This document shows, in pieces, positions 1-64,000 of a stretch of DNA of 64,000 nt. The stretch comes from Branchiostoma floridae (lineage: Eukaryota > Chordata > Leptocardii > Amphioxiformes > Branchiostomatidae), in NCBI RefSeq assembly GCF_000003815.2, contig NC_049981.1, forward strand, positions 27,616,945-27,680,944. Reading direction: 5' to 3'. The notes beneath the pieces are model-generated. The model worked only from the letters and a program-made list of their open reading frames with translations, was not told the DNA's origin and did not search any database. How positions within the stretch are numbered: the first letter of the stretch is position 1; each line of letters starts with the position of its first letter. Made by a program: the position numbers and the translations under genes.

Positions 1-334
1 TCAATCACATCTTCGGGGACATAAACCGTGGGTATGCGTTGCCCAAATATGTTATATTTGCTATATCCTGCAGGACGTAAACATGCTGTTTCGATATAGG
101 AAGCAAAAAGCAAAATGATATTTCGAAACCTGTTTTTGATCATAAAGAAATGTACTTGAGGACAAAGAGCAGCGGGGGTCTGTAGCGAAAAATAAGTACA
201 GAGTGTCATCGATTTTGATTTCCACCCCCATTACATAAAAAATACAGAAAGCATGCTGATCAAATTGACATCTAGTCCAAAATTTTCTTAGATATACTTC
301 TATTGAATTGTTTTTGCCAGTTTATTCTAGTGAC

Positions 335-395
335 GCTGAAGAAGAGTCACGGATGTCACTCGAAACGTCCAAATCGGAAGTAAATCTCCGTTTTA
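335..395 (+). repeat. Dispersed repeat fragment with hammerhead-like core
   Basis: CTGAAGA, then a GAGT...ACTC hairpin, then GAAAC occurs at about 345-366. This is the order of the conserved core of hammerhead ribozymes (CUGANGA, stem II, GAAA). Such motifs are known in Penelope-like and other retroelement repeats. A proper stem III and matching stem I are not convincing here, so this is a repeat fragment with a possible degenerate ribozyme. Confidence 0.3.
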
Positions 396-462
396 TCCAG
401 TTGTAGAGATTGAATTGTATTTGAACAAATTTCTTAGATTTTAAGTTTTTTTGTTTTCTCAG

Positions 463-614
463 TCCGAGATATATTGCAGTCGCCTCCGGTTGCTAACAAG
501 AAAATCAGATCCAGACTGTATGACCAGCTCATCCATTACTTGATTTCTCCGTCTGTGACCTCGGCACTTGATCAGTCTATCGTCTCGCATTTCGAATTCG
601 CGTCAACAAGTTAA
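463..614 (+). CDS. Terminal coding exon of an unidentified gene entering from the left
   Basis: A long T-rich tract ending in TTTTCTCAG (AG at 461-462) is a strong splice acceptor. The next 152 bases are open in one phase (two leading bases, then 49 codons) and stop at TAA 612-614. The peptide starts RDILQSPP, continues through KKIRSRLYDQLIHYLI and ends HFEFASTS. It has the mixed amphipathic composition of a real protein C-terminus. A canonical AATAAA lies 43 bases after the stop (657-662), as expected for a last exon. I found no earlier exon between 1 and 450, so the rest of the gene lies left of the window or beyond a long intron. I do not recognise the family, so no function is proposed. 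Acceptor, open frame and poly(A) signal together make a true exon likely. Confidence 0.6.
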
Positions 615-656
615 TTTGGTGCAGATCACCAATTTGGAAGGATAAACCGGTAGTCA

Positions 657-662
657 AATAAA
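657..662 (+). terminator. Poly(A) signal of the left-edge gene
   Basis: AATAAA sits 43 bases downstream of the stop codon of the exon at 463-614, inside AAATAAAAGGG. Cleavage would fall at about 675-690. Confidence 0.5.
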
Positions 663-1351
663 AGGGCCCGGGGACTTTGCGTGGGCTTCACAAGTCGGAG
701 GGCAACAAATATACAAACAGATCAACTATCCTGGTGTGAAGAGAAGAGAAGATTTTCATTTGAACCGAAGATGACATACAGTCTGTATCGGACAAAGTGG
801 ACAAATCGAATTTAAACTAGCTATGATCTTAAATTAACATAGCCGAAAACTTAACTGTTGTAACTAATGTAAGGGTAGAAAATTTTTAAGAACGTCCTTT
901 CCATTGTAAGTATTTTACAAGACCAATACAAGATGAGTATAAGGAGCATGACAAAATTTTCCTGGGCATTTTTGCTGATCTCATTTTATAGCTAGGCAAC
1001 CGTGGAATTTCTGTTAAGAATTTTGTTAAACGTAGAGATGCTTTTACACTCGACTTCACCAGTGATAACATACTATCCCCGTGCTGCTCAATGTCCCAAA
1101 TTCCGTATACACGCGTACGTTTTGATACATTCGTAAGACGCAACATCTATCATATACTATACACTTGCCTTACACCCCTGTGGTAGGACTCACCCCAGTT
1201 CAGTCACAGCTAGCAGTTTGCACGTTTCTTTGGTCCGACGGTTGTTTTCTCAAACCTGGCTACTTATCATTGGGTCCTGTACCGACTTATTAGGGGAGGA
1301 TCGTTACAGATATGACGGAGGATGAGGTGATAGACGTCATTTACATAGACT

Positions 1352-1373
1352 CTCGAATCGAATCGAATCGAAT
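1352..1373. repeat. CGAAT microsatellite
   Basis: Four consecutive CGAAT units followed by TAAAAG. It may be the terminal repeat tail of a LINE, but no LINE body is visible beside it. Confidence 0.6.
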
Positions 1374-1968
1374 TAAAAGAAGACGTCAAACTTCAGATTT
1401 GATTACATTTAGCTAAGAAACACACTTGCCAGCATTATCTTTGCTTTTATGTCTGGGAGAAAAGAAATGAATGCAGTGATCCTGTTGGCAAACTACAAAC
1501 ATGTACTAGTACTTGTATACCTAAGATAGATGTAGCTTGCAACCAGAACCGACGTAGCTCCACAGCAGAGGGCATGATAGAAATAAGGATCGCATTAGCG
1601 ACGTCGCCTTAAAGTTGGCGTCTTAGATCTTTCCGTGTGCGACGTAGGCATGGGTCCTGGTACATTTACATCGCAAATAAAGACCAAATCGTCTACTTCC
1701 CACCATGACCAAATGAGGGGTTGGCTTGTGCGTGACGGACACAGTCACTTAGATGTAGTACGGGACGCTTTCGCTAGGAGCACACATGCGTGTTTGGGGT
1801 TTACAAGGTTCAGATTTTCCTGTTAGATAACAGTGTTGGAAGTCAAAAACCTACAATAGAACACCGATATAATATCCTTGAGAACACATGATTTCTTCTT
1901 TTTGTTTAATAAAAAAAGACCATTTAATAGTGTATAATAATAGTGGCAGTGACGATACATCTTTTACA

Positions 1969-1986
1969 CCCCCCCCCCCCCCCCCC
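1969..1986. repeat. Poly-C run
   Basis: An uninterrupted run of 18 C bases. Length errors are likely in assembled data. Confidence 0.9.
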
Positions 1987-2309
1987 AGGAATCTACTAAA
2001 ATCGTTTAGCGAATCCGGAGTATTAAGTCATCAACACACCATGTCACGATCAACTGGAAGGCAACACTTTTTCATTCCTGAAGCTTTTGTATGTCCCTTC
2101 CGGCCTTTTGTCTTTTTTTTTTTGTATTTACTTGCTAAATAAACGCTTCAAGTCAAGTCAATTGTCCTGCATCTCTTTGTTTTAAGACACGTCTGATCAC
2201 AGGAACATTTTTCTTGATGTTCATATCCCTACTTAACTCTCACTTTCTATCTGTTATTATTCTGAAAGGAACATGATATGTGCTGTTGTCCCGGTTAATC
2301 AAAACATTT

Positions 2310-2390
2310 CCCGCGGTTTCGTGACGTCTGGGATTTAAACTATGACGTAGTGGTATAATCAACCAATGAGAGGCCGAGTAGTTACTAATT
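2310..2390 (+). promoter_or_regulatory. Candidate promoter (CRE-like sites, CCAAT box)
   Basis: GTGACGTCTGG and TATGACGTAG (two CRE-like TGACGT cores) and AACCAATGAG (CCAAT box at about 2371-2377) lie within 70 bases upstream of the candidate first exon at 2392. The combination suggests a proximal promoter, but there is no transcript evidence. Confidence 0.35.
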
Positions 2391-2391
2391 T

Positions 2392-2479
2392 ATGCGACCC
2401 AACAAGACGACGCAAAAGGGTGTACTGATCAAAAATTTTGTGGCGGTCCGAGAGCTGTTACACCTCGAAAACCGGCCAG
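2392..2479 (+). CDS. Candidate first coding exon, possibly an upstream NCOA4 exon
   Basis: ATG at 2392 opens a frame of 29 codons plus one base that runs into a near-consensus donor, CCAG|GTAAGG (GT at 2480-2481). The peptide begins MRPNKTTQKGVLIKNF and ends LHLENRP. The leftover base puts it in phase with the acceptor at 6065-6066 of NCOA4 exon 2, whose upstream codons (SVAGT before the Met at 6084) are also open. It could therefore be an alternative NCOA4 start, but phase agreement alone has a one-in-three chance. I do not recognise the peptide. It could also belong to an unrelated gene whose later exons I could not find between 2.5 and 5.9 kb. Confidence 0.35.
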
Positions 2480-2489
2480 GTAAGGCACC

Positions 2490-5400
2490 AATTGTTATGT
2501 GAACACCACTTTGCGATATTCCATGGCACGATAAGCCTGTAGTGTACCTATATCTTGAAGATATGGAGGGGTAGGGGCGCCTGACAGACACAGCTGCCTG
2601 GTAGGTTTTCTGTCCCCACCGCGAACACTTCCTCAAGGTTACGCTTGGTTTATTCGGAAATGCGTGATGATTTCCCATGGATGAAACCTTGAACAATGCA
2701 CCATTAAAAGGGGTTAGCAATAGAGAATTCGTTTATGTTCGGAACTGTGAGAATTTTGAAGATAAATAATTCGACTGAACGTTGTTTGATTACGCGAAAA
2801 ATTTGCCCCTTGCTACGTGCAGCGACCTACCGGCAAAATGGCGGACTTTGGAGTTTCGTTTTTCTTTTCTTCGTACTGCAAAACGGCAAAATGTTGTATT
2901 TATTTCGTGATTCGTACATTGTCGACAATTTGGATTGTTCATTTGATGACAGACTGCAAGTAGATTGTACTTCAGGAGCGATGGTTTAAGTACAATCGCT
3001 CTTACTTCCACCCTGTTTGGCTATTCTTCGAACAGTCCCTCGTCTGGCCACATATTAGCTGGGTCACGCTGACCGCTTGCTGACCCAGGCCACTCGTGAC
3101 CACAGTTAAATTAGGGTTTATACTAGTTGGTTTCTAGTAGCGATTCTGTATCCTTCACAGGCCATTCATAAAGGAAACCTACTTTGAAAAATCCAAAAAA
3201 ACTATGCAGGTTTTAATACCATTGTTTATTTTGCCAGCTTTTGATAATGAACAGGGTAACTTATGACTTTTCATTATACTACATGTAGTATAAATATAAG
3301 GGCCGATTCACACCAGCCACGCTTTAACCAGCGTGTGACGGCTAACCGTCGCTGGTCTGAAGAGGAAATAAGGGTCGTATGACTGTATTTTGACGAACCG
3401 ACGTGCGCCCTCCTCGGACCTGGTCCTGGGTCGGTTCAGCAGGGGTTCTTTGTTCTTGTGTCTAAAGACAAACCATCACCAGTGATGGTAATAGGAGGTT
3501 GTTGATCATATGCTGCTGACAAGCAATGGAAACATATTTTTCCTCATTCTAAGCCTTTGAGACATTGAAAGTCGTTGAATGTTCCAATTGAAATGGCCTG
3601 CCACCAGTGGCAGCTTCTTTGATCTCCTATGACCCTATCAACGTGTCCGGCTTGCACTACCATGCTCTAGCACAGTGAGGACAGAAGCTGAGTTCAAGCC
3701 CGTCTGCCCTGTACATGTGACTCATCCTCTTTGTTGCATCTCGTACAAAGGAAAATGCAGGTAGTAAACATTAAAAACATAAACAGTATTCAGGTTATGA
3801 ACTGTGAAAATATGCACCATTTTGATTCACACGCAATACTAGTATCCTGCTCCACGGTTCTGCCTACGTGTCTAGAGACAACTGTCACTGTAGCGAAGTG
3901 TTGCATGATGGTATACTGTTTCCGATGTATTTTGCAGATTGGCCCGGGCGATAGCCTGTGTTTACACAATCTCTTGCTGGCTACGGTTAAAGTAGCTATA
4001 GGGTCGGCCGCTAGGAGCGCAATTTTAGTCAGGCTAGCCCGGTCGAGATTTCTCGAAAGAGACAGAAATAGTTTTTATGTTTTTACAACTTCGATTTATG
4101 TAACTTTGAGTTTTTCCTGAGATTCATAAATCAGGCAGTCCAACCTGAACATATGCCTAGACAAAAGGAATGAGATTTGTGTATCACTTGTCCAGAGCAG
4201 GCTATGATGACACTACACACTGTGTCTTTATAGCACAAAGAACTTGTCTCATTTAAGTCACCTAGTGTTGTTAATATAAGATCTGCTCTACTTTTTTGTG
4301 TATATAAAACAGACCTGTTGGTAGTTGTGCTATTTCAAATCACACCATTTTTTGTACATTATGTAAAACACCGACTTGGAAACCATCTAATGATTTATAT
4401 GCCATGTTGTGAGCCAATCCTCTTTAGGCTAGCCACCTGTCCAATATGGTCACATTTGTCCAGTCCCCCAGGCCTTGTGCAGGTTTGACTGTAGATACAC
4501 TGTCTTATGACCAGTGTCAGTTTGTTTTGGATTGTGAACTGTACATAGACATGTGCATATATTTGCATGTGCCCCTCCCTATCAGGGTTGGGTCATTGAC
4601 CTTTCACACAACAGCAAAATATCTAACATAACATAACAGTGCCACATTGCAGCTAAAATTGGCTTTATTTCAAGTAAATACATTTTCCAACATCATATAC
4701 ATATAATTGCATTCATAAATGCATATTCAATTTAGGCCAGCGGGGATGAAATTGAGCAATTCAGTAAAACTTCCAAAATAATAACATTGTGTCATACATG
4801 TGGGACAGTCTCAAAGTGCAAACTGCTTTGTACTTTTTGGTGTTTACAGTGCATAGTTCATTTAAGAAAGCTTATGCTGCAAAAAGCAGTGTGAGGAAAG
4901 GTCAAGCCATTGTTTTTCAAGTTACACATGAACATACTGTTTGGAGAAGCCGACCTTGTATATATATATATAGAAGCAGTAAAGGTGAAGGTATTTAACT
5001 ACCCTGGAAACAAAACTTATACTTATACTAGTTATAGCCAGGGTTAGCAGAGATTTTGTCTACGGGAGGACCTTTGATATTAAGCACTCTGGGAATTTGT
5101 GATGCAGACAAATCCGTAGAGTGCTTATCTATGGTCCACTGGAAGACCTGCCTTGGTTGCCAAACAAAATACCTGCTGGCCCTGGCTATAGGTCTGGTTT
5201 CCAAGATAGTTGAATACCTTCACAATTCTTTCTGGACTGTTATTCAGTACCACGGTACATTGTTTGGAACATCATACAGACTCCATTTTCCCATATCCTT
5301 CAACTCTCTTCCCCACAATATCATACAACAACAAAGATTTAGTGTAGGTTTACCTATACAATTTGTATGTCTGAGTAAATTCTGACCCAGACTGAAGAGT

Positions 5401-5490
5401 CAATGTTGAAACGACTTATGGCATGTTTGATAGTTGCACCACCTGTAATGTCATGTGACACCGTTCCCATGCTCCAAATTTTTGCCCCAT
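2490..5490. other. Spacer or intron, no supported exons
   Basis: Open frames here (for example 3731-4120) show no protein-family signature and no splice sites that fit neighbouring exons. ATG 2838 lies in AAAATGGCGGAC, a YY1-like site, but its frame is short and unrecognised. The rest is AT-rich single-copy-looking DNA. Confidence 0.4.
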
Positions 5491-5494
5491 TTCA

Positions 5495-5668
5495 TCATCC
5501 ACGTGTACCGTCCTTGTACATGTACACGTGATCGAGGGACCACAGTCTCATCCATTGGTTGTTCTTATCCTAGCGGTCACATTGTCACGTGAGCAGTCCA
5601 TAGTATATAGGACAGGTAAACTATAGGTCAGTTTGCAGTGTTTGCCTGGACCAGCAGTGCACACACAC
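5495..5668 (+). promoter_or_regulatory. NCOA4: Likely NCOA4 promoter and 5' UTR exon
   Basis: Three CACGTG E-boxes (5500-5505, 5525-5530, 5586-5591) cluster with an inverted CCAAT box (CCATTGGTT, about 5552-5560) and a TATA-like TAGTATATAGG (about 5600-5611). About 60 bases further, ACACAC|GTAAGA (GT at 5669-5670) is a good donor that could end a non-coding first exon spliced to 6067. The third E-box reads GTCACGTGAG, close to the CLEAR element bound by TFEB/MITF factors that drive lysosome and autophagy genes. That would fit an autophagy receptor. CACGTG also occurs elsewhere in this window, so specificity is modest. Confidence 0.4.
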
Positions 5669-6083
5669 GTAAGAATTCCATCTGACCATTTTCAGTACGA
5701 GTGCCCAGGTAGTACATGTATCATGATTGTTGCCCACTTGTGGAGTAGGTCTGAGACATTGTTTTAGTTCATTGTGGATTGTGGAATCTGAATGTTGATT
5801 TCATCATGATTTGTTGATAATGGGTTACACGCAGTATCTTGTATTCACAGTGAGGAAAATGTCTTTTTTGGTACATACCAAGCGTACAAGCCATACAGCT
5901 CATGAGAGTTTTTAACAAGAACTTACCACCTTTGAATCATCTCATGTCATGTACTTATCTACTACTTCCTCCTGCCTTCAAACTTATAGTTAGAATATTT
6001 TTATGACACAGTTGGAACTGCATTCTTTGGCTAGTGCTAAATCATTGTTGAATGTTGTTTGTACAGGGTCTGTAGCAGGGACA

Positions 6084-9000
6084 ATGGCAGCACAGCACTG
6101 GGAGTTACTGGGGAAGCTTCGCCGTCAGATCACCGATCTAGAAAATGCCATATCTCGTATCAACTCCGTCAAGAGGAACCTGCAAGCAAACTCTGCGGAG
6201 GTGGGTAGTCAGTTGGACATAAAAAGAGGGTGTATTGAACTATGGTCACAGTGATCAAAATCAACCATGATATAGTACACGTACTTCCCATGGACTGATA
6301 TTTCTGTAAGTTGAAGGATTCCTAACGAGATGCTTTGCTGTGGTGCAATTGTGTATGATTGTAAAATTGTATGTGGAATACTGTATGATTGAGAAATGTT
6401 ACTCATACACACCACTGTCAATTGAGACCTTTCCTTGCTGTCATGCATATTGAATATAAAGAATTTGATATTATTTCATTCAAGCAAACAAAAAGTGAAC
6501 CGTCCATACAATTATCTGTCTGTATCTGTATCGATATAGCCAGTATGACTGCCCTTCGGCATAACACACCAGCTTCGCTGGCACGGGAGGCAGCAGCAGC
6601 TGGTTTCTTTACACTGAACGGCTTGTCACACATAACCTTTGCTCATCTGACTGCAAATGTTGTTTGTAGCTATCTAATACGGATGTACCTACTGCACTTG
6701 AAAGCAACGAATTCCTCTCATATATATATAGTTCTAGGAAGCAACGAGAAACAAGTAAAAGTGTATAAAGTGAAACAGAAATTCACGTAAGATATTTGTT
6801 TGTGTGTGTCCCCCCAGGTGAAGTCGCAGGTGCATGCTGCTATCAGTCGTCAGCTGGAGGCCCTGCGCAGCCGCGAGGTGTGGCTGCTGAACCAGGTGGA
6901 GACTCTCCAGCATGCTAAGGAGGACATCTTACACGGGCAGCAGACACAGCTCAGTGAGGTAGGCAACTTCACATCTTACATGGGCAGCAGACACAGCTCA
7001 GTGAGGTAGGCAACTTCACATCTTACATGGGCAGCAGACACAGCTCAGTGAGGTAGGCAACTTCACATCTTACACGGGCAGCAGACACAGCTCAGTGAGG
7101 TAGGCAACTTCACAACTTACATGGGCAGCAGACACAGCTCAGTGAGGTAGGCAACTTCACATCTTACACGGGCAGCAGACACAGCTCAGTGAGGTAGGCA
7201 ACTTCACATCTTACACGGGCAGCAGACACAGCTCAGTGAGGCAGGCAACTTCACATCTTACATGGGCAGCAGACACAGCTCAGTGAGGTAGGCAACTTCA
7301 CATCTTACATGGGCAGCAGACACAGCTCAGTGAGGTAGGCAACTTCACATCTTACATGGGCAGCAGACACAGCTCAGTGAGGTAGGCAACTTCACATCTT
7401 ACAGTTACATGGGTAGCAGACACAGCTCAGTGAGGTAGGCAACTTCACATCTTACATGGGCAGCAGACACAGCTCAGTGAGTATAGGCAACTTCACATCT
7501 TACATGGGCAGCAGACACAGCTCAGTGAGGTAGGCAACTTCACATCTTACATGGGCAGCAGACACAGCTCAGTGAGGTAGGCAACTTCACATCTTACAGT
7601 TACATGGGTAGCAGACACAGCTCAGTGAGGTAGGCAACTTCACATCTTACATGGGCAGCAGACACAGCTCAGTGAGGTAGGCAACTTCAGCAGTCAAGGA
7701 ATAGTTAGTCACTCACAGGAAGAATAGCTGCAATGTTAAGTTGCATTTGTCAAAGTAATTGTGGATTGTGACAAACTCAGCTCGTGTACAAGTCTAAATA
7801 TAAGTCAAATAATCTACACCGCAGTAGGTGTAAAGGAGATTTATGGAGAATGGAATAAGAATGTATTCAGAATTTATTTTGATTTTTGGTTAAGGATTTT
7901 GCAGTAGTCATGATCATTGAATCAATAACAGCAAGCAAAAATCAACATGCACTTATATTTGTGTACCCAGAATAGGACTGGTGCATGCAGACTTCTGAAA
8001 TACACTGTACTGCACAGCTCCAATTTGACCTGCACTAACCTGCATACTACTTGTAGTTGTTAAAGTCTACGCAATCTCGACAGTAGCCTTTGCTATATCC
8101 TTTCAACATTCTGTGCCAGTCTGCATGTCTATATGCAGGTTTTATTTGGCAGCATGTATACTGAAATGAAACCAGAAAAAGACACTAATGACATGATCCT
8201 GTCTCCCTCCAGGCCCTTGGCGAGGCTCGTAACTGTGCCGACCATGTGGAGGGCTGTCTGCGTGGGGACCAGGAGGAGAACTGTGACTCCGCCTGCATCG
8301 AGAGAGTCCTCGCAGAGAATCTCAACAAGTAAAGGAGACATTTGTTTTACTATAATTGCAGCATTTTTACATTATCCTATATACAGAGCGTTGCCCTCAG
8401 GCCATGCAGTATACCCTAGGGAGAATATGCTAAACACAGCTAAGGTTTCCACTTTTGTGGATATGGCCTCTACCCAGCTGTCAGCCAATCAGAGAATCAA
8501 GTGTACCTAAGGAAAAAATTTAGGTACTTTCTTGATTGGCTAACAGCTGGTTAAAGGCCACATCCAACCACAAGAGTGGAAACCTCAGCTCTGTTAAGTA
8601 TATGTATGGGCTGCAGGGAGGCTCTGCATAAGAGAATGTATTTTTATTCAATGAAGACACAGTATATTTAATAATATCCATGAGATCTTGTTTAAGGTTT
8701 CTCTCTTTCCTTGAATAAGACTATCTGCAGCTCAATGTGCGATGCTTCCCTGTAGACTTTCATCCCTGAATGCTTATGAATAAGAGGGTCTAGAATGGAA
8801 GAACTGTACAACATGGAAACTAAGTTGCAACTGTCGATTCTAATATATAAGAATACAGTGCCTGTAAAGGAAAAAATAGAACTCGACATGTATTTATTTG
8901 CTGATAATCAGTGTACATGTTTCTGTTGCTATAAGTGTTATCTGCCCTCTTAGGCTAAAGGATTTGAACATGGAGCCAGAGGAGACCTCCTGCGTAGAAT

Positions 9001-12000
9001 TCTCTGCAGATACGAGCTCCCTGCGTGAGTCCATTCACCGCTTCGGGCGCGTGGACTGTAAGAACCCACGAGCCGAGGACCTGGTCTTCAGTACTGCTGG
9101 TAAGTCCTTTCCTACTGGTTTCCCTCCTGGCTGTGCCTTGCTGCCAAGTTTATGGTGAAAGGCCCCCATACATGTTCTTACTTGATGCATATTTATCAGC
9201 CTTGTTTTGTCACGTTTCATGTATTTTTTTTCCTTCATGCCATCTATCATTTCCATGTTTGTCATTGAGCTGAAAAGCTACACTTCCATATCTCGTGTTC
9301 TGCACATGTTAGTCATGATTTTTGAGTGGTAGATAGCACTTAGAAGGGAGAGTAAGGCGTGTTATTTTTTTGTCCCCGAGTTGTCTTATGTGATACATGA
9401 TGATAACCATTAGGCAGTATTCTTTCAGCTTAGCCAATCGCAAGTTGTTTACATTTTGGAACTACAAGATTTTTTCTGTAAATTGCAGGTTGCAACTGTG
9501 TTAAATTCTAGTGTGATTGCTTAGCAGTTCCCAGACAAAGGTGCAATAGTTTTTTACCTGAACAACAATGTTTGGCATTCTGTGGTGACTCTATCTGTCC
9601 CCTGCAGGCCTGAAGGCTGCCAGTCTGCCCTCCCTGTTTGAGGAGTACGGAGACCAGGAGCACCATGTGTTGTACAAGACTGTGGAGGACGCACGTCGGC
9701 AGCAGGGCCAGGAGGTGGTGCACCAGGTGGGCTTCTGGAGATAGCTAGAAAAAAAATTAGATTCCCCTAGTTACCTGTGGCATCAAATTCAGAAGAAGTT
9801 TATGACATTGTTTATCTATCAATCTTTAGGTGTTGTCCCATCAGTTTGTAGATGAGTGCCCCTTTTGTACAACCATTACAAAAATGTCAACATACAAAAA
9901 GAAACACTCCGCCAACATAGAATTAGCATACAAAATAAGAATGATAGCAAAGAAATGGCTTGACATGATGCAGTGCTTGTTTCCATTGACATTATCATTG
10001 GAATGTTTTCTACCAGCTGAATTGTAAGATAAGAAGATTATGTATATAACATGATTGATTGCTCTATACGAAATGTAAAACATCTTTGTTGTATGTTTGA
10101 AGGCGCCGCTCCCAGACCTTAGGAAGGAAGACTGGCTGGCCCGAGGACCAATCACAACACAGCCGCAGAGGAGCAGCGAGCAGGACGGCGCTTCTTTCCG
10201 CCCCAGGTTCGGCTCCCTGGGGAAAGTGAACATCTCCACTGCGCCCATGTGCATCCAGGATTGGCTGCTGCAGATCCGCCACGAGGACGGGAACGGGAGC
10301 CACGGCACGTCCATGGAGGAAGACGGAGATTTCGTCATGCTGGACGGGAAGATCTCGTGCTCCCAGTCTGCACCATCGGAGGCACAGGAGTCCATCGAGA
10401 TGATCGGCACTCCCGACATTCTGGAGCAGTCCGACTGGCTGGCGAGAGACGACAAGACTTCAGACAGGCCTTACACCGAGTTTCCTTACTTTGAGGAGAT
10501 CAAGGAGATGAAGGATTGGATCTTGAGGTACGAGGAAGGAGTCAAGTCTTCTAGCTGCTGCTGCGCTCCAGAGGCCTCCGATGGTGCCATGGAGATAGAG
10601 AACCTCGGCCAGCTGTCCTGCAAGAAGGGGTCCATCCACAAGTACTTCCGTGACGTCCCTTCTGCCAAGGAGGCTTGGCTGATGAAGCACGCTCCTCAGG
10701 ACGTCCAGTCCCTCTGCCGTGCCAACGAGGTGTGCCCGTCCTTCAGCGACTGTGTGTGCGACCTGAACTGCCAGCAGCAGGCTCCTAACGACACCGAGCA
10801 TCTCCACCAGTATTTCAAGCTTGCTTCCAGCAAGGTTACCGACTGGCTGATGAAACCCAAGAACCCGTCCCTCCAGAAGGAGTTGGATGAATCACCTATC
10901 TTCACCTACTTCCGCACTGTGATCTCCGACCCTGTCTATTGGCTTGCTGCAGGAGGGCAAAAGGCCGCCTCCGAGCCCCCAAAGCCGTCCCCATTTGACG
11001 GTGCCTTTGCTGCTATTACAGCCCAACCCTGTAGCTACTGGCTGGCCCACCGCGGAGAGTCGAAGATGACCAAGGAGTGCCCGTATCACATCATTTCGGA
11101 GGGATTCTCCCTGAAGGATGAAGGCACAAAGCACTGGCTGCTTCCTATGGAGGGCAAGGAAGAAGACTCAACTCTCAGCCCACTCATCGCCTGTGTTGTT
11201 GATGGCTTCAAGCAGATCGAATCTCAGCCACAGAGTGTTTGGCTGGCAAAGGAATGTCCAGCTAGTCAGGTTCAACCACCCAACAAACCACAGGTCCAGG
11301 CAGGAGAGGGAGATGCAGTACAGTTTGTCTTAGATGGTTTGCAGCAGCTGCTCATTCAGCCAAAAGAGGCCTGGCTGTCACGCCCAGCTAAAGAGGAAGG
11401 CAGCACCCATGGAAGTGCAATCAGCAACAAGGGATGGCTGCACAGGGGAAGGGAAGAACACCCGCATACAGAAACTGCAAGTATGGCAACAGAGAAAGAG
11501 CTCGGGTATGATCCTGAAAATGCAGCAGTCCAGATGGCACTGGGGGGCCTGGAGCAGTTTATGACCCTCGGCAAAGAGGCGTGGCTGGACAGAGGGGCGG
11601 CCAAACCAGCAGTAGAGAAAGACGAGACCATGACAACTGATGCAGACAACAGTACAGAAGAGGAACTCGGATATAACCCAAACAATCCAGCTGTGCAATC
11701 CGTCCTGGGAGGTCTCAAGCAGTTTGAGGCACTCGGGAAAGAGGCATGGCTGAGGAGGGCCACCCCTCCAACCGAGACCAAGAAAGCCAGCTGCTCCACC
11801 AAGGTGGAGAAGATCATGAAGGAGGTGGAAGAAAAGGTGCAAGACGACTACGACCCTGAAAATGAGATGGTGAAGGTCGTTCTGCAGGGGTTCGAACGTA
11901 TCCATGCCAAAAGGAAGGAGGAATGGTTGGACAGGGGCGACCGGGAGGCGACCAAGAAGAGCAAAGCAGGGCCATCAGACACGTCCTCTGGCAAGTCTCC

Positions 12001-13384
12001 CTGGCTGCTACACCAGAAGGATGAGGCGAGTGTCCAGTCAAACAGTGATGCAGTGAAATTTGTCCTGGGTGGAGTCAGCCAGATCCACAACATGGACAAC
12101 AAATGCTGGCTGGACAGGTGAGTGACTCGTGTGCAAGAGATAGAAATACAATGTATAAAACAGAGTGAACTGATAAAAACGGTGTAAGAGAGGTTGGATT
12201 GTGAGAGACTTGTGTGCCTTCCTTTCCCAAGTTTCAAAAATATATGGCCTTCATCGGTCAACATTGACCATTGACACATCCTAATTGACATCAGTCCTAC
12301 AGCATAGGAATTGGCTAAACAGGTTATTCTGAATGACACAGTTTCAAAGAGCTCTGCTGAAAAATCGAGGTTTCAAAAAGCCAACTTGCTTATAAGTCTG
12401 CATTTTAAAACAAATAAACTGAATGAACTAGCACAGGAGTTAGTTAATTGTTAAATGATTATTGCTGCTCCATGCAAGTGTGTACATGTAGAAAACTACA
12501 TGTTCCGTAAGCCTGTATTATTTACCTTTCCCCAGGAGTGGAGAGTCCCAGCAGCCTGTTGTGAAGAACTCCTGGATGTGGAGGGGTGACCAGGACCTGG
12601 CCCAATGGCTCGCTAAACCTGCCAGCAAGGTGAGGGTTGTACCATGTCTTCTACATTAGAGCTTGAAACATTGTGTGCATATGCACTTTTCTGTACGCCA
12701 ATTAGAGCTGTGTGCCAAATTTAAGTCTGTAGGTGCACCATAGATATTAGCGTTTCGTTACATATATAAATGTACTACAAGTGTACAGCATATCCTTGAT
12801 ACTTAAGTGTCAGAAAATTATGAACCCAATGAAATCAAATTCAAAATAATATCTCTAACTTTCACTTGACTCTTGAGCTCAGATTCAAGTTCAATTGACC
12901 TCTGAACAGAGACAGTAACATTAGATTTTGGTGACATTGTACTTCATGTTATGTTAGTGCTCCAAACTTTTTTTCTGGGTAGATGCACCAGTGCACCTAT
13001 TTTCAAATATGAATTTCAACACAAGTACATGGATATGGGTATTGTGTCTATTGGCAACAGTTGACCTACCAAATTAACTGCTTTTATGGTCATATATCAG
13101 ATGTCCTTAAATGCTCCTTTTTGTAGTTTATATTCTCAGTTGGTTAAAAAGGACACCATTTGTTCTGTTCCTGTGTAGACAAATTTGTTTTCATTGTGAA
13201 GCTTTGTTCCTTGACATACAGCATATCAAGCTTACCGTATATTCTCGAATAAAGTACGCACTTTTTTAACTTTTCAAAATTGAAAAGGTGCTACAAGTTG
13301 TTGCCAAAGTTGGGGTGCGTACTTTATTTGAGAATATACGGTACTCCAATTGTGAGTCATTGTTATATTTCCTCTCCACAGTAG
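6084..13384 (+). CDS. NCOA4: Nuclear receptor coactivator 4 (ferritinophagy receptor), eight coding exons plus a stop-codon exon
   Basis: NCOA4 binds ferritin heavy chain and delivers ferritin to autophagosomes and lysosomes for iron release; it was first described as the androgen-receptor coactivator ARA70. Exons: 6067-6200 (ATG 6084), 6818-6958, 8213-8328, 8954-9099, 9608-9726, 10103-12117, 12536-12629, and a last exon starting at 13382 directly with TAG. All have AG/GT borders and their phases agree, giving 916 residues against 614 in human. Exons 2-6 encode the coiled-coil ARA70 region; RSREVWL in exon 3 is shared with human. The 2-kb exon holds the Trp-Leu motifs, a cysteine cluster shared with human and repeated ferritin-binding-like modules. 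The extra length comes mainly from these repeats. MAAQHWELL is the first in-frame Met after the exon 2 acceptor; an upstream start at 2392 is possible. Gene identity is close to certain. Confidence 0.93.
6935..7690 (+). repeat. Junction-spanning minisatellite, about 16 copies of a 47-bp unit
   Basis: The genuine 3' end of NCOA4 exon 3 (GGGCAGCAGACACAGCTCAG, then TGAG|GTAGGC) is the first unit. It is repeated about 15 more times into the intron, each copy carrying both the exon end and its GT donor. Two units have a 6-base insertion (CAGTTA-type), one reads GTGAGTATAGG, and one has GT changed to GC (about 7240). The unit is not a multiple of three, and reading on past the true donor meets TAG in the second unit. 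The copies are therefore decoys rather than exons. Confidence 0.9.
8384..8626. mobile_element. Foldback MITE in NCOA4 intron
   Basis: An imperfect inverted repeat. CAGAGCGTTGCCCTCAGG at the left mirrors GCTGCAGGGAGGCTCTG at the right. GCTAAGGTTTCCAC mirrors GTGGAAACCTCAGC, and TTGGCTAACAGCTGG mirrors CCAGCTGTCAGCCAA. There is no coding content, so it is a small non-autonomous DNA transposon. Confidence 0.6.
10103..12117 (+). CDS. NCOA4: NCOA4 large exon with Trp-Leu motif array
   Basis: This single exon encodes protein residues 214-884. It contains 17 W-L/W-I motifs (DWLARG, DWLLQI, AWLMKH, YWLAHRG, VWLAKE, AWLDRG, EWLDRG and others). At least seven have a large hydrophobic residue exactly eight positions before the Trp, preceded by a short amphipathic stretch. 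Examples are DGFKQIESQPQSVWL, GLEQFMTLGKEAWL, GFERIHAKRKEEWL and GVSQIHNMDNKCWL. In human NCOA4 the pair I489/W497, also eight apart, is required for FTH1 binding. A cysteine cluster C-x5-C-x5-C-x-C-x3-C (residues 418-436) matches the human cluster in sequence and spacing. Several modules also share an ELGY(D/N)P lead, showing recent internal tandem duplication. Confidence 0.85.
13233..13343. mobile_element. MITE, TACCGTATATTCTCG inverted repeats
   Basis: Terminal inverted repeats TACCGTATATTCTCGAATAA and its near-perfect complement close a 111-bp hairpin-forming element flanked by TA. It ends about 40 bases before the acceptor of the NCOA4 terminal exon, so it sits in the branch-point neighbourhood. 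Confidence 0.75.
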
Positions 13385-14454
13385 TGACCACTGGTACCGA
13401 CAACAGATGGCCATGCCATGGGGACATCACCTACACCATGTTATCATCTGTAATTTACTCTCATCATATCTCTGGGGCAACCATAGTTGTCCACATCTGC
13501 TGTCTCCATGGCTACTTGTTACCATGGATACCGGTGCTGATGTGAGACACTCGGTGCCTTGCTGCTTGCATAGAAGTTGTGTAGAACAATTTTTGAATGT
13601 TACCCAGTGCTTTTGCAGGGAGTAATGTCAACAACAGTACTTATTCCTCTATAATTGAAGGCTTCAATGCAGTAAAGATACATGATGAAAAACTGAAAAT
13701 TTTATCAAGTTAATACCTGTGTTTTAAAAGATGTATTATAAAGTATGATTATGGTCTATGGTGAAATGGAACTCCTACTATCCTGAACTGCTGCTTTGGA
13801 CCAATGTTACTATGTCATCCTAGTTATTGTATATCAAAAGCAAATCTTCATGAAGAGATTATTGATTTGTCTCATTGATAAGTAATAGATATTGATATCA
13901 CAGCACTTGCACTGTGTATTGTTGATTTAAGATTATATTTGGAGCATCCAACATTATATCATATCACAGACAATGTTAGCTTTTACGTCTTATAACCACT
14001 TTTGGCAATGACCTTTTGTGTTTCTCAGGCAACTATATGTGATTTTGGAAATGATCAGACGTTTCAAATAACATGCGTTATATTTCATCATTGACACTGA
14101 CAGAAGATAATGAGCTTCATATCGTTTCCAAAATTACATCCAGTTTCTTGAGTAACTGCATTTTGGCATATCTTATTACCTGGATTTCTAACCTTCATTG
14201 ATGGACCTTGGTGTCATTTAAGACAATTGTCTTAACAGAAGTTAACCACATAACCACAAAGTCTAGATAAATCAGAAAAGAGCGGATAAGACAGATGTAA
14301 TCTTTCTTAAAGAATATATGTATTCTTAGAATACTTTTATTTCACTTGATGACTTAGAAATGTCAGATTCACCTACACTATCTGCTCTTCTTTGTAAGTT
14401 GAGATGCCTTTGAAATAAAAATAAACAAGATTGAGTTAACTATTTGGAAAAAGC

Positions 14455-14460
14455 AATAAA
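14455..14460 (+). terminator. NCOA4: NCOA4 poly(A) signal
   Basis: AATAAA followed by a GT-rich stretch (TCAGTGTCTTGTGTTC). It ends a 3' UTR of about 1.1 kb that contains no coding frames or obvious repeats. Confidence 0.55.
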
Positions 14461-14479
14461 TGGTGTAAGGGATCAGTGT

Positions 14480-15170
14480 CTTGTGTTCTTTATTTGGAGT
14501 TGGGGTGGGGTACAGTAAGTCATTGGAAAATGACTCTCCCAACTTTTCTTTCATAATTCTTAAGCACTGTACTTACTTACTTTACTTTACTTTAGTTCCT
14601 GTATAGTTCCTGAAAATGTTGTGGATGATTGGAAAAAGTTAAGCTCTAACGTGAATTTGGTCCTGTTAATTTACCAAAGATGATAATTGAATGCTTGCGT
14701 ATGTCTGTGCTAGTTTGCTGAAAATCGCACGAGAAAAACATCGTTCAACCAAATACCTGTCCCTGCCAAGTACGTGCAATGACCAATTTGTCTTTTATTA
14801 TTACATTGATAAAGCTCTTGTTAGGCATAAGAGAGGGATGATGGTCCATGCTGTATTGTGGCCAAGCTAGCTAGAGTGAATCAGAGAGGTCCGGACGCAT
14901 TAGCTACAGAACTGACCACAAGAGTCGGTCGTCTTTATTGTCATCTTAAGGTATCTCGGTCGGCTAAATTGGCATTTTGACCTTCCACTGTTTTCTTATT
15001 AATAACACTCACTTGATTTTCACAAGCTCAAAAGTGGGCTCATTCAGCTACAGCTGTACTGTTCTTGTATGGTGAACAACTTGGTGTTGATTTTAATCAC
15101 CTGTTCATGACAGCAGAGACGTCGAACCTTACGAGCACATTCAATTTACAATCCAGACTGCGGGTGATGA
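14480..15170. other. Spacer between NCOA4 and the fucosyltransferase
   Basis: AT-rich sequence with no exons, palindromes or element ends that I can support. Confidence 0.4.
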
Positions 15171-15214
15171 AACTTTCCGTAATGTCCTGTTACTGGGTCG
15201 GTACAAATTAGGTC

Positions 15215-16178
15215 TCTCGATCCGACTTCTGTCCATTCATTATAGGACAGGTCTAACTGGTTTGGAAATTACTGGTATTTCAAAACAGACCACCTGCACC
15301 CGCACCACAAGATGATGATCCCCTCACCCTAGTGCCTGAGTCCTCAACCAAATGAGGTTTGGCACTTACATGAAGAAGACGAGCCTACACCACCTAGCAA
15401 AAACCATCGCCATCCAACCAGCGAACTTGACATATATAACCCGATGCATCATCCCTACCTGAAACAGTACCTCCATACACACATCATTCACGAACGGGTA
15501 AGCAGTATAACTGTGCCAGTGATCATGACAATGGAAGATAGGTGGGAGTCGTGGGACCTATGTCCCATTGTCGTCATTACTTCTCTAGTAATAATGCACA
15601 CACGAGGGATGAAAGATCATTAATCTTCCATACTTGACACCTTTGAGTCCGCACTGTTCACTGTGACATCAAGCTGAATATATCTAGTCTTATAGACGTG
15701 ACGTCTCCCCGGACAACACTGTTCACTAAGTGTAAGCCCCCACCGTCAAAAGTGCACTCTCATCCCAACTGGTGACTACTGCGCCTGTCGCACTCGTTCG
15801 TCGTAGGACATGTACTGGTTTACAACAAATTGTGAACATTCTTAGGACAGTCGCGGTTGTTTCGCGCGAAATTCACCTGTCTTTGTTTGTGACGGAAAAC
15901 ATTGTCGAAGATCATTGTTGGCGCTCGATTCTAGATCTGTGGCAATCTCGTGACGCATATAGCATGTCCGGTTCTAGGGCCTGGTCTTTCAATGTCGGCA
16001 AATCCTGCTACCCAGCTCTGAACGTGCATCTTGTAATGATCGTCACAAGCTCATGTGCGTCAATGGGGCTCCTTCAGGTACATTTGTCCTTTTGATTCGA
16101 CTTCTGCCCAAGTCGCATTCATTGTAGGACAGGTCTAACTGGTCTAAATACTGCTATTTCAAAACAGACCACCACAAG
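15215..16178 (+). repeat. Direct duplication immediately upstream of the fucosyltransferase
   Basis: A block of about 80 bases containing TCATTATAGGACAGGTCTAA and TTTCAAAACAGACCACC (about 15218-15298) recurs at about 16090-16175 with small changes, ending 11 bases before the FUT start codon. The second copy is therefore the FUT 5' leader, and the first may be an older leader or promoter copy. No coding frame joins them. Confidence 0.6.
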
Positions 16179-16186
16179 AAGGCACG

Positions 16187-17536
16187 ATGGCAAGAGGGAA
16201 GTTAGCAGACTTATTGTTCCTAGTGTGTCTCCTTATAGGTGTTATCAGTGTCGTTCAGTTTATTTTCATACCTAAGATGCAGTCGAGTACAGAGGACGTC
16301 CACAGGTACCGCGGCCGTTGGTTTGACACCGAGAAGACGGGAAAGGTGCCTTTCGGACCAATCAAAACTCTAAACACTTCCGACTTAGACACACGCTCCA
16401 GCGCTGTCGGCTTCGCCTACCCCGCGTCCGAGTTTTTCACCGTCTGGCACGAGGACAGCGTCCCAAGAGTTAACGGTAAACTGCGAGAGAAGAAGAAAAT
16501 CGTGGTGTGGGGTGACGGTGAGGAGTGGGACGAGACTATTTCATCTCCCTGTCGCCCTGACGTACCTCCCTGCGACATAACACTAGACACCGGGCAAAGC
16601 GAGGGTGCGGATGCTGTTGTCTTCTACTACAGTCGTACGCCTAACGTCTTCAACAGTCGTTCCATGCCCAAACGGTACCCGCACCAATACTGGATCTTCT
16701 TCTCAGACGAAGCACCACTCTATCCCGCCATGCGTGCCCACGACTTTGCATCTTACAACGGCGTCTTCAACATGACCATGACTTACAGGCTAGATTCGGA
16801 CGTCCCAGCCCTGTACGGATCCACTGCTATCGTCCATAACAAACTTAACGGAAAGGACAGACGTCACAGTGAGGAAGACTACTCTGTCGGAAAAAAGGGT
16901 CTTGCAGTCTGGTTCGTGAGTAATTGCTATAAGTACTTACCCAGGTTCGCCTTTGCGAAGGAACTTTTGAAGCACATGGACCTGGATATATTCGGTAAGT
17001 GCGGGAAGGACATAGTGTGTCCGGAGAAGGGCTACGACTGCTCGGACAGTATCATCAAGCAGTACAAGTTTTATCTCGCGTTCGAAAGCTACCATTGCAG
17101 GGAATATATAACCGAGAAGTTCTGGAGGAATGCCCTGGAGAACGAAGCAGTTCCCATTGTGTTGGGGCCACCGAAATGCGACTACGAACAGATAGCTCCC
17201 CCTAACTCCTTTATCCATGTGGACGACTTTGAGTCGCCCGAGGATCTTGCAGCTTACTTGAAGAGACTTGACAAGGACAAAGAGCTGTACAACCAATACT
17301 TAAAATGGAGGGCGTTACCGATACCCACCGAAAGCATCTTCAGCGACTTTGGAAGTGCCTGGTGCCGTCTGTGTAAGAAACTGCATGATGTGGACACGAC
17401 TGAGAGAAAAGTGTACACTGACATTGACGGATGGCTGAAGGGAAAAAATAACGAGAAGTGTGAGCCCGTCATATTTCTGGACTATACTGACCCAAGAAAT
17501 AATGTGCGTTTTGGATATAATTTCACTCCTCTGTAG
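16187..17536 (+). CDS. Alpha-1,3-fucosyltransferase, GT10 family, intronless
   Basis: A single 449-codon frame encodes a Golgi type II membrane enzyme that transfers fucose from GDP-fucose to N-acetyllactosamine-type glycans. Residues 1-7 are the cytosolic tail, and about 8-28 (LLFLVCLLIGVISVVQFIF) the signal anchor. A stem follows, then the catalytic domain. The GT10 signature lies near residues 292-330: FYLAFES..CREYITEKFWRNAL..AVPIVLGP, where the Y-I-T-E-K block contributes to GDP-fucose binding. N-glycosylation sequons are visible near residues 63 (NTS), 195 (NMT) and 446 (NFT). GEEWDE and YPHQYWIFFSDEAP match the family's N-terminal half. Length and lack of introns are typical of chordate FUTs. 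The specific subfamily cannot be assigned by eye. The start is the first ATG of the frame and precedes the anchor directly. Confidence 0.9.
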   Translation: MARGKLADLLFLVCLLIGVISVVQFIFIPKMQSSTEDVHRYRGRWFDTEKTGKVPFGPIKTLNTSDLDTRSSAVGFAYPASEFFTVWHEDSVPRVNGKLREKKKIVVWGDGEEWDETISSPCRPDVPPCDITLDTGQSEGADAVVFYYSRTPNVFNSRSMPKRYPHQYWIFFSDEAPLYPAMRAHDFASYNGVFNMTMTYRLDSDVPALYGSTAIVHNKLNGKDRRHSEEDYSVGKKGLAVWFVSNCYKYLPRFAFAKELLKHMDLDIFGKCGKDIVCPEKGYDCSDSIIKQYKFYLAFESYHCREYITEKFWRNALENEAVPIVLGPPKCDYEQIAPPNSFIHVDDFESPEDLAAYLKRLDKDKELYNQYLKWRALPIPTESIFSDFGSAWCRLCKKLHDVDTTERKVYTDIDGWLKGKNNEKCEPVIFLDYTDPRNNVRFGYNFTPL

Positions 17537-17862
17537 ATCTGTGGTCGTTAATTGTAGACTACACACACACGCCCTAAGTTTTAAAACATTCTTCTCATTC
17601 TTTCTTTCTGTCAGGCGCCATATGCATATTGTCGGGGCTTGCATGCCGTTCCCATCGAGTGGAACAAACTTATCTAATATTGTCCACATCCACATATTGT
17701 CTAGTTGTCTGAGAATGGAGGTTAACGTTGGCCCATAGTATTTTTTTTTACTTAAATGACCTTCAATTCTACTCGTAGCTACTATTGTACAACCCGTACG
17801 TCCGTGACAGTGCCATAGAATCAAACTTCATTTTCGTCTTTTGATCGTCATACCGTAGCCAA

Positions 17863-17868
17863 AATAAA
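17863..17868 (+). terminator. Candidate FUT poly(A) signal
   Basis: AATAAA about 330 bases after the FUT stop codon. A second one at 18073-18078 is an alternative. Confidence 0.4.
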
Positions 17869-18394
17869 CAGTACGTGTTATCAAATATTCAAACCATAAG
17901 GTTTACTAAAAAAATCATTTAGCGTCCTGCTGAAATGGGTTGCTACAATTTGCACTTTGAAGCAAACAGTATGAATACAATATATGTAACGTTATGAAGG
18001 GCTACCACAATCATAACATGTACTGTGATACAAGAAATTAAGATGTTGAACAAATGCAGCGGTATTTCTGTAAATAAACTTCCCTTTTTATTCTTGAAAA
18101 TGATTCAAAATAGAGACACGCGCGGATGTACATGTCCTTCGAAAAATCCAGTCACTGTGCATGTGACTACACAGTTCTGGTAACAACTATGTTTTACATG
18201 CCCCAAATGTCTGATAGAAGTCGAAACGTACCGGTTATGGAAAAAGAAAACTCAAATATCCTATAATTGAGATGTCGCAAATAAGAGGACAGAATTTGTT
18301 CAGATAAAATTGCATGTTACATCATAAACATCTTTTATTAACACGACTTTGCTGGTTACAAGTAGTTATAAAAAGCATTGTTGGATAAAAGGGA

Positions 18395-18585
18395 TAGCGA
18401 GTGTCGGATTAGCACTAGCGAGTAACCCAACGACCAGGGAGAGTCGATCCCTGGCCGCGCGGAAGGGTATGAGTTTATATGCTTTAGGCTCATATAAAGA
18501 ACCCACTAGGCCGTGGCTCGCCGAGTGAATATTGGCACGCAATCAGCCTATGTAGCTCTACCTGACGTCACGCCCGATGACGTCA
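18395..18585 (-). mobile_element. tRNA-derived SINE, copy 1 (degenerate)
   Basis: On the minus strand GGCGAGCCACGGCCTAGTGGG carries a degraded polymerase III A box. About 50 bases later GGGATCGACTCTCC is a degraded B box. It shares the GAGCCTAAAGCAT centre, the TCGGATTAGC-type end and the upstream GGCACGCA...CAGCCTAT block with the copy at 19165-19345. It is a SINE remnant, not a tRNA gene. Confidence 0.65.
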
Positions 18586-19164
18586 CTGATCTATTTGTGA
18601 ACACTGGTAACACTTTGTCTAAGGACGCTGGGTAACGAATACTGGAAAGGACAATGTGATAAAATAAATTTCTGCAAGGGTAGTTGTATCATACTGAACA
18701 AGTAAATCATTTGCCTAGCAAAAGATTTTAACAGGCTACGTGGTCCATTTACCGGAACGGCTTGTCTTTTACCCGGAACTGCAGCACAGCGAATGGTCGC
18801 TAAGAACCTTAGGCGCAGTAGGAAAACGAGCACCTTGCGTATATGTAGCAGCGCTCTACGTCGTATAACACATGTCTTTGGTACTACCGCTATGAAATAG
18901 CAAAACACAATTGTTATTTACTCGTACCTGTAAATCGTCCAGCAGTTTGCGCTTGTTAAAGTCTAGATCTAGTGACAGTAAGCATTGAAAAATCTGCGGT
19001 ATTGTTCAAGTGATTTACCTTTTAATATTCTTGGATTGCTGTTCAATCAAACACACGCCCCCAGCACAGTCGTCAATTAAGGTACACTAAATCATCTCTT
19101 TTTAATCATTGTGAGTTTTAATATTTGGCGAGTCAAAGACGGCCTACTATGGAGGAGAAAAAGA

Positions 19165-19345
19165 TAGACGAGTATCGGGTTAGCTAAATCCAGTGGATAC
19201 CCTGCAACCGGGCTTCGAACCCGGGTCGGATGGGTGAACGTTACATGCTTTAGGCTCACGTAACAACCCACTGAGCCACGGCTCGCCAGGTGATCACAGG
19301 CACGCAGCAAGCCTATAATGTTGGTCTGTCAGGTGACGTCAGGTA
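19165..19345 (-). mobile_element. tRNA-derived SINE, copy 2
   Basis: The minus strand reads GGCGAGCCGTGGCTCAGTGG (A box TGGCTCAGTGG), then GGGTTCGAAGCCC (near-consensus B box), then a tail. A proper acceptor stem and anticodon arm are missing, so it is a tRNA-derived SINE. It has the same orientation as the copy 750 bases to the left. Confidence 0.7.
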
Positions 19346-19349
19346 ACAC

Positions 19350-22300
19350 AAGAAGACCGCGTCAGGTACGTAAAACAAAAGGAACCAGGTCAGATGGTCA
19401 CGTGATCAGCAGGTGGGCACTGTCACTGACTTCGAGTTACAAACAATGTACGTGTAAAGATAGGTAAAATTTGGGCTATGCTATCGTCTGCAGTCGTACA
19501 TTTTTACTGAGTCGTCGACCCCAAGTTTCAATACAGGGATGGTACAGGTTTTAGAAAATATTCATTGAGAATTTTCTTTTTCAAATGTGTTGAACGCTTT
19601 GTCCATCTACATGTACAGTGTAAGATAGGGGAAGAGTTGGCTAAACTGCGTTACGGAAGACGCAAGGTTGTTTCTGGAAGCTGCATACATAACCATATGC
19701 TGCTTTAAGTCTCAGGAGAATCATGTCGGACTTTACGTGGATCCGTCATGATCAGTATTTCTAAAATTATCCAACATTGAAACACGACCACATCAAGCAT
19801 GCTAACTTTCACACAATAATTTATTTACCACTATCTGTGGTAAAATAGAATACTTAGTAAATATTGGGCCCTATACATTGTATTTTCCGTCTGTCGACGT
19901 ATATATTCTCGATGTAAAGCTATTTCACATGGACATTTTACTGGAAACGTCCCTTCTGAAAGTACGGGTTGCACGACAGGTGCATACTTGCAGCTGACTG
20001 TTCAGTAACGCCATCTAGCGGTTATAGACTGTGTGCAACTAGTTAATTAACTGTCTTTCTTCTGTACATATACAAGTACTGCTACATAAATCATAAAGCT
20101 ACAACAGAGCTTTCCAGTTTACCGAAATGTCAGGTTATCCCCCAATGTGTGGGCAAATGCCTTTTTTCGGCGTGACCGCATGCGGCATGGCTACAACAAT
20201 CAATTTGTACACAATGAGCGACGTGTGTTTCCCAGTTCCCAGTTGGTCGCAATAATGTGAAGTTCTACACGTTTTCATGTAGCTGTCCGTATAGCGACGA
20301 CACAAGGCAGGTACAGAAATCTCCCCGGCCCGTATGACAGAAGTATGATCAAGAATTCTTTCCTTGTTTTTATCTTCACGTTCATCCGGCAAGTTGTCCT
20401 TACTGTTCCGTTTCATAGCGTCACCTCGGGTGGCAGGTGGTTTTTACCTGTAGCTGACCGCACAATGACGCCGCCTTGCGGTTTTATCCGTTACCGCACG
20501 TGGATTGTGTGGACTTGTCAGACGGCGGAATGATGACTTCGACCTGTCGTTCTTCTTCAGTGCAAGCACATTCTTCCACTATGCCACACAAACAAATGGC
20601 ACTCGTCACTTCCTCTTGCGGTCCTATTCCTGAGCAAAACAAAGAGGACAAGGGATTTGTTATCATTATAGATTGATTAAATGACGTGCAACCAGCACGC
20701 CTGGATAGGATATAGGATAGGAAATGACAGACAGTTACGAAGGAAAATTAGGTGATTAGCGAGGGAGAACCCAACAATTTGCTTGGGAGTGACATTTATT
20801 TGTTAACGAATGCGTTGATGAAAGCCCCGTTAGTGTCGGCGCCTACCCTACGTGTGCCCCAGGAAATCCTGGTAAGCCCAGCTGGTTCAACAGTCCCCCC
20901 ATGCAGTCCCCCGTCACCACAACAGCTGCTGCTCTCCGAGTCAATGACTCGGGCCGGGAGTAAACATGTTTGTTTCGGTGTCACAACTGCAGAATTAGAA
21001 AATGTGTACCCGTGGTTGGATTCTTTGGGGCAATGATACAATACACCAGAGATGAGCCATTTCATGTCATTAGCAAGTTTCGATAACCCGGCAAAATAGA
21101 GCAACAACTAAGAGAGGGCGAAATTGAATAGATATACCAACGTCCTTGGATATACACATTTGTATCTATGTCGGAACACCGAAAATGCCTACCCAACCCA
21201 GGAGAACTGTATGCAGTCATATGGCATACTAGAATTCCACAACGTCACATGTGCTGCATGTACTAGTAACTTGCATGTACATCTGTACTTGTATAGAATT
21301 CATCATGAGAAATGTGCACTGAGACATGTTGGCAACCCCCGTATTAGCCAGAGTATCATCCTAGTTATAATTAGTTTACCGTGCTATCTCCTCACCAGCT
21401 TCTAACTAGTATGGGAACACTGCTGACAAACTAAACTATGGTGGAACTCGAGCTACTCCTACCCAATTCCTCAGCAGTCAGTAAGCCGTGAAACACGCGG
21501 CAGATTTGGAGCCGCCCGTGCATGAATGACGCATGTCACGTCCTGCGCGAATAAACAACTCCGGGAACAGGTGGTCCTGGGATAATGGCAGGCGGATTAA
21601 GGCAGGGGAGAGTCTCAGAGATTCATCTCCAAACGGATGTACTCTCATTTAGCGGAGAGCTATTTTCATGGCTTCCCCTACTTGCCTCTAGAAACTAAAC
21701 CTAAATTAGAGAAAAATCGAGATATCGATCCCTTTAAATATTCCGTTTTGGATTTAAAAAAATTGAGCTCACTCATTCTTCCTGAATCAAAGACATTGAC
21801 TTTGGAATCATCAACATTCACATCGAATTTCATCACTTGACGACGCTTTTCACTCGTTCCAGCCGTAGGGTACAACCATCCTTCCTACATACCAAACGCG
21901 CTTGTAAATATTTATCTACTCCGCCTTTGCAGTACTTGCATATACCTGAGTAATGCGTGCGCAACCAGAAATGACTGTGTCTTACACGATGAAGTATATC
22001 CTTTATCTTCCTTTATTCCATGTATCCCACGTTATCTCCTTTTTATTCTTTACGTGTCTTTTACCACCCCTCTCCCCTTATTCCGGCACCTCATACACAT
22101 CAGGCAGCACAGGGAAACATCTGTGCATCCAGTCGGTGACAGGAAACATCCTGACTTCTTGCAAAAACGAAGCCGGGGATGGAAATTTCTGACGAGCCTG
22201 TGCCGAACCTTTGGCTTTCCGCGTGACCCACCAGTTGCGTAGAGGTCTGCTACCGCGCTTGTTACCATAACGGTTTATTCTATGTCATTGTGGAAAGTTG

Positions 22301-22600
22301 GTCACTAAGTGACTAAACAGTAACTTTGCGATTATTTCATTGTCAAAATTCAGGTATGACTTCTTACGTATGATTCAGGCATGATTCCGTTTATTTTACG
22401 CTCTCAAGTAATTCAGATATTATCCCAAATATTTTGTCAGTAAAATCTAGATCCCTTGACCCAACGGTCGATAGGGTCAAGTGTAGAACTTCTGTCTCTA
22501 TCAGCGGGTCTCTATTAACGGCTTATTAGTACTGTACATGCATTTAAGTTGGCGGGGATTTAATTTCGTACCATCATGCACTGTAGTCTCTTAATCTCAT
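19350..22600. other. Gene-poor spacer
   Basis: Frames here (for example 20752-21036 and 21953-22192) have no splice context or family motifs. No tandem arrays or element ends stand out. Confidence 0.4.
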
Positions 22601-22651
22601 AGGAAATGTTCACGGTGGTTTTAAGTTCGCGGTGAATTGGCAACGCGAAAA

Positions 22652-22990
22652 CCGCGAACATAAAACCACCGCGAAAATTTCAGCTTTTACATAACAGTTT
22701 TGCGAGATCTTATACTGTTGTAGCCGAGCTGCAAGCCTGTTACGCCCACCTCGGCACACGCCTGTTGAATTCGAGACATGATACGCCCACCCGGCCGGCT
22801 ACAAGCCTGAAGTACGTCTCCAAGCAGATGCAGAAAGGGAAAATGCTGTTCGGGAAACCGGAACTTGAGAAACGTGACTATTTTCTACCTCTTCTACACC
22901 TGCTTGGAGATGTACCTCAGGCTTATACTTGAGATCCCGCAAAACTGTTATGTAAATGCAGAAATTTTCGCTGTGGTCTTATGTTCGCGG
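22652..22990. mobile_element. Long-arm foldback element (CCGCGAACATAA arms)
   Basis: A left arm of about 58 bases (22652-22710, starting CCGCGAACATAAAACCAC) is mirrored by 22932-22990. Both arms include ACATAACAGTTTTGCG and its complement. About 220 bases separate them, and that interior holds one copy of a second small hairpin element. Confidence 0.7.
22822..22915. mobile_element. Small hairpin MITE, copy A
   Basis: CCAAGCAGATGCAGAAA at the left and TTCTACACCTGCTTGG at the right form terminal inverted repeats of an element under 100 bp, nested inside the foldback at 22652-22990. Confidence 0.6.
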
Positions 22991-22993
22991 TTG

Positions 22994-23088
22994 TCCAAGC
23001 AGATGCAGAAAGGGGAAATGCTGTTTCGGGAAACCGGAACTTGAGAAACGTGACTATTTTTTTGATTTCTACATCTGCTTGGATATCA
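22994..23088. mobile_element. Small hairpin MITE, copy B
   Basis: A near-identical copy of 22822-22915, starting CCAAGCAGATGCAGAAAG and ending TTCTACATCTGCTTGG. It lies directly after the right arm of the larger foldback. The nearly identical interiors suggest recent duplication. Confidence 0.6.
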
Positions 23089-23139
23089 TGGATTTCGCCG
23101 ACATCCATGAAAACTGTGAGGTATGCCCATACCGTTAGT

Positions 23140-23300
23140 GAATGAATGAAAACCTTTATTGTATAAGTTTGCCCAACCGAGCTAAGTACAGGTCACAATA
23201 AGTCAGGATATATACACACATAGTATCATAAATCTAGTCTAACACACAAGTTCGGCTTCTTCTCGCTTCTTGGTAATGGTGAAAATGTAGGACTGTATGG
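23140..23300 (-). mobile_element. 3' end of a LINE-like retroelement
   Basis: Read on the minus strand, the fragment ends in AATAAAGGTTTTCATTCATT, a poly(A)-like signal with a short ATTC terminal repeat typical of CR1/L2-like LINE tails. A diverged copy lies at 59115-59275, in an intron of the vWA gene. Confidence 0.55.
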
Positions 23301-23866
23301 GTTTCGCTGTTGTCAACAAATTGGAGTAGACTGTGCCCACCCAGACTCTATGCACATTGTGGTAATCTCACCCCCACCTCCGGTAACATGTCAACACCAT
23401 GTGTGCGCCACTTCCTCACTGATATATACCTGCCAACACAGGACTAGTCAGGCAGCCTATATGAGAGCGACGTGCAAGAAACCGGGTACAATTAGAACTA
23501 AAACAGATAGAAAAGACGCATTAGAAGCCAAAAATAAAACCTGACCCGTAAGGCAGTTGGGGACGGTACAATTATGTCTGGGATTTGCAGTTTGTGCAAT
23601 TTCGCTGTCCATCAGTGCCATCGTCCAGGTCCATTACTTCCTTCTAGTCATGATCATTCTACATTACTTAACTGTAGGAATAGTTGTATATTTACCTCCT
23701 TATGTATTTATGTGGGGAATGTACTAATATAATTCTGTGTTCAGTGTCTCCCCTCTCATTTTGATTCAATAGTGTAAGAAAAAAAAACTATTTTCTCCTT
23801 CAAGGTCAAAAAGGAGTAGTAGTATACAGCTGTACTCTCAATTTATTGCTTGGATAGTATCAACGT

Positions 23867-23990
23867 CTCAGCCCTACTCTCTTTTTGAGTAGTGTTTAAA
23901 CGTGAGAAAATTCTGGGAAAAAAAAACAAAAAAACTTCTCAGCCCCATTCTCTTTTTGAGTAGTTTTTAAACGTGAGAAAATTCTGAAAA
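23867..23990. repeat. Tandem duplication, two units of about 72 bp
   Basis: CTCTTTTTGAGTAGTGTTTA...AACGTGAGAAAATTCTG occurs twice in direct orientation, preceded each time by TCTCAGCCC. No function is visible. Confidence 0.7.
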
Positions 23991-23999
23991 AGCATAAAC

Positions 24000-24740
24000 T
24001 ACATATCCCCTGTTGGATAACATTGACACGCGTCCCTGGAGACTCTAACCAAGGTCGCCGACCCCACAGAACGCCGTCCTGCTTTCACCCGACTGAACAG
24101 ATGAGCCTTTCAAGCAGTCGACAGAGATTAGGAGGTCAGAAGGAGAAATTCTTCAGCTCAGTACAGTAAATACCGAGTCGGTGGGGCAGGCGCCAGTCTT
24201 GTGGGGTGTTGGGCGCTAGTGCGATGACAGATCCGCACTTAATTAATACAGCATCATGAACATTGACTCTAGGATATTGGACGTTTCTTAATACTGCATA
24301 ACCAGAAATGCCTCTCGTCTGTTAACGTTTCGATGCCCACAGTATCAGACATCTTCCACAGATATTTTAACTGGAGTGCTGTTTCTTGCCACTTGTAGGT
24401 GGCACATTTGCGGCGAGAACTCAATCACAAACGTTTGTATTCCCCTCGTCTCGGTTCATTGCTGGGTGAGAGACATAACTGGTTGTTCAAAAAGAAACTC
24501 CTATAATATATCCTATGTTCTACCAATCTGCTGATGAAATTATTTTCAGAACACTGACTTTCGTGAGGGATGAGAAGTAACTCTTTTTGGTAAAAAAACA
24601 AGGATAATAGCTCCTTGTCTTCTGTAACATTTTCTGTGACATTTCGGTAACAAAATATATTTCAAACGACAGTGCTTATTTTCTAAGAAATGGATACAAA
24701 AGGTTTACTTCTCTTGATTATTGAGGACAACGCTGGCATA
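24000..24740. other. Spacer, nothing recognised
   Basis: No gene, repeat array or element end could be supported in this stretch. Confidence 0.4.
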
Positions 24741-24752
24741 GATTACACCATA

Positions 24753-24802
24753 CAGTGAGTGAGTGAGTGAGCGAGTGAACAAGTGAGTGAGTGAGTGAGT
24801 GA
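24753..24802. repeat. GTGA microsatellite
   Basis: An interrupted GTGA/GAGT tetranucleotide repeat of about 50 bp. Confidence 0.85.
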
Positions 24803-25123
24803 AAAACAGGCGTGTCAGTAACTGGAATTGTCATCGAGCTATTATCACATTAATATACTATGTATACTCATCGTACCAAAAGACACCAAACAAAGTATGC
24901 TATTGATATGTGATTGACGATGTGAGGTTACATGAGGACAGCCCCATGTGATGTCCACGTGTGACCATCCCCACCTGTCACAGACATGACAGACGAGAAA
25001 TAGATGCTTCACACACTGATGCCATAACAAGTACACCCAAACTGTCGACATGCCTTCAGTACAACTGGGAGACAGACGCTGCCGATGTAAAGCCGCGAGG
25101 GGAAATGGGTGGCAGACGAAGTA

Positions 25124-25297
25124 CAGTAGAAGCCACTTAATTGCATATCGGATTAACGCACACTTCTGTTAACTGCACGGAATCCCTGAATCCCAAACCG
25201 GTGCGGTCCAGCTAGATAACTTCGCATTATTGCACCAGCCGGATAATTGCACCAAATTTACTGGCAAATAGGCCGTGCAATTAAGCGGCTTCTACTG
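25124..25297. mobile_element. pogo/Tigger-like MITE
   Basis: Terminal inverted repeats CAGTAGAAGCCACTTAATTG and CAATTAAGCGGCTTCTACTG, flanked on both sides by TA, define a 174-bp element. Inverted repeats starting CAGT with a TA target duplication are typical of the pogo branch of Tc1/mariner elements. There is no transposase inside. Confidence 0.75.
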
Positions 25298-25967
25298 TAC
25301 TATATTCTTCTTGCTTTTCTGCATAATGAATTGGAACAAGAAGTGTTTATCCATCTGAAGAAATTTAGAAAATTGAAATTTTATAGAAAATTTTTACGCA
25401 GTCAAACGAAAAACACCGTCAGATGCTATCATTGAAAAGGCTGAAGTACATTTAGAGAATTATATAAACTTACTGACATATGAAGGTATATCAATACATT
25501 TGGATTCAATATTTCCAAAACATGTAACGTTACGCCTAGTTTATGTATGCCTAGGCTACTTCTACTCTACTTAAGACTTGCTGTGAAATCTGTGTTTAGT
25601 TGTCCCCAAATCAGTTAACGGTGACTACAGGAATGTGGCCAGGGGCTTGTTGCTCTCATTGCCTCTGTGCGCTTCAAAATAATTCATAATAACAGACACA
25701 CAAAAGTGCCTCTCCAACAATTCACAATTTTTCAATCAACAACATGATTTAATCAATCTGGAAGAAAAAGACTTTTGAGATGGTGTTTTACTCCCCTGAG
25801 TTGTCAGGCTGTGCTTGGGCACCGACGGACTGCCCGAAAAAAAGTAAGCAGGGTGTGTGCGTCTGCGTCTGAGAATGGATTAAACTTGTTTTAATAAATA
25901 TTTTGGAAGACTGTTGGTTTTGATTTTCCCCAATCATGTGAAAAATTAAGTCGTCATAAAAGCTTAC

Positions 25968-26645
25968 TTTTCTCCTGGATCGTGATCGGCCCTCCATCTG
26001 CAGTGTCCTGGTGCACTGGTCCACACACTGGGCGAACTCCAGACTGGCCCTGTGTCTGCTGTAGTCCTGCCCGTTCAGACAGGCCAGGGCCGTGATATAA
26101 CTACAGGCCACACGTAAGATAGCTAGCTTGGAGAGTTTCTGGTTGTACGAGTAAGAAGGGACCGCTCGCCGTAGACTCTCGAACGCCGCACTGATGGTAT
26201 GCACCCGGCTGCGCTCTCTGGCGTTCGCTACGATTCTCTTGTCCCTGGTGAGAGTTTTGTAGGGCCTGCCTCTCTGTCTGGACGAGGGGGAAGTCGACAC
26301 AGACCAGGGCACGGGAGAGGGAGGATAAACGTCCGCCGAGGAGAAGGAGAACCTCTCGGTAGGCCCCTCCAGTCGAGACACCAGTGTGAAGTGTTGATCT
26401 GTTCTGTCAGCTGTTGCGTGCTCGCCTCCAAGCATGGCGTTGTCGACAGGCGCGACTTGCAGACGGGCATCTTCCTCCGAGTCGGATTCCTTCGGTCGCT
26501 TGGTCAATTTTCGAGGTTCCCGAGCCTTTCTCTTGTTTCTCCGAGGTGGCCTGGCATCTCGTTCGGGCACAGGAGCCGCCCCCACCCGAGATAAATTCCT
26601 GTCGGGCTCGTCAGGCTGCTCACAGGTGTAGCTCGGGCTTGCCAT
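25968..26645 (-). CDS. ATOH8: ATOH8/Net-type bHLH transcription factor, first coding exon
   Basis: This exon encodes the DNA-binding and dimerisation region of an atonal-superfamily bHLH factor. It has 226 codons from ATG 26645 to a donor AGGAGAAAA|GTAAGC (GT at 25967-25966). An Arg/Lys-rich low-complexity N-terminus (PPRRNKRKAREPRKLTKRPK near residues 33-52) may carry the nuclear signal. The bHLH spans roughly residues 130-190: basic region NARERSRVHTISAAF, loop SYSYNQ, helix 2 KLSKLAILRVACSYI. The post-helix block ECV/QCV..CTRTLQ.EGR is diagnostic of ATOH8 and Drosophila Net. In vertebrates only a few residues follow this splice site, so the missing last coding exon is probably tiny. I could not place it downstream. 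ATG 26645 is the first Met in the frame, about 60 bases from the inferred transcription start. Confidence 0.88.
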
Positions 26646-26730
26646 CCCGCCCGCAATGTGCAATGAGGGCTGGTCGTCAGTGAGCCTTCGCTGGCGAGGA
26701 CCTCCCAACTCCAGATGTGAATGTTCAAGA

Positions 26731-26737
26731 ATTTATA
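26731..26737 (-). promoter_or_regulatory. ATOH8: TATA box of the ATOH8-type gene
   Basis: The minus strand reads AAATATAAATTC, placing transcription start near 26703-26708 and leaving a short leader before ATG 26645. E-boxes of type CAGGTG/CACCTG lie further upstream (about 26905, 27063, 27140). Confidence 0.45.
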
Positions 26738-26759
26738 TTTAAATTACTAATCGTACCCA

Positions 26760-28235
26760 GATGGCTATCTACAAAAGCTGCCGCCGGCTGGCACAGAACC
26801 GACAGCTTGGGTCAGTTGCCATGTCAGAAATTCCAACTTCCATCTCACAACAGTGGCAGGGCTAGCGGAGCCGGATGGTTGGGGTACCTGGGCAGGGCCG
26901 AGACCAGGTGGGACGGATAGGATTACAGCCACCGCCGCCCCTTGTGTTCGCGTCCTGCCTTCTGACAGGAAATCCCGCCACTTACTCGGGGTGCAGTCAT
27001 CCATTTATGATAAAAAGCCAACCTGTCAGTTTACCAAGGGAGACTATTAGCAACCAGGGCACCACCTGTGCACAGAGTTAACAATGGGGATGTGTTCCGC
27101 GGGACTGCCGCAAAACAGGAGGGGTGTGACGGTGGCGACAGGTGCATCTAGTCGTAAACCCGGGCACGCCCAAATGGCTTCTATCCCTGACGAAACAGAT
27201 TTGCTTCATCTAGAGATGTCTGTGGAAAGTCTGACGGGGATCTTGAGGTTTTACTGCGGGAAGGGAAATTGTGCGTGTACGGAGAAAGTCCCCGGCCTCC
27301 CCGCCAGATGTTCCCCGGTCCGACCCGCGGCAGCAGTGTTTATTGTAACCTGAGTCCGACCGCTATTTAGCCTCGCACACTCTGGGCCGAATTCCAGATG
27401 CAGAAGCCCCCAGACAAGTATGAGGGACTGTGAATGGGGGTTGACGGTCAACTGGAGGCCACAAATTGAGAGATAATGATTGAGGGGTTATCGAACGATG
27501 TTGCTACATACACTGTATGTAATATGATAATATTGCTGCAATTTCGTGAAGACCTTGATAGTTGCAACTGTATGCTAATGGTGGGGAATTGAATATGGTT
27601 CAAATTAAGAAAAATCACCATAATGAACGAAGATCGAAGAACTTTTGAAAATCGATAGAATGTCTATGTGCAGTTATATTGTCACACTCAGTGAAATATT
27701 TATATCGACCACAAAAATGATAGTATGCGTTTGTTGTGCTTCATCTTGCACCCGACCTGAGCAAATAAATCCCCAAGTGACCCCTCTTGAACATATACAC
27801 CGAAACTTAAACCGCCAATCTTGATATGGAAAGAAGTTGACGTCATGTTATTTAGTAATTGCATTAAATACATCACGATATTTGTTTCAATTGAAAGCAT
27901 ATCCAATTTCACTTTTTCAAACACGAATAACGTTACACCCTTTACAAGACACAATTTGAACGCAATGTCATGAGCAGAATTTGAATGGAAAAGATTCATC
28001 AAAGGAAAAGATATTTTTTTCTGGGTGATTTAGTCAACTTTGCGTTTCCACTTAATCGTTAATAGGATTGATTATCTTGACGCGATTAGTTTTGGATATA
28101 ACACAAAATCTAGCCATTTTGTGGTTGTTATTATATGAAAGTACATAAATGTTTAGTTAATTATGCAACGACGAACGAAACTCTCTGAAAATCTCGCATT
28201 GATTTCGTACTTTCTTCTAATATAATTTTGCCTGA
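26760..28235. other. Upstream spacer of the ATOH8-type gene
   Basis: Relatively GC-rich near the promoter, then AT-rich. No exons are supported. Confidence 0.4.
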
Positions 28236-28240
28236 GGCTA

Positions 28241-28390
28241 TTGACAGGATGATCCTGTCAACAGTAGGGAATTTCGCTCGCACTGTTGACAGAATAATTC
28301 TGTCAACAGTATAATTTTCCACTACCGCCAGGATTATCCTGTCAACAGTGCAATTTTTTCTACTGTCGACAGGATCATCCTGTCAATAAC
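28241..28390. repeat. Array of four palindromes, period about 40 bp
   Basis: Palindromes centred on GACAGGATGATCCTGTC (28241-28261), GACAGAATAATTCTGTC (28282-28310), CAGGATTATCCTG (28321-28349) and GACAGGATCATCCTGTC (28362-28390) follow each other in regular spacing, flanked by ACTGT/ACAGT. The outer two are also mirror images, so the whole block forms a large foldback. It may be an element end structure or a multimeric protein-binding site. Confidence 0.7.
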
Positions 28391-28399
28391 CACTTCCTA

Positions 28400-31010
28400 T
28401 GATTTTGTGACAAACGCCGTTTTTGGTCCGAATCCGATGAGCGTTCCTCCCGGCAGTGGCGCATGGCCTGCCCTCCCACCACAGCTGTGTCAACAGTTTG
28501 TTCAACGTTCAAACAAGAAAGTGCTTCACCACCCAGACGGGTTATTCTCGCACAAATAAGGTACGGTAATAATTGGAGCCGGGCTCACATGTGGTGCAAG
28601 GCGCACTTGACATGTTTAGAACTTTATAGAAAGCTGTATCCATCATGGTATCAAGTTTTCCTGGCAAGAAAATCGTCCGTTTGTTTTCTGGTGTTCGACT
28701 TTGTCGGAGGTGAAACAACAGCAACAGGAAAGCGAAAAAAACAACAACACATTTCGCTAAGTTGCTGTCCGAATCGAATCTGAAATAAATGAATATGAAA
28801 CATAGTCGATCGCAAATTCTCGCTAGTTGCTACATTCAAGTGTATGATACAATATCAATTGGATGGTAATGCGCATGCATACTTGCAAAATGTACTAAAG
28901 TAAGAAATTCATTTTCAAGTAACTATCACTTGTATTCACAGGACGTCAGAAGTCTAAATTTGATATACTCGCTTTGTTTTGAAATCCTGTCTTCACCAGA
29001 AAAGACTCCGGTATCATAGGCAATGGTCATTGCCAGGAAAACGATGAAATTAAAACATCTCATCAGAGGAAAAATAATTGCAATAGAGGGTTTGTCGTAA
29101 TTTAGGCTCGTAAGTGCCTTTCCATTGCTATCATCGCCTTAATATACATGAATACACTAGTCTGATGATACGCGATTTGTATTAGGTCCACGACCTTCCA
29201 AGTCCCATCATCACTTTTCAACAGCGACGTCAAGCGGCGAACGGGAAAAACGCAGGCATGGAGTTGGATGTTTCCTGGAGGTAAACTGTTGGGAGGTAAA
29301 CTGGCAAACAAACTGGATGGCTACTACGTATGTGGGCAATGTAGTATCTGTAGATGAGGGGAAGTATCTAAGCTGATCATGAGGACCTTCAACATCCTGA
29401 CCTTACCATTTGCACACCTTCACTGCATAGCCTGGTTCCTCCTGCCAGCGTCTTGACGATTATAGAAAGACCACCAGCTATTATGAATAGTCTCTACAGA
29501 GAGAGGAACTACATATTTGGTGGTCTGCACATCTGGACATTGTTCTTTCACTCAATATCGTGGGTTTCACCTGGCGGACCTTGATGTCATTCACAAACAA
29601 GGCCCTCTTGTATAATGAACAGACACACATACTGGAGTATTTATGCCTGCAATAAAGAACATGACACAAAACTCTTCAGCATTGAAGTGTTTTATATGCA
29701 ACAGGCTCCTTTGACAAACAAAACGGCATAAACCAAGCTGCTCTCTGTACATTACGTAGATCAACAATTCGAAATAAATCTTCATTAACTTTGAAATAAC
29801 TTTTCATTCAACCCTTTGGAAGCATTCTCTCTCTCTCAGACTCTCACACACCAATATATTTACCACAACTAGCAACATTTATATTCCATAACCTCTTTCT
29901 GTATGTGAACACCACATTATTTTCACTGTACATAATGTTTGTTCATATATGCCTTCTCAGCATATTTTCTCATCTAGCACTCAATCCTTGACCAGCCAAC
30001 CTCATTAAATTCAACAGTTGTAATTGTGTAAGTTATCTATATTGATATAGTTCATACTTCATAGCCATTGTTTTCAGTGAATGCTACTTTTATCTCCAGC
30101 TGACAGCACTTCACAAAGCTTGGTAGGTAACTGTTCCAACTTTCAATGATATTGTTATTAGATATGTTTGCCCGTGACTTCACAGGCTAGCACATTCAAA
30201 TTTTAACTACTGCATTTACCAGGTAAAATCTAACAAGTGTGGCCAAAGTTTCAGTACAGTTTGCACTACTAAAGAAACTACATGAATGCAAGTCAAGTGT
30301 AGTCATAGATGCAATTCTAGTGTTGACAGCTCTCGACTTGTATACTATTAAGATTTTTAGCAGAGCCGCCACTGCATGTGGTGAAGGAATCTACATCAGT
30401 TCTACAGTTAGCATCCACTGTTGCACAAATTAAATCATAAAGAACAAAATTCCCATTTCAAAGATCAGCATCTCACCTCAATCTAACAACAGACTTAACA
30501 TGTCAACTTGAACTCCATTGTTACATGACAGTTGTAATAATGAAGTCCTTGTTTTGGTTATGCTTTGGTCACAGAATTCAAATCAGATCAGAAGTTAAAC
30601 ATACAAACCATATTCAACATTGTATTGGTATACTGTGTGCTTCTTTTTGTAAACTTCTATCACATATTCAACTTTTTCTATGTCAATACTGCCTTTTCAA
30701 AGCAAAGAAAACACACACTGGTGAGAGATAGTCTATACAAAACAAAACATTACAATATCTCCACAACAGTTTCATAAGTATTCTACAAAGGCTTAAGCCC
30801 TTTATGATTCAATGTCTTGTTGTCTATATGCATTGATATTTCTATAGTCTTCTTTATTTTCCCACAACTACTAACCAATCGGCTCTCAAGTTCCCATAAC
30901 AATTAACTAACCATACTAAGTTACAGTTTATCTTGTTGTGTCTCTTTGTGTCCCAAAGTGTTGACTGGCTTCAGTAGTGCATATATGTGACAGTTTGCTA
31001 ATCTTAAAAC
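28400..31010. other. Spacer between the bHLH gene and the CCDC6 3' flank
   Basis: No gene is supported. From about 29.8 kb the sequence becomes uniformly AT-rich and repeat-poor, resembling the adjacent CCDC6 3' UTR, so part of it may belong to that transcript. Confidence 0.35.
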
Positions 31011-31013
31011 ATC

Positions 31014-31019
31014 TTTATT
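31014..31019 (-). terminator. CCDC6: Candidate CCDC6 poly(A) signal
   Basis: AATAAA on the minus strand about 1.7 kb after the CCDC6 stop codon. Another at 30853-30858 would give a slightly longer 3' UTR. Neither can be confirmed from sequence. Confidence 0.3.
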
Positions 31020-32714
31020 AGTCACTGCCAGGCAAAGCTGTATTTCCTAATGTAGGCTGTCCAATCACTTATAGTAGTTAGCATGTGGACATTACTTGTT
31101 AGAGTGTAGCACAGTGCAAGGCAATTGCAAAGTTGGCTTTGTAATTTGCCAATCATCTAGATATACAGTTCACTACATGTATACAGGGCTAGTTAGTGAG
31201 CAATGGCTGCATCAGCCATGTTTCTACATTTGTACTTGAATGACTCTTGAATGTGACCATTTCTGTTTTGTGATAGACCCAGATACAAACAAGCTCCTTA
31301 AGTATAATGTGGGCAAGAATGCCAGCAAGCCTCAATTTCAAAAACAAATCACTCACATTTTACATCTGTGTATTTTCTATTAGGTGGACCTGTTCCTAAG
31401 CTACAAACAAAAATGTCATTGTAGTGTCCTGAACATCCAACTTTCATATGCAAACAATGAAGTGAGTCCTATCAAGTTTGAGTTGACAATTCAAACTTTA
31501 AAAAAAAGGTAATAAACTCTTTGACATTCACATATTTGTGACAGCTTGTTTAGCTTCAAGTAAATGGGCACTGGGGTAAACTTTTTGTGGGGAAATGAAC
31601 TACAAGTTGTAAATAAATGATTCAAACTTGGAATGACAGTTCAAATGAAGAAGAGTTACTATATGTTTGACTTCAAGAAAGCTGCCCGCTTTTTGCTTTT
31701 CAGTGTCAATATCGGGCAGTATATATCATACACAATATCATTATACATGTATGTATCGAATTGAATACAATTTTTCAATCAACAAACTACTATAATTACA
31801 AACTTCATGAGCTTCACATTTCACACCTCTTTTTGTACATTTTCATTCCAGGCAAACTTGACAGAAAGTAATGGAGATGATCAAACTAAATTAAAGTTGT
31901 GTGGACACAGGGATTTCCAAAGGTTTAGGGGTGCAAAACATGGGGCTCAATTCATAAAGTACAATGAAAATTTAAAGTACAGCAATACTTCTCTGACCAG
32001 AATAGTCATTATCACAAGTAAATGTATAGATGATTGGTACACAAACTTTGGGAGAAGCTAGCTAATTTAACATCAAATTAAGCCTCCTAAAACCAATGGA
32101 ACATCCCCAGATACACACTATACAAAGTGATCAACCTAAATGGTTAAGTAACGTTAAACTTAGATCTTTTGTGAAAAATAACAGCTTGAAACAAAGGTGA
32201 CAAAGAATGACTAGAATGTAAAAGCAACAACAAAAATAAAGAAGTGGAAAGATAAAACTTTGTGGCTTCTTAGTGGAAAGTCAAAGAAAACAGCAGCAAC
32301 AGCCTCAGTCCAACTCAGCACCAAGTCACACAATATAAACTTTAAATCAACACCACTTAGGAATAGCTCTTACTTTCTTTCCGATAGCATTTACAAAGGA
32401 TAGTCAGCAAAGAAAAAATATCTCTTCTCTTCAATTAAGTAGCTACAAATTTACGCTGTCTCGGATAGCAACGAGAATGTATCATCTTTGTATAACCCAT
32501 TCAAGTCTCTAATGAAGCGAACTGAACATTTACATACCCAAAGCATTGTCAAGGGTATCATATAGACAGCATAGTGAAGCACTGATAGCAACATCACATA
32601 AGGTTTTCATTTTCATTGCTGAAGGCAACAGTTATACATCACTATGCAAAACATTAATTTACATTTGTACAAACCACAGCGGCCAGTTGTAGTGCATATG
32701 GCTGGAGCGAGCCA

Positions 32715-35700
32715 CTATGTAGAGGGGGAGGCAGGTTTGGCAAATCCCTTGTCAGGGCTGCTAATGGAAGAGGGCCTGCTGGCTGGCCGCTGGAAAATAG
32801 TCAAAATCAACGTGTCCTTGAGTACATGTACTTGAAAATCTCAGCTCTTACATATCAGGATTACCTGAGGGTGGCTTACAAGTCATATGTATGCATGGTT
32901 ACAAAAATATATGTATGATGTCTGTAGTGTGGTTTGTATTTGTCAATGGAGGTTTCAGTCTTATACAAGTATGGTGAATCAGACTCAAATTGGTAATAAA
33001 AAGACTGACATTACATAATTGAATTTTTTTTTTAAATACATAGAAAGCATGAGCGTCGGCGAACTATCAAACACGTTAGTGAACTACATGATATTTACAT
33101 CAGCAAAATGAAATTTCATAATAGTATAAAAGATTTTGTGTCCCTAATTTCTTTTTACCAAGTTAAATTTTCAAGCCATCATGCTATCAAGTGACATGAC
33201 TGATGCTTTCTGCACTCTACATTTCCCTTTTAACATTCCTAATATCTCCATGCATGACCTACGACCTTAAGCCTAACAGACAGACTTACCAGAGGTGGCG
33301 ACATGCTGGTGAAGTGCATGCTGGGAGTCGACTGGAAACTACAGCTAGAGGAAGAGCAGCGGCTGAGTGGCGAGGGAGGGCCAAATGGAGAGTGGCTGAA
33401 AGTCGCACCTATGGAACGCAAAGGGCAAAATTATCATTCAAAATCCCAATAATGAAAACATGCTCCAATTTACGTTTTGCTAACATGTGCAGTACTATGT
33501 GCCTATTTTTGGGATCCCAAATTTCCAACAAAATTTATGAGACTTTGTTCTTTTCATTAACTCTGTTACAATAACTACACAGATTTCTGGCTGACAAGTT
33601 AAATAACCTACTGTGGTGGTCATGTAAGTCTGATATGCAGCTTTAGTTTTGACATGTCATGTCATCTCTTGTCAATTGGTAAGGATATGTCTGTGCTGTC
33701 TTGAGTTTTAAAAAAAATACACCATATTTGAGTCATAACTGCACAGGATGCTTTGTGTAGAGAACAAGAAGCAAGTTGTAAAAAGACATGAAAAGTGTGA
33801 AACAGTTTGTGATCTGTGGACAGTGTCTCCATTTTCCATTGACAAAATACCAATAAACCCTTTGACGTCTTTCAGGTAACACTAACTTAAAGGTAACATT
33901 GTAAGTAACCAATAGTTCTTCCATTTTTATTACAAATGATATCTGAACTGATGAATAGAAATAGCAAAGGAATAATCAAATCATTAAAATATTTAAAGAT
34001 TTTTCTTCTGGATATTTTGCCAGTAGCAAGAAAGCAGTCTTTCCGATGCTCAAAGCAAACAATCATATGCTTTGCTTTCACAGCATGAATTTTGTTGATG
34101 GAAAAGGCAGAAATGTCCACATATCACAAGTGTGAAGACAAACGTGAGAGGTTTCCTACTTTGTCCTTCATTCCCACCTGGTGACATGGATCGGCTGGAG
34201 GAGGGGGAGTAGGGGATGGGGCTGGAGACCGTACGTGGTCGGATGCCTCCGTGGGACGCCATCTCATTAAAGGCCCTGAAACACAGCATACATTACAGTT
34301 ACATGACACTGCAAATTTGGGGAGGGTTATAAGATCTGCATGGACATTACCATCTAAGTTGCCTGAAATCTGCATACTTACCGGTATGCATAGGTTTCCT
34401 ACAGTATCATTTTTTTTAATGTATTTGAAGAATGTGCACCCAGGAATAAATAAATGAAAATATCTTTTCATTCAATCTCTATCACTGGATACATTTTACT
34501 ATACAAAATTACAAATGTACTACTGCATATTTAAGTTTTAGTAGCTTCTTCTCTTTTTAAAACACATGGCTACATACTTGAATCATTACAGAAACATTTG
34601 TGCATGATACGAGGTATTTTAGGGTATCCTTCTTTGTTATCTCTTTTCAAACTGAATTGATTTGAACATAGATGGACGCCCGTTTTTGTACGAAGTTGCC
34701 AGTGAAACATAAGCTCCAACAGATGAAGGTAAGAAGACCCTGACCTCTCCTCATCCATCTCCAGACTGGACTCGCTCTCGGACAGCTGTCTGCTCAGCGC
34801 CTCTCTTCTCTCCATCTCCCGCAGGAGTTTCCGCTGCAGCCTCACGTTCTCCTCCTTAATCTGCTTCTCCTCAGCAACATAGTGCGCCATCTTCTCCGCA
34901 TCTGTAGTGGGGTCAACGACACCTTCAGCATGTTCAAGAAACCCCTACAGACTTATCAACTAGAGCTGGAGCAGCCAAAACCTATTAGCACTGGCCTCAC
35001 AGGCTTTTCGATGGATTTGCAGCATTTTCTGCATGTCAATCCCTCAAAATATGAGTCAAACAATGAAATGAAATGAAATATGACACATTCTAGTTTCCAG
35101 TCCTTTAATATCAAAAAGGCAAAAAAAAGAATATGCACATCTTTCCTAAGACTTTGTGAACCATGCCCTTGATTCGTAGATCCTACTTATACTCACTGTT
35201 GCATACAAACTGAACCAGTGAAACATGATAAATCTGAGGTAGGACATAGCTATAAGCAGTGGTTGTAACAAATAAAATCTTAAAATCCAGCCCGACTCAC
35301 GCTCTTGCTGAGCCAGCTCTAGTTGTCTCCTGAGCTTGGACACCTCGTTGCGCAGGTACTGTACGTGCATGGTCAGGTTCTGGGCAGTGTCGCCCTCCGT
35401 CAGTTCCCGTGGGGAGGGGGGTGCAGACACAGGCTGGTCCAGTCTCTCCTGTAGCAGCCTATTCAGATCAAAATACATTATTGTATGATCTTTTGTTTAG
35501 TACAACATGTGATCCATTATATTAAAACTGTATTGTTTTAGCTTGGTAAACTATAAGTTGTTCTGAAATGTTCATGATTGCCTGTGTGTACAGGGGTTTT
35601 CTTGCCTCTCTGTACATTCAAACATTTTATTTTGGGTGTGTCTGCATGTATGTGTTTATAGGTCATGTGTGTTCATAGTTACTAAAAATATACTGTCAGT

Positions 35701-38700
35701 AAAGTAAAGTGAGAATGAAGCTGGTTTCACTGCACTGGTCAGACTTGGGATTCACAGGAAGTAAAGGTCAGAGGTGATCTTCTAACATCCTTTATCATAC
35801 ATGAAAGACTTTCCAGGTCATGGGGGCAATGGTAGAGTGTACTTATTGAAGGGGAGATATTGTTTGCGTCTGTCTGCTTGTCTATGTTCTTGGCATTACA
35901 TATTTCCCACCTTTATCATAGAATGACAGGAAGCAGTCAATGCACACATGAAATGTCAATTAAAACCATGATTCCCAAATTACAATTAAACGATTACAGA
36001 TGAAAAACATGGAGTCACAAGACCTTCAAACTGTCGTTCTGTTTGGCATGCTGGCTTTAAGTTTTGTGCACTGTAGATGTACTAACCTTTTCTCTGCCTC
36101 CAGTCTGTCCATGCGTTTCCACAGCCGGTTGTGTACTATAAATATACTAACCTTTTCTCTGCCTCCAGTCTGTCCATGCGTTTCCAGAGCCGGTTGTGTA
36201 CTATAGATGTACTAACCTTTTCTCTGCCTCCAGTCTGTCCATGCGTTTCCAGAGCCGGTTGTGTACTATAGATGTACTAACCTTTTCTCTGCCTCCAGTC
36301 TGTCCATGCGTTTCCAGAGCCGGTTGTGTACTATAGATGTACTAACCTTTTCTCTGCCTCCAGTCTGTCCATGCGTTTCCACAGCCGGTTGTGTACTATA
36401 GATGTACTAACCTTTTCTCTGCCTCCAGTCTGTCCATGCGTTTCCACAGCCAGTTGTGCACTATAGATGTACTAACCTTTTCTCTGCCTCCAGTCTGTCC
36501 ATGCGTTTCCAGAGCCGGTTGTGTACTATAGATGTACAAACCTTTTCTCTGCCTCCATGCGTTTCCACAGCCAGTTGTGTACTATAGATGTACTAACCTT
36601 TTCTCTGCCTCCAGTCTGTCCATGCGTTTCCACAGCCGGTTGACCAGAGCCTCCTGCTCTTGCTCTAGGGTGTTCTCCAGCTCCACCTTCTCACGACGCA
36701 GCTGCAAAGGTCAAAATTCCTGTTACTGACTTTGTCCGTCATGTTAGCTTTTCTACATCGCACAAGAACATGTCAAATTTTACAGGACGTTCTGTTGTTT
36801 TAATCATACTTTTATCAACAAAATTTCTTCAAATACATTTATAAAATCAAACCTGCACAAGTGACCACCTCTATGTAAAGACCAATGTGACAACATTTTG
36901 GTGGTCCCTTAAATAATTTTCCCAATTAACACAAGCATCAAGAATTCTGTCTATAGTGACCATCTGTCCACATAGACCAGATTGGTCCTAAGTTGTCTTC
37001 TTCATTGTGTAGGTTTGCCTTAAAAGCGGCTACCAACATTACTATGAACTTCATGGAAATGTATTCCCCCCATAATGTTAGTATTGACAAGCCCATTCCT
37101 TGTCCTAGTTTCAAAAAGCAAAGGTGTACAGCTTAACTTGGGTCTGACCTGTTCCAAGTTGTTTTGCTTCTGGTGGATCTCGTTCTCAAGCTTCTCGATC
37201 TTCCTCATGAGTTTGTTAACCTGGAACTCCTGCTCCTGCTCCAGGGTCTGCTCCAGTTGGACCTTCTCCTCACGCAGCTAAACACAAACAAAAACAAACA
37301 TTATGCAAAAACACAATCAATAGTTTTTAATCAAAAACTGAAAATTACCAAGCTAAGTTTTACTTTATGTTCAGTAACAAGTTGACAAGCATATAAAAAG
37401 ATTTTCTGAACTAGATTTTCTAACTAAACATAGTGTCTGTAAAATTCAAAAGGAAACAGCGTTTAAACTTGTGTGAAGAGAACCAGTGTTTAAACTTGTG
37501 TGACACTTCCAGCCCACAGGAAGAGAAGAATCAAGCTTGCTGTCCCAACACTTCCTGCCCTGGAGTCATCCTACATCCTCAACATTCCACAGTCACACAC
37601 AGGCAAACCACCACTTCCCACAAACCAGCTCTGGAGGAACTTTCACAGCTGGGGACTCAACCACAGGACTGTGTCAATCAACTCTTCCTGTATGTTAACA
37701 GTTAGGTTTAACTATAGAATATGTATGTGGTTCTGTTTCTGTACATGTTGAAGACTGGGACCGCTACTACTGAGTACTACACTTGCGAGAACAAATTGAT
37801 CATCCCTCATAGACCTGCATACTTAAGAGGGTTCTACACAACAGAGCTTTCAAGGCTCAAGCACATTATGTTTCAAAGTGGCTCATATACATGCACATGT
37901 ACTGAATGTAGCCTGGCATGCTCATGTTAGTGGAGGTTACACTGTATCTATGACTTGAGTGTGAGGTCTGCTCGTACCTTCATGAGCTTGCGCGACAGGT
38001 CGTTGGTGAGGAACTCCTCCTCCTGCTCATAGTTCATGGCCAGCTTCTCCTTCTCCTTCTTCAGTGACTGGATCTTCTTCAGGAGTGTGTTACTGATGAA
38101 CTCTTCTTCCTGCTCCGCACGGGCTTGCTGTGGGAGGAACATATTTAACATGTTGTTAGATATAGCTATGTTTTCTGATAAGGAACATACTATACCTCCA
38201 CATTTATCATGATATCCTTGGGAGTAAAACAATTTTGAGTGCATTTTCTGTGAGTTTTTGTAAATTCCTTGAATGATGCATCTTTTTTACAGTTATCAAT
38301 TGAGAAATAGGGAAAACATAAGCCACTTTGTATCTAACCCAAATCCCAACTGTTCATAAAAGCTCTGGTACATTTTCCCATACAATCTCTTATTTCTTTA
38401 TTTCCCCAAGAACCAGATTTCATCAGGCCTAAACACAACTCCCAGGGTTCTAGCTAGTGCATTTTAGCGTAGTGGGCCACTATGCTAAAATTTTTGACCA
38501 CTACGCTAAAACAAGGGCCACTATGCTAACTAGTGTAGTGGTGCTTGGCTATCATTTGCTTGTTCAACAATGTCTAATCAATGTCTGAACAATGAAAAAT
38601 GATGATAGGCAACTCAAAACTGACCCCAAAATCCTTCAAATTACATGTGATGTTAACAGAGTGACAACTTTTAACTCTACATTTTAAAAATGACCCCCTT

Positions 38701-41700
38701 CCACACAAATCTCCTGATTGGTCGCTTTGCTACCATGCCATTCCCACTACGCTAAAATAAAATCCTGGCTAGAACCCTGACTCCTACACTAAATGCTACT
38801 TCATCTGCCTTGGTAATCACAGCAACCATTAGCAATATGGCTACATAGATGGATACATTTGTGTCTGTAAAGATAACAAGGTTAGAATGACATTCAGATC
38901 ACATTCATCCTACCGGGGTAGTTACTGCTCTAGCTCTAGCACAACACTATGTCATCCATAGCAACATCCTCGTAAGACTTACTATAAACATATTTCATTT
39001 GCAATGCTAGAGTCAATTCTATATTACCGAGAGGGTGTTTCTTGCCTTTTGTTCTAACATTTTGGAAATCTTTGTAACAATCTAACTGTGATAAGTAACT
39101 ATTTAGAACTATTTATAACATCTATGTGACGTTCTAAATATTTCTAAAGTATTCAAACATGTTAGAAACATTTCTAACATCAAATACTTTATTTCTGTTA
39201 GTTTCTAAACTGTTCCAGCATAGATGCATCATTTGTGATCATATGTTCGAACATGGAAACAATATGATGAAACTGGGTCAGTGAGCTGGGAAGAGGGCAA
39301 TTCACACATCCCTGCCAATTGCAGGAAATTATGTCTGTCTGCCACCTTCTCACAAAAGACTCATCATTGTATACTATAGAAAATCTAAAAATACAAGAGC
39401 CAAACAAAGGACCAAGCTTAGGAACTTTGTTTATGGGGGCAATAAAAGTTTTTATGGAGGGAAAAAATGACACAAAATGTTGGAACATGTTGGAACAATA
39501 ACAAAAACACATAGATGTTTGAAAATTGTTCTAAATAAAGAGATAAGTATATCATTACTTTCCCAAATGTTCCAACAAATATAAAAAGGTTCAAACATGT
39601 TGAAACTTTCATTTTTAAAGGCTTGAACAATTTCGAACCTGAGTGACTGAAATGTTCTTTTATTCCAAATAGTTCAAACTTATTGCAAATATTATTTCAA
39701 AACCATCTCGGTGACTTGGAATTGACTCTAGCACAAACTGACAAATGTATGTCTGTTCTGCTCTTGATTTTACGTCTACAAACAGCAAATACTGCTTGCA
39801 CTTCACAATCAATGCTTTTCTTCGTAACCTTCTCCCCGCTGTCTAACCCCATTATCAACTCAAATCTGGTGCCAAATGGCTCCTTTAGCATGGAGAAGAC
39901 CAATGGCGTCAATTCAAATTTTTTCTCCTGTCTATTTCTATCTGCTACTCACAATCACCTGACGTACTTGGCAGTAACTTAATGTCTATAATCTAATTCT
40001 GCATCGCATGAGCCTTATCTACATATACGTGTACAGTTTGGGGACCTGTTCAGAAGTTCATTCAGTATCCAAGCCAAATCACTTTTATTAGGATCTTTCC
40101 ACTTGCATGCATAATTTAAGGATTGAAAATAAAATGGTTTTGTACAAAATTTATCTACACGGACAACATTAGATGGGTATGTGAGAACTAAACGAACTGT
40201 CACTAGTATACAATGTTTTAAAATGTACCTCAAGGCTAATGCTGTACATTGTAGGCAGAATGTACACTTAATGTTTTGTCAGTAATACCAAACCTGAGAT
40301 TTTGCAACCTGTATCACAAGATCTTGCAAGCATCTTAGACATATTCCATATGCTTCTTTAATACTGAAGTAATTCATGATGATGAATAGTAAGTAGATCA
40401 TTGTTTGAAACCTTTTGCTACATTCCCCTTTAATTGAATTTGGCCTTTTCTGTGCCAAGACTGCCTAAACCATGTCTCCATGAAACGGAGGTAGAGTCTC
40501 CGTCCCCACCCCAGTATCCTTAAGTGGCTTATTGATTTTTGTACAAGAGAGATGACATGTCCCACAGGAAGTGACTGTGAGAGCCATAAAATGGCCTGGT
40601 GGTGATAATATGGATGAGTGGGCTGGACACTAATGAGTTTTTGCCGATACGAAAAAAAAACTTACCGGCGCATGCTTTCTTGCAAACCTTTATCCATCTT
40701 TTTAAAGGAGTAAAATTTTTGTTTCAGAGAATAGATGAAAATCTATATATGCATGGATGCCATCTATAAAATCAAGTCTGAGTGGCCTCATTCAGAACAC
40801 AGCCTCCAGACCATTCAATGCACATTTTGACCTGACATCTAGTTCTTCTCAAGGTCACTGACCCACAGGTCAAGCTCCCAGTGGAATACAGAAGTTGGTC
40901 CTGCCTAACTAATTTAACCTGGGAACACAAAATCACTCAGGTTCATGTTGAGATTCAAATCCCTCCATTCCAGTTACATGTATCATTGTCAAGGTATACG
41001 GAATATTATTGATGTATCCAGGAAAATTCCTTTATTGGTAATATTATTATTAACAAAACTATTTTTAGTTCAAGCCCTATCAACAAACAAAAGGTAGGAA
41101 TACCAACATATGTATCAAGACCCAAGCTGATAATCTATGTACAGATAATCATAAAGGCAATCGAAACAGAAATTTCACGAATTATGAGTTTAGATTTCCT
41201 TAAAATAAGACTGTTTTTATCAACAGATCTAGTAGCTCTGAACTGGCATATATTATTGACCAAAATATATTGATTTTTTGTGAATTATTGATATTTTGAC
41301 AAACTAGACTGCAAAATTTGATTTTCCTTCTAATCAGCAAACAATTTGAAAGCAATACAATATTCCAACCATTTTCGAAGTTTTCTTTCTTACTTTCACA
41401 TATAGATTCAAAGTGACATAATCATAAGATAAATCACAATTTCTTACAAAAAAACATGTAGTATGATGTAGTATAGTACACTTGACACAGTCTTCTTCCA
41501 AGTTCAAAATTCTTGCAGTACATTCAAATCGATATACTGTGGTTGAGTCTTAGTCTGGAGTACATTCAATAGCTAAGATGGTTGAATTGTCTACATAGAT
41601 ATATTATCATATGAATCGACAACTAAATGACTTAGACCCATCTACTATATATGTAGAGAATAACATACTTTTTTCAATCTTTGCTCCTGGATAATTTCAG

Positions 41701-44430
41701 ACGGCAAACATGACAAAATGAAGGGGGGCTTTCTAATCCCAACATAAATAAATCACAGGATTTCACCCTCCCCACAGTGAATTGCAGATATCCAGGTTTA
41801 CATCTAGCCATCTGCTCGTGTCCAGACAACCCAATAACTGCCACCGGAAAGGAAGGGAAATGAAAGCATCTAATCCTGCAATAGACCAATAACTCAGGAT
41901 AGAAGGCTTTGGGGCATGCTATCGCGCAGCTCACGATTTCTATCACTTGATGCTGATGTATTTTAGCTGACAAACCCATTTTATTGAATTGGGAAGTGCA
42001 GATCACCGAGGAGGGTGGGTTATGGGAGGAATATGATATTGCTGTGCACATCCCAATACAAAATTCAAGAAATTTTTTGTAAGCCTGCCAAAAATCCACA
42101 GTGTGCGATAGCCCTGTGTCAGCAATTCTATTCTGAAACGCAAGCACCCTTCCCTTTACTATCATTTCTGTTTTAAAATAAAATTAAATTGAGCCGTGCA
42201 GTTGTACCGGAATGTTGTTCCTCTTCTCAAAGCCACTGTTGAACTCTCAATTATTTCAACAGTTTGTTTAACAAAGGACTGCGGCATGGGTGAGGTAAAC
42301 ATCTATTTCTGGCCGTGACTCAAGTCTGTTTTGGGAGGGTCTCTCTCAGTCAGCTGTTTGTGGGTGGTACAGAGCTGGGCTAATGAATGTAGAACCTTGT
42401 TGGTACAGTAATCCATACAGTTATAACTGTACAAAATGGGTCTCCTGTATGGAATATTACATGTCTACAGCAAATCAGCAACCATTCCTAGGAAAGCTTT
42501 TCTACCCATACTTTAAGTTTAAGCAATTTCTTTCACAAATTGGCATTAAAAGCCTAATACTAATAGGAAGTACTAAAAGTATTTTTCCATCACAAAGAAT
42601 GCACATGTCCACAATGGAAAATGTTATTGACCTGATATAAAGATTATGACTCAATAAACCATGACAGACGCCACCCACTGCAAGAAGGTCAAGTTGAAAT
42701 ATTCCATCTGCTCTTTACGGACGGAGTTGTAATACAATAACCAATGTCACAATATGGGAGGGGAGGTTTGTATCATGTGCTTCGAATGCTCTGGACCAGA
42801 TGATTCTCTGATATGATAAAAAGTGAAGGTCAAATGGATATATTACAGATAAACATATATGAGCATATAAATATGTAAAGACCTTCCAGTGTACAGTGAC
42901 ATGGAAATCTGGACAAACAGTAGGTGATCTAGATCATATGTCACCATCAGGGTCTTTGGTGGATGGTACTACAGGAATTATGTATGATGGAGACAAATTG
43001 GTTTAATCAGCCATGATCATCCAGGCATGGGAATTTCCTAATTCTGCTGATTTTCCAGATGCGATGGCGTCACCTGTCTGTGACAGAGAGATGGAACAGG
43101 CTCAGCGGACGACTTGGGAACATTCTAATGACTCAAGGAGGAGACAGCAATTTTGACAGGGATTTGGTTGATGCCTTGAGACCTCTGTTCTAATTCAAGC
43201 AGGTCTTGCTTTCCTTTCTTAGTTGAGTTTGAATCAAGGCAAGACATTATGCTTCTACTCTTTAGAGCAAAAGAAATGCGATGTTCAACAACTGCCATGT
43301 TGTTGACATTCCCTTGATATGTCATGGGATTATGAGTGTAAACTGCCACATTGTAAACTTCTCTGGAACTAATTTTTATTGTAAATGCATAAAGTTTTTA
43401 TAAGGTACTAGTACTAGTATTGGTGATTTCTGTCAGCTTTGAATTCAAGCATTCAATACCTCGCTCTCTAACATGTTGGCCACACTGATGTGTTTTGACA
43501 TAGTGATTTCTATTGAACACTAGATGTAAAGATATAGCTTCATGCAACTATGAGATGTTTATTTTATTTTTTTAGCTGTGCAACAAACAACAAGACTGGG
43601 TAAAACAAAAGCTCCTTGGTAAAACGAATGTGATAAAACACATCTCATAAATTTGCTAACCACCTTTCCTATGTACATCCTTTGCGAACCCAACAATGCC
43701 ACAGAACCAAATAAAGATTGCAGTGTAGTCTCCCAGTGCCCCATATATAAAATGCGCTGCCAATGGTTTTGTTGTTGTTGTTTAAACTTGGCCATAACCG
43801 CGCTCACAAACACTGCGACAGTAGCTGACCAAAAAAATGACTTCTATTTTTGCCTGCGTTTCCATGCAGGGAACACACACATAGGGAAAACCCGACACTG
43901 CGAGAGGGGGCGAGTTCAGACTTGTGAAAGGACAACAAAAGTCAGGCGATGGAAAATGGAGCGAACATGATATCACGTGCCTCCACAAAAACAAATGGTC
44001 CGTCTGGGACATTTTATTTTCTTCAAGGGTCACGGGCAAGGGGCCCTTTTCTCTACGCTTTCCGATTATAACTTATCCATATGGAGCACAGTCCCTCCCT
44101 CTGCAATATTTTGGAGCATTTGGAGTCTACAGTCGTGTCAATCGTTAAGAATAACTACCTTCACGACCAAAATAACAATTGTTTTTAGCGAGCCAAGACA
44201 AGGCAGACGGGGCTACTCACGATAGACACACTGGCCTTCCGTAGCGCCTTGTTCTCCTCCTGTAGCGCCTTGCAGCGCATCCTGAAGGTCTCCAACTCTA
44301 TCTTGAGAACTCTGTTCTCCTGCTGCAGAGAACTGATGCGGTTGTGGAGCTCCTCGGTGGGAGAAGTGGCCTTACTCCCTCCCCCATCTGTCGACTCGCT
44401 CTCGCTCATCTCGCTCGCGCTGTCCGCCAT
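32715..44430 (-). CDS. CCDC6: Coiled-coil domain-containing protein 6, nine coding exons
   Basis: CCDC6 is a largely coiled-coil protein, an ATM substrate and tumour suppressor in vertebrates, and a frequent RET fusion partner. Exons in transcript order: 44430-44221, 38127-37978, 37277-37149, 36701-36598, 35458-35301, 34901-34745, 34275-34178, 33408-33290, 32789-32715. Every junction has AG/GT borders and matching phase, giving 399 residues. Residues 1-70 begin [13 protein letters not shown] and end [10 protein letters not shown]. Heptad coils run to about residue 270, including [37 protein letters not shown] and [16 protein letters not shown]. The Ser/Pro tail has [17 protein letters not shown] and ends [19 protein letters not shown] is chosen as start from homology; MHRAVSPYF 12 codons upstream is also in frame. 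The human protein is longer, with a Pro-rich C-terminus absent here. Confidence 0.95.
36060..36597 (-). repeat. Junction-spanning minisatellite in CCDC6, about eight extra copies of a 65-bp unit
   Basis: The last 44 or so bases of CCDC6 exon 4 (encoding [14 protein letters not shown]), its donor AAAAG|GTTAGT and about 20 intron bases are repeated about eight times into the following intron. Each copy keeps the donor. Reading through the true donor meets a TAG within the first intron segment, so the copies cannot extend the protein. One copy (near 36540) is shortened. Confidence 0.88.
38128..44220 (-). other. CCDC6: CCDC6 intron 1
   Basis: A 6.1-kb intron between the exons encoding SVSI and QARAEQ. 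Apart from the foldback at 38443-38779 it holds AT-rich sequence with scattered AACATGTT-type words (39050-39640). A 163-codon minus-strand frame at 41674-42165 has no recognisable features. In human tumours this is the intron broken in CCDC6-RET fusions. Confidence 0.6.
38443..38779. mobile_element. Foldback DNA transposon, CAGGGTTCTAGC ends
   Basis: The left end CAGGGTTCTAGCTAGTGC and the right end CTGGCTAGAACCCTG are inverted, with inner TTTTAGCGTAGTGG blocks mirrored as CCACTACGCTAAAA. The direct repeat ACTCC lies on both sides and could be a 5-bp target duplication. No coding content. It lies in CCDC6 intron 1. Confidence 0.7.
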
Positions 44431-44485
44431 CTTGGAAGTGAAGTAGGGCGAGACGGCGCGGTGCATCCTGGGGAACGAAAAAAAA

Positions 44486-44530
44486 CTCAGGTGACTTCAT
44501 GCACCTGAGGGCGTGTCAAAAGGGGCGTGT
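44486..44530 (-). promoter_or_regulatory. CCDC6: CCDC6 proximal promoter motifs
   Basis: CTCAGGTG (44486-44493) and CACCTGAG (44502-44509) form a perfect 8-base inverted repeat with an 8-base spacer, containing two E-boxes of the ZEB/Snail type. Two GACACGCCC (KLF/Sp-like) words follow. All lie 55-100 bases upstream of the chosen start codon. Confidence 0.35.
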
Positions 44531-44709
44531 CACCGCCTAAATTGTGCAACATTGTTGTGAAATCTTATGCAATTTTAACTTCCTTATGATCCGTCAGTCC
44601 TTAGCATCACCAAACTGAGACTGTTTGAAATAATATTGAAGTTAGACCTACAGAAGCGCAAACTCAATTATCAAGTCAATACAACGCCAAATATAATATC
44701 ACGATTTTC

Positions 44710-45630
44710 AATAGGTGTACTCCGGTACAGAAGGACAATGTCCAATTGCTGTATCACAACTGCAGACGTGGGAAGCATAACAAGCGTTACCGTGAGGAGA
44801 TACTAACTGACTGCATTCTGACACATGACCACATAAATCAGGATCGTCTCGTCTGCATATATGTCGCGAATACCAAAAAGGCCGATTGCGACATGGTTTC
44901 AAAGCTTCTTGTTGTAACGTTATGTTTTTGAAATAAGAAGAAAATACAACATACCAAGACTTTTGTCTCTATTTAAAGTGTATTTGGCATTCGTAAAGCT
45001 TGATATGGAAGAATCTCTGGAAATGGTATAATGATATAGTAACCAAACCTTCATTATTCATTTTCTATTGGAACAATTTCAGATATGTGATCATAATCAG
45101 AAACAAGTGACCACGGGGCCCCCAGTGCATGTATTTGACATTGGAGATAAGTCGAATGTACTAGCTTGTCTAGTGTGAAGCAGGTGCGATATGGCTTTAG
45201 TAGAAAGTGTGTATCATGCTGTTTGAACGTGTTAGGTAATATGTAAAACAGCGCACGGGCAAAGGAGACTGCTTATGCGTTAAATTAGGATTCGCTGTTT
45301 GATTGAACTCTAGTGTCTATTCTTGTTAACGTTAGCGTTGTTGGTAGATAAATTGAACACAGTAGCTACACACACGTAGAATCTTTTCTATTCTCCTATT
45401 TATCTATTTGTCTATTCTTCTTTTATTACCATTTCGAAGCGTCATTCGTTGCGCGGGAGTTGTGTGAACTACTAGTATACGGGAGCTTTGTTAGACAAGA
45501 CTTATTAAACATTCTCCCACGCAAAACTTGCGAATATGTCGTATAAAATTCCTGCGAAACAACAGGAGTTTGAGATGACTTTGGTCCCCTCTGCGCAGGA
45601 GAATGGTCTTAACGTTAATCGCAAACTTAC
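44710..45630. other. Spacer between CCDC6 and the vWA duplication
   Basis: No exons or repeats that I can support. Confidence 0.4.
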
Positions 45631-45637
45631 GTGGGTG

Positions 45638-46060
45638 TTATACACAATATATATATAATTATTGTGTATAAAAGCGTGTCGTTGTCATGCAAGATGCTCT
45701 TTTGGTGACAAAACAAGGAGTGTACAGAATGAAAACACTACAAGCTGATTCAAACCGACTCCTTCGTTCGATTGACGAGCTTCAAACAAATGAAGATCAC
45801 CCTTAGTGTCCAAGGCAACAGGTGTGTGCGACTAGCTAAAATCACGTGAGCGTTTGCGCATGCCCTCTCACGCACAGGTCTCACATTACCGTAAACAACA
45901 GGTAACAAGAAGGAAGGACAGGAGAGTTTCGTTTTCAAGTTCACCGTTGGAAAACACCTTAAGGTCTGTTCGTTTTGTCATTTCATGTTGCAACTTTAAG
46001 GTTCTCAGGGAAGAGCAAGTGCGCAAGGCAGCAGTCAACTGTGGCTCTAGTCAAACTTAG
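45638..46060 (+). promoter_or_regulatory. Promoter block of the left (broken) vWA gene copy
   Basis: TATAAAAG at 45667-45674 sits on the right arm of a 12-base inverted repeat (45638-45649 against 45660-45671). ATCACGTGAGCGTTTGCGCA followed by TGCCC (45841-45865) combines an E-box with an NRF1-like TGCGCATGC. The same block, with matching flanks through CAACAGGTAACAAGAAGGAA, recurs at 55430-55770 in front of the intact copy. Confidence 0.5.
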
Positions 46061-46491
46061 AAGCCTGTTGGTCCGTAGGCAAAGACGACCATGTTGTATT
46101 AAAACAATATCAAGCGAAAGAGGAAGAGGAAGAGGAAGAACCACCTTGTGAAAATACGTGACATCTTATTAAAGAAATTGACTTCTTAATCTTGACTTTC
46201 TGGTTTTGTAGTTCAATGACAAATACAGTTGGTCCTGTGCTTTGGAATGGATTTATTTATGTTGTAAACTTGCTCTGCTCTTTGACTGCCCAACGTCACA
46301 ACGTTGACAGGACCCTCATTTAGCGATACTGCCACAGTTCTTTTCATCGGTGCTATATCATACGGTAGTTGCTACTGTGATACATGTATGCTACGTATCC
46401 AATACCCAAAAAGTTTAGTTGCTACATATTGCTATGTAAGAACATATACTACATATCTACATCCAAAAGCACGTAATCGGTATCAACTTGC

Positions 46492-46506
46492 AAAGTTTCA
46501 ATGCAT
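46492..46506. repeat. Target-site duplication, left copy
   Basis: AAAGTTTCAATGCAT repeats at 51779-51793, directly after the poly(A) tail of the LINE. A 13-15 base duplication is typical of target-primed reverse transcription. Confidence 0.85.
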
Positions 46507-46653
46507 GGCATCACGGGAGTAGGTCGTGTCGTGTCTGAGCTCGCTCCCGACTGAGTACAATTTTTTGGTGGTAATTTGAGCCTGTTATTGTTACAACTTT
46601 CTCCCACATACATTCTTAAAGTATTACTGGTGACCGTCCCAACATTCGACACG

Positions 46654-47433
46654 ATGACTACCCGGCAGAAACGTCTAGCTTCGACGAAAGGACATGACTC
46701 TGCTGGAGACAAAGAAGACAAACATGGCGGCGACACGGAGGCGTCTTCATCGGAATTCGAGACCTTCGTGCGCGACCAACTCCAGAGGATTTTGGACGGA
46801 CAGAGGGTGCTACATGAAGAGGTGAGATCCTTGGAGGAAAACCTAGAAAAAAATGTCCAAATGCTAGAGTCACGAATGGAGAAAGTTGAAAAGAGAACGA
46901 CCGAGATACAAAAAAATGTGAAAGAATCTGCGCGCGAAACCTCTGATCAGATTAAGTCGCACACCGACAAAATGAAGATTATGGAAGAGAATCTGGCAGA
47001 GCTGAAACACAAGTGCAACAAGTTAGAGAGATTCTCCCGCAGAAATAATATCAGAATAATCGGTCGCAAAGTTGGAAAAGGTGAAAACTGCATCTCTACT
47101 GTAGACAAGATTTTCCATGAGAAGTTCGGCCTTACACATGTGAAAATCGAACGAGCCCATCCCGACGGACCGACCAAGAACAGCCCAGATGGTACCCCTC
47201 AACACATCCTGGTCAAGTTAAACAGCTATCAAGATAAAGTCAGTATCATGAAAGTGGCAAGAACTAAGCTGAAAGCCGAAAACTTCTTCTTCACGGATGA
47301 CCTCACAGGTGCTGATCTGCAAGAAAAACGTAAGTGGCGGGAAAATGTCAAACAGGCGTACGAACAGGGGGTGAAATACCGGTTCTACAATGGATATTGG
47401 AGAGATGGGAAAGGAAAACCAGTGACTTTCTAA
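46654..47433 (+). CDS. LINE ORF1 protein (L1-type RNA chaperone)
   Basis: 259 residues from MTTRQKRL. A charged N-terminus is followed by a long coiled coil (about residues 45-125, rich in E, K and L heptads, LEENLEKNVQMLESRMEKVE). An RRM-like core follows, marked by RRNNIRIIG, the hallmark of L1 ORF1 proteins. The C-terminal domain includes VKIERAHPDGP and ends KPVTF. In the family, trimers of ORF1p coat the element RNA and act as nucleic-acid chaperones during reverse transcription. ATG 46654 is preferred over the in-frame ATG 46576 because the upstream stretch is hydrophobic and unlike the family. ORF2 follows after an intergenic gap of about 330 bases. Confidence 0.85.
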   Translation: MTTRQKRLASTKGHDSAGDKEDKHGGDTEASSSEFETFVRDQLQRILDGQRVLHEEVRSLEENLEKNVQMLESRMEKVEKRTTEIQKNVKESARETSDQIKSHTDKMKIMEENLAELKHKCNKLERFSRRNNIRIIGRKVGKGENCISTVDKIFHEKFGLTHVKIERAHPDGPTKNSPDGTPQHILVKLNSYQDKVSIMKVARTKLKAENFFFTDDLTGADLQEKRKWRENVKQAYEQGVKYRFYNGYWRDGKGKPVTF

Positions 47434-47764
47434 AGGTTACATGACATTGTCCTGATAAGACATTTATTCCCACTACTCGCTTCAAACTTAATTATACTTT
47501 GGCTCCTAAGCTTAACTACACGGGGAGCAAAATCCTACTGAACTGTTCATCATGTTAGACCGTGATTTGCCGATATTGTTTATGTTGTTTGTAGAATTTC
47601 TTCTTTTTGTGTCAGTAATTGTTACTATGTTTGCAAGTGTACAATTATGTCTGGAATCCCATCCACCTGCTGGTTCCAAGCCCACTATTGTTATTCATGA
47701 GTCCACCTGGCGAGCCAAATCTCCATATCAAAGACTGGCACATTCTCGTCAAAATTCCAATTGA

Positions 47765-50700
47765 TACCATTTCTACTCCCTTTCCTTCCCGCCTCAAAGT
47801 AAGCTTTCGGTAGCTAGTTTCAATTGTAATGGCTTAGGAAAGAAAGAAAAAAGACGGGAAATCTTTACCTTTTTGAAGGACAAACCGTATTCAGTTTTAT
47901 GCCTACAAGAAACTCATTCCAGTGAAGAGCGGGAAAAGGAATGGATTGCAGATTGGGATGGACAGATTTTGTTTAGTCATGGAAGGGAAAATAGTTGCGG
48001 GGTTTTGGTATTATTTAAAAATGATTTGTCTTTTCAGATAAATGAAGTCAAAAAAGATAATGAAGGAAGATTCATTATATTAGATTTGACTGTTGGTAAA
48101 CTTCGTATCTGCTTAATTAATATATACGCACCAAACAAAGACGACAAAGTCTATTTTGAGAATGTGGAAAGAAATATCCAGACAATGGTAAATTGTAACG
48201 ATAATGTAGTATTGACCGGTGACTTTAATACTGTTTTTGATGTAAGTAAAGACAGAGCTGGCCAACAGCCAGTTAACTATCATCCACATGCTACCCAGGC
48301 ACTCTTGGAACTTTCTGATACACTTGATTTAGTAGATATTTGGCGATTGAAAAACCCTGAAACTATACGTTATACGTGGCGAAGAAACAAACAAGCCAGT
48401 CGCCTAGACTACTTTTTGATTTCATTCTCGTTAATAACAAAGGTTACAAATACCTCGATTGAGTACGGCTTAAGATCGGACCATTCTCTAATTGGCATTT
48501 CTGTGGTAACGTCTGAAATACCAAGAGGGCCTGGCTTTTGGAAATTCAATCAAGAACTTTTAGATGATCCAACATTTTTTAAGGAGATCTCTAGCTTTAT
48601 TTCAGAATTCTTTTTGTTTAATAATGGCTCAGCCAATCCTCACATGGTATGGGAATCGTTCAAGTGCGCCGTGCGCGGTCAGATAATTAGATATTCGTCT
48701 TGGAAACGGAAACAAAGTAAAAAGTCTGAATCACTCCTTACCAGTGAGATCGACAGCCTGCAGAAAATATTAGACGCATCCCCAGATAGTGACACCTTTC
48801 ATAAATTACAAAGGAAAAAATATGAACTAGAATTAATTTACCAAGCAAAAGCTAATAATTTAATCGCAAACAGAAGAGCCAAATTTATGGAGCAGGGGGA
48901 GAAATGTACTAAATTTTTCATGAACTTAGTTAGTAGGGGTCATGCAAGGAAAAACATGACAACACTTGTGAATTCAGATGGATTGATCTTCACGGAGCCT
49001 CAAAACATTCTGCAGGAGCAAGTAAAATTCTATGCTAACCTTTATGCGTTTGAAAATTCTCCCATGTCTTTAGACAGTGATGTATTCTTACCCTTTTTTC
49101 CAAAAGCGGCCCCCATCTTATCATCTGGCCAATGTAGCAGTTGTGAAGGTCCGATAACAGAAAAGGAATTGAAATTAGCTGTCGAATCTTTTTCCAGTGG
49201 AAAGTCTCCAGGTCTTGACGGACTCCCTACTGATTTTTATAAGACCTTTTTTAACATCTTAAAACAACCAATGCTAGACTCATTCAATTACTCATTTCAG
49301 GTGGGGCATCTGTCTGAGTCCCAAAAAATTGGTCTCATTTCTCAAATTCTTAAACAGGACCCAACTGGGCAAGATAAAAACCCCACTAGTATGAAAAACT
49401 GGCGACCCATAACATTGTTAAATTGTGACACCAGAATTTTATCAAAGTGCATTGCCTTGCGTATGAAAAATGTAATCTCAAGCCTTGTCTCATACGATCA
49501 GACAGGATTTTTACAAGGACGTAATATAAGTGACAATATACGAAAAATATTAGAAATCATAGAATATTATGATCTTAACGAAAAGCCAGGCTTGATTTTT
49601 ATTGCGGATTTCCAGAAAGCTTTTGATAAAATAAGACAAGACTTCATTCTCAAAGTGTTAAGATTTTTTGGATTTGGAGAATCCTTCCTGAATTGGATAA
49701 AGATTTTATATAAAAGTGCTGTTAGTAAAGTAATTAACTATGGGTATATCTCTGAATCATTCCCCCTCACCCGTGGAGTTCGCCAGGGCTGCCCACTTTC
49801 TCCTTATCTCTTTATTTTAGGTGCTGAAATACTAGCAATCAAAATCAGAAGTAACAACGAAATAAAGGGTTTAAATATTCATGGCATCGAAACAAAAATC
49901 TCTCAATATGCAGACGATTCCAACTTTCCACTCGCTGCAACACTTGGCTCTCTGCACGCCCTTACCGGCGATTTAGATCTCTTTGCGTTGCTATCTGGCC
50001 TAGTTCCTAACTTTGACAAGTGTGCTGTACTTCGTATTGGCTCCCTAAAATATACAGACTTCTATTTACCCTCTCCTCTGCCCATACGATGGACAGATGG
50101 ACCTACAGAAGTTTTAGGTATCCATATTCCTGTAAACTTTAAAGATATTGTGTCAATCAATTTTGACCGAAAATATATGAAAATAGATAAAATTTTGAAT
50201 CCCTGGAAAGAAAAAGGACTATCACTTATGGGGAAAGTCACTCTGGTAAATACACTTATAGTTTCACAGTTTATATTTTTATTAAGTTCGCTCCCGTCTC
50301 CATCGTCAGCTTTTTTCGACAAATATGAAAAAAAGATTTTCAAGTTTTTATGGCGTGACGGACCCGAGCGAGTTAAGCGAAAGACAATATATAATGATTA
50401 TGATCAAGGTGGATTAAAACTTCAAAATCTGCGAGCTGTCGATCTCAAACTGAAGGCCGCTCTAGTGCCAAAACTGCACAAAAACGAAAACTGGTTTTGT
50501 TCTAAATTATTGTCCTTCTCTAGTCCTGTTCTTAGAACCAGTACGTTTCCTTTTGCACAGCTTAAAACGAATGACTTTGAAATCTTGATTAAGAAAGTAG
50601 TCAGTCTGTTTTTTCGACAAGTTATACAAAGTTGGTTGAAGTACCAACTACGCCCCCCAGAAAATAGCATACAAGTCAAACAGCAACTCCTTTGCTTGAA

Positions 50701-51580
50701 TTCACATATTTGTATAAATAGGCGACCCTTTTGTTCCTCAGCCTTCTTCAATAAAAAAGTACTTTTTGTAAATGACATTATTGATGCTGAGAATAATTTT
50801 TTGTCTTTTGACAGCTTTGTAGTCAAATTTGGAGATGTCTGTACAGCTTATCAGTATCATCAACTTTTGTCAGCTATTCCTCCTCAATGGAAACATATTC
50901 TAAGACAAGGCTCCTCAGAGCTACGTGTTTGCATCCCTGCCTGTAGAGATGTAACCTGGCTACATAGTAAAAATATTAATAAATGCTTATATGCTTTCTA
51001 CATGAATGAAGCCAGATTATGTGAAACTTCAGACAGGATACAGTACACGTGGGAAGATTATTTCAACTGTCCAATACCATGGCAAAAGGTTTATAGCCTA
51101 CCTTACAAAATTTCCATTGACTCTAGTGTTTGCATGTTTCAACATAAACTATTATTCAAATACTTGACCGTGAACAAGACCTTATACATTTGGGGTTTGA
51201 AGGAGTCGCCCTTATGTGAATATTGTAATGAAGATGAAGAAACAGTCTTCCATCTCTTTTTTCATTGTAGAGTTGCTACACGTTTCTGGATGCAAGTAGA
51301 AGACTGGTTTTTCGTCAATACTGGGGAACATTTAAATCTAAACCTGTTTAAAGTTATCTTTGGTGATTTGAATTGTCGGTGCCCAGTTTCTGCCAATATG
51401 ATTATCCTTCTTGGCAAACACTTTATTTTCAAGAACCGTCAACGCTCTCTTAATTTACAAGCCTTTATTTCATATATGTCATACTTCCATAGGCTAGAAT
51501 ATATTATAGCAAAAAGGATGGATAAGATAAAAGAACACTTTGGTAAATGGGGGAAAATAGCTTTATCGTTAAAACAGTGA
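47765..51580 (+). CDS. LINE ORF2 protein: endonuclease and reverse transcriptase
   Basis: The open frame runs from after TGA 47762-47764 to TGA at 51578. The AP-like endonuclease comes first: SFNCNGLG, LQETHS, NIYAPNKDD, VLTGDFN, RLDYFLI and LRSDHSLI supply the catalytic Asn, Glu, Asp and His. The reverse transcriptase follows with FIADFQKAFD (motif A), GVRQGCPLSPYLF and the QYADDSNF active site. Near the C-terminus CEYCNEDEE..HLFFHC is the zinc-knuckle type common in Tx1-like L1 elements. It nicks target DNA and primes cDNA synthesis on it. No ATG precedes the endonuclease core in this frame: the first upstream ATG (47552) is separated by the TGA. Either initiation is unusual or the 5' end is mutated. 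Confidence 0.88.
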   Translation, partial: YHFYSLSFPPQSKLSVASFNCNGLGKKEKRREIFTFLKDKPYSVLCLQETHSSEEREKEWIADWDGQILFSHGRENSCGVLVLFKNDLSFQINEVKKDNEGRFIILDLTVGKLRICLINIYAPNKDDKVYFENVERNIQTMVNCNDNVVLTGDFNTVFDVSKDRAGQQPVNYHPHATQALLELSDTLDLVDIWRLKNPETIRYTWRRNKQASRLDYFLISFSLITKVTNTSIEYGLRSDHSLIGISVVTSEIPRGPGFWKFNQELLDDPTFFKEISSFISEFFLFNNGSANPHMVWESFKCAVRGQIIRYSSWKRKQSKKSESLLTSEIDSLQKILDASPDSDTFHKLQRKKYELELIYQAKANNLIANRRAKFMEQGEKCTKFFMNLVSRGHARKNMTTLVNSDGLIFTEPQNILQEQVKFYANLYAFENSPMSLDSDVFLPFFPKAAPILSSGQCSSCEGPITEKELKLAVESFSSGKSPGLDGLPTDFYKTFFNILKQPMLDSFNYSFQVGHLSESQKIGLISQILKQDPTGQDKNPTSMKNWRPITLLNCDTRILSKCIALRMKNVISSLVSYDQTGFLQGRNISDNIRKILEIIEYYDLNEKPGLIFIADFQKAFDKIRQDFILKVLRFFGFGESFLNWIKILYKSAVSKVINYGYISESFPLTRGVRQGCPLSPYLFILGAEILAIKIRSNNEIKGLNIHGIETKISQYADDSNFPLAATLGSLHALTGDLDLFALLSGLVPNFDKCAVLRIGSLKYTDFYLPSPLPIRWTDGPTEVLGIHIPVNFKDIVSINFDRKYMKIDKILNPWKEKGLSLMGKVTLVNTLIVSQFIFLLSSLPSPSSAFFDKYEKKIFKFLWRDGPERVKRKTIYNDYDQGGLKLQNLRAVDLKLKAALVPKLHKNENWFCSKLLSFSSPVLRTSTFPFAQLKTNDFEILIKKVVSLFFRQVIQSWLKYQLRPPENSIQVKQQLLCLNSHICINRRPFCSSAFFNKKVLFVNDIIDAENNFLSFDSFVVKFGDVCTAYQYHQLLSAIPPQWKHILRQGSSELRVCIPACRDVTWLHSKNINKCLYAFYMNEARLCETSDRIQYTWEDYFNCPIPWQKVYSLPYKISIDSSVCMFQHKLLFKYLTVNKTLYIWGLKESPLCEYCNEDEETVFHLFFHCRVATRFWMQVEDWFFVNTGEHLNLNLFKVIFGDLNCRCPVSANMIILLGKHFIFKNRQRSLNLQAFISYMSYFHRLEYIIAKRMDKIKEHFGKWGKIALSLKQ

Positions 51581-51778
51581 ATAGTGAATAACATATATAC
51601 AACTTCTGTTTATCATTTCCTTGTTATATACAAATGTGTACACTGCTATAAGTTATCCTCATTGTTTTCTGGTCTTATTTATCTTTTGTGTCCTACATGT
51701 ACTTTCAGTATTATCGCTCTATGTATGATATGTGTATCTTGTGTTTGAAAAATCAATAAAAAGTTATATAAAAAAAAA

Positions 51779-51793
51779 AAAGTTTCAATGCAT
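51779..51793. repeat. Target-site duplication, right copy
   Basis: Matches 46492-46506. The sequence after it continues the vWA-duplication homology that the LINE interrupted. Confidence 0.85.
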
Positions 51794-52624
51794 TTAGCGA
51801 GTATTGAGTTCTCGGGTAACATTAACTAAATCAAGAAAGAAAAACAAGACTGTTGAACTAGCTAGAATATTTCATTTGTCGGTTTTGCAGGCTTAGTCAA
51901 TCAATTATAGGCGTGTACGTGACTTGCAAGTCACATATATCTGTAGACTTATTGAAGGTTAACTTCCCAGTGTACCGATTTGAACCTGGGTACACGTGGG
52001 AGGAGACTTGTTTCTTAATATGGTCGTTTCTGACGGTTTGTCAATCCTCGTGTTCTGAGAAATTTTCAGTGCACCCGCAGATCTCGCCGTGATTCAGTCA
52101 GCTGGGATCACAGTGCATTGCTGAGATATTCTACTGCAGCCTATCATCATTCCGGCACCGAGCTCCTGCAATGCGATATGGGATATAGATGGGACTTTAA
52201 CTTGACCCTTTGATTGCAACAGAAAAAGAAAAAGAAAGACAAACAAAGTGGCGTCAATTCAAACATTCAATACATCAAAAGGATTGAAATGAATGCCGTA
52301 ACTTAATGGGTCGACCATAAAGCTGCATTGTGATTTGCCATGCTCTTTCGACTCATGTAAACCACTAAGGTTAAACGTAAGCTATTGTGTACAATAACTA
52401 GTACATGTACAAGCACGTTGTTAATTGCATTGCTCAGAGTCGTACATTCCCAGGACAGATCTTATTGGCCTCAACGCAAGTTGGTCGCCACGCCAACTAG
52501 CAAAACTTGCCAGCAATTAATTCCAATGACCAGAGCTCTGCAAAGGAGATTTACTGAGGTTGGAATGGTCTTGAAAAACTAAAAGCGGTCCGAATATTAG
52601 CGACGCTCTTACGAAGCTGCAGGA

Positions 52625-52760
52625 CACTGATTACCTTCGCCAAGACGTTATGCTTTCGGGTGCATCTATTTGAATGTGTGCATGTTTGTGGACATCATGA
52701 ATCGAGAAGCTGTGGATAGCTCATGATGAAATATTATAAAGAAGAAACGATTATACTATT
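52625..52760. repeat. Dispersed repeat (CCTTCGCCAAG...) at the vWA deletion junction
   Basis: TTACCTTCGCCAAGACGTTATG followed by TTCGGGTGCATCTATTTG resembles a repeat widespread in marine invertebrate genomes. It occupies the place where the left vWA copy lacks the exons present in the right copy, so it may mark the deletion breakpoint. Confidence 0.4.
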
Positions 52761-53079
52761 GTCCTCCAAGCGGCTCTCTGCACAGGCGATGGGGATGGGG
52801 TAGGGCAGACATATTTGTACCTTTCTTCGGCTATTAAGATCGGACTTGAAGACGCTGCTCTTAGCGATGATAGTCGCCGCCTCTGCCGAGGAACAGAGCC
52901 CGTCCTCACCGTCAACCCGCCTGGCAATAACTGCTCCTTCATCGACGGTAAAATAATAACCCGCTTCTGTTACTTGTACTTCTTCTAGTTATAAATGATT
53001 AATCTTTTACCGGGCGTAACAATTCAACAGGAGTATCATGTATCTGTTATGTCTAAAATAGAAACAAATTAAGAGAGGT

Positions 53080-54140
53080 ATAACCAAATCAGTACCAAGG
53101 AGAGATACCACATAACAAGTTTGAATACGAGGTGACCAACCAGCACCAAGGAGAGATGCCACATAACAAGTTTGAATTCGAGATGACCAACCAGCACCAA
53201 GGAGGGATACCAAATCAATTTTTTCCATAATAAATGGCCAGTCAACACCACGGGCTGATGCCATATAAAAGTTTTTGTTTCATGCGAGGTGGACAAACCA
53301 CGCCAAGGATTGATACTTTATACGAGGGGCATTCAATAAGTAATCCACCTGACCCATTTCCCATAGCAGGAGATTAATGAAACTTGGCACAGTTATTAGT
53401 CTTTCTCTTCATAGGAACCACCCAGAGTTTTGCATTTCTCCCATCATTTGATGTAGCTCTGGCCACCGTTCTTGTAGGACATCCCAGGTTGGTCCTCCGA
53501 CAGATGCCTCATTAATGGCAGAAGAGGGACGACCAGGTCTGGGAGCTGTTTCCACAGACTTCCGGCCTTGTTTGAATTCAGGATGCCAGCGTTTTACAAG
53601 GCCATATGATGGGGCATCATCACCATAAGTTTTTTTCATTTCATCAAAAGTCCCCTTTGGTGTGCGTCCTTTCAAATACAAAAACCGGATCACTGCGCGA
53701 CACTCAACTTGCTCCATTTCACACCTGGTCCATTTCACACCTGACTCAGTTCAAACACCAGTAAATCAGTAACCGCAATTAGTTCAGAGCTGTTTTTTGC
53801 AACATAACCCATAGAGATATGACTCATTACACATGCAAAATTTTATTTAGATCAGACAACTGGAAGTGGGTCAGGTGGATTACTTATTGAATGCCCCTCG
53901 TATACAATTTGAACGTTAAGAGACGGCCAATCAGCACCAAGGGATACCAAATCAATATAAATGGTAAATTAGAACCGACGAGGTATGGCGTATCAACGGT
54001 GTGAATAAGAGATTGTCAATCAGCACCAAGGACAGATACCATGCAAACAGTTTAAAAGGGAGAAAGCCAATCAGGACCAAGAAGGGGTGCAATATCCAGA
54101 GTTTGGGTGAAATATGACCAATATGCACAATGGTAATATC
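53080..54140. repeat. Degenerate intronic minisatellite, unit about 50 bp
   Basis: Roughly ten diverged copies of a unit built around AACCAGCACCAAGGAGAGAT, then ACCATATAACAAGTTTGAA, split by the mariner-derived element at 53321-53902. The same unit appears in the equivalent intron of the right vWA copy (60480-61180), so the array predates the duplication. Confidence 0.75.
53321..53902 (-). mobile_element. Deleted mariner-like element
   Basis: Perfect terminal inverted repeats of about 35 bases begin TACGAGGGGCATTCAATAAG and are flanked by TA. The 582-bp body encodes, on the minus strand (53738-53409), the start of a mariner-type transposase: the N-terminal helix-turn-helix region with EQVECRAVIRFLYLKGRTPK and FKQGRKSVETAPRPGRPS. 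The catalytic D,D,D part is gone, so the copy is non-autonomous. Confidence 0.85.
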
Positions 54141-55427
54141 ATTACAATGATATTGCTTCAAGAGAATATGATTTCCGCATTATAACTTGGACATAAGACT
54201 CACTTATACGTTTTGTCGTTTTAGTCATATTCACCTCCAAGCTCACCTGTCAGAGTCAAGTAAGTATCAAAGCAGTTTTGTTCCCTTCTGTTACGTAATG
54301 TTAGTTAATGTATTTTTGGAAGTTGCTCTCGACTCAAAACCTTACTTCATGGTGGATTCAGACCAACCAAGTTAATCCAGTCTCTACGAAAAGCGATCTG
54401 AAATATTCGTCTGCTGTATAAATAGGATAGGAAATTTCCCGAGTAGCCTTCGTAACTCATGCTTATTGGACCAATGACGCCAGTCAAACCTAGGAGAAGA
54501 GATGCTGTCCCAGTCCTACGCATGTCACCGTAACCTTGAAGTGGACATCGGGTCTTGTTACGTGGTGACCATTATGTAAGTGAGCCGCCCTCTATGCCGA
54601 TGGTAACACTAGGCTAGGCCTGAATGTCATTTCAATGCGACAAACAAGTCGTGTGTGTTTCTTCTATCCCCAGGGAGGAGGTGAACCACTGTTTGCACTG
54701 CGTGATATCACTTGTCTGTCCGTGCTGGATCTTCATCTGGTGCTATCTGGTATGAACTACTTACACGAAGTCAACATTGATGATAGTGATGAACTAGGTC
54801 AAATTGAGAGATCTATACAGTACATTATAGAAATATCCTTTGCAACATTTTTCATCGGTGAAAAAAATTACAATACTTTGTACAGTAGTGTATCTATTAG
54901 TGTACAGGACTAGTACTAATCATTTGTTGTGCCTGACGTCATCCATGTTATTCTTCAGTGTTGTGCTGACTAAAGAAGTCAAAAGGAAAGGCAGAGAAGG
55001 AGACGGTCGCAGCTGCTTTGGTGCATCACGATGTTTGGGGTGATCTTCAGTGTCACGTTAGGGCTGCGTTTCAACCACCGCTCCCCCGTGAATCTACAAA
55101 ATAACCGACTCTTTCCCATCATACCGTCAACAGCTAAAATCCTACCAGTGCTTGGCCAACTGCCAACTGCCTATCTATCCAATTCAGTACTGAAAGCCCA
55201 AACATTGACACTTGGTATTGGTCACTTTATTCATGCAAAATGGAGGGAGGTGTGTGTGTGTATGTGTTTTTTTTTGTGTGTGTATTTCTTTCTGCATATC
55301 TGTGTTGGCAACTTAAGAAGCTCTGGATAGGTTAATTGGTAAATTGGTAGGCGTAATCAAATTTGAGCTATCATTGAGCTCGCGCATGGAGCTCTGCAAA
55401 ATATGGGCGTTTTGGCAGATGGGGCGG

Positions 55428-55770
55428 TATATATGTACAATAAAGAACGTGCCGTTGCCATGCAAGATGTTCTTTTTACGATGACAACTCGATCTGACCC
55501 GACCGATGCTTCAATCCGACCCGACTGCCCTTTGATTTCCGAGCTTCAAACGAAATAAAGACCACACATGTACACCTGTCCGAGTGGACAGGTTCTAGGT
55601 GTGTGGGACACTTCCTGGAAATCACGTGAGCGTTTGCGCATGCCCGCTCCCGTTCATGTACAGGTCTCACGCTACCGTAAGCAACAGGTAACAAGAAGGA
55701 AGTACAGAAGTGCGTGTATCGTTTTCAAGTTCACCGTTGGTAAACCGTCGAGGTATGTTCGTTTTCTCGT
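55428..55770 (+). promoter_or_regulatory. Promoter block of the intact vWA gene
   Basis: TATATAT at 55428-55434, then CACGTG 55623-55628 and TGCGCATGC 55635-55643 inside a 25-base stretch identical to the left copy, then ACGCTACC|GTAAGC as a possible donor. Conservation between the two copies singles out the E-box/NRF1-like pair. Confidence 0.45.
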
Positions 55771-57541
55771 TTCTGTTTAGCAACGAATAAAGGTTGTGGC
55801 ATGGTAGTCCACAGTTGATAATCATCAAAATTAGTAAAACATGCATTTTGGTCCGTAGACAAAGAAATCGACTACCGCTTGGCAATGTCGTCACATGTGA
55901 TGAAAGCAACAACAACTAAAAAAAACAACCCGAGCCAGTACAGGTCCCAACTACTACTATCTCCTCGCGATCCAACCACTGCTTGGAGAATAGGACCTGT
56001 CCCTTTGGGCTAGTTTTTAACTGTTGGAAACTTGCTCTTTGAAACCTAACCGTCAGTCAAAACTGTTCCTTAGTTGCTCAGGTCCTTTTTTTCATGTCGT
56101 ATGTATGTTTAACATTTTGAACTTGTTGGCGTCATGCTACAAGTCTAGGAACAAATGCCCTCAATCGATACTAAGCAGATGTAAGGTCTCGACACACTTA
56201 GTACGTTTTCAGTTCAAGGAACGCTAACTTAGGACAGCGCTGGAAAGAAAAACAAGACCATGTACGTTTGCCCTTGACATTTCAATCAATTACGTCTCTT
56301 AGGGCACGCGTCTCTTCCGTATACTAACGTGGGAAACTGTACATGTTTATTTCCAATCAGATGCTAGAATCTGCCAGGAGATTAGGAAAATGTATGTGCG
56401 ATTTTAGAAAATAACTACCATCCAAGTAATGAAAATATTTCTATATTGCAATGCATATGCTACAAAAGGACCCTTTGAACTAGAATATTTCATATGCTGG
56501 GTTTCGTGTGGGGTCTTTTTAAAGTCAATAAGGGTTGTACGTGACTTAGCAGTACGAATATTTGTTTACGCGTAGAAGTTTAGACTTTGACCCTGAGGAG
56601 GGGTGGAGTTGTTGGCAGAGACATGTTTCTTGCAATGGTCGCTTCTGACATACTGAGTGCTTGCCAGTACTGTCTTGATTGATTGTTTGACAATGCACTT
56701 GTTTTGAGTGTTTTTCAATGCACCTGTCATACTTCAGTCATCTGTATGTAGGAACCATTTACTCTCCAAGCAGAGGTTGGTAGGGAACATTGCGGCTTTT
56801 TTATCACATGCTTCGGTGGGACCGTTAGAAAGAAAACGATCTAGGCGCATAAAATGGTCACTATCTTCATTCTCCACCAACCTCTGCATGGAAGGAAGGC
56901 CGGAAACATTGCGCATTGCTGGGATTCTGCGCCCTACCATCTTTCAGGTGCAGAATCATTGTGAATGTAGAATGTGCTGTACTCGTAGCTCCTTCCAGGA
57001 GACATAGTCATTGGAATAGAATGGAGCGTGCGTTGGCCATTGGATCGCAAACAAAACGGAAAAGAGAAGAAAGCAAAATGACGCCAGCCCCAACTTTCTT
57101 GTCGATCCAAACAAAAGGACTGTAGTGATTGATGATTGACTCAACATAAAAAGGTCGACCATAAAGCTGTCTCATTTGTCCTGCCCTTTCGCCGCTTGTC
57201 CTGCCCTTTCGCTACTTGTAAACTTTAACCACGAATGTCAAAAGTATTGTAAGACATCTAGCGACAGCCATGCTATAAATGCATTGATGGTTAACTTATC
57301 ATCACGTGAAAAACATCAGTGCACGTACATGTATACGTTTCCTGGACATTTGTCTTTTTTGTTTTGACTGCGGCTCGCCAGTAATTAACTCTGATGACCA
57401 GAGATCTACTTAAGAGATTTATTGACGGAACGCCTTGGACAAAAAAAGCACCCCAAGCTTGCTTTTGAGACTGCATGGTCAAAATTTCCTTCTCAAATGC
57501 TAAAAAAGTATTCATGCTGAACTGTCATTCCTTACTCGAAG

Positions 57542-60500
57542 ATGCCGTTGGACACGGTCTTGTGTTTGGACACGTCCGGATCCATGTCTGGTGCGGGGAT
57601 GACGTCCCTGCGGAGAGCGGTGCGCCAGTTCCTGCAAGGCGTACAGGAGACCGCGAGCGAGACCGGTCTTCGCGAGAACGTCGCAGTGGTGGAATTTGGG
57701 AAAAGAGTCAGGATCGTTCAGTCTTTGACCAACGAGTATTGGCGAGTGCAAGCCGCCGTCGGTACATTTTATTCGCCTGTTTGTGTGTACGTTATAATGG
57801 ACAGAAATGAATAAATACGTTTGTTAAGATTTGGACTTAAAAAGTTTGAAATTTATGAACACACAACAAAGCATTTCAACATCCTTGTATTGTAACAAGT
57901 GTGCCGAGAGTGATCGCTGATGTTGGTGTTTTTGCTGGGTTGCTGGGTTGCAATTCGAGCACAGTAACAGAAATGGGAACATGTCCGTCTTGCTGGAAGC
58001 AAATAAATAAGGCTATCAAACATATGAAAATAACTCTTCCTATTATTTTGGATGGGTTGATGATTGTAGCACTTCTGTTGGTTTTTAAAGACGTCATCTT
58101 TTCCCACAGACGGTCTGGAGGCAGACGGCAGCACCCCCATGTTCGAGGGACTGATCGAGGCTTTAAAGGAAATGTTACAAAATGGTGAGTTGACTTGGAA
58201 AATTCTAGATACAAAAAATCACCAAGGGAACTTGGTGTTTTGACGGGCATGCAAGGGGAGTGTCCCCCTTCAAATCCGTTTATGTATATGATTTTTTAAA
58301 GTTGAATGTTATATTTACTTTCGTATCGGGGTCATTGCTAGGAGGGGTCATCTCTCTGGCCGGAGGAAGAATCAAGATGACTCCACGGGTCATCCTCATG
58401 ACGGACGGGATACCTGATGTGAGTTGTTTATTCATATCCGCCAGTTTGTATCATTTGTAGCATTGATTTTGTCTTTGTTGCCTGTGAGACGTTTGTATAG
58501 CTAACAGACTTTGCTTCAACACAACAAACAAGTTTCTTCAAATAATGTATGAAACCTCATTATGTTCCAATGACCAATCACTACGTGTGCTCAGACACGT
58601 GACCATACAGACTCAATACGTCAGTAACTGATCAAGGTTGCGGCACAGCCAGCCTAAGATTTGACGGAACGAAACGAAGTGAAGCTGTTTACTTTGTTAT
58701 CCAGCATATCGGACGTCATTTCATGCTGAAGCTTTATGTTCTTTTTCTTCAAGGACAAAGAGAAGGTGTTTATAGCGGCTGCCAGCTTTAGCCCCCAAGG
58801 TTTCAGCGAAGTTGGTCTGCCCTACCCCATTCCTATCGCCTGTGTGGGGTGTGGCACAGGTGTTGACGTGGTTAGTAAGCCATACATGTTTGCTGAACTA
58901 TGACATCCTATAAAAGTGAATGTGACTGTGGACTGTTGTACCACGGGAAGTGACCAGATGTATGTGAACCGTTAAGAATGGTAAAATGGCCGTGTTGTTG
59001 TTATTAGCATATACTTACAATTTTACTTATTTGTTAAAATCTGACATACAATTGTGCAATCTACACAAGTTTGATTCTGCCCGTGTCTATATATTTTATG
59101 CAGAAATTGATAAATGAAAAGCTTTATTTTACATTAACTGAGCTAAGTGCAGAGTACAAGTCACAACAAAGACAAAACATACACATTAATTATCATAAAT
59201 TTAGTCTGACACAGAAGTTCAACTTTTTTCTCGCTTCTTGATAATGATGAAAAATTAGGACTGTATGGGTTATTAAGTAATAGTGGGTGCTGGATTGGCT
59301 GGTTCTGTAGGCCCTGTTAGCCGTTGTCGCCAAGGTAACCAACGGGATGTTCGCCATCGGTGACGTCAGCGAACTGTCCAGCTTCTTCCGCAAACAGGTA
59401 ACAACGATAACTGCCACACATTTCCGTGCTGATTTTCTCTATTTTGCCTTATATTTTATCAAACTTCCCCTTCAGTAATACCCTAGTAGGGATGGTTAGT
59501 GGGTACTGGAGAGAAGATGTTATTTTATTTTATAAAATGTTATTTATTGATAAAGGTTCAAATAAAACTCGATCATCACCTTCTGTACTCTGATATATGT
59601 TCCAATCATCTTTACTATAAAGAAAAATCTCCTCTCTTCCAGGTTCTCCTCATCCGGTTTGCCCTGCAGTTTGCCCACGGTAAATATCATTATGCTTCAC
59701 TCAATAAAAAGAGCAAAGTGGGAGTAAATAGAGTATAGATAGGGCTTACCAGGGAAAGAAAAAAGGTTTTCATTTGACAATCTTGCAGATATGGAGAAAC
59801 TCCGGAACCTGATCTTGTTGCGGGAGTTTATGGCTAGGATGGGAGAACAGGTCAGCGAAGAGGAGTTGGTAAGTACACAATCACTACAAATCCTTAGGGG
59901 TTAGGGCACATGTACCCCCCCCCCCCTCCAAAAAAATCTTTGTTCCTTTGGTTATACTTATACATATACACCAACATAACTTTGATACTAAAAACCAAAT
60001 CAAACGAAAATGTTCTCCAGGTATGCATGTTATTCGTATCACCATAATGCATACAAGGTGTAAAATGCGTTAATTTTAACAGTTTCACCAATGTTGGAAG
60101 AATATCATAAATGTACACAAACAACACTGTACACTTAAAGATACGTAGGATTTACCAAATCATTTACTTTTCCTCGTACTCTACAGATCGGACTGAAGAC
60201 GCTGCTGTTAGCGATGATAGTCGCCGCTTCTGCCGAGGAAGAGAGTCCGTCATCACCGTCAACCCGCCTGGCGATAACTGCGCCTCCGCCGGCGACTGTA
60301 ATTCACTATTCGCATCTCTTACTCTTAGTTCTTTGAAACAAATGCTTAGAGGATCTTTTACTATACTTAATCAACTCGCTCATAGTGCTTTGTATTAGTT
60401 AGAAATCATAATGTAATAAATTTCAGTGAGAGATGAACAGCCTGTACCAATGAGCGATACAATATGGAAAGTTAGAAAGAAATGTCTAATCAGCACCAAG

Positions 60501-61834
60501 CAGGTATATCATATCAAGAGGCGACCAATCAGCACCAAGGAGAGATACCATATCGACAGTTAACTCTATCTAGCCTGCGTGGACGCTAAAAGTGCAGGCG
60601 CCAACTTTGACGTCTTTTTACGGCCAAACGACCGGGCCTGTGCTAGAACTACCAAACTTGGTGACTTTTCCTAAAATTTAATTGGCAACAATTTTGAGTA
60701 ATCAAGTAGGTTAATCATTTGTCGTATTGCCATGGCAACAGGTTTCTGACAGGCATATCTCACAAACTTAAAGATTTTTAACCAATACAATCACATCGAT
60801 GACGTAATAATTATGTCATATTCCGTCATAATGATACCAAAATTACAGAAGCGATTAACGGTGCACACCCCAGTTATTCCGCGACTGGGGTAGTCCGCTA
60901 AAAAAGGCGTCCGAGGGTTTATGTTTGAGTTTACATTTCTTATTATTTACTGCGAAGTGACATTAAACGCTAAGATGGCTGAAAAGCGTAGGGAATAGTG
61001 CGTTTTTGGTGCTAATTATGTTTCGGTCCGAGTCTCATTTCCGGATACAGTATCCGCCAAATCAAGAGTTTGAATAAGAGATGGCGGATCAGCACCAAGG
61101 AGGGATACCAAGTCAAGAATTTCGATAGTAAATGGCCAATGAGCATCAAGGGTGCATACCATATGAAGATCTCGATTCCAATAATTCTTAGTCACAAGAC
61201 TATACTGTAACTATATGTAATATATATTTTGTTATTTTAGTCATACTCGCCTCCAACCACGACACAGCCAGTCAGAGTCAAGTAAGTATGATAGCCACTT
61301 TATTACTTTGTTGACCTGATTAACGATTTCTGTTACGTGTTTTTTTACGTGATATTAGGGAAAACAAGCTATGGTATTCCTTTGCTATGTAAAAGTGACA
61401 AAAAAGTTGTATTTCTTCTATCCCCAGGGAGGAGGTGAACCACTGTTTGCACTGCGTGATATCAATTTTCTTCCCGTTGTGGATCTTCGTCTGGATCTAT
61501 CTGGTATGGACGACTTTGAATGCACGATATGTATATCCACATAAGATTTGAAATAAAATCGCATTCTTGTGCGTAAATATTTAAGATTCTGTACAGTTTC
61601 TAGTGTTGCACATGCCGTCACTTTTGATGAATGTAATGAACCCAACAGCTATGATAGTAACGTATAGAAATATATTTTGTAACATATGTTTTATATAACA
61701 TTTTTTGTGGGTTACGATGCCATGCACACACAGTCATATGTCTATCAGTGTACACTATTAGCAACGTTATGGGTTTCGTTATTTGTTGTTACTGGACGCC
61801 AATCCATATGATGTTTTTACAGTGCCTGTGCTAA
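57542..61834 (+). CDS. von Willebrand factor A domain protein with C-terminal membrane segment
   Basis: Eleven exons with agreeing phases: 57542-57761, 58110-58184, 58342-58418, 58754-58870, 59311-59397, 59643-59679, 59789-59868, 60187-60297, 61241-61281, 61428-61503, 61823-61834. They give 310 residues. The vWA domain starts at once: TVLCLDTSGSMS supplies the DxSxS metal site, DGSTPM the MIDAS threonine and VILMTDGIPD the Asp. A helical segment (MEKLRNLILLREFMARMGEQ) and a Ser/Pro/Thr linker follow. The end is NHCLHCVISIFFPLWIFVW...YLCLC, one hydrophobic span with flanking cysteines, suggesting a tail-anchored or lipidated protein. vWA domains usually mediate metal-dependent protein binding. 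There is no signal peptide, so it is probably cytosolic-facing. I do not recognise a named family. Exons further 5' cannot be excluded. Confidence 0.8.
59115..59275 (-). mobile_element. LINE 3' end fragment, second copy
   Basis: A diverged copy of 23140-23300 sharing ATCATAAATTTAGTCTGACA-type and GGACTGTATGGGTT stretches, inserted in a vWA gene intron. Confidence 0.55.
60480..61180. repeat. Degenerate minisatellite of the right vWA copy, split by an insertion
   Basis: Units like CAATCAGCACCAAGGAGAGA occur at 60480-60560 and again at 61080-61175. About 480 bases between them (60570-61050) are absent from the left copy and look like an inserted element, though I cannot identify its ends. Confidence 0.65.
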
Positions 61835-61899
61835 CTTAAAAAAGGGAAACAGGAAAAGACAGGAGGAAAGCAAGCCAAGATCGCCTAACTTGAGGCGAT

Positions 61900-63090
61900 C
61901 TTCATCGGTACCGTATTGGGACTGCATTTCAACCACCACTGCCGTGCAAACTCTACGCATGCCTAGTGTTCAGTGTCGACCTCGTAGCTTTTGGTTTGAC
62001 AAAGCCGATCAAACAAAACAACTGACTCTTTCTCATTATCCGGTTAACAACCAATATCTCCCAAAGTTACGTGTTTGGATAACTGGCAACTGACTACTTT
62101 TTTCAATTCTCAGAAAAGGCAGAGATTATTCTCAAACACATGAATGTTGTAAATAATTCCTTAAATTTAAGTTATAGACGACAAAGAGAGCCTGGACTTC
62201 TTCAAAATTGATTCGTTGTAAAGACACGTGATTTATTTTTGCAACGTTACGCGCTTTTGAAGACACTTTTGTACCGTCAAAGCTCTAGTATGTTCATCTG
62301 TATAGACTGGACAAAAGTTCATATGCGGCTGTAAATATTTTGACACATTTTGGAAGCATTATTGCTGTGAGCATGCAAGTGTGGGTTCAACTTTGTTGTA
62401 TAGACACGTCCACTAGTAAATATGTTTACGCTACCCTCTCTACACACCAACCAGCGAGTATGGGAACTAACAAAGATAGTAACCTTTTGTATAGTAGCCA
62501 AGATTGCCGTAATGTATGAGCTTAACCAATAAAAAAATGAAAAACAGGTAGCATTTTCTTCTTTACTCAAATTGTTATTGCTTGCTAGATATAGGGCTTT
62601 TCGTGATATATCACTCTGCCCTTTAAATGGATGAATCAGCTGTTTATACTGCAGTGCACCGTGCGTCTGATAGAAGGCGTTCAAGTACTTTCCAAAGTAT
62701 TTTGACCGTTGGAGGGAGAGGGGAACCAAGCAGCTTGTCTCATATATTCGGGTGTGAGCCATGAGTTAACACTGTGAGTCATGGATATTGTCCTTCTCCT
62801 TGCACAGTTCGACAAAAATATTGCTATATGTCGAAGATGCCACAGATTAACCATACCCCATTTTACCTATTACGTCACAATATGTCATCGTTACGTCACA
62901 CATCGTTATGTCTGTCTCCCGTCGAAAAGCATACTAGTATATCCTTAACAATGGTGCTCAACCGGTCTTGATTGACAGCTGATGAGAATGTACATGGGCG
63001 TGGACATGACGTAGTTGTCTGTGAGACGGTGACTGGGCCGTGATCCAACCATAAGCGGTCGCTTGCACATCCGCTGATCACATGTTAGTC
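61900..63090. other. Spacer downstream of the vWA gene
   Basis: Homology to the left copy continues to about 62090 (GACTGCATTTCAACCACC against 55060-55200), then unrelated AT-rich sequence without supported features. Confidence 0.45.
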
Positions 63091-63109
63091 ACGCGTACAG
63101 ATTTTAGGA

Positions 63110-63116
63110 TATAAAA
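63110..63116 (+). promoter_or_regulatory. TATA box of the right-edge gene
   Basis: GGATATAAAACTCG about 260 bases upstream of the candidate first coding exon. Initiation would fall near 63140. Confidence 0.45.
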
Positions 63117-63390
63117 CTCGTCTGCACCGGTTCGCTACCCAGAAATCAGACGAGTTGATGCACAGCAAGCGGTCTGAAGATTAGATCACCTTCACCGATG
63201 TGGTTTTGTGACGTAGTTTCTTCATCGATCGTCTGAGAGCAATTTGCCCGCCGTTTCTAGGGCATTTTGACCGCTGAGTTGCGTCAAACAAGTGCAATTC
63301 GACCCGGGGCTCGTGACGCGCAATATTTTATCTTCCAACGCCATTCATTTGCGGTACTGAGCACAAGAGCCGGATATGCTGCTGGATGCT

Positions 63391-63438
63391 ATGGGCTGTG
63401 GGTTGTCTACGGACAGAAATGGCGACCTCTCTCCAACG
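63391..63438 (+). CDS. Candidate first coding exon with N-myristoylation motif
   Basis: ATG 63391 opens MGCGLSTDRNGDLSPT and ends in phase 0 at a strong donor ACG|GTACGT (GT 63439-63440). Gly2 with Ser6 fits the N-myristoyltransferase consensus, and Cys3 is a typical palmitoylation partner, so the product may be a dually lipidated membrane protein. An in-frame ATG at 63376 would add MLLDA and destroy the motif; an out-of-frame ATG lies at 63419. The rest of the gene lies beyond the window, so its identity is unknown. No further exon is visible to 64000. Confidence 0.45.
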
Positions 63439-64000
63439 GTACGTAGGTTTCTAATGAACATTTCAGGCACATTCGCGTATCCATTATTATCGACAAACAA
63501 TTTCTTTTATTGATATTAATTGGGATGTTGTTGGATTACGCACGTTAAAAGATATACAGGCGAGTCACAAGTCGTGGTGGTCTACTATTCTGTTAAAGAC
63601 TGAATGCGTTAGTATTTTACCGATGTACCCTATAACACTGTGCCATATTTTACACTGGATGAAAGGTACTGATAATTGTACCAGAGGAACGTTTTATGTA
63701 CATGTATGTACTAGGGGCTCCCGTGTGTAGGAGGGGTGGTCTCAGATAATGATGTCAGAGACTGTAAACTTACATCTCTAACGTTACCGAATGGAGTAAT
63801 TGTCTGCCTAAAGTTGATGAATAACAAAAGAAATTTCTTCATGTTTTTATACGCTATTGTGCTTTTTTAATCACAAAGGTTGTCTTGTGGCATGGGCATT
63901 GTGTAACATGTGTTTGTCTGGTGCAACGGGCCTATTCAGATGTTAATCTGTGTGGTACACTATGATGTGTACAAATAGAGTAAGAACATTACCCCTTTAA

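Follow-up and report, generated by a model that had tools for sequence, protein, structure and literature searches.

The 64,000-nucleotide stretch of the Branchiostoma floridae genome analyzed here (the window) contains, on the + strand between positions 6084 and 13384, a gene of 8 exons encoding a predicted protein of 916 aa, with exon joins modeled from splice signals and reading frame in the sequence only (Table 1). The spliced protein matches the ARA70 domain (PF12489) with an E-value of 3.9e-12 (46.8 bits versus a cut-off of 23.6), and its Fe-S cysteine motif matches the NCOA4 chain PDB 9l93_C (E 2.6e-5). The human NCOA4 sequence used for comparison fits the published residues at 18 of 18 positions. 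Global alignment of both proteins yields a score of 432, compared to -4 +/- 24 (maximum 65.5) for 200 shuffles. Five amphioxus cysteines align with human C404, C410, C416, C418 and C422, and C404, C410, C416 and C422 are matched by Cys under each of the four gap settings. Under three of these settings, human W69 and W227 to W430 line up in order with amphioxus Trp residues. The coiled coil through which human NCOA4 self-associates is shared, with Ile48 and Leu55 in exon 2 aligning with, and preserving, the human self-association residues I56 and L63. We identify the gene as amphioxus NCOA4, orthologous to the human autophagy receptor for ferritin. A weak Pfam match to zf-CCCH_RBM22 (E 0.021 and 0.011), far under the cut-off of that family, was set aside. 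Viral contigs were scanned for relatives with no match. Neither the window nor six ferritin loci, taken with flanks of about 1.5 kb each, contained an iron-responsive element at or above the gathering score.

Table 1. Exons, cysteine motif and W-L modules of the amphioxus NCOA4 gene, in window coordinates.
Feature	Position	Strand	Trp codon	Basis or remark
NCOA4 exon 1	6084..6200	+		Start codon at 6084, GT donor; gene model
NCOA4 exon 2, ARA70 coiled-coil core	6818..6958	+		Pfam PF12489, E 4.5e-8 for 6818-6925
NCOA4 exon 3	8213..8328	+		GT-AG, frame preserved
NCOA4 exon 4	8954..9099	+		GT-AG, frame preserved; ARA70 match extends to residue 147
NCOA4 exon 5	9608..9726	+		GT-AG, frame preserved
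NCOA4 exon 6, module-bearing	10103..12117	+		One open frame; every Trp (17 of 17) followed by Leu or Ile
Fe-S cysteine motif	10715..10771	+		Match to NCOA4 chain PDB 9l93_C; alignment at four gap settings
Module W461, Y-x2-L at -11/-8	10796..10855	+	10844	Fits the rule, not the profile
Module W526, F-x2-I-x3-P-x3-W-L	10991..11050	+	11039	Exact match to human 486-498 pattern
Module W593, F-x2-I-x3-P-x3-W-L	11192..11251	+	11240	Exact match to human pattern
Module W637, L-x2-L-x3-P-x3-W-L	11324..11383	+	11372	Rule and comparison with human element
Module W707, L-x2-F-x3-G-x3-W-L	11534..11593	+	11582	Rule and comparison with human element
Module W762	11699..11758	+	11747	Nearest duplicate of W707
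Module W821, F-x2-I ... W-L	11876..11935	+	11924	Rule and comparison with human element
Module W882, V-x2-I ... W-L	12059..12117	+	12107	Arg codon finished in exon 7
NCOA4 exon 7	12536..12629	+		Holds final W-L (W909); gene model
NCOA4 exon 8 (stop codon)	13382..13384	+		Gene model

Modules were defined by a residue of the set FILMVY at both -8 and -11 from the Trp of a W-L pair. The first-pass annotation had listed four module strings, all of which are present in the single open frame of exon 6, and had claimed at least seven modules of the form hydrophobic-x7-W-L; eight sites follow the rule, and seven of them (W526, W593, W637, W707, W762, W821 and W882) make up the array proper. The span it had assigned to the array (10750..12117) does hold the modules, but cuts into a W-L series that starts at 10133. 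The eighth site, W461, lies closer to the cysteine motif and follows the rule, yet has a profile score of -19.1. Judged from these patterns, the C-terminal region appears to carry about seven modules of the human FTH1-docking kind, which in human NCOA4 fits a cleft on the surface of a single FTH1 subunit; W461 belongs weakly among them. The human FTH1-binding element and the amphioxus modules both lie on the C-terminal side of the Fe-S cysteine motif, but human NCOA4 has one docking copy where the amphioxus protein has seven or eight such modules, a difference that could reflect either gain in amphioxus or loss in vertebrates.

With Trp residues up to 20 positions from the N-terminus omitted from site counts (a single case, W6, which is not W-[LIV]), the W-[LIV] pair accounts for 19 of 22 Trp residues in amphioxus NCOA4 and for 13 of 14 in the human protein. 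W-L is hence a trait of the whole family, and was rejected as a sole sign of ferritin binding. Hydrophobic residues at both -11 and -8 accompany eight of the 19 amphioxus W-[LIV] sites, versus one of 13 in human NCOA4 (F486, I489, W497). Permutation yielded a mean of 0.9 such sites and never reached eight in 20,000 trials, a figure that overstates the case because it disregards the common ancestry of the modules; among x-Leu anchors without Trp, one of 54 has both hydrophobics.

The ubiquity of W-L also invites a reading in which the modules bind a different partner or one another and resemble the ferritin element as instances of a general W-L helix of the family. W-L pairs, frequently with a basic residue at +3, recur across the amphioxus protein and human NCOA4, and human W606 and W559 align with part of the module pattern. 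For some W-L sites in NCOA4 we know of no ferritin contact. This reading is nonetheless opposed by a profile of six modules which, stripped of its W-L columns, ranks human W497 first among 13 W-L sites and first among 594 positions, with a score of 4.2 bits that stands 17 bits above the remaining 12 human sites of this type (the next of which scores -13.1). Furthermore, mutation of human I489 and W497 left HERC2 binding intact, as reported in PMC4592949, indicating that HERC2 at least does not use the element. We regard docking on another partner as very unlikely.

According to PMC11076521, human F486, I489 and W497 occupy three FTH1 pockets, and the NCOA4 fragment 383-522 binds with a Kd of 2.4 uM. 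Modules W526 and W593 share with the human element (residues 484-499; PDB 8QU9, same source) the Phe at -11, Ile at -8, Pro at -4 and W-L, and are the only modules of the array with this full set. In contrast to the human element, four array modules have Leu or Val at -11 and two have Phe at -8. Human S485, S492, L494 and I499 are each kept in none of the seven array modules; the -12 position (S485 in human) is Ala or Gly and the +2 position (I499 in human) Ala, Ser, Asp or Arg in all seven, and Pro at -4, the counterpart of the P493 that bridges FTH1 R23, is present in three. The resemblance put forward in the first-pass annotation is borne out by the six-module profile, but not by a profile of the two duplicates W707 and W762, in which W497 drops to third of the 13 human W-L sites and 137th of 595 positions. 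A profile of the last four modules places it first of 13 and 11th of 595, and control frames in the window score at about the level of W497 or above in all variants except the full six-module and five-module profiles. Likeness to the human element is graded, and resides mainly in W593, W637 and W526. The interpretation offered in the first-pass annotation is borne out in part.

This gradation could mean that only W526 and/or W593 bind ferritin, the rest being relics of duplication or helix-plus-W-L spacers with too little affinity. The last four modules, lacking Pro at -4 and carrying Asp or Arg at +2, fit such a scheme, as does the weakening of the likeness to W497 in profiles built from the last modules. 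Relics long free of constraint would, however, not be expected to behave as these modules do. When any one of the six is left out, a profile built from the remaining five still finds it (a result equalled in none of 5,000 shuffles), and the most similar repeat units differ at 0.20 of nonsynonymous sites (pN) versus 0.74 of synonymous sites (pS) over 34 codons. Across the 20-codon modules pS exceeds pN in all 15 pairs, barely so in two. The repeat bears signs of constraint, and we consider a restriction of binding to W526 and/or W593 unlikely. That the last modules are tandem duplicates, as had been proposed, is plain in the protein, where W707 and W762 are identical at 14 of 20 residues, but the duplication is old and the DNA copies have diverged: the longest direct DNA repeats measure 16 nt and synonymous sites between modules are near saturation. 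Together with the single match of exon 6 in its own genome, this divergence rules out a recent tandem duplication or an assembly artefact.

Searches of the PDB with one module returned no match in a set of chains of at least 20 residues, and the module profile produced a single chance match (E 1.6) and no NCOA4-ferritin chain in that set. The predicted fold is poor (mean pLDDT 39.6) and places helices over 43 percent of the model, so that a helix predicted at a module carries little weight. By hydrophobic moment the modules range from the 36th to the 92nd percentile, a mixed picture of amphipathicity, and their ranking by this measure is indecisive.

Ferritin genes are present in the same genome, and the interface was compared in matches with an E-value of at most 1e-3. 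The best locus (L001) retains eight of 11 interface residues and the other loci fewer. A19 and N22 are retained in all four ferritin matches spanning them, while FTH1 R23, whose Ala mutant shows no binding (PMC11076521), is replaced by Lys in all four matches spanning that site. F82 is Val or Ile in six of six loci, and further cleft residues are retained in two of six (K87), one of five (D90) and two of four (V111) matches. The genome encodes ferritin carrying part of the docking cleft, which is well kept in L001 alone.

Taken together, these data are best explained by an NCOA4 orthologue with about seven ferritin-docking modules, a candidate multivalent receptor, and we hold this explanation to be somewhat better than an even prospect. 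We infer that the modules bind ferritin, that several are used simultaneously and that condensates are affected. Each module would fold upon binding into a short helix, so that the Trp and the hydrophobics at -11 and -8 enter three adjacent pockets of one ferritin subunit. Strung on linkers of 24-50 residues and doubled through the N-terminal coiled coil, the modules of one dimer could engage several ferritin subunits within one cage or link different cages, and the higher avidity would favour condensates. W526, W593 and W637 are the likeliest ferritin binders among them. According to PMC9452830, condensates require both NCOA4 self-interaction and FTH1 binding; compared with human self-association, amphioxus valence may come from repeated docking modules plus dimerisation. 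Condensates of the human 24-subunit ferritin cage are explained by self-interaction and one micromolar site; if a natural receptor indeed has several sites, it would make it possible to test whether condensate formation and ferritin turnover are governed by docking valence. Among the listed titles and beginnings of abstracts, in a scope that leaves most subscription journals and all bioRxiv preprints outside, we found no report of a multi-module NCOA4 array and no paper combining NCOA4 with Branchiostoma; an alignment of NCOA4 orthologues does exist in a supplementary figure of PMC12872393.

The array might instead consist mainly of Atg8/GABARAP-binding (LIR) motifs, providing avidity for the autophagosome and not for ferritin. 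In human NCOA4, the segment 485-SFQVI-489 binds GATE16 and works by avidity with 413-FAECV (PMC12872393), a use of the element that the first-pass annotation had left out of account. Matches to the Atg8 family are present in the Branchiostoma floridae genome. The pattern [FWY]-x2-[LIV] falls at -11/-8 in four of the eight modules, as F-x2-I in register with the human motif at W526, W593 and W821 and as Y-x2-L at W461; W707 and W762 have a match three residues on (FMTL and FEAL at -8/-5), bringing the number of modules with one to six. The whole protein contains 15 such patterns versus 9.9 in shuffles, 4.9 percent of 2,000 of which reach that count. Nevertheless, and unlike the human LIR-like motifs, W637 and W882 have no match, and W-L stands eight residues past -8 in all eight modules despite the shifted register of W707 and W762, although a LIR needs no such pair. 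Acidic residues number 0 or 1 per module in the six positions ahead of -11, and the Trp sites themselves are ruled out as LIRs, with [LIV] at +3 in none of the 19 W-[LIV] sites. An array given over mainly to Atg8 binding is quite unlikely.

Human F486 and I489 sit in ferritin pockets and also belong to the GATE16-binding motif (PMC11076521 and PMC12872393), and one copy should hardly serve both uses at once. Labour could accordingly be divided among the modules, with W637 and W882 serving ferritin only, W526, W593 and W821 able to switch from ferritin to Atg8 and back, and W707 and W762 carrying an Atg8-type match beside the ferritin register, an arrangement we deem unlikely. If it held, one receptor would clamp ferritin multivalently while tethering it to the membrane. 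With variants of the array it could become possible to pull apart ferritin docking and Atg8 binding, two functions that fall together in the human motif. At the position of the other human LIR-like motif, 413-FAECV (PMC12872393), the amphioxus protein reads F-S-D-C-V.

The NCOA4 exon model (see table) is a prediction from sequence alone, fitted by eye on reading frames and splice sites; 7/7 introns are GT-AG and a single frame encodes 916 aa. The Pfam domain ARA70 was found in the spliced protein (E 3.9e-12), and the cysteine motif gave a match to NCOA4 chain 9l93_C, whose structure is solved (E 2.6e-5). By these sequence features, the gene is identified as the NCOA4 orthologue. A search of the whole genome (513 Mb, 431 contigs) with exon 6 gave one match. 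The unit of a nearby 47-bp minisatellite (16 copies, 94 percent matches) consists of the end of exon 2 and its splice donor, a string present there in 14 exact copies.

Features of the window, with coordinates and strand
Feature	Position	Strand
NCOA4 exon 1	6084-6200	+
NCOA4 exon 2	6818-6958	+
NCOA4 exon 3	8213-8328	+
NCOA4 exon 4	8954-9099	+
NCOA4 exon 5	9608-9726	+
NCOA4 exon 6	10103-12117	+
NCOA4 exon 7	12536-12629	+
NCOA4 exon 8	13382-13384	+
Minisatellite	6924-7689	
Glycosyltransferase family 10	16148-17536	
mir-4867 precursor	18492-18564	-
Basic helix-loop-helix gene	25788-26732	-
LINE	46555-51580	

For comparison we used a reconstructed human NCOA4 sequence (614 residues, the published length [PMC4592949]), which fits 18/18 residues named in the available text of PMC10831263, PMC11076521, PMC9452830 and PMC4592949. 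Every exon 6 Trp is followed by Leu or Ile (17/17), and W-[LIV] accounts for 19/22 Trp in the whole amphioxus protein versus 13/14 in the human one. Since W-L is family-wide, the W-L criterion of the first-pass annotation does not suffice to define a ferritin-binding-like module. In the cryo-EM structure of the human complex, F486, I489 and W497 (positions -11, -8 and 0 relative to the Trp) occupy three FTH1 pockets, P493 (-4) runs over FTH1 R23, I499 (+2) is gripped by F82 and R80, and S485 (-12) bonds to D90 (PMC11076521). Residues at both -11 and -8 are hydrophobic at 8/19 W-[LIV] sites in amphioxus versus 1/13 in human, and at 1/54 non-Trp x-Leu anchors. This bears out the annotation's claim of multiple modules with a hydrophobic residue eight before the Trp: permutation gave a mean of 0.9, with 0/20,000 reaching 8, a figure made too favourable by the modules' common descent. 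Of all offset pairs, -11/-8 comes third after -14/-11 and -14/-8, whose positions share its helical face.

The last modules had also been described as tandem duplicates, which stands at the protein level, where W707 and W762 (modules are named by their Trp) share 14/20 residues. The longest direct DNA repeat in the region is 16 nt. Synonymous differences per site (pS) exceed nonsynonymous ones (pN) both in the 34-codon W707/W762 units (0.74 vs 0.20) and in 15/15 pairs of 20-codon modules, barely so in two (0.47 vs 0.40; 0.50 vs 0.48). In these short and saturated data, the pattern suggests that the duplication is old and that purifying selection acts on the copies.

Global alignment of the two proteins scored 432, compared to -4 +/- 24 for 200 shuffles. 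The five cysteines from C404 to C422 aligned at 4/4 gap settings, and human W69 and W227 to W430 paired in order with Trp at 3/4, W304 failing at the fourth; W204 lay opposite a Trp at none of the four settings tried. Past W430 the pairing varied with gap penalties (W497 with W593 in two settings and with W637 in two), indicating that the proteins are collinear up to the Fe-S motif and differ in copy number beyond it. In the reconstructed human sequence, the C-terminal W606 aligns partly with the module pattern, with fewer residues before the Trp; this stretch is possibly a degenerate second module. The partial alignment would fit vertebrate loss from a larger ancestral set, though the difference in copy number may also reflect amphioxus gain, as judged from one amphioxus genome.

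To compare the modules with the human element, we built a profile of W593, W637, W707, W762, W821 and W882 in which the W and L columns were omitted. It gave human W497 a score of 4.2 bits, the highest among the 13 human W-L sites (runner-up -13.1) and among all 594 positions (runner-up 1.3), and four other window proteins scored at most 0. When W593 was dropped, W497 still led the 13 sites but came third of 595 positions (1.3 bits; control maximum 0.9). A profile of the last four modules again put it at the top of the 13 but 11th of 595 (-4.3 bits; control maximum 2.2), and one of W707 and W762 alone put it third among the 13 and 137th of 595. Using left-hand columns only, W497 ranked 2, 5, 23 and 246 of 595 across these module sets; it led the 13 sites with the first three sets and missed their top three with the fourth, and control scores were equal to or above its own. 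W526, held out of the profile, scored -2.5, the best of 13 W-L sites outside the model. P493 is kept in 3/7 array modules (W526 to W882), and S485, S492, L494 and I499 in 0/7. The proposed resemblance to the human FTH1-binding segment thus holds at the family level, mainly through W593, W637 and W526, but not for the closest duplicates.

Ferritin matches occur at six loci (L001 to L006) in the amphioxus genome. We checked 11 FTH1 interface residues against a reconstructed human FTH1, which fits 11/11 published residues. L001 keeps 8/11 (changes R23K, F82V, K87Q), L005 5/11, L003 4/9 covered, L006 5/8, L004 3/6 and L002 2/8. By residue, A19 and N22 are each kept in 4/4 matches, L27 in 4/5, Y30 in 3/5, R80 in 5/6, K87 in 2/6, D90 in 1/5, and V111 and S114 each in 2/4; R23 is kept in 0/4, being Lys every time (L001, L003, L005, L006), and F82 in 0/6 (Val or Ile). 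From these counts, the docking cleft appears fairly kept in L001 and eroded in the other ferritins, with two key walls altered throughout. FTH1 R23A does not bind; for R23L, no binding was seen by ITC, with 86 percent by immunoprecipitation and 33.7 percent colocalisation (PMC11076521); R23K does not occur in the available text of that paper. Lys retains an aliphatic stem similar to the one that the paper's authors see as the chief contribution of R23. I499 is missing from the modules just as its partner F82 is from the ferritins, an agreement that may reflect co-evolution or chance.

The array might instead serve Atg8-type binding, as human 485-SFQVI-489 binds GATE16, weakly alone and avidly with 413-FAECV (PMC12872393); F486 and I489 are both GATE16-motif and ferritin pocket residues. 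Atg8 has matches in the amphioxus genome, as does a CUL7/HERC2-type domain. The pattern [FWY]-x2-[LIV] lies at -11/-8 in 4/8 modules (the array plus W461, which fits the hydrophobic rule), at -8/-5 in W707 and W762, and nowhere in W637 and W882. W-L is retained in register in 8/8, including the modules with a shifted Atg8-type match or none, and this speaks for ferritin docking rather than an array that binds Atg8 only. In our boldest reading, the array may combine both uses.

If ferritin docking applies, multivalence could turn weak sites into strong cage capture. The human 383-522 fragment binds with a Kd of 2.4 uM and contacts a single FTH1 subunit (PMC11076521). Amphioxus Ile48 and Leu55 align with human I56 and L63, whose substitutions I56E or L63R yield no FTH1 puncta (PMC9452830), and two amphioxus NCOA4 chains in a dimer would together offer 14 to 16 candidate sites, with array modules separated by linkers of 24-50 residues. 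A single-sequence fold was poor (mean pLDDT 39.6); helix is predicted over the -11 position in 8/8 modules, but helices cover 43 percent of the model.

Elsewhere, the window holds a single-frame fucosyltransferase (PF00852, E 3.5e-59), a basic helix-loop-helix gene (PF00010, E 9.1e-17), an Rfam mir-4867 precursor (93.7 bits vs gathering 93), and a LINE with both frames open, whose ORF1 is coiled-coil-like and whose ORF2 (1271 aa) contains endonuclease, reverse transcriptase and zf-RVT domains.
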